A stretch of DNA of 23,939 nt from a virus: positions 1 through 23,939 of the IMG/VR virus record IMGVR_UViG_3300037189_008797. The stretch is one strand, 5' to 3'. The position numbers and the translations under genes are program-made. The notes under the pieces were generated by a model that worked only from the letters and a program-made list of their open reading frames with translations, searched no databases and was not told the DNA's origin. Of this stretch, positions 1-23,939 are shown piece after piece (within the stretch, counting starts at the first letter, position 1; each line of letters begins with the position of its first letter).

Positions 1-1
1 C

Positions 2-376
2 GAGCGCCATGCGCGGATGCGTCTGGGCGAGCGGTGGGTCAGCACGGCGCTGCGCCTGACGCGACTGGAGAGCGGTTTCCGTTGCGGCGCGCAGGGGCCT
101 CGTGTGAAGTCTCATGGTGGTAACCGGGCGCAGGGCGCGCTGCAAGTCATGCCGCGCACGGCCATTGCGATGGGTCTGGACCCGCGCAGGCTGACGGAGT
201 GCGAGTACGGCATCGCTGCTGGGGTCATGCACATGGAGCGCTGCATTGCCGCCGGCGTCCGCACGCACAACCAGATGGCGGCGTGTCATGTCGCAGGCTG
301 GGGCGGATGGAACAAGAGGCTGGCCGCGCGGCCCGAGCGCTACAAGCAGCAGTACATCCGCATGGCAATGCGATAG
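2..376 (+). CDS. Lytic transglycosylase (SLT domain), 5' end cut by window edge
   Basis: This is a small lysozyme-like protein of the soluble lytic transglycosylase type, which cleaves peptidoglycan glycan strands. The probable catalytic glutamate sits in LESGF (residue 18 counted from the ATG at 17). It is followed by GALQVMPRTA, the family's usual G-x-(M/L)-Q-(L/V)-M-P-x-T-A signature, and by AGWGGWNKR near the C terminus, which matches the AYNAG-type motif. The frame is open from base 2 through the ATG at 17 and the residues before that ATG look like coding sequence, so the true start is probably outside the window. The next gene starts 9 bases downstream, so they are likely co-transcribed. 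It could act in host entry, in lysis or as a particle component; it is separate from the late lysis cassette. The SLT family call is fairly secure and the role is inferred. Confidence 0.8.
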   Translation, partial: ERHARMRLGERWVSTALRLTRLESGFRCGAQGPRVKSHGGNRAQGALQVMPRTAIAMGLDPRRLTECEYGIAAGVMHMERCIAAGVRTHNQMAACHVAGWGGWNKRLAARPERYKQQYIRMAMR

Positions 377-385
377 GAGAGCAAG

Positions 386-511
386 ATGGACTATCTGATC
401 TTTATGGCGGCTGTCTTTGTGACACTGATCAACATTGCGGGCGCGGCGTTTGTCGTGTGGTTTGTCAGCGACATTTTGCCAGACATCATCAAGAACTGGA
501 GACGGCTGTGA
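386..511 (+). CDS. 41-residue single-pass membrane peptide
   Basis: A short frame begins at ATG 386, preceded by AGGAGAGCAAG (375-385), a good ribosome binding site. It encodes a hydrophobic segment (about residues 3-28, LIFMAAVFVTLIN then a Gly/Ala/Val stretch) followed by a charged tail ending NWRRL. It lies 9 bases after the transglycosylase stop. Its TGA overlaps the GTG start of the DnaA-like gene (GTGA at 508-511), an arrangement typical of real, translationally coupled phage genes. A membrane peptide right after a transglycosylase gene could be a holin-like or entry-related partner, but nothing in the sequence proves this. Its small size leaves some doubt; the ribosome site and exact packing support it. 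Confidence 0.6.
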   Translation: MDYLIFMAAVFVTLINIAGAAFVVWFVSDILPDIIKNWRRL

Positions 512-801
512 TCAAAGTCGGACTGACACGGGGGCAGCGGATTCTGCACGAGACGGCACAGAAGCATCTTGTGGCCGTTAATGAGATCCGAAGCGCGTGC
601 AAGCTCCGGCATGTTGTCCGGGCGCGGTGGGAAGTCGCCTACCGGCTCCGGAACGAGCTGCAGATACCCTACGCGGCCATTGGTCGATTCCTGAAGAAAG
701 ACCACGCGACTATAATTCACGCCTGTCGATCACATAAAAACCCCCGCCAACCTTATGAGCGGGCGGGGGCAAGTGAAGTAAGATCCCATGTTCCCGGCTG
801 A
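508..801 (+). CDS. Stand-alone DnaA domain IV (DNA-binding) protein
   Basis: A 97-residue protein resembling only the C-terminal DNA-binding domain of the replication initiator DnaA. The basic helix (about residues 38-51, RARWEVAYRLRNEL) corresponds to the DnaA segment that carries the DNA-contacting arginine. The DnaA signature is recognisable as KKDHATIIHACR (63-74), with Asp65 and His66 kept and the first of the two usual threonines replaced by Ala67. There is no AAA+ ATPase domain, so it cannot unwind an origin alone. Such proteins may bind DnaA-box-like sites and compete with or recruit host replication factors; that role is inferred. The GTG start is chosen because it overlaps the preceding stop in GTGA and precedes the whole domain. 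The last 25 codons run through a hairpin that looks like a minus-strand terminator. Confidence 0.78.
   Translation: MIKVGLTRGQRILHETAQKHLVAVNEIRSACKLRHVVRARWEVAYRLRNELQIPYAAIGRFLKKDHATIIHACRSHKNPRQPYERAGASEVRSHVPG
736..769 (-). terminator. Strong intrinsic terminator facing the minus strand
   Basis: Read on the minus strand, CCCCCGCC (from 769) pairs perfectly with GGCGGGGG (748-741) across a 13-base loop, followed immediately by TTTTTATG. This 8-bp GC-only stem plus U tract is a classic factor-independent terminator. On the plus strand the A tract comes first and no U tract follows, so it should not stop the plus-strand operon. It lies inside the 3' end of the DnaA-like gene, about 530 bases past the last minus-strand stop codon, where it would end late transcripts reading through antisense to the gcrA-like gene. 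Confidence 0.7.
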
Positions 802-823
802 ACGGGTAGGACAACCGAGAGAT

Positions 824-1300
824 ATGACTATGACCACGCAATCGTATGATGTCAACAAGCTCATTGAGCTTTGGAACTTAAAAGCATCGGCGTCAGAGAT
901 CGGCAAGGAGCTGGGAATAACGCGCAACGCTGTGATCGGAAAAGTAAAACGCCTCCGGGAAAAAGGCGTGCCGCTTCGATCTTTTGTCGCAAAACCAAAA
1001 GAAGAGCGTACTCGCGTCCGTGTCCGCGAAGTCAAGACGGATCGCGGGTGGGTGAAGAAGAAAAAGGTTGTGAAAATTGAACCAGTGCAACTGGACTTCG
1101 ATTTTCTCCCCCCACTGCCGGAAAGAAACATCGACATCCTGAAGCTGACGCCGTTTTCGTGTCGATACATTGTCGATCACGATCAGCATCGTGGAGCGAT
1201 CTACTGCGGAGAAGCAAAGCAGGGGCGCTCATACTGCGGGGAGCACGCGAGGATATGCTACATCCCGCTCAAGAAAGATCTGGGCGCTCACGCGCCCTGA
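824..1300 (+). CDS. gcrA: GcrA-family cell-cycle regulator homologue
   Basis: A 158-residue GcrA-family protein. In Caulobacter, GcrA binds the sigma-70 holoenzyme and activates promoters, with preference for CcrM-methylated GANTC sites. The N-terminal helix-turn-helix (about 10-47) carries SASEIGKELG and the hallmark TRNAVIGKVKRL. A basic linker (52-84) follows. The C-terminal part (about 105-147) has the family's Cys/His pattern, with SCRY at 112-115, YCGE at 127-130 and YCGEHAR at 137-143, corresponding to the sigma-interacting region. I chose ATG 824 (GAGAG just upstream) over ATG 788, because 788 would add 12 unconserved residues and overlap the upstream gene; ATG 830 is also possible. 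It is the last plus-strand gene and ends 2 bases from the convergent fibre gene. It probably redirects host transcription. Confidence 0.88.
   Translation: MTMTTQSYDVNKLIELWNLKASASEIGKELGITRNAVIGKVKRLREKGVPLRSFVAKPKEERTRVRVREVKTDRGWVKKKKVVKIEPVQLDFDFLPPLPERNIDILKLTPFSCRYIVDHDQHRGAIYCGEAKQGRSYCGEHARICYIPLKKDLGAHAP
1282..1297. terminator. Possible bidirectional hairpin at the convergent junction
   Basis: GGGCGC (1282-1287) and GCGCCC (1292-1297) form a 6-bp stem with the four-base loop TCAC, ending right before the gcrA-like stop codon. Downstream on the plus strand is TGACTTTAG and on the minus strand AGATCTTTCTT, both only weakly U-rich. The position between convergent genes suggests a weak two-way terminator, but the tracts are poor. 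Confidence 0.4.
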
Positions 1301-1302
1301 CT

Positions 1303-2373
1303 TTAGACACCGCCAAAAACGGTAATGTCCACATTGATTCCGGTATTTGGATCGGTTTTTCCGACTGCGTTTGTAAAATACCAGTCGATTGTGAACCCGC
1401 TAGAAGTTTTTGACGAAATAGACGGATTACACAATACACTTAGCCCTGTGCCGCCTGTGACATGGACCGTGTAGTTTGCATCAGCAAATCCGGATAAAGC
1501 AACGTTCCAAGTACCTGCAGATGCGCGCGTAACAGACGTTATGCTTCGCGAGAAGGTGACCGTAGGCGATGATGCGCCAGTGGCAACTAGTCCGGCTTGC
1601 GCCGTGACGGCGAGGGGCGTCCAACTTGGATTTGTACCATCAGTTGTCAGCGATTGTTTTGATTTCCCCGTCTGGGACGGCAAGACACTCGGAGCCGTTG
1701 TCCACGACGGGTTGGCCGCTGCGCCGTTGGTCGTCAGGTACTGGCCGCTTGTGCCCGGTGCCAATCCCGCCCACGCTGACGCGCCTCTGTACAGAACAGC
1801 GCCCTGCGTCGAGGACAGGAAGTCAAGGATCTGGGTGATGGTCAGGTCTTCGACATTGCCGGTGCCGGCGGTTGCGCGGCCCTTGATGATCTGCGTTGCG
1901 ACTGTGGCCAGCATCGCGTTCGTGACGCTGTTGTTGGCGATCGGGACTGTGCTTGTCCTTGAGATGTTGGTGCCGTCGCAGTAGATGCTCGTGACATACC
2001 CCTGCTGGCAGACAACCGAAGTGCCGCCGCCCGACACGGGCGAAATCGTGACCGTGAAGCTGCCCGTCGTGTTGTTGTAGACGATCCACTGCCCGCCGAC
2101 GACGGCAGTGGCAGCAGTGTTCTGCGGCAGGGTATAGACCGCGTTGCCGGTCATCACGCCCGTGATGGTGATGATCAGATTTCGCGTCTGCGTGATTGTC
2201 AGGTTGACCGTGCCGACGGACCCTGTGGCGTTGAGCGCCAGCCGTCCACCAAAGGCTGCGTCAATCGCGTCCCAGTCATCATTGATGGGGCCGGACCAGC
2301 CCGTAGGGTTGCCCGCGTAATCGTTATAGGCGGGCTTCTCGATGCTCTTGTTCGACGTGTAGGACGAAACCAT
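1303..2373 (-). CDS. Tail fibre-like protein
   Basis: A 356-residue Thr/Ser/Asn/Gly-rich beta-type protein and the last gene of the late block. The N terminus (about 1-45), with NDYAGNPTGWSGPINDDWDAI ending in DAAFGG, matches the module that opens many phage fibre proteins (roughly NxGxxxxTWGxxxNxDFxxID). Centrally, NSVTNAMLATVATQIIKGR and TSGQYLTTNGAAANPSW resemble repeated shaft segments of long fibres. The C terminus (about 280-356) looks like a globular beta domain. The role is probably receptor contact or distal tail structure. ATG 2373 is preceded by GAGGG. It follows the 609-residue ejection-type gene after 10 bases. Receptor specificity cannot be read from the sequence. Confidence 0.72.
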   Translation of the reverse strand: MVSSYTSNKSIEKPAYNDYAGNPTGWSGPINDDWDAIDAAFGGRLALNATGSVGTVNLTITQTRNLIITITGVMTGNAVYTLPQNTAATAVVGGQWIVYNNTTGSFTVTISPVSGGGTSVVCQQGYVTSIYCDGTNISRTSTVPIANNSVTNAMLATVATQIIKGRATAGTGNVEDLTITQILDFLSSTQGAVLYRGASAWAGLAPGTSGQYLTTNGAAANPSWTTAPSVLPSQTGKSKQSLTTDGTNPSWTPLAVTAQAGLVATGASSPTVTFSRSITSVTRASAGTWNVALSGFADANYTVHVTGGTGLSVLCNPSISSKTSSGFTIDWYFTNAVGKTDPNTGINVDITVFGGV

Positions 2374-2383
2374 TTCTCAGCCC

Positions 2384-4213
2384 TCAGATGTGACGGTTTG
2401 CGACTTCAAGCGCCTTCACGACATGCTCGTCGGGCGCTCGCAGGAGATCTTCTGTGCTTTTGGTGACAGCCTTGCGCGCGGCGCTGGCCAACGCTTTCAG
2501 GTTTACCGCGCCACCACTGGCGCGCTGCTGACGATCTTCGGGCGGAGCGGTAATGCGAGCGGCCTCCGCGGCCTGCCCAAGAACCTGCGGCGCAGGCAAG
2601 GCTTCATAGGCACGCGAGGGGAGCCCGCCGGCGCGTCCTATGCCATATGCGGTCAAGCCACCAACCTTGGGCGAAGAAAATGCAAGGCCCGCCAAAGGCG
2701 CTGGATGAGCAGCAAGAGCCGCTATACCGCCGAGAGAGCCGCTGGCCAGCATACCAGCGATTTGACCGCGAATACCTTGCGGAATAAGCGGATTCAGCTC
2801 AACGCCTGCGATCGCATACGGCAATTGCGGGTCTATTGCCTCAAGCCTCTTAATCAAGTCGCCCTTCGCCTTGGTGTCTTGCGAACGCAAGATCTTGCGA
2901 ATCTGCGTCAGAGATGAACCGCCGCGTGCGGTCAATTCTTTGTTGAGGTCGATAAGCTCTTGTGTTGCGCGCTGATAATTCTCCATGATATTCGCGTAAC
3001 GCTTGTCAGGTATCGTATCTTTGGCCGCGTTGGCGATATCATCCACGATTTTACGAGCAGGTGTGCCTTTATAAGTTCCTTCGTATCCGGTGCTACGCAG
3101 AGCTTGTTTGAGTTTATCGAAATCCTCAATGTTGTGAATCATTTGAGGATTGCTTTTCCACTGGCCCACAATGTTTTCCATCTGCTGAAGAATGGAAGCT
3201 GCTTCTGGGTTGACCACAGAACCCCGGTGATAAGCAATACTCCTTGCGGCTTGAAGCGCGTCATCGACCTTATTAAAAGGTAATGTCTGGTTGGACGCAA
3301 TTCGTCCCATGCCGCTCATATACTCGGCACTGCGCTGTTGCGCGACTTTGGAGATACCCTCGTTGACCCTGCGCACAAGATCAGTCGGAGATACGGAACC
3401 TGACAAATGCTCCCAAAAGACGGGGTTTGCAGTCAGGCCGGCGTTTGTAGCCTGCTGTAAAGATCGAAAGGATGATCCGCTCTGAAGTGACAAAGGCACG
3501 TTCAGAACAGTCGAAACACCCTTCGCCGCGACAGCAGGTGCTTTTAGAGCGGCGGCCAACGGATCAACCGTCTTGCCAACTGCTGCCGCAGCTTCACCAG
3601 CTTTTCCGATCAGACCGGGTGCTTTTGCAGCCAAAGATCCGCCGCCGGTCAGGACCGTGGAAGCGTCGGCCAGAACGCCGACAGGGTCTTTGGCAAAAGC
3701 TTGCTTAAAGCGAGCCACACTGCCGTATCGGTCACGATAGAAGTCTGCGAGCGCGTTCACAGCGGCTTCGTCTTGCGCCTTCTGTTCCGGTTTTTGTTCA
3801 ATACCGAGTGCACCAGCGGCCTTTGAGTATGCACCCTTACCAAGCGCCCCTATAGCCTGCGCCGTCTCGACTGGATGCATGAAAGGATGAATGACGGATT
3901 TGCCAAACTCGACCGCGCTGCTGGGGGCAGACTTGATAGCCTGCGATGCAACAGTGCCCCAGCCTATATCGGCAGGCTCTGTTTTTCCTATTGGCTGAAG
4001 GGGTGCGCCAACTTCAACAGGTTTAAAGGCCGTAGGGGTTGCGGTTTCAGCGGGGGCGGATAAAGGCGCAGCCTGTTGTGATGCACTTGGGCGACCGGAA
4101 AAGAACTCTGTCTGCATAAGCGGATTATCTTCTTGCGCAGTCTGAGTAGAAGATTGCGCAGGAGTTTTGCCGCTAAAGTAATCGGTCTTGAGGAGAGGGT
4201 TTTCTTGTTCCAT
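2384..4213 (-). CDS. Ejection-type internal virion protein, 609 residues
   Basis: A large, mostly helical Ala/Gln/Lys-rich protein of the kind podoviruses store inside the capsid and eject through the tail. Two copies of an 11-residue motif open it, NPLLKTDYFSG (5-15) and NPLMQTEFFSG (30-40). A long helical body follows, with Ala-rich, possibly membrane-active stretches around 165-225 and 490-530. The C terminus (about 564-609), with RASGG and then LLRAPDEHVVKALEVANR, is a segment I associate with ejection proteins of alphaproteobacterial phages. No catalytic motif is visible. It starts 4 bases after the stop of the 1284-residue gene, so the two are probably made together and act in the same entry conduit. 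The start is supported by the repeat beginning at residue 5 and by AGGTAAGG upstream. Function is inferred from context and composition. Confidence 0.68.
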   Translation of the reverse strand: MEQENPLLKTDYFSGKTPAQSSTQTAQEDNPLMQTEFFSGRPSASQQAAPLSAPAETATPTAFKPVEVGAPLQPIGKTEPADIGWGTVASQAIKSAPSSAVEFGKSVIHPFMHPVETAQAIGALGKGAYSKAAGALGIEQKPEQKAQDEAAVNALADFYRDRYGSVARFKQAFAKDPVGVLADASTVLTGGGSLAAKAPGLIGKAGEAAAAVGKTVDPLAAALKAPAVAAKGVSTVLNVPLSLQSGSSFRSLQQATNAGLTANPVFWEHLSGSVSPTDLVRRVNEGISKVAQQRSAEYMSGMGRIASNQTLPFNKVDDALQAARSIAYHRGSVVNPEAASILQQMENIVGQWKSNPQMIHNIEDFDKLKQALRSTGYEGTYKGTPARKIVDDIANAAKDTIPDKRYANIMENYQRATQELIDLNKELTARGGSSLTQIRKILRSQDTKAKGDLIKRLEAIDPQLPYAIAGVELNPLIPQGIRGQIAGMLASGSLGGIAALAAHPAPLAGLAFSSPKVGGLTAYGIGRAGGLPSRAYEALPAPQVLGQAAEAARITAPPEDRQQRASGGAVNLKALASAARKAVTKSTEDLLRAPDEHVVKALEVANRHI

Positions 4214-4217
4214 AGCC

Positions 4218-7200
4218 TTACCTCGTGAAATATTGGCTCAGACCGGGGACGTAAGGCTGTTTTAGGCGTTCTGCTCGGGCGCGGAAAGCATCCTCAATCT
4301 GTTTGGCACTAACTCGGCCCGTCGCCATCATCTCGACAGCCTTCGGATCTTTCAAGATCAGATCTTTCAGCATCGTAACCTGAGAGAGATAGTTGTTATT
4401 CGGATTGTCGGTCTCAAATGCTTCGTTCGCCCGCGCGAAACTGTTTTGCGAGATGCGACCGTACTCGTTCATATGCGCTTCGCGGTCGCGAGACTTTTTG
4501 GATAGCATCAGAAGCTGGGCAGCCAATTGAGCCTGCGCTTCTGGGGGCATGGTTGTTTGCGGCATCGAGGCCATGACGGCTTGAAGAGCGCCAAGACTTT
4601 CCTGCCCCGCCCCGCGTGCTAGACCAAGACTTTGGATTGCATTGAACTTTTCTGCCAAAGCTTGCCGGGTATCAGCTTCACTGAGCATGTATTTTGGATC
4701 ACTGACGCCCAAAGAGCGCAGGATAGTATTGCCCACGTTTGCAAGTTGAGCACGACCAGCGAATGTGACGCCGGGGGTATCAAAACCCTTTCCGGCGACA
4801 GTTTTGGAAACATTTATTGCCATCTCGTTCAATAGAGGCTGCGCCTCAGACGCAGCTCTAGCAGATGTTCCTGTCGCACTCACATAGCCAGCAGATTGCG
4901 CTTTGTTGATATCTCTGTTTGGACCGATAGTCGCGTCCATGTCGGTTTCAGCCGCTTTCATGGATTTATCGCCAAAGACAACACCGATCGGCATCTGCGG
5001 CTTTTCCATTGGCATGGATGTTGTTGGGGCGGTTCTCGCTCCTTGAGGGCCTTCTGTAACCTGCCGTGCTTCGCCTGCGGCCTTGGACGCGGCGCTGAGA
5101 AGCGCAGGAATCGCCTCGACTCCCCCAAGAGGCGTTACATCTTCGCCTGCACGATAACGCCTTATCCATTCTGTGATCGGTATCATCTTGCCGTTGGCAA
5201 GGCGGACGCCCGAATAACCACTGACAGGCTCTCCAACAAGAGAAAGATTTGCGGCGCGCTGCATCGTTTCAAATGTCTGTGCCCTTGTCTGACCAGTTGC
5301 TGCTTCTTTGGCCTCAAGATTTGAATAAGCCTGCGCCCCAGCCCCAAGCCCTTGAAGAACAGCGGATCCAAGATAACGGCTTGGCGAAGAAGCCATTGCT
5401 CCCAACCCGCTCAAAAGCGGAATCAGAAACTGTTTGCTCGTAGCGAAATCACCCCAAGATTGCGGCTTACCTTCAAAGCTACGAGGAGCGCTAAGGCCGC
5501 TTTCTGCAGGCTGCCCCTTCTGCGCCATCGGGTTTACAAATTGACCGGCTCCGGGGCGCTCAAGCTGCGCTTCTTGTGATCCTTCGGCAGGGTAATCGCC
5601 GGGATTCAACCCAAGGAATTGTGCGCCAACTTGACGATGCCGCGCCATTTGCGGGCTCGCAAGCTTCTGAGCAACAGTTGTACCCATGTCAACAGCGCCA
5701 AGTCGACCAACAGTGCCGGCATTAATTGCAGAATAAATCTCAGGAAGACCCATTCCTGAACGCACGCCCCTATCACGAAGATATTCGCCAACAGCCTGCA
5801 TTTGCTGGCCAGCGGGCATGTCTTCAGTGATGCCGTATTGCTGTCGTTGTGGACCGCCCCATTGGATAAGGCCGCGATGTTGGCCCCATCTTGTGGTCGG
5901 CCCCTTCTGCCAAGGGTCAAATGTTCCACCAGTTTCATAGGAAATGGCGGTCGCTAGATCGAGCGGATTAACACCAAGTTCTTGAGCGGTCTTCCTTATC
6001 GCTCCGGGAAGAACATCCGTGCTGTATCCGGTCCCTTCGCCGCCATCGACGGGAGGACCGCCGTCAGCATATCCTGATCGCGGCACCAGACCACCATAGG
6101 CGCGCGGCGTAGCGTCTTCGGTTGCCCGATCGTAGTCAAGCGTCAGGAAGCCGTTGCGCTCGCCAACGGCGTCAGGCTTGCGCTGCGCAACCTCCTGCGC
6201 CATCAGGCCGAGCTGGGTGCGTCCGTCGCCCATGTCGTAGCGGTAAATCTGTTGACCATCGTAGGTCTCGCCAACCGGCGCGATATTGTTTTTGAGGCGC
6301 GCGTCCGAGAAAGGAAGGAACGCCATCAAAGTCGGCAGGGCGCTGGCCGCGGCGGAACCGGCGCTGTAAAGAGACGACCCCGCGCCAATGATCGAGGCCG
6401 CATCTTTCAAATCCGAGCCAAGGCCACCGGGAGGCTTCGGTGGTTCGCCCGGTTTCGGGAGCTGGCGGATTTCGTCCTTGCCTTCGTCGATCACACCCTG
6501 AAGCAGGGGGTCGCCGCCGTAAGGCATGCCGCCAGCGGCGTAACCGTGCGGCATGAGACCACCATAGGCTGCGCCTTCCTTGCGACTTTCTTCTTCCGAC
6601 TTAGACATTGAAGAGTCTGCGCCTGTAGAGCCAGAAGAAACAGTTGGCGCGGGCGGCGGGCTTGCGATGTCGCGGACCTTACCGAGACCCGCCATTGCCT
6701 TGCTGCCAAGGCCCTTTTCGCCAAAGAGGCCCTTTTCGCCAAGCAGGCTCTCGCCAACACCAGCGGTCTGATTGATGCCACTGGCAAGCTCCGCAAGACC
6801 GCCCGGACGCTGTTGCGGCGCGGGACCTGCGGTCATCAGCTTCGGAACTGGCAGTGACGCTTGAGGTACGTAGCCCGGCTTGCCCTGCTGCTGACCGCCG
6901 TAGGGCGTCCCTTGTCCCGCGTAGGGGCCAAGGAACTGTTGCTGGGCCTGTAGGAGCGAGCGAAGGTCTTCAGCACCCACGAGGCCGCCGGGGGCATAGC
7001 CACCGCGCCCGTACGCGCCCGGTCCCGTCACCACGCCACCCATGCTGTCGCGCCCCGGGTCGACGACTTTGTAATCGTCGACGTCGACAACGAGGCCCGG
7101 CCTCGTCTTCTCGACGTCCTGCGCCATCGGGCCGACGCGCTTCGGCGGCATTGGCGAGCCGGTCGCCTCGGCGCGGCGCACGTCGTCGATGTAGTCGTAG

Positions 7201-8072
7201 GCGTAGAGACCCTTGCCGAGCGGCTGCACGTTGGTCTTCTCACGCTCGTCGGAGAAGAACGGTTGCGGCGCGGTTGTCGTGGTCGTGGAGCCGGACAGCG
7301 CGCCAGTGCCCATTGCGATGTTGGCGAGGAACTGCGCGACTTGGAAGGGATACCCGCGCTCCTGCAGGAACTGCTGGTAGCGCGCCGTGAGATCGGCCTG
7401 CTGCGTCTGCTGCTCGAGCGTTCCCGCCCCCAGCAGCGCCTGTGCGCCCGCCAGACCAGCGCCCTGCGCCCCGGTGCCAAGCTGGCCAAACTGAGCGCCA
7501 GCGGCGAGCTGACGCTGCTTGTTGGCCTGCTCCGCGGCGAGGTTGACGCCCTGCTGCTGTTGCGCCGTCTGCAACGCCTGCCCGAAGCCCTGCTGATACA
7601 GTGGCGCGATGGCCTGCGCCGTTGCCAGCCCCTGCTGCCCCTGAAGCACTGCGCGCTGAATGGCGGCGCGATCACCGCCAAAGGCACCGCCGCGAATGGC
7701 GGCAGATTGCTGCTCCGAAAGCTGCATGCCTTGCTGCTGCTCAAGCGCGCGGCGCGTGGCGTCAACAACATTCTCTGTGTAGGGGCTCAGATACTTCTGC
7801 GTCTCCAGCGCCATGGGAGACACGTCGCCGACAGCGCCAGCGGTCAAGCCCGCGGCAGCGCCGTAATAGGGCTGCGCCGCCCCGGACGCCTGCTGAATGG
7901 CCTGAACGCCAGCCTGTTGCGTGCCGGTCAAAGGCGCAACAAACTGACCGCCGTATTGCTGGAAAGGCTGCTCGGCAACCTGCTCGGCGCGGGTGTTCAC
8001 GGCCCGATATCGAGCCATGACCTCGGGCGGAATCTGCACCGATTGTGTAGTTGTCGCTGTCTTTCCGCCCAT
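4218..8072 (-). CDS. Giant ejection-type virion protein with lysozyme-like and two S74-like domains
   Basis: This 1284-residue protein is the longest in the window. Residues 1-260 are a Gln/Ala-rich helical region. Residues 271-338 (FFSDEREKTNV, then GPMAQDVEK) and 587-650 (PFSDARLKNNI, then LGLMAQEVAQ) both resemble the intramolecular chaperone (peptidase S74) fold found at the end of tailspikes, here internal. Gly-rich linkers with repeats such as YGGLMPHGYAAGG separate them. Residues 683-820 look like a lysozyme or transglycosylase domain, with AISYETGGTFDPWQ (Glu712 a possible catalytic residue) and RGLIQWGG. The rest (870-1284) is largely helical. By analogy with T7 gp16 and P22 ejection proteins, it probably enters the host and locally cuts peptidoglycan. 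GGAG lies upstream of ATG 8072. Domain limits are approximate. Confidence 0.75.
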   Translation of the reverse strand: MGGKTATTTQSVQIPPEVMARYRAVNTRAEQVAEQPFQQYGGQFVAPLTGTQQAGVQAIQQASGAAQPYYGAAAGLTAGAVGDVSPMALETQKYLSPYTENVVDATRRALEQQQGMQLSEQQSAAIRGGAFGGDRAAIQRAVLQGQQGLATAQAIAPLYQQGFGQALQTAQQQQGVNLAAEQANKQRQLAAGAQFGQLGTGAQGAGLAGAQALLGAGTLEQQTQQADLTARYQQFLQERGYPFQVAQFLANIAMGTGALSGSTTTTTAPQPFFSDEREKTNVQPLGKGLYAYDYIDDVRRAEATGSPMPPKRVGPMAQDVEKTRPGLVVDVDDYKVVDPGRDSMGGVVTGPGAYGRGGYAPGGLVGAEDLRSLLQAQQQFLGPYAGQGTPYGGQQQGKPGYVPQASLPVPKLMTAGPAPQQRPGGLAELASGINQTAGVGESLLGEKGLFGEKGLGSKAMAGLGKVRDIASPPPAPTVSSGSTGADSSMSKSEEESRKEGAAYGGLMPHGYAAGGMPYGGDPLLQGVIDEGKDEIRQLPKPGEPPKPPGGLGSDLKDAASIIGAGSSLYSAGSAAASALPTLMAFLPFSDARLKNNIAPVGETYDGQQIYRYDMGDGRTQLGLMAQEVAQRKPDAVGERNGFLTLDYDRATEDATPRAYGGLVPRSGYADGGPPVDGGEGTGYSTDVLPGAIRKTAQELGVNPLDLATAISYETGGTFDPWQKGPTTRWGQHRGLIQWGGPQRQQYGITEDMPAGQQMQAVGEYLRDRGVRSGMGLPEIYSAINAGTVGRLGAVDMGTTVAQKLASPQMARHRQVGAQFLGLNPGDYPAEGSQEAQLERPGAGQFVNPMAQKGQPAESGLSAPRSFEGKPQSWGDFATSKQFLIPLLSGLGAMASSPSRYLGSAVLQGLGAGAQAYSNLEAKEAATGQTRAQTFETMQRAANLSLVGEPVSGYSGVRLANGKMIPITEWIRRYRAGEDVTPLGGVEAIPALLSAASKAAGEARQVTEGPQGARTAPTTSMPMEKPQMPIGVVFGDKSMKAAETDMDATIGPNRDINKAQSAGYVSATGTSARAASEAQPLLNEMAINVSKTVAGKGFDTPGVTFAGRAQLANVGNTILRSLGVSDPKYMLSEADTRQALAEKFNAIQSLGLARGAGQESLGALQAVMASMPQTTMPPEAQAQLAAQLLMLSKKSRDREAHMNEYGRISQNSFARANEAFETDNPNNNYLSQVTMLKDLILKDPKAVEMMATGRVSAKQIEDAFRARAERLKQPYVPGLSQYFTR

Positions 8073-8078
8073 AATCAG

Positions 8079-8576
8079 TTACTCCGCAGCCTGTTTCCAA
8101 GCGCCAGTCGTTTTGCCGTATAGAAAGTAAGCGCCCGCAGCTTGGCCAAAGATCCGCCTGTACATGCGGACTTTTCCTTCTGTCCGGTGATTGGACAGGA
8201 TCCCGATGGTGAGGGGCATGCCAAGCTCATCAGCAACCTTCTTGCCGAACTCGCACAGCTTGCGCGCTCTGCCCCCTTTTGCTGCGCGATAGGCTGGGCT
8301 TATGAAAACAGCCTTTTCTTCAAGAATAGGCTCGTCACTGTACCATAGCTGGCCGATCCGCAAAAGGATTGCGCCGTGAGGCTTTTCGCCGGGCACTCCC
8401 ACAAGACCGACAATCCCCTTGTCCCTGTTCAGCGCCGGCCAGATCTCGGCAAGCAATTTCATGGGGCTGGGTACCACGAAGCCATTTTCCTCGCAGGCTG
8501 CAATCGCCAGTTCCATGATATCGTCGACGTCTTCGGGTCTTCCGACCCAAACCTTTAGTTCTTGCTGCTCGTTCAT
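8079..8576 (-). CDS. GNAT-like acetyltransferase family protein
   Basis: A 165-residue protein with GNAT-like order. The early strand-helix carries WVGRPEDVDDIMELA. A central strand region is followed by VFISPAYRAAKGGRARKL (90-107), where RAAKGG occupies the place of the acetyl-CoA-binding R/Q-x-x-G-x-G/A loop. The end, KVRMYRRIFGQAAGAYFLY, is like the usual C-terminal strands. Related proteins often sit among phage structural genes, and their substrate is generally unknown. AAGGGGATCTT precedes ATG 8576, giving a strong ribosome binding site. It lies between the DUF6496-like gene and the giant ejection protein, with a 6-base gap before the latter. It may modify a virion or host protein, or may have a structural role; the loop is not a perfect GNAT consensus. 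Confidence 0.65.
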   Translation of the reverse strand: MNEQQELKVWVGRPEDVDDIMELAIAACEENGFVVPSPMKLLAEIWPALNRDKGIVGLVGVPGEKPHGAILLRIGQLWYSDEPILEEKAVFISPAYRAAKGGRARKLCEFGKKVADELGMPLTIGILSNHRTEGKVRMYRRIFGQAAGAYFLYGKTTGAWKQAAE

Positions 8577-8597
8577 AAGATCCCCTTCCGATCTTGG

Positions 8598-9152
8598 TTA
8601 ATCGCGCTTTGGCCCCGGGAGCTTCTTCAACGTATCGATCAGCTCCGCCCGCGTTGCCTTCACCCAGCCGTCGAGCGCGCGATGCCCGACGTCCATATCG
8701 CCGCCGCCCGCCCACGCGACTTCTTGCGGCGATAGCACGTATTCGCCGCCCGCCGCGATGATCGGCACCGGCTCCCCGGTTTCCGCCTCGCCGCCAGCTG
8801 CGAACCCCTGCGCCTTGTTGAACATCATTTTGACGGCTCGGAAACCGGCCATCGTATTCCCCTCGCCGAGCGCGGAAACAATATCGGCGGGGATCACGTA
8901 GGCTCCGCTCGGAACGTGCATGTTCAGGTGGTCGGTGCGCCCGGCCACGGGACTATGAATTGGGCCTGTGTGGATGTTCTTATCCGCAGTCGGCGGCGGC
9001 GCGGAGGCGGGGCTTTCGCCTCCCATTGCGCGCCCTTTTCGCGCCGTCGAGAGTGCAATCGCAATCGCCTGCTTCTGTGGGCGGCCACTGTGAACCAGTT
9101 CCGAGATGTTGGAATTGATCGTCTTCTGAGAGCTACCTTTTGCGAGCGGCAT
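8598..9152 (-). CDS. DUF6496-like phage protein with Gly-Gly motifs
   Basis: A 184-residue protein of unknown function. Residues 1-40 (MPLAKGSSQKTINSN, then SGRPQKQAIAIAL) match the short lysine-rich module widespread in phages and annotated DUF6496. The remainder includes GPIHSPVAGRTDHLNMHV (63-80) and VPSGAYVIPADIVS, then GFAAGGEAETGEPVPIIAAG (116-135) and GEYVLSPQEV, and ends LPGPKRD. I associate this order with virion-linked genes of alphaproteobacterial phages. It starts 4 bases after the stop of the 430-residue structural gene and has only a weak ribosome site, which fits coupling. A role in the particle, perhaps assembly or ejection, is suggested only by its position and by GG motifs shared with the ejection proteins. 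Confidence 0.62.
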   Translation of the reverse strand: MPLAKGSSQKTINSNISELVHSGRPQKQAIAIALSTARKGRAMGGESPASAPPPTADKNIHTGPIHSPVAGRTDHLNMHVPSGAYVIPADIVSALGEGNTMAGFRAVKMMFNKAQGFAAGGEAETGEPVPIIAAGGEYVLSPQEVAWAGGGDMDVGHRALDGWVKATRAELIDTLKKLPGPKRD

Positions 9153-9156
9153 GGCG

Positions 9157-10449
9157 TTACACCGTCAAGTTGTAGAAAGAGATCGCGCCAAGACCTGAGC
9201 CTGTGGGGCTATTGTTCAGACCACGGACGCCAAGGGTATATGTGTCGCTGCTGGCAAAACCATTCCCTGTGAGGGAGGCCGTATAGCCGATCTGGATGTC
9301 AAAGTTGTACCCGGTCGGCACAATGGCAGTGTCAGTTGCTTGCGAACTCTGGGCCGAATACGAAGTTTGAATAATACTATCAACAGCAGCGGTCATGGAT
9401 GTCGCTGCCAGATCGACATCAACTTGCCCACTGCTGAGTGCGGTTCCCGCCCATGTCGCCCCTGTCAGAGTGGCGTTTTTGACCAAAACGACTTCGTATC
9501 CGGTAGATCCAGAGGCTGTCGGATGAAACAAGATTGACTGCGGGATAACAATCGCGCCGTAGTAGCTGGAATTGACACGGATCGAGATCAGTGGCGTGAA
9601 CGTCAATCCAGTATTATTGGCGATGGTGATGCCGTTGTCAGTGCGTCGAGCGGTAAAGACCTGTGATGTCTGCTCGTACCCGCCCTCAGATTGAACAGAC
9701 GAGCAAATCATCTGGAGCGTAGAAGAGGAAGCCGTCGCGCCCGTGTTCGTGATCTCAAATCGCAGGGGCAAGATAGCCGTCTGCATATAGACATTCGTGC
9801 CGATGTTGGCGTTCTGGAACGTGTGGCAGATAATGAACTGACCATTGACTACGAACCCGCAGCGAACGTTACCCACGCCAAGCCATTCAAAGTCGAACCA
9901 CAAGATCTGTGTCTTTGTCAGATCAAGGGTTACGCCGGACGGTCCCGTCCCGTTCAGTTTGTCTCCATTCCAGCTCGATTGGGCAACATATCTGCTGTCG
10001 CTCACAGATCCGCTTGTGTAAGTGCGAATAACAAAAGTTACGCCGTTCGGGCCTTGCTCCAGAAAGACGCCATTGTAGGCGCTGTAGTATCCAACACGCT
10101 GCGTCAAATTTGATTTCGCCGCCTCCATCGTGAATGTTTGCAGCGTCAGCAGGCCCTTTCCGGGCTGATAAGGAAATACGCGAAAGGTCTGGGCAAGGAC
10201 CGTCGAACCGGACGTCGTTGTTACGCTCAGGTTCACGGAAGATTTGTTGGTATTATAAGTGGAACTGCCCCCGGTAGCGGTGACATAACTGTATTGATTG
10301 TCTGTGGCAAACCGGGCTTGGCTGTCGAAGATTGTAAATGGAGTTGTGACGCGAAGACGTCCGAAGGCGTCAACAGTTGACCCCCCGAACTGGGAATAGA
10401 AGGCGTTATTTATCGTTGTCCCGTACGGGGGATAGACAGTAATTGTCAT
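9157..10449 (-). CDS. Virion structural protein, 430 residues
   Basis: A beta-rich protein of a family common in environmental tailed phages and usually annotated only as a structural protein. Recognisable stretches are DAFGRLRVTTPFTIFDSQ (27-44), then RVGYYSAYNGVFLEQGPNG, SSWNGDKLNGTG followed by LDLTKTQILWFDFEWLGVG, and CSSVQSEGGYEQTSQ. The WNGDKLNGTG and FEWLGVG strings resemble a conserved core that binds or forms a jelly-roll-like sheet, but no enzyme motif is seen. Its ATG overlaps the previous stop in ATGA (10449-10446), so translation is probably coupled to the 139-residue gene upstream. Likely part of the tail or a decorating fibre; the exact position in the particle cannot be told. 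Confidence 0.65.
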   Translation of the reverse strand: MTITVYPPYGTTINNAFYSQFGGSTVDAFGRLRVTTPFTIFDSQARFATDNQYSYVTATGGSSTYNTNKSSVNLSVTTTSGSTVLAQTFRVFPYQPGKGLLTLQTFTMEAAKSNLTQRVGYYSAYNGVFLEQGPNGVTFVIRTYTSGSVSDSRYVAQSSWNGDKLNGTGPSGVTLDLTKTQILWFDFEWLGVGNVRCGFVVNGQFIICHTFQNANIGTNVYMQTAILPLRFEITNTGATASSSTLQMICSSVQSEGGYEQTSQVFTARRTDNGITIANNTGLTFTPLISIRVNSSYYGAIVIPQSILFHPTASGSTGYEVVLVKNATLTGATWAGTALSSGQVDVDLAATSMTAAVDSIIQTSYSAQSSQATDTAIVPTGYNFDIQIGYTASLTGNGFASSDTYTLGVRGLNNSPTGSGLGAISFYNLTV

Positions 10450-10865
10450 TGACCCGGCCCTCCACCGACTTTGATTGTCACAGAGGACGACGAAGCGTAT
10501 GCGGCCACAAATCCACCTGCTTCAAGAACCTGTTGGCCAGTCCATTGAACTGTCGTGTTCCCATTGATTGGCGCATTGTAGAATAAAGCGTTGCCAGCTC
10601 CAGCCGTTCCGCCCGTCGGCACGATGGAAACATAAAATGTGGCGGGCGAAGAAGCTGTGTTGCAGATCTCAATGTCTGTGATCGCCATCCGATACCCGGT
10701 TGGGACAGTGTAGAGCGTGCTGTAGCTACCGGTCCCGGCAGCTCCAGAGGACAGCGGCTCGCCCCTGATGTAGTTGTACAATCCCGAAAGGCTAAAGTTG
10801 ATGCCATTGATGGCAATGACACCATTCTTTTGCGTTGTCAGGATGTCGTCGAGGCTCGCGGGCAT
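10446..10865 (-). CDS. Small virion structural protein (beta-sandwich type)
   Basis: A 139-residue protein. Its core, STLYTVPTGYRMAITDIEIC (residues 48-67), then TFYVSIVPTGGTAGAGNALF, TTVQWTGQQVLEAGGFVAAY and SSVTIKVG, fits a phage virion family with repeated strands after a TLYTVPxG opening. I chose ATG 10865 because it overlaps the nozzle-gene stop as TAATG; a longer reading from 10919 would run 54 bases into the nozzle gene and lacks support. It is followed by an ATGA overlap with the 430-residue structural gene, placing it in a tight nozzle-associated set. It may be a small tail or fibre-attachment protein; no catalytic residues are seen. Confidence 0.65.
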   Translation of the reverse strand: MPASLDDILTTQKNGVIAINGINFSLSGLYNYIRGEPLSSGAAGTGSYSTLYTVPTGYRMAITDIEICNTASSPATFYVSIVPTGGTAGAGNALFYNAPINGNTTVQWTGQQVLEAGGFVAAYASSSSVTIKVGGGPGQ

Positions 10866-12916
10866 TAGTATTTCCCATCCTGTTGCAGGCGGTAACGAAT
10901 ATTTCCTATCCGCCACCAAGAACCAATGTCGTTGCTCTCAATTTTTATGGATGTCAGTCGCCCCCTGAAGCGCGGCGTGATGAACGTGGTCGCCTGTGTC
11001 ATTGTGTAAGGACCATAGGTCTGGGGTGTTTGACCGGGATAGTCGGCCACGTAGAACGTGATGCTGACCTGTGCATTCTGCGCATCCCCATAATAACCCC
11101 ACTTCATGTCAGGCCAGATCTGATCGACGAAGATTTTAACGTCTGCCTCCGTCATGGCGAAATAACCAGTCTGGAAATAACTGTTCATCGCCTGACCATC
11201 TGCGTCGGGCGATGTTTCATGTTGGTAGATGTAATAGTTTGTTGCAGCTCCGATCGGCGGCCCGAGCACACTTTCATTGATCCACGCCGTTCGCGCGAGC
11301 GTACCAAAGTCCCACTGATCGAGCAGGGTATTGTATTTCACATAGTGGCTGATTTCGCCACCATTGCTGCTGGTCGGATAGTACCAAGAAATTTCGCCAA
11401 AGCGAGAGTTTGGAGCAACGCGAATTTTATCCAGATTGTCGGTGTCGAGATCCTGAAAGATCACGTCCCAGATTGGGCAGCGTATTGGCTCGACGCCGTT
11501 TCCGGAGAGCTTGAAGAACTGGCTTTGCCCCATCCAGTAGACCGTTCCACCCATTGAAGCAGCAGCCCTGCGACCAATAAGCCCACAACCCGTGCCAAGC
11601 TCGTTGATCTGATAGACGTAGGGTTGCCCAACGTACTGCATTGCCCAAACGCCGATGTCGGTCCACACCAGTGTCTGCTGCGGCCCCTGAATGCATTGGA
11701 CGACTTTGGACCCCTTCGGGATGCGGAAGGAGCCAGCCTGATTGGTTACTTGCGCGGCCCAAACATTGTAATTGTCCACGTCGCACCAGCGCAATAGCAG
11801 TGCGTCTTGCACACCGTTGAAAGTGGAACCCCACGCAATGATCTGTCGCTGCGGCATGGCGACAACCATTCCGCTATTGACCGTTGGAGCATTCGCAATG
11901 ATGTTCCCCACGGGCGTGTTGTCGGACGGGGACCAAGTATAGATTGGTCCATTGAGCGGACACGCAACAAAAATTTCTCCCCAATTGTCGAGCGTCCAGT
12001 CCGTCGTCGTTATTGCTGTTCCACCCCCAGAGGGAGCTGCGACACCAGACCCATAGCCGCCCGTGCCATAGCCGCCAACACCATAGCCAGCGTTGGCCGC
12101 AACGGGGCCAATACCATTGTAGTAAATATACTGCGCGTTACCGCCATTTTCACTGCCAGTAGTTATTGCAGATGCAGTGTTTGAACCTGTGATGTAAAAT
12201 GTATTTGTGGTCGGAGCGGGCGACGCAAGTACCGTGTAATTTCCAAAAAATGTTATGCCGCCAACAGTCGTCGATACAAGCACGGGAAACGTATCGCCAG
12301 CCAAAAAACTATGGTTGTTCAGGGTCACCTGAACAGATGCACTGCCAGAAGTCACTGAGAAGGATGGAACCGCGCCGCCCGAGGCAACTGTCGAGGTTGC
12401 ATATTCAAAGTTTCCAAACTGATCGACAGCGTTGACTTGAAACTGGTTGGCCGAGACGGGGATCGCCGGGTATTTCCCAAATAGGATTAAACCGCCAACG
12501 GATATCTGGGTGCGAATATCGACAACGTCGTAGGCGTCGAGACCACTACCATTTGCGGTGATTGTCACCGTTGAACTACCCGAAGTAGTCGCTACGTTTA
12601 CAGCTTTGTTGTCCGTGGTCGTCTGCGGCGTGATTATATTAATCGCGTTGTTGTATATGACACCAAGAGACGATTCAGCGCCAACACCCAGCCACGAGCG
12701 ACCGTTCGTGTCTTCCCACGCCCACAACGCCCTGATAACGGAGCCAACGCTACTGGTGTAAAATTTGCTCCATCCGCCAAGCTTCTGCGGCAGGCCAATG
12801 CCTTGCCGGTCAGGAACAAATCTAATGAGGTTCGAGACAGAAAGCGCTGCCTCGTTGAGCGCGAGTGTTCGGTTCTGATCAACACCGGGAATAAGTTTGA
12901 AAGAGGCGTGGGGCAT
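10865..12916 (-). CDS. Tail nozzle / P22 gp10-like stabilisation protein
   Basis: A 683-residue protein whose N terminus, with IPGVDQNRTLALNEAALS (9-26), then SNLIRF and LPQKLGGW, is typical of the nozzle proteins of podoviruses (P22 gp10, T7 gp12 analogues). The second half carries regularly spaced beta-propeller-like segments: FRIPKGSKVVQCIQGPQQ, TLVWTDIGVWAMQYVG, and GTVYWMGQSQFFKLSGNGVE. The protein would cap the adaptor ring and hold packaged DNA. Residues 106-163 and 184-245 are two similar beta domains (each with a GS-x-V-x-V/I-T start and a VGG(L/I)-x-(L/F)FG-x-Y segment), followed by GYG repeats at 277-291. The start is 6 bases after the adaptor-like gene's stop. The family assignment is from pattern recognition, not alignment. 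Confidence 0.72.
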   Translation of the reverse strand: MPHASFKLIPGVDQNRTLALNEAALSVSNLIRFVPDRQGIGLPQKLGGWSKFYTSSVGSVIRALWAWEDTNGRSWLGVGAESSLGVIYNNAINIITPQTTTDNKAVNVATTSGSSTVTITANGSGLDAYDVVDIRTQISVGGLILFGKYPAIPVSANQFQVNAVDQFGNFEYATSTVASGGAVPSFSVTSGSASVQVTLNNHSFLAGDTFPVLVSTTVGGITFFGNYTVLASPAPTTNTFYITGSNTASAITTGSENGGNAQYIYYNGIGPVAANAGYGVGGYGTGGYGSGVAAPSGGGTAITTTDWTLDNWGEIFVACPLNGPIYTWSPSDNTPVGNIIANAPTVNSGMVVAMPQRQIIAWGSTFNGVQDALLLRWCDVDNYNVWAAQVTNQAGSFRIPKGSKVVQCIQGPQQTLVWTDIGVWAMQYVGQPYVYQINELGTGCGLIGRRAAASMGGTVYWMGQSQFFKLSGNGVEPIRCPIWDVIFQDLDTDNLDKIRVAPNSRFGEISWYYPTSSNGGEISHYVKYNTLLDQWDFGTLARTAWINESVLGPPIGAATNYYIYQHETSPDADGQAMNSYFQTGYFAMTEADVKIFVDQIWPDMKWGYYGDAQNAQVSITFYVADYPGQTPQTYGPYTMTQATTFITPRFRGRLTSIKIESNDIGSWWRIGNIRYRLQQDGKY

Positions 12917-12922
12917 TTGCCG

Positions 12923-13657
12923 TTACCTCGACGGTGTTGCGATCGGGGCAGGCCCCTGAGATGTCCAACCAGAAGCTTGAAACTTTTTGCGAGACTCTTC
13001 AACAGACGCGCCTTTCAGCAGGGCCTGATATTGGCTTTCATAGGTCACGGCCATCTGCGGATCGTCGTTTGCGCGGCCAAAATTGCGCTGGTACGCAGAG
13101 GCATAGATCATCGACGCCATGATAAACAAGTCGGGAAGGTAAAGGCTTATGAAAGTGCTCTTGTTTGAAGAAGACATACTTGCCGGTCGATACGTGCCGA
13201 TGATTTCGACATTATATGCTTGGTCGGGAAAAGGCCCGAACAAGAACAAGTTGTCATTAAATGGGACAAAATATTCCGGCATTCCTGTGTAGGATGAGGA
13301 ACCGTAAACGGCGTCAAGAAACTCTTTTGTTGTCGGTAAGCAGGGGGTTCTGGTTCCAGCGTCCGGATCGACAGTGCCAACAGGTGTGATTATGTTGATC
13401 TGCTCTGTTACAACAAGAGTGCCTTCTGGGATTGTCAATTGTCTTGACCCGACAGACAGAGCGTATCCAGTAATCGGGCTTGTCGTGAACATGAAGTCGA
13501 GATCACGATAAATCCGATTCTCGGCATACGTGATCATCTGCGGCAGGATCTTCAAAAAATCGGCGTTCGTCTCCTCGACCACGGCCATCGTCGCGATCTG
13601 CGTAATGTAGCTGGTCGTTCCGGCAACTGTGCCGTCATATGAAAGGCCGGTCGTCAT
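12923..13657 (-). CDS. Phage adaptor-like protein upstream of nozzle gene
   Basis: A 244-residue, mainly helical protein. It opens SYITQIATMAVVEETNADFL (16-35) and PQMITYAENRIYRDLDFM, continues with RQLTIPEG, EYFVPFNDNLFLFGPFPD and VEIIGTYRP, and ends with a helix YLPDLFIMASMIYASAYQRN. This matches proteins annotated as phage adaptor (DUF6682-like, T7 gp11-type). In the virion, such a protein forms the ring between portal and nozzle. CAGGAGCG precedes ATG 13657. Gene order adaptor then nozzle is that of T7 gp11-gp12, which supports the call. A second adaptor-like gene lies at 18946-19641, so the division of work between them is unclear. Confidence 0.65.
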   Translation of the reverse strand: MTTGLSYDGTVAGTTSYITQIATMAVVEETNADFLKILPQMITYAENRIYRDLDFMFTTSPITGYALSVGSRQLTIPEGTLVVTEQINIITPVGTVDPDAGTRTPCLPTTKEFLDAVYGSSSYTGMPEYFVPFNDNLFLFGPFPDQAYNVEIIGTYRPASMSSSNKSTFISLYLPDLFIMASMIYASAYQRNFGRANDDPQMAVTYESQYQALLKGASVEESRKKFQASGWTSQGPAPIATPSR

Positions 13658-13687
13658 ATTCGCGCTCCTGAGAGCCTATTTTAACAG

Positions 13688-13903
13688 CTATTCCGCGTCT
13701 TTGCACCAGCCGTCCCGGCGCGCATTATTGAGCTTCGCGTCGGCAATGGTCTTGTCAGTGTCCTTGTCGGACCAGCTCACGTAAGGCCAGACGGCGCAGG
13801 CGCTAGTCGGGCCGCTTATGCCCATCGTCTTGGCGCAACTGCCCAGCAGCAGCCCGGTTACCAGCAGCAATGGAATCTTGAGTGCGGCGCAGCGCGTCGG
13901 CAT
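13688..13903 (-). CDS. o-spanin (Rz1-like) lipoprotein, partly inside the i-spanin gene
   Basis: A 71-residue lipoprotein in a frame different from the upstream i-spanin-like gene, overlapping its last 101 bases. The start ATG 13903 has GGGAGAG five bases upstream. The N terminus has two basic residues region (PTRCAALK), a hydrophobic stretch (LLLVTGLLLGSC), and a lipobox whose cysteine is residue 23, so the mature protein would be outer-membrane anchored. The mature part includes WPYVSWSDKDTDKTIADAK and ends WCKDAE, a Cys/Trp pattern common in small lysis-region proteins. Together with the i-spanin it would fuse inner and outer membranes at the end of lysis. A longer open reading starts at 14005 but lacks a ribosome site and a signal peptide at its start. 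Confidence 0.7.
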   Translation of the reverse strand: MPTRCAALKIPLLLVTGLLLGSCAKTMGISGPTSACAVWPYVSWSDKDTDKTIADAKLNNARRDGWCKDAE

Positions 13904-14042
13904 TGGTCTCTCCCTCGATTTCCTTGCGGGCGTCTCTACGCCCGCGACCATAGATGATCCCGATGAAAGCGACAGCGGCGAGAACCCAGCCGCCCACACG
14001 GACAAAGGGGGACGCCAGAAAACTGACCAGTTTGAGAATCAT
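13803..14042 (-). CDS. Probable i-spanin (Rz-like)
   Basis: A 79-residue protein with an N-terminal membrane segment (about 15-32, VGGWVLAAVAFIGIIYG), then a basic RGRRDARKE and a charged helical tail likely to form a short coiled coil. This is the topology of an Rz-type i-spanin, with the C-terminal part in the periplasm. It overlaps the lysozyme gene by four bases (ATGA at 14042-14039) and holds the start of the Rz1-like lipoprotein gene. It is shorter than classical Rz (about 150 residues), which lowers confidence; a small holin is the alternative, since one membrane segment plus a charged tail does not exclude that. The nested lipoprotein is the main argument for spanin. Confidence 0.6.
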   Translation of the reverse strand: MILKLVSFLASPFVRVGGWVLAAVAFIGIIYGRGRRDARKEIEGETNADALRRTQDSIAAGNRAAAGQLRQDDGHKRPD

Positions 14043-14782
14043 GCGCCCTCCTCATCCAGCCGCTGCTTGCGGCGATACCAGACATACGCGGCCAAGAGCA
14101 TCACCGCTATGGCAATCAGGACCGCCGGAGTACCAAAGGCCCCCGTCGCCGCGGTGTAGGCGTCTGCGGCGTCCTGAATGGCGGGCTTTGCCTCCTTGAT
14201 GGCTGCGCCAGCGGCGGCTGCACCGATGATGATCGAAGCGTTGCCCTCTGTCGATTTTGCCATGCTCTTCGATGGCGTTGGCTTGTCTGGCGCGATCCGG
14301 CCCTCTTTGGGGGCCACAGGCTCTCCGGCTCCCAGCCCTCGCCAGAGGGCGGCTTCCGCGCGGCGACGACGCACGAGACCCTTCATTTCCTTGCCGTTGG
14401 CCTTGGTCCACTTCATGAGCTCTGCCGGCACGGCGTCGAAGGCCTTGGCGTTGACGCGCTTCAGCAAGGTCGATTTCTTCAGCGCATCGACGCCGCAGTT
14501 GAAGGCGAAAGAAACCAGCGCATCGAACTGATTCTGTGTCAGGGGTACTTTCACCAGCCGCTCCACGCCCGCCTCGTATTTTGTGAGATCGCGCTGGAGA
14601 ATGTATTCGGCCTCTGTTGCGGTAACGCGCAGGCCCTTGAAGACCTTCGGCGGCCCGGCCATGCTGGTGTGACCGTAGCCGATCGTCCACGGCTCTCCGC
14701 CTGTCGCCGGGTCGGGGTAGGCCGAAAGCTCGAGGCTCTCAAACTCTTTGATGAGATCGATGCCGACTTTTGATGTACGCAT
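14039..14782 (-). CDS. GH24 lysozyme (endolysin) with C-terminal membrane segment
   Basis: A 247-residue endolysin. The T4-type GH24 catalytic region is at the N terminus: KEFESLELSAYPD and WTIGYGHT supply the Glu-Asp-Thr triad (E15, D24, T33). LTQNQFDALVSFAFNCG (82-98) and MKGLVRRRRAEAALWRG follow, both typical of the family. After a Pro/Lys linker there is an Ala/Gly-rich stretch and then a membrane segment (about 218-236, TPAVLIAIAVMLLAAYVWY) ending in basic YRRKQR. No N-terminal signal sequence is visible. Phage lysozymes more often end after about 160 residues, so the C-terminal anchor is unusual. I chose ATG 14782; a TTG at 14791 overlapping the upstream stop would add three residues. 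It degrades peptidoglycan during host lysis. Confidence 0.85.
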   Translation of the reverse strand: MRTSKVGIDLIKEFESLELSAYPDPATGGEPWTIGYGHTSMAGPPKVFKGLRVTATEAEYILQRDLTKYEAGVERLVKVPLTQNQFDALVSFAFNCGVDALKKSTLLKRVNAKAFDAVPAELMKWTKANGKEMKGLVRRRRAEAALWRGLGAGEPVAPKEGRIAPDKPTPSKSMAKSTEGNASIIIGAAAAGAAIKEAKPAIQDAADAYTAATGAFGTPAVLIAIAVMLLAAYVWYRRKQRLDEEGA

Positions 14783-14787
14783 GACGA

Positions 14788-15030
14788 TCAACTCTTGTCT
14801 TGTTTGTGATCGAGCTTTTCAAAGATCTGGCGGCAGATTTCCTTGATCTCTTTCAAGCCGTCCGCAAATTCGTTTTTCTGCACATAACTGGTGGGCAGGG
14901 CGACTTCTATGCGTTTGACATCGTCGCGGAGAGACTTGACTGCGCTCCAAAGCTCTCGCGCAGCCCAACCCACGCCAGCCAGAACAATCCCGCCAAGGAT
15001 ATTTATCAGAATCTGTGTGTCCATTTTCAT
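14788..15030 (-). CDS. Holin-like small membrane protein with coiled coil
   Basis: An 80-residue protein with one N-terminal membrane segment (about 7-24, ILINILGGIVLAGVGWAA) followed by a charged, probably coiled-coil region (28-75) that contains PTSYVQKNEFADGLKEIKE. It is the first gene of the lysis cassette and its ATG overlaps the glycosyltransferase stop (ATGA, 15030-15027). The lysozyme gene follows almost at once. The position argues for a holin or a regulator of lysis timing, but proteins with this layout are usually annotated only as hypothetical and some could be membrane anchors. A role in superinfection exclusion cannot be excluded. Confidence 0.55.
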   Translation of the reverse strand: MKMDTQILINILGGIVLAGVGWAARELWSAVKSLRDDVKRIEVALPTSYVQKNEFADGLKEIKEICRQIFEKLDHKQDKS

Positions 15031-16118
15031 GCTGCCTTTTCCTCCGGCGGGCTTTCCGTCAGAAATTTCAGGTTGGCTCGAAGCCGTGCGTCATCCGGCG
15101 ACAACTCAACGGCGGTCTGGGCGTGCTTGATCGAAACGTCTCGCAGGCCAAGATGATATGCGGCGATGCTCGCCAGATCGTGCGGCTGATGACCCCAGAC
15201 TTCGGGATCAACTGTGTAAACCATCTGCCGGTCAGTGATCTTGAGTGCCCGCATGGCGGCAGCGAAGCACTCCTCCCAGCGGTGTTGCCGGTACATCAGC
15301 AAGGCAAGTTCGCACCACGGCTCACGGGTGTTCGGGGCCTCGAATGCGGCCATCTGGAACATGCGTTCGGCGTTGTGGAGATCGCCCATTTCACTGTAAC
15401 AGCGGCCCATGACGCGATAAGCGTAGCATCGCTCATTCGGCCAGTCAGCGCGAGGCAGTTTCAAATACCGCTCGCAGGCTTCGATGCTCTCCCGCCACTG
15501 GCGATGGAAAGACAGCTCCCGCGCATAGTAGAAGGCGTTACGCGGGCAATCCGGATCTTCCTTTACGGACAGCTCAAGCAGATCAAGATACTGGCCGCGA
15601 GACTTTGTCGGATCGGGCTTGTGAACAACCAGAAGCATGTCCGTGTCGGCCCAGACCTCCTTGATGCGCCCGTCCGGGACGGGGTATTCGTGGCAGGGGT
15701 GGTGCCAATGATACCCGTGCCGGGCGTGGATTTTCTCGTACTTGAAGGCGATGCCACAGCCCCAGTCAAACATGTACCGCAGGCGCGTTGTTTCACCCAA
15801 TTTCCACACGCGCTCAATTTCTTCGCGCCAGCCCGGCTGCATCACCTCATCGAGGTCAAGAGAGACGCAAATATCAATGTCGCGAGGAATAAGAGCGAGA
15901 GCAGTATTCCGAGCGTGATCGAAGCGCCAAGGAGTAATACAGATATGGTTGACCAAAGCGCCACATTGGCGAGCTTTTTCAACCGTGCCATCTGTACTCC
16001 CGGTGTCTGATATTGAAATCAGGTCTGCGTCTTTGGCGGCTTCACAAAACCGTTCCACGAACTGCTCTTCGTTCTTGCTGATCGCGTATACCGCGATCCT
16101 TACACGCCGATCTTGCAT
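15027..16118 (-). CDS. GT2 glycosyltransferase with C-terminal TPR region
   Basis: A 363-residue protein. Residues 6-105 form a family 2 glycosyltransferase (GT-A fold): AVYAISKNEEQFVERF, then SISDTGSTDGTVEKA (35-49), and LDLDE (87-91) as the metal-binding DxD motif. FDHARNTAL fits the same subgroup. From about 175 on, repeated helix pairs (for example YRVMGRCYSEMGDLHNAERM and DLASIAAYHLGLRDVSIKHA) look like tetratricopeptide repeats for protein binding. It would transfer a sugar to a phage, host or surface substrate, perhaps a virion protein. It overlaps the methyltransferase gene by 19 bases. Such enzymes with TPRs are common in bacteria as well, so acquisition from a host is possible. The donor and acceptor cannot be told. 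Confidence 0.82.
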   Translation of the reverse strand: MQDRRVRIAVYAISKNEEQFVERFCEAAKDADLISISDTGSTDGTVEKARQCGALVNHICITPWRFDHARNTALALIPRDIDICVSLDLDEVMQPGWREEIERVWKLGETTRLRYMFDWGCGIAFKYEKIHARHGYHWHHPCHEYPVPDGRIKEVWADTDMLLVVHKPDPTKSRGQYLDLLELSVKEDPDCPRNAFYYARELSFHRQWRESIEACERYLKLPRADWPNERCYAYRVMGRCYSEMGDLHNAERMFQMAAFEAPNTREPWCELALLMYRQHRWEECFAAAMRALKITDRQMVYTVDPEVWGHQPHDLASIAAYHLGLRDVSIKHAQTAVELSPDDARLRANLKFLTESPPEEKAA

Positions 16119-16702
16119 AGCGCCTCCCCCTCCGGCATCTCAGCCGCCCCGTAGGCCCACATTGGCTTGTTCTCTGTGAAATTCCAGTTTTCATAATGCA
16201 CAGGTGCGCACTTGGTTATGACCGACAAATTGCTGCCGGAAACATTGATCTCAACTTTTGAGACTTCCTTGAAAAAGGATTGCATAACCCACGCCAGCTC
16301 GCGGAAATATTCAAAGCGGCGCGTGTCATGAAAGACCATCTTCCCGCCAACTTTGAGATGTGACCAAACCTGCATGGCAAAATCCAGACGCTTGCTTGGA
16401 TGACCGTCCACGAAGATCAGATCAAAAAATTGATCCGGAGTGTATGGGTAATTATCAAGCCATGGCACTGTCCATTTTTCGTGGCTGATCTTCTTCAAGT
16501 TTTCACTCGTGCGCTCTATCCATGCGCGGTCTGTGTCAATGGATACAAATATTTTGGGACAGCATTGGGCGAAAATCTGCGTGCTTCCGCCCACACCAAA
16601 CTCAAGAATGTTGTTCGCCCCGCTACCAAGTCGAGCAAGTTCTCTGGCGTCACTCAGGCTGAGATCGCCAACAAACTCGATTTGATCCATCTTCACGAGC
16701 AT
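16100..16702 (-). CDS. Class I SAM-dependent methyltransferase
   Basis: A 200-residue protein with a Rossmann-type methyltransferase core. Motif I is NILEFGVGGSTQIFA (31-45), in which GVGGS occupies the SAM-binding glycine loop. The acidic residue after strand 2 is in SIDTD (54-58). Motif IV-like DLIFVDGH (94-101) and VGGKMVFHDT (118-127) follow. The FVDGH pattern suggests a small-molecule or sugar-type methyltransferase rather than a DNA methyltransferase, since no DPPY/NPPY motif is present. The GAGGG six bases upstream of ATG 16702 decides this start; a GTG at 16705 is too close to the ribosome site. It overlaps the glycosyltransferase gene, suggesting both act on the same glycan. The substrate is unknown. 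Confidence 0.8.
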   Translation of the reverse strand: MLVKMDQIEFVGDLSLSDARELARLGSGANNILEFGVGGSTQIFAQCCPKIFVSIDTDRAWIERTSENLKKISHEKWTVPWLDNYPYTPDQFFDLIFVDGHPSKRLDFAMQVWSHLKVGGKMVFHDTRRFEYFRELAWVMQSFFKEVSKVEINVSGSNLSVITKCAPVHYENWNFTENKPMWAYGAAEMPEGEALCKIGV

Positions 16703-16716
16703 CACATGCCCTCAAT

Positions 16717-17154
16717 CTAAGAGACATACGTAAATGCCGACGGATAGCCCGTTTGCAGCGAATTTGACACGATGATCTGATACTGCCCATCTTTGCTAAC
16801 GGCAGGTGTTTTGATGACAATTTCAGTGTTGCTGGTGATGGAAAACGCACACTCTATTGCGTTGATCGCCACAGACTTCGCCCCTGTGAAATTTACTCCC
16901 GTTAAAGTGACGGAATCCCCGCCCGCAACAGGTCCTTGGGATGGCTTGACGCTGTAGATCTGGGGAGGGCACAGAAAAACGTCATTTGCTCTATCATAGC
17001 GCCAGTTTACCCCCGGCTGTGGTGAAAATCCGGAGATGTCCATGACTGAACAATTGGCAGGGGGCGTCCACTGCGTGACGCCATCCCACAAAACAATGTT
17101 CAGGACGATATCAGTCGAATTGTCGATGACCGCCCAGCTTGCCGCGCCACTCAT
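16717..17154 (-). CDS. IPT/TIG domain virion protein
   Basis: A 145-residue protein. The N-terminal half (about 1-60) has DIVLNIVLWDGVTQWTPP and GVNWRYDRANDVF, which resemble small phage fibre or fibre-assembly proteins. The C-terminal half (65-144) is a single IPT/TIG immunoglobulin-like domain: QIYSVKPSQGPVAGGDSVTL, then GVNFTGAKSV, then VSKDGQYQIIVSNS. These domains are common in surface-binding proteins. It is placed 7 bases after the collagen-type fibre gene with GAGG upstream of ATG 17154, so it may form part of the same adhesin. An Ig-like domain on a phage particle often gives weak carbohydrate binding. Confidence 0.72.
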   Translation of the reverse strand: MSGAASWAVIDNSTDIVLNIVLWDGVTQWTPPANCSVMDISGFSPQPGVNWRYDRANDVFLCPPQIYSVKPSQGPVAGGDSVTLTGVNFTGAKSVAINAIECAFSITSNTEIVIKTPAVSKDGQYQIIVSNSLQTGYPSAFTYVS

Positions 17155-17161
17155 ATCAGCC

Positions 17162-18424
17162 TCACGCCGGGAATACTGTGATGATCACTTGGCCGGCAGC
17201 GCCAGCGCCAGAGTTTGCGCCCGTGCTGGTTGCGCCGCCACCACCAGAAGGGGCAGTACCCGCAGTGCCCGCGCCAGCTGAACTTCCTGCGCCGCCGTTA
17301 CCCCCAAAGTTGGAAGTTCCAGCCGTTGTCTGGGCGACCGATCCACCGCCGCCCCCGCCCCATACCGTGTTACCAGAAACGCCGGTTGCCCCTGCGCCGC
17401 CGCCACCATGATAAAGGGCATCTCTGTTTGCATCAGCAGAGGATGCTCCATTGCCGCCCGCGCCTTGATAATAAGAATAAAAGGCTGGCGCATCGAAGCC
17501 TGCCCCAAAATAAGGTCTTCCGGGCAGATTTTGTGACCCGCCAGCGGCGGCGGTTGTCGTCCCCGCCGAAAGCTGCCCGCCACCGCCACCGCCGCCGGTC
17601 GTAGTCGTGCCGCCAGCGCCCCCATAGGCACTGATGAGCGTGCCGACAGTAGTTGTACTGCCGGGGTTACCTGCGGTCGTCGCCGCAGCGACTTGCGCGC
17701 CGCCCGCGCCAATTGTGACGGTTTCCGTTGCCCCCATTGCTGACAGGGCGAGCCAACGTTCGTTATAGCCACCACCGCCACCACCGCCGCCAGCGGCGGC
17801 CTTTGCGCCGGACCCACCGCCACCCCACGCCTGAATCAAGACGCGAGAGGTTGTTCCGTATCCGGCGGGTTTTGTCCAAGTGCCGTTGGCAGCGAACGTC
17901 TGCGTGTTGATCGCGCTATTGGGTCCAGTCGGGCCGGTCGGGCCAGTCGGGCCAGTCGGGCCAGCAACTGTCGAAGCTGCACCTGTCGGGCCGGTCGGGC
18001 CAGTCGGGCCAGTCGGGCCAGTCGGACCCGCAACTGTCGAGGCTGCACCCGTCGCCCCGGTCGGGCCAGTCGGGCCAGTCGGGCCAGTCGGGCCAGCAAC
18101 TGTCGAAGCTGCACCTGTCGGGCCGGTCGGGCCAGTCGGGCCAGTCGGACCCGCAACTGTCGAGGCTGCACCCGTCGCCCCGGTCGGGCCGGTCGGGCCG
18201 GTCGGGCCGGTCGGACCCGCAACTGTCGAGGCCGCGCCCGTCGCCCCTGTCGGGCCGGTCGGGCCGGTCGGACCAGTCGGACCCGTTGGTCCTGTGGGAC
18301 CGCCAAGACTGGCGATCTGACGAACCGTTGCGCGACGAGAGACACCAGCTTGAACAAGCTCGACTTGCTCATTGCCAGCAAGAGAGACCACCGCCGGAAG
18401 ATTTGGAATCTGAATGATCGCCAT
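17162..18424 (-). CDS. Fibre with collagen-like stalk and glycine-rich tip
   Basis: A 420-residue fibre. Residues 1-40 ([20 protein letters not shown], then [11 protein letters not shown]) form a typical phage attachment module. Residues 41-168 are Gly-Pro-Thr triplets interrupted five times by AASTVA, a collagen-like triple-helical stalk. The segment [20 protein letters not shown] (176-195) begins a glycine-rich domain of the kind found in phage adhesin tips such as the S16 gp38 type, with long Gly runs (about 200-412). The protein is therefore built as anchor, stalk and receptor-binding tip. AAGGAGAG precedes ATG 18424. The stalk is made of 9-bp DNA repeats, so its length may vary between relatives. 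Receptor identity cannot be read. Confidence 0.82.
17921..18302. repeat. 9-bp tandem repeats coding the collagen-like stalk
   Basis: Near-identical 9-base units (ccagtcggg / ccggtcggg types) repeat in tandem and are broken by spacers like gcaactgtcgaagctgcac. The spacer-containing blocks are 57-66 bases long. Two larger copies, beginning at 17964 and 18096 (132 bases apart), share the same spacers but differ by one 9-base unit. This is the pattern expected from slippage or unequal exchange. The plus strand is also open here but only as a consequence of the repeat. Confidence 0.9.
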
Positions 18425-18436
18425 GAGCGGCTCTCC

Positions 18437-18946
18437 TTAAAGGGGGCCGGTCTGGGGAACGACGTCACTGCCGTAGGGCAGCCCGGGGTCGTTTCCACCA
18501 GCGGCGTCGGGAACGGTCGGATCGGTGCCGGGCTGTTGGTTGAGCCCGCCGGGAGCTTCGCCAGTCTGCTGCGTCACGCGGAGCTTGTCGTCTTCGGTCG
18601 CTCTCGTGTCGCCAGCGATGACCGGAATGCCGGTTGTCGGATCGGTCGTGTTCTGCCCGGATGTCACGCGATAGTTGGTCTCGGCGGTGACAAAACCTTC
18701 CGGTCTCGGATTGACGATGGGCATCGGATCGGCAGGGATGACGATCGCGCGCAACTGCTGCTGCGGCTCATCATAGCACCTGTTGCACACAAGAAGACGC
18801 TTGTTGATCAGTGACGCGCCGGCCCAGTCAAACTGCCACTTCAACTGGTGATGGTTGTAGACGAAGCCGCAGCGATCACATACGCCAGCTGCCCTCGGCG
18901 AGGATGGCGATACACGCGCGCGACCCTGACGACTGGCATACCCCAT
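18437..18946 (-). CDS. Zinc-ribbon phage protein with disordered tail
   Basis: A 169-residue protein. Residues 21-59 carry two CxxC pairs, CDRCGFVYNH (C23, C26) and CNRCYD (C54, C57), which suggest one zinc site. The spacer includes LKWQFDWAG. RAIVIPADPMPIVNPRPEGF follows, and the last 80 residues are rich in Pro, Gly, Thr, Gln and Asp and are probably flexible. The family recurs next to adaptor-type genes of alphaproteobacterial phages, where it is unnamed. ATG 18946 shares its A with the adaptor-like gene's TGA (TGATG) and has GGAGG at a good distance, so I prefer it to the upstream TTG at 18958. It may be a head or tail-joining component. Confidence 0.68.
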   Translation of the reverse strand: MGYASRQGRARVSPSSPRAAGVCDRCGFVYNHHQLKWQFDWAGASLINKRLLVCNRCYDEPQQQLRAIVIPADPMPIVNPRPEGFVTAETNYRVTSGQNTTDPTTGIPVIAGDTRATEDDKLRVTQQTGEAPGGLNQQPGTDPTVPDAAGGNDPGLPYGSDVVPQTGPL

Positions 18947-19641
18947 CAGGCCCTCCAATAACCGGAGATCGTCGGAGATATATAGACCTGCGCGTACTCA
19001 GTGTTCTGCTCCGCGGCAACGGCGTAAGCTTCATCCGCAAGAGGCTTCAGCATTGCCAGTTTGTCGGGTGCCCAGATCACGGCCAGACGCGCCGCCAAAC
19101 CGTAGGCAAAGGCGTCGAGCCAAAGGAAAGGAACCTCAACCTGCGCGGCGTTCTGCAGGGCATTGTCCTGTATACGTCGAACCCGATAATATTTCAGGTA
19201 CTGCGCGCTCGTACCGTCTGGAACAGGCCACAGTGTCACGGTCGGCGCGATCAGGCGATCAAACCAATAGATCGTCGTGAAGCCTTCTTGCTCTTTGTTC
19301 GGGTAAGAGGCGTATTCAGACCTGCTGACCGGCAGAATGATCCGGTCGATGGGGTCAGAAACACCATCATCGATGGTCATATAGGCGTCAAGGATCATGA
19401 CAGTGTTGCCGTCAACCGAGTAGGTCGATTGCCCGGCCACGAGGGGGACAGTCACAAGATCCACAGCCCACAGGTTGACGCCCCTGTTGCTCCAATTCGA
19501 GCAAAGCAGGTTCGCAGCCATGCGCGCCGCCTCAAGATGCTCTTGCACCAATGCCGTGCCACGGACGCCAATGAGGTTATAGGCGTAGATGGTCAGCTCG
19601 CCGAGCGAGGGATTGAATGTGTATGCCCCGGTCGTTGCCAT
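18946..19641 (-). CDS. Head-tail adaptor-like protein (P22 gp4 type)
   Basis: A 231-residue, largely helical protein. Its order is GELTIYAYNLIGVRGTALVQ, then AARMAANLLCSNWSNRGVNL (39-58), VTVPLVAGQSTYSVDGNT, RIILPVSRSEYASYPNKEQE and WFDRLIAPTVTLWPVPDG, ending in a C-terminal helix. I recognise this as the protein family annotated as head-tail connector or P22 gp4-like adaptor, which binds under the portal. It follows the 96-base gap at 19642-19737 and has AAGGGTTGAGGC upstream of ATG 19641. Another adaptor-like gene is next to the nozzle gene at 12923-13657. Confidence 0.7.
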   Translation of the reverse strand: MATTGAYTFNPSLGELTIYAYNLIGVRGTALVQEHLEAARMAANLLCSNWSNRGVNLWAVDLVTVPLVAGQSTYSVDGNTVMILDAYMTIDDGVSDPIDRIILPVSRSEYASYPNKEQEGFTTIYWFDRLIAPTVTLWPVPDGTSAQYLKYYRVRRIQDNALQNAAQVEVPFLWLDAFAYGLAARLAVIWAPDKLAMLKPLADEAYAVAAEQNTEYAQVYISPTISGYWRA

Positions 19642-19737
19642 GCCTCAACCCTTGATGCAGCCCGCAGGGGGCGAAACATTACTTTGAGGGTATCAGAATT
19701 TAAGGACGAACGGCACCCTCATTTTCACCCCCACCTG
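19642..19737. other. 96-base gap in the late block
   Basis: This is one of the longer gaps between minus-strand genes. It holds a possible tiny frame (19693-19728, minus, GTG start) encoding VKMRVPFVLKF after an AGGTGGGG purine run, and an imperfect GAGGGT/ACCCTC inverted repeat. No clear promoter with both boxes was found. The AAGGG near 19650 serves the adaptor-like gene. Confidence 0.35.
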
Positions 19738-20061
19738 TTACGCGAACCTCGTCAACCCTTCAGGATACGGACCCGCGTCTGGATTAGCACTGGACCATGC
19801 AATTGTCACACCCGGTTGATCCGGGGGCAGAGGGGTTGCCCCGTTCCAACGCAGCGCAACCCAGTAAAGACCATCCGTAATCGCTTCAGGGGGGTCTCCA
19901 GCGGTGTAATAGCGCGCTCCCTGATCGGCAAGCGCCCACTGGGTTCCATCAGCAAGAGTACCTTGCGCGCGTAGGGTACCGTCATCATAAATCAGCCCAA
20001 GAGCGTTAAATGCGGCGTACATCGCGCCCTTGTCCGGAGCAGATAAAGCAAAATCGGTCAT
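19738..20061 (-). CDS. Unknown 107-residue phage protein
   Basis: The protein is not recognised. It begins MTDFALSAPDKGAMYAAFNA and contains GTLADGTQWALADQGARYY, DPPEAITDGLYWVALRWNG and a proline-rich end. It is acidic overall, with no membrane segment or cysteine. Its ATG overlaps the LamG-type gene's TGA by four bases (ATGA, 20061-20058), so it is probably made together with that adhesin and may be a chaperone, cap or attachment partner of it. That link rests on position only. Confidence 0.55.
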   Translation of the reverse strand: MTDFALSAPDKGAMYAAFNALGLIYDDGTLRAQGTLADGTQWALADQGARYYTAGDPPEAITDGLYWVALRWNGATPLPPDQPGVTIAWSSANPDAGPYPEGLTRFA

Positions 20062-21695
20062 GCTGTCAGGGCCTGTATCTGGGCGTTGGTCAGGCGGGTG
20101 TTATAGTAAGTGAAACTGCGAATATGGCCGATAAATAAAACCCCTGTTGTGCCCCGGCGACCAAATATGATCTGGGTCATCGTTGTTGCTGGCATTGCGT
20201 TGGGCGGCGTAGATTGCGTAACCGGCACAGTATTTGTAACCGCAGCCATGTCGTCTGCGATTACTGCAAACGCAGACTTAATTATCTGACCAAAAGTAAA
20301 GCCAGAATGAGTTGCAGCAAAAGAATTGGCTCCAGCGGTGCGCGTACGATACGCTATAGATGTGGCGCTTAGAGACCTAACATCAAATTCGTTGTTTTGA
20401 GTTGTTGTTCCATCATCAACGCAGAAAACAGTCGTATCCGTGCCGGTGTTTAAGATGTCAAAGCTAATTAAAAAAGTCCCTTTGGTTTGATCGTAGAAAG
20501 CGTTGATTGGCGTAACGGACATATCGTCTTGCGATCTGGTAACAGGGCTACTTTTAGTCCACATTGCAGTCGAAGGGGACGGGTTAGTTCCCAAACCGCC
20601 TTCGTTGACCACAAAATCTACAGCTATTGAGTCGCCACTATTTACAACCTGAAACCCAAAAACCGGATCTGTTACAGTTTGATTTGGAATAGTAACCCGA
20701 GACCAAGTAGATCCAATGGTAACCGTTGTCCAAGTAATGTTGTCCGTGGTTATTTGAATATTGCCAGTAACATTTATAGCCTTGACATAGGCCGAAGTGA
20801 TACGAAGGCTGCTTGGCAGAATTACAGTTTGCAAACACGTTGCATTTGGCGCTGTGGCAGTCAAAGAGCTGGCCGAAGACGACACGCCGTCAATACCCGT
20901 CTGATCCTTCGCAGCAGAGCACCCTGTTTTTACCCACGCTCCATCTGTAAGATCCCTATTCCACAAAGCAATATTTGTCCGAGTTGGTTCAATCAAAAGA
21001 CCTAAAGACTGAAGTGTCACTGGGTTGTAGTCAAAGCGAGGGCCGTAGTAGGCGGAGGCGGTTGTATTTACGAAATCAGATGGGCGCGTTGTCGTTTCGT
21101 ACGTTACTGCGGAAAAATACGCATTGTGCATCGTAAAAGAGGTGGCTGTGTCACCAACATAGCTGATGATGCGAGCAGCTATAGATGATGTGGCCGCAGC
21201 AGTGAGATTCACGACATAGTAAGTCGGCGTCGAACTTAAGGTAACAGTATTCGTCCCTGTACAACCGTTCCCGTCAAGAGTAATCGTGCCACTACCCGAA
21301 AGCGTGACACCAAATACAAACTTTTGCCCAACAATAGCCGTTCCGCCCCATCCGCTATTCGCGATTTGCTGAAACGCTCCTGCGCCCGTGAACGTGACAA
21401 CCTGACCAACGACCGAAGCAACGCCAGATTTTGTCCACGAGTTGGGGTCCGTGTTGTACGTCAGCAGATTATTCGGGCAGTACGTATACTTTCCAGTGCT
21501 ATCGAACAACATGCCGAGAGACGGGCGGGAGAAGGTGACCCGGCTGTCGAGCGTTGTTGCGCCAGCAAAAACCAAATTCAACGCGGGTGGCACTGACAGC
21601 CTATTAAAATACAAACCGGAGCCTTGGCTAAAGCCTTGCCCAACTGACAGTTTACTGCCAGTTGAAAACCTGTTGCCGAGCGAAAGACCAGCCAT
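20058..21695 (-). CDS. Multi-domain adhesin with C-terminal LamG-like lectin fold
   Basis: A 545-residue protein. The N terminus (about 1-75) has TTLDSRVTFSRPSLG, a motif seen at the start of many phage lectin-like fibre proteins. Two similar beta domains follow: NLLTYNTDPNSWTKSG (76-91) opens the first and NIALWNRDLTDGAWVKTG (241-258) the second, both carbohydrate-binding-module-like. Between them lies PRFDYNPVTLQSLGLLIEPT (219-238), a motif also found in tailspikes. Residues about 395-545 resemble a concanavalin/LamG sheet ending with GHIRSFTYYNTRLTNAQIQA. The probable role is binding host surface sugar. The ATG directly follows the upstream TAA. Enzymatic activity is not indicated. Confidence 0.75.
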   Translation of the reverse strand: MAGLSLGNRFSTGSKLSVGQGFSQGSGLYFNRLSVPPALNLVFAGATTLDSRVTFSRPSLGMLFDSTGKYTYCPNNLLTYNTDPNSWTKSGVASVVGQVVTFTGAGAFQQIANSGWGGTAIVGQKFVFGVTLSGSGTITLDGNGCTGTNTVTLSSTPTYYVVNLTAAATSSIAARIISYVGDTATSFTMHNAYFSAVTYETTTRPSDFVNTTASAYYGPRFDYNPVTLQSLGLLIEPTRTNIALWNRDLTDGAWVKTGCSAAKDQTGIDGVSSSASSLTATAPNATCLQTVILPSSLRITSAYVKAINVTGNIQITTDNITWTTVTIGSTWSRVTIPNQTVTDPVFGFQVVNSGDSIAVDFVVNEGGLGTNPSPSTAMWTKSSPVTRSQDDMSVTPINAFYDQTKGTFLISFDILNTGTDTTVFCVDDGTTTQNNEFDVRSLSATSIAYRTRTAGANSFAATHSGFTFGQIIKSAFAVIADDMAAVTNTVPVTQSTPPNAMPATTMTQIIFGRRGTTGVLFIGHIRSFTYYNTRLTNAQIQALTA

Positions 21696-22643
21696 TTAGA
21701 TCGGCCCATTGCTCGATTGTAGGAACACGCTAGAAACAGAACCCGTGCTGACGGCTGTCAGAATTACACGGGCAAACTTTGGCGCAAACAGGAAGTTGCT
21801 CTGCTGCGTCGAAGTCGCCGCCACAACATTGGCGTCAGAGCTGTTTACCCAGCTCATCAGGGATGTCGGTGTCTGTGCAATCGCGTCGTTGGGATCATCA
21901 AGACTGGTCTGGACAGTGTACGTGACAGAACCAGTCACATCACACTGAACAGAAATGTTCGAAGGAGCAAAGTCGTCAAAACGTGCCCACGGAGACGAAG
22001 CCGTTGCCGTCATGCCAACCGTGATTGCTCCAACCGCATTGCCAGAGATCGTGACGCTCGTGACCGTCCTGAAGTAAGAATTGGTCGTGACAGTAGTCGT
22101 ATTCGGACCAGTGATTGATTCAGAAAAAACCGAACCGTTGGCGTCCGTGCCAGTGACAATGAACGTATTGCCGCTATCATTTGCCGCCGACGTGATCGTA
22201 ACCTGACGGGCAGTCGAACCCGTGAACGATGCAGACGAGAACGATCCAACCTGCACAGAGCCAGCATTGCCACTGACATATACGCTGGTCACCGCGATAA
22301 ACTTTCCGCTCGTGACCTTCGCCTTGATGTTTCCACCCGTGATTGTTTCAGAATACGGATTGCCACCTTCTGCATATCCGCTGATCTTGAACGTGAAGGC
22401 CGTATCGTTGGCGGCGCTAGTCACGTAAATATAAGACGGAGTTGTCAGGCCGACAAAACCCGTTTTTACCAACGTCAAATCGCCAGCCGCAGCAGGATCT
22501 TGCGCTGTAGCGATATTGTTGATCGAGAAGACCGCGCCAGCGCCATCTAACACAAGCTGCCCCGCGTCGGGAGTCTGAGAAGCGCAAATCTGAGTTGTTA
22601 CTGCGGCGGTCACAGGGCCGACAGATACTGTTCTCGCCTGCAT
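21696..22643 (-). CDS. Structural protein with a duplicated beta domain
   Basis: A 315-residue protein rich in Thr, Ser and Gly, of a virion type. Residues 71-133 and 147-210 are clearly similar: both contain VTSAAND or ITSAAND, then YSETITGGN or FSESITGPN, then VTSVYVSGN or VTSVTISGN. An ancestral domain of about 63 residues was apparently duplicated. The C-terminal third (about 218-315) has DDFAPSNISVQCDVTGS and NFLFAPKFARVILTAVSTG, recalling other phage structural proteins. AAGGAT lies upstream of ATG 22643, which follows the previous stop by one base. It may be a fibre or decoration protein; no catalytic motif is visible. Confidence 0.62.
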   Translation of the reverse strand: MQARTVSVGPVTAAVTTQICASQTPDAGQLVLDGAGAVFSINNIATAQDPAAAGDLTLVKTGFVGLTTPSYIYVTSAANDTAFTFKISGYAEGGNPYSETITGGNIKAKVTSGKFIAVTSVYVSGNAGSVQVGSFSSASFTGSTARQVTITSAANDSGNTFIVTGTDANGSVFSESITGPNTTTVTTNSYFRTVTSVTISGNAVGAITVGMTATASSPWARFDDFAPSNISVQCDVTGSVTYTVQTSLDDPNDAIAQTPTSLMSWVNSSDANVVAATSTQQSNFLFAPKFARVILTAVSTGSVSSVFLQSSNGPI

Positions 22644-22644
22644 A

Positions 22645-22815
22645 TCACTTATCCTTCTTTCCTGCGCGCATCGCAGTCACATTGTCTACCAGATTCGGCC
22701 ACGGCCTTCCAGCAGCGCGGGCGCGAGCCTTGGCGCTCTTAACCTGCTGGCGGCTCATGTTGCGCTCCTTTGCATCTTTCGGAGCGTTTTTCTCCCAGAA
22801 CGGTTTCTCTGCCAT
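22645..22815 (-). CDS. 56-residue basic phage protein
   Basis: A short Lys/Arg-rich protein beginning MAEKPFWEKNAPKDAKERNM, with SRQQVKSAKARARAAGRP and WPNLVDNVTAMRAG. No known domain name is claimed, but the KARARAAGRPWPNLVDN stretch resembles small proteins common in phage structural clusters. Its ATG lies one base after the preceding TGA (at 22817), and its own stop is one base before the next ATG, so it is tightly coupled in the operon. It may bind nucleic acid or a virion partner. Confidence 0.65.
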   Translation of the reverse strand: MAEKPFWEKNAPKDAKERNMSRQQVKSAKARARAAGRPWPNLVDNVTAMRAGKKDK

Positions 22816-22816
22816 G

Positions 22817-23062
22817 TCAGCAGTCCCACTTCCGAAGCGCCTTGTTGATGCGGCTTTCTGGGTCGGCGGCTTTTGCGGAGCCGGTCAGTTTGCGCTTCAT
22901 GCCTGTCATTCTAGCGCAAAAACTATCTTTTCGCGAGCCGCCTTCGGGCTGCGGTCGCTTCAAATTCATACCCTGAGCCTTGGCCGATCGGCGGCCAGCT
23001 TCATTTAATCCGCCCTCGGGATTTTTACCTTCAGCGCGCTGCCACGCGGGTGTCTTTGCCAC
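22817..23062 (-). CDS. DUF6321-like small basic phage protein
   Basis: An 81-residue protein. TPAWQRAEGKNPEGGLNEAG (residues 4-23), SFCARMTGMKRKLT and DPESRINKALRKW fit the DUF6321 family, small conserved proteins in tailed phages and some bacteria. The two cysteines include one inside SFCARM. Starting at GTG 23062 is favoured because GGAGGCTGCA precedes it at proper distance; an ATG at 23074 would put that Shine-Dalgarno inside the coding frame. A highly stable hairpin lies just upstream (23081-23102). The function of the family is not known. Confidence 0.72.
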   Translation of the reverse strand: MAKTPAWQRAEGKNPEGGLNEAGRRSAKAQGMNLKRPQPEGGSRKDSFCARMTGMKRKLTGSAKAADPESRINKALRKWDC

Positions 23063-23080
23063 TGCAGCCTCCATTGCAAT

Positions 23081-23102
23081 GCGGGGAGCCGAAGCCCCCC
23101 GC
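23081..23102 (-). promoter_or_regulatory. Very stable cUUCGg tetraloop hairpin before a ribosome site
   Basis: On the minus strand GCGGGGGGC pairs with GCTCCCCGC (one G-U) around a TTCG loop closed by C-G, the most stable known tetraloop type. There is no following U tract, so it is not a standard terminator. It ends about 8 bases before the GGAGG of the DUF6321-like gene. It might protect or process the mRNA, or tune translation. Confidence 0.55.
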
Positions 23103-23107
23103 CGCTC

Positions 23108-23149
23108 TGATTATTGAACCCGCAGGAAGGGGGCGAGGATCAATAATTA
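23108..23149 (-). repeat. AT-rich inverted repeat overlapping a stop codon
   Basis: ATTATTGA (23110-23117) and TCAATAAT (23140-23147) are perfect inverted copies with a 22-base GC-rich loop; one G-U pair and one A-T pair extend the stem outward. It includes the TGA of the 67-residue gene and is next to the tetraloop hairpin at 23081-23102. Function unknown; an mRNA end or processing element is possible. Confidence 0.4.
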
Positions 23150-23343
23150 GAACCCTTGCCTCGCGGCGTTCCGGAAGCAGCCGAAGAAAAGACACCGCCG
23201 CCTGTTGCGCGACGAGGACGCATGTCCTCAGAAGCTTCGGACATGACTTTCTTTTCGGCCTTGCCACCTTTTTTGAAGGCCGGCGACTGAGACTTCATTT
23301 CGGCTTCCTTGATCGTAGAAGCCTTACCCTTGTATGCACCCAT
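23140..23343 (-). CDS. 67-residue basic Lys/Gly-rich protein
   Basis: A small basic protein (MGAYKGKASTIKEAEM, then SPAFKKGGKAEKKVMSEASE and RRATGGGVFSSA), probably disordered. TAGGAGG precedes ATG 23343 at a near-ideal distance, so translation should be strong. The FKKGGKAEKK string resembles short motifs in other small phage structural proteins. It follows the 151-residue structural gene after 12 bases. It may be an internal head or DNA-associated protein. The function is not recognised. Confidence 0.65.
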   Translation of the reverse strand: MGAYKGKASTIKEAEMKSQSPAFKKGGKAEKKVMSEASEDMRPRRATGGGVFSSAASGTPRGKGSNY

Positions 23344-23355
23344 GACAGCCTCCTA

Positions 23356-23808
23356 TCAGGCGTTTTCAGCTTGAATGTACCGAACGACAATGTCCCCGAC
23401 ACCCGCGCCAGTATTCGTTGAAAGCACGTAGATGAGAACGTCAGTGTTGCCGACATTTGACCACAAGCCAGTCTTCGTGGCGTCTGTACCGGGCGTCAGC
23501 GTCGTGATGCCAATTGCGCTGAGAGATGTCGCAGCGACAAGCTCAGTTGCCGTGGCCGACGTGCCAATACTAAGGTTCGACGACGCACCGCTCCATCCAA
23601 CAGTATTCAGAGCCTGAATACTGACGATGTGGCTTTTTGCGGGGATACAGATGCCTGTCGCCGTGGCAGTCGTAGTGCCAGCCTGCGTGATGGACGCAGT
23701 CTGCGCCATAACGACAAAACCGACATTCCTTACGGAACCCGCAGTCGTGCCAGTCGTATTGAGAACGTCACCAGCCTTAATCGGGCCGGTCCATGTTGAA
23801 ACACCCAT
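23356..23808 (-). CDS. Probable small structural or head-decoration protein
   Basis: A 150-residue beta-rich protein with MGVSTWTGPIKAGDVLNTTG at the start, NVGFVVMAQTASITQ, and a C-terminal GAGVGDIVVRYIQAENA. It has no cysteine-rich, signal or membrane segment. Proteins of this type lie immediately after capsid genes in environmental phages, and I judge it a decoration or fibre-attachment protein. The ATG at 23808 is chosen because CAGGAGACCCTC precedes it; a GTG start at 23823 would place that site inside the gene. It begins the minus-strand cluster after the hairpin region at 23829-23910. Confidence 0.6.
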   Translation of the reverse strand: MGVSTWTGPIKAGDVLNTTGTTAGSVRNVGFVVMAQTASITQAGTTTATATGICIPAKSHIVSIQALNTVGWSGASSNLSIGTSATATELVAATSLSAIGITTLTPGTDATKTGLWSNVGNTDVLIYVLSTNTGAGVGDIVVRYIQAENA

Positions 23809-23828
23809 GAGGGTCTCCTGCACGATAT

Positions 23829-23873
23829 GATCGCGTTGTCTGTGCAGCGTCCGCTAGGCCGGTCAACGCGATC
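23829..23873. repeat. 10-bp perfect inverted repeat in intergenic leader
   Basis: GATCGCGTTG (23829-23838) and CAACGCGATC (23864-23873) are exact reverse complements 25 bases apart. They lie between the terminator-like hairpin and the ribosome site of the next gene. The arrangement fits a protein-binding operator or a leader hairpin. A TTGACC hexamer overlaps the right arm on the minus strand, but no matching -10 box was seen. Confidence 0.5.
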
Positions 23874-23889
23874 TATGCACCTAGAAGAA

Positions 23890-23910
23890 GGGCGAGGACT
23901 TGCCTCGCCC
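23890..23910 (-). terminator. Probable intrinsic terminator after upstream gene
   Basis: On the minus strand GGGCGAGG pairs with CCTCGCCC (8 bp, loop CAAGT), followed by TTCTTCT. The stem is strong and the tract is only partly U. Being just after a stop codon at 23919-23921 supports termination, or partial attenuation, between the upstream gene and the small structural genes. Confidence 0.65.
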
Positions 23911-23918
23911 CACGATCA

Positions 23919-23939
23919 TCAGGTCGGGAACGATCCGAA
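23919..23939 (-). CDS. Last six codons of an upstream gene, cut by the window edge (identity unknown)
   Basis: The frame reads FGSFPT and then TGA, nine bases before the hairpin at 23890-23910. That spacing fits the 3' end of an expressed gene, and position makes a major capsid protein possible. Six residues are too few to say more. Confidence 0.4.
   Translation of the reverse strand, partial: FGSFPT

Follow-up and report, generated by a model that had tools for sequence, protein, structure and literature searches.

Does the presence, side by side in a phage operon, of a gene for a DnaA-like DNA-binding domain and a gene for a homologue of the cell-cycle regulator GcrA reflect a functional association, and if so, what might the two proteins do together? 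The question is raised by the left end of a 23,939-base virus fragment from IMG/VR (hereafter the window), the remainder of the phage being outside view. Structural genes of the phage, arrayed on the minus strand and including tail fibres, an SU10-type adaptor and a phage lysozyme, fill most of the window, and a near-identity search against phage records returned no match. The left end bears a short plus-strand operon in which a lytic transglycosylase-like gene is followed by a 41-aa ORF, dnaA-IV and gcrA. The features of this end are:

17-376, plus strand: lytic transglycosylase-like protein (SLT), truncated at the 5' end; PF01464 E 6.7e-4, narrowly missing the threshold
386-511, plus strand: hydrophobic (membrane) ORF of 41 aa from the ORF list, its stop codon overlapping the dnaA-IV start
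508-801, plus strand: dnaA-IV, 97 aa, DnaA domain IV with helix-turn-helix (DHATIIHAC) and without AAA+ domain; PF08299 and fold match
740-769, minus strand: hairpin CCCCCGCC/GGCGGGGG within the dnaA-IV 3' end, with a T-run next on the minus strand; folded in all four relatives
824-1300, plus strand: gcrA homologue, 158 aa, N-terminal DNA-binding part (TRNAVIGKVKRL) and C-terminal Cys-rich sigma-binding-type domain; PF07750 and 7ye1 alignment
1303-2373, minus strand: tail fibre-like gene, convergent with gcrA; PHROG 12796 tail fiber E 1.4e-10

Relatives of the transglycosylase-like protein start with a signal-peptide-like stretch (MKKTIIAAAMLLATPALA); full-length ones are encoded by three related contigs (L002, L004 and L005), with Ka/Ks below 0.07. 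The 41-aa ORF gave only weak PHROG membrane-protein matches. The hairpin, in which one compensatory C-G to T-A change was found in L005 (alignment columns 25/47), is possibly a terminator for the convergent minus-strand genes, and late antisense transcription across gcrA may stop at this strong, intrinsic-terminator-like structure. Among the structural genes, translations point to two further genes (15027-16705), one glycosyltransferase-like and including a TPR-like part, the other resembling class I methyltransferases, and a minus-strand structural protein (17162-18424) contains collagen-like GPTGPTGPT repeats comparable to those of some phage tail fibres.

The earlier note had placed here a DnaA domain IV gene devoid of ATPase domain followed by a GcrA homologue with DNA-binding and Cys-rich parts, and both identifications hold. 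The dnaA-IV gene has a GTG start, and its 97-aa product leaves no space for an ATPase domain. Residues 11-74 match PF08299 (Bac_DnaA_C; E 1.5e-11, 44.6 bits for a cut-off of 31.5), while the match to the TIGR00362 DnaA model is confined to positions 349-417 of 437 (38.8 bits versus a cut-off of 343.9); domain I and the AAA+ ATPase (domain III) are both absent from the product. A structural match to DnaA domain IV, chosen beforehand as the refutation test, was found with the structure prediction (pLDDT 79.9 on average and about 90 in the core): the first twelve Foldseek rows are all DnaA chains, and the best VIA-align hits are E. coli DnaA domain IV on its box (1j1v, Z 12.5, 79 residues) and the M. 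tuberculosis DnaA-DBD (3pvp, Z 12.4), unrelated helix-turn-helix proteins reaching Z values of 7.5 at most. The product is thus DnaA domain IV alone. In the alignment to 1j1v, most of the base-reading residues are conserved, with equivalents of R407, D433, H434, T436 and H439 (E. coli numbering), and that of T435 is an alanine. Because of this alanine, binding to standard DnaA boxes is uncertain.

The longest frame of gcrA spans 788-1300, the best start being at 824, downstream of a GAGAG motif. Its product matches PF07750 (E 3.2e-21, 76.8 bits for a cut-off of 26.9), and residues 10-150 align with residues 8-155 of Caulobacter GcrA (7ye1, E 1e-11) as well as separately with the DNA-binding (5yiu) and sigma-interacting (5yix) domains. 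The recognition helix TRNAVIGKVKRL (TRNAVIGKV-RL) differs by one residue from the Caulobacter TRNAVIGKVHRL. Since the protein scores 58.6 bits against the NF050816 equivalog, for which 280 are needed, it is a homologue rather than a cellular orthologue of GcrA; its structure model (mean pLDDT 58.7) was too poor for a fold search, so that this identity rests on sequence. GcrA acts through its DNA-binding domain on the methylated promoter and its sigma-binding domain on sigma domain 2 (PMC7403470).

Conserved adjacency in related phages, which the earlier note had suggested looking for, was found: the operon is present in L002, L004 and L005, and the dnaA-IV/gcrA adjacency is consequently kept in four related contigs including the window. 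Within this group, DnaA-IV proteins are 87-96% identical, and Ka/Ks ratios of about 0.16-0.26 between the more divergent pairs of contigs indicate that dnaA-IV is under purifying selection. The gcrA genes of L004 and L005 (Ka/Ks 0.14 between them) represent another, shorter allele, coding for 108 aa and missing the linker, with 55% identity to that of the window in the case of L004. As gcrA synonymous sites are saturated between the window and L004, versus a dnaA-IV Ks of 0.13, and as the downstream genes also differ (a primase gene occupies, in L004 and L005, the place of the tail fibre-like gene of the window), these comparisons indicate that gcrA has been exchanged in two of the three relatives, yet is still found 3' of dnaA-IV. 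In L005 (5395-5721), the short allele contains one in-frame TAA and retains coding-type conservation relative to L004, which suggests a recent loss or a sequencing error. The CcrM-type N6-adenine methylase domain PF01555 is absent from the window, L002, L004 and L005; L004 encodes an NPPY methylase of the Dam/phage_N6A type, with a score below the cut-off.

GANTC is the CcrM site read by GcrA. The window contains 27 such sites versus 95 expected; none of the other 15 interrupted palindromes is as depleted, and this supports the alphaproteobacterial-type host that had been proposed. GANTC is also the most depleted interrupted palindrome in L002, L005 and almost all of the retrieved phages with rhizobial or similar hosts, AT-rich phages from other groups exhibiting little or no depletion. 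An extreme avoidance of CcrM sites was observed in roseophage RDJLphi1 (L072, NC_015466 bases 1-40000), with no GANTC in 40 kb versus about 225 expected. Genome contigs searched with both the DnaA-IV and GcrA proteins yielded no relative; therefore, no prophage host can be named. No target promoter for GcrA was found in the window, and, as the window holds mostly late genes, the control region is probably located elsewhere. Four GANTC sites in gaps of the window were considered as promoter-like GcrA targets and rejected, since they lie inside short coding frames of late genes. A leader GANTC upstream of the transglycosylase gene, common to L002 and L004 and missing in L005, was not used as evidence.

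Is the pairing limited to this group? Whole records carrying DnaA-IV were scanned for the GcrA family regardless of position, and the pair was found again in unrelated alphaproteobacterial phages: the IMG/VR contig L106, contig L112 and pUSDA31-2, a Bradyrhizobium elkanii phage-plasmid (NZ_CP126028) carrying an integrase, a terminase and a major capsid protein; the pairing is thus not limited to a single genome. In L106 (44.5 kb), an NPPY-motif methylase-like gene is followed by dnaA-IV, a GcrA-family gene with an ATGA overlap and an HTH_36 gene, while L112 presents a PF01555 methylase gene directly adjoining the pair, here in the order GcrA-family gene and dnaA-IV, then a helix-turn-helix replication-type gene. 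In pUSDA31-2, dnaA-IV (PF08299, 94 bits) overlaps a gene named GcrA family cell cycle regulator by NCBI, and a DNA methyltransferase gene is found a few genes beyond. As in the window, the PF08299 and PF07750 genes of these three elements are directly adjacent, overlapping or abutting; unlike the window, they reside in unrelated backbones with DNA methylase genes adjoining or nearby, and the family match of their GcrA-like proteins is restricted to the DNA-binding part (Pfam positions 1-66 in L106, 2-56 in L112 and 2-64 in pUSDA31-2). Consequently, the common core of the pair consists of two DNA-binding domains, the sigma-binding part being confined to the window group among paired lineages. 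The NPPY-motif methylase-like proteins of L106 (7414-7977) and L004 (2708-3238), encoded near the pair in two unrelated phages, are related to each other (36% identity). Because it recurs in other, unrelated phages, the DnaA-IV/GcrA pairing is probably a real regulatory module.

A serious rival, to which we nevertheless give a rather low probability, is that the two are unrelated regulators without joint function, co-located since early operons of phages tend to gather small regulatory genes. DnaA domain IV proteins are common among alphaproteobacterial phages, and most of these phages are devoid of GcrA: a GcrA-family match was obtained in one record out of 33 in one set of DnaA-IV records and in three out of 21 in another. 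Conversely, DnaA-IV is absent from the GcrA phages phiCbK, Bajun, Domovoi and 7-7-1. Phages with only one of the two genes are thus numerous, and those with the pair occasional. No annotated gcrA was found near dnaA-IV in the Rhizobium and Bradyrhizobium phages RHph_N28_2, RHph_TM3_3_3, ppBeUSDA76-2 and ppBjS10J-1. Podovirus ctNMl277 (MW202483) and its 31 related contigs share the layout of L004 and L005, a small plus-strand dnaA-IV convergent with a primase gene, but gcrA is absent from this group, most of the relatives checked having a different small helix-turn-helix gene 5' of dnaA-IV. In this lineage (L084, L086, L093, L095, L104, L105), the helix-turn-helix gene, of 67 aa and about 200 bp upstream of dnaA-IV, overlaps the dnaA-IV start by 23 bases; it was considered as a hidden GcrA and rejected, giving only weak GerE/LuxR-type matches and none to GcrA. 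Even where both genes occur, they may be apart: five genes separate them in Synechococcus phage Ssp-JY42 and about 11 kb in G059/G061, and they are also apart in G017. Mere co-location fits poorly with the adjacency observed in four of the approximately seven lineages carrying both genes (lineages counted by eye, the DnaA-IV proteins of L106 and L112 being related, and L112 and the window group being fragments): at least four adjacent pairs out of seven would arise by chance with a probability of about 3e-5 for genes placed anywhere in the genome and of about 0.009 for genes confined to a 15-gene regulatory region. It fits no better with gcrA lying on opposite sides of dnaA-IV in the otherwise similar neighbourhoods of L106 and L112.

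Which known systems could inform on a joint function? GafY of Caulobacter, formerly HdaB and first seen as a replication regulator, is a homologue of DnaA domain IV and, together with the anti-terminator GafZ, is necessary and sufficient for gene transfer agent (GTA) expression (PMC9632790, PMC11150451). In Rhodobacter, GafA contains a DnaA-like N-terminal domain and binds the omega subunit of RNA polymerase (PMC6363796, PMC9638019). Both systems thus comprise a DnaA domain IV-like protein beside, or fused with, an RNA-polymerase-engaging partner within a phage-like element of alphaproteobacteria, and the window pair can be likened to them (to GafY by its published description, PMC9632790). 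The partner in GafYZ is however a DUF6456 protein in a GTA, whereas that of the window is a GcrA homologue in a phage. DUF6456 (PF20057) had no match in the window, L002, L004 and L005, all of them fragments, and for this reason the window pair was not filed as GafYZ. In RDJLphi1, the gene of the DnaA-like/sigma-like regulator GafA adjoins that of a truncated CtrA (PMC6363796); as in the window, a host master cell-cycle regulator, here truncated, lies next to a DnaA-like gene, the partner being CtrA and not GcrA. No alignment was obtained between RDJLphi1 GafA and the DnaA-IV profile of the window.

By analogy with these systems, and not as a membership in GafYZ given the absence of DUF6456 in the window group, we tentatively favour, as a possible reading, that the two proteins together form a transcription switch used by alphaproteobacterial phages, GafY being the closest tested precedent and activating phage-like genes with an RNA-polymerase-engaging partner. 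The DnaA-IV protein would bind DnaA-box-like sites outside the ATP/ADP control of genuine DnaA, and the GcrA homologue, taking the RNA-polymerase-engaging role of GafZ, would engage the host sigma-70 RNA polymerase, along with m6A-GANTC DNA, to direct transcription at chosen promoters. These would most likely be those of phage genes, at the time when replication gives way to late and lysis functions. What is observed is the identity of the domains, the fold, the order of the genes and the recurrence of the pair; the joint action of the two proteins and the promoters targeted are what we infer. In tailed alphaproteobacterial phages, DnaA-IV genes are often found within an operon leading to the terminase, as in the Devosia phage-plasmid NZ_CP063402, where a DUF6456 gene accompanies dnaA-IV. 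This position, the domain and fold matches, the near-identical recognition helix, the presence of a sigma-interacting domain and an adjacency that survived the gcrA swap and recurs elsewhere count in favour of the switch, and the missing DUF6456, the missing target promoter and the many phages with one gene only count against it. A sigma-70-binding role would not be common to all pairs, as GcrA is reduced to its DNA-binding part in L106, L112 and pUSDA31-2.

We prefer this transcription switch to a takeover of the host cell cycle, the idea of the earlier note, by which one module may seize both replication timing and sigma-70 transcription; like mere co-location, it has in our view a rather low probability. 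In such a takeover, the free DnaA domain IV would occupy or titrate DnaA boxes or the regulators of DnaA while the phage GcrA would push the host to replicative transcription at methylated GANTC promoters. The GcrA recognition helix fits the host type, and the window is poor not only in GANTC but also in the extended GcrA-type motif YGAKTCG (1 versus about 17 expected), so that targets may be on the host chromosome; yet phages of such hosts are generally short of GANTC, whether or not they encode GcrA. The same idea was published for the GcrA of phiCbK (gp222), which was suggested to activate replication genes of the host (PMC3556154), and in other phages GcrA (the three unrelated elements above) or CtrA is reduced to its DNA-binding half. 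Although GafY overexpression disturbed replication and division, this cellular DnaA-IV homologue was judged not to act via DnaA/oriC (PMC9632790), and the alanine in place of T435 also speaks against a takeover through standard boxes.

Somewhat less probable still is a broader proposal, that alphaproteobacterial phages repeatedly assemble a compact cassette of stripped-down host cell-cycle regulators (DnaA-IV without ATPase, GcrA or its DNA-binding part, an adenine methylase and, in roseophages, a truncated CtrA), which, freed of host controls, would act at host DnaA boxes and GANTC promoters and rewire the cell cycle as a unit. That DnaA-IV serves phage DNA replication, attaching to the origin of the phage and bringing in DnaA, helicase or polymerase from the host, with gcrA as a passenger, appears improbable: primase, DNA polymerase A and SNF2 helicase genes are found near the cassette in L002, L004 and L005, the neighbours of DnaA-IV in other phages include replication-type genes (DUF1376 or HTH_36), and the 10-kb L002 contig contains three DnaA-box-like sites (TTATNCACA on either strand, at 4187, 6628 and 9475; about 0.1 expected), but no such site occurs in the window, DnaA domain IV by itself is not known to load helicase, and the recurrent gcrA neighbour would be left unexplained.

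Neither half of the pair is new, phage GcrA and phage-type DnaA domain IV proteins being already known. The phage-borne PF07750 proteins phiCbK gp222 and Atu_ph08 gp5 (PMC6630229) resemble that of the window, although phiCbK and the other GcrA phages tested lack the DnaA-IV gene. The earlier note suggested that the pair may be an undescribed takeover system. The pairing itself, often with a nearby methylase gene, was found described nowhere in the literature searched, which omits most subscription journals, whereas phage GcrA with the takeover idea, GafA/GafY and the gafA-ctrA arrangement of RDJLphi1 had already been published. If the two proteins do work jointly, phages would repeatedly have built one switch by combining DNA-binding portions of two master regulators of the host. 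This would link GTA control by GafYZ, phage GcrA and phage methylases, and the reading or resetting of the alphaproteobacterial cell cycle by phages could then be studied with no more than two genes. A role would also be suggested for the numerous phage genes annotated as DnaA-like.
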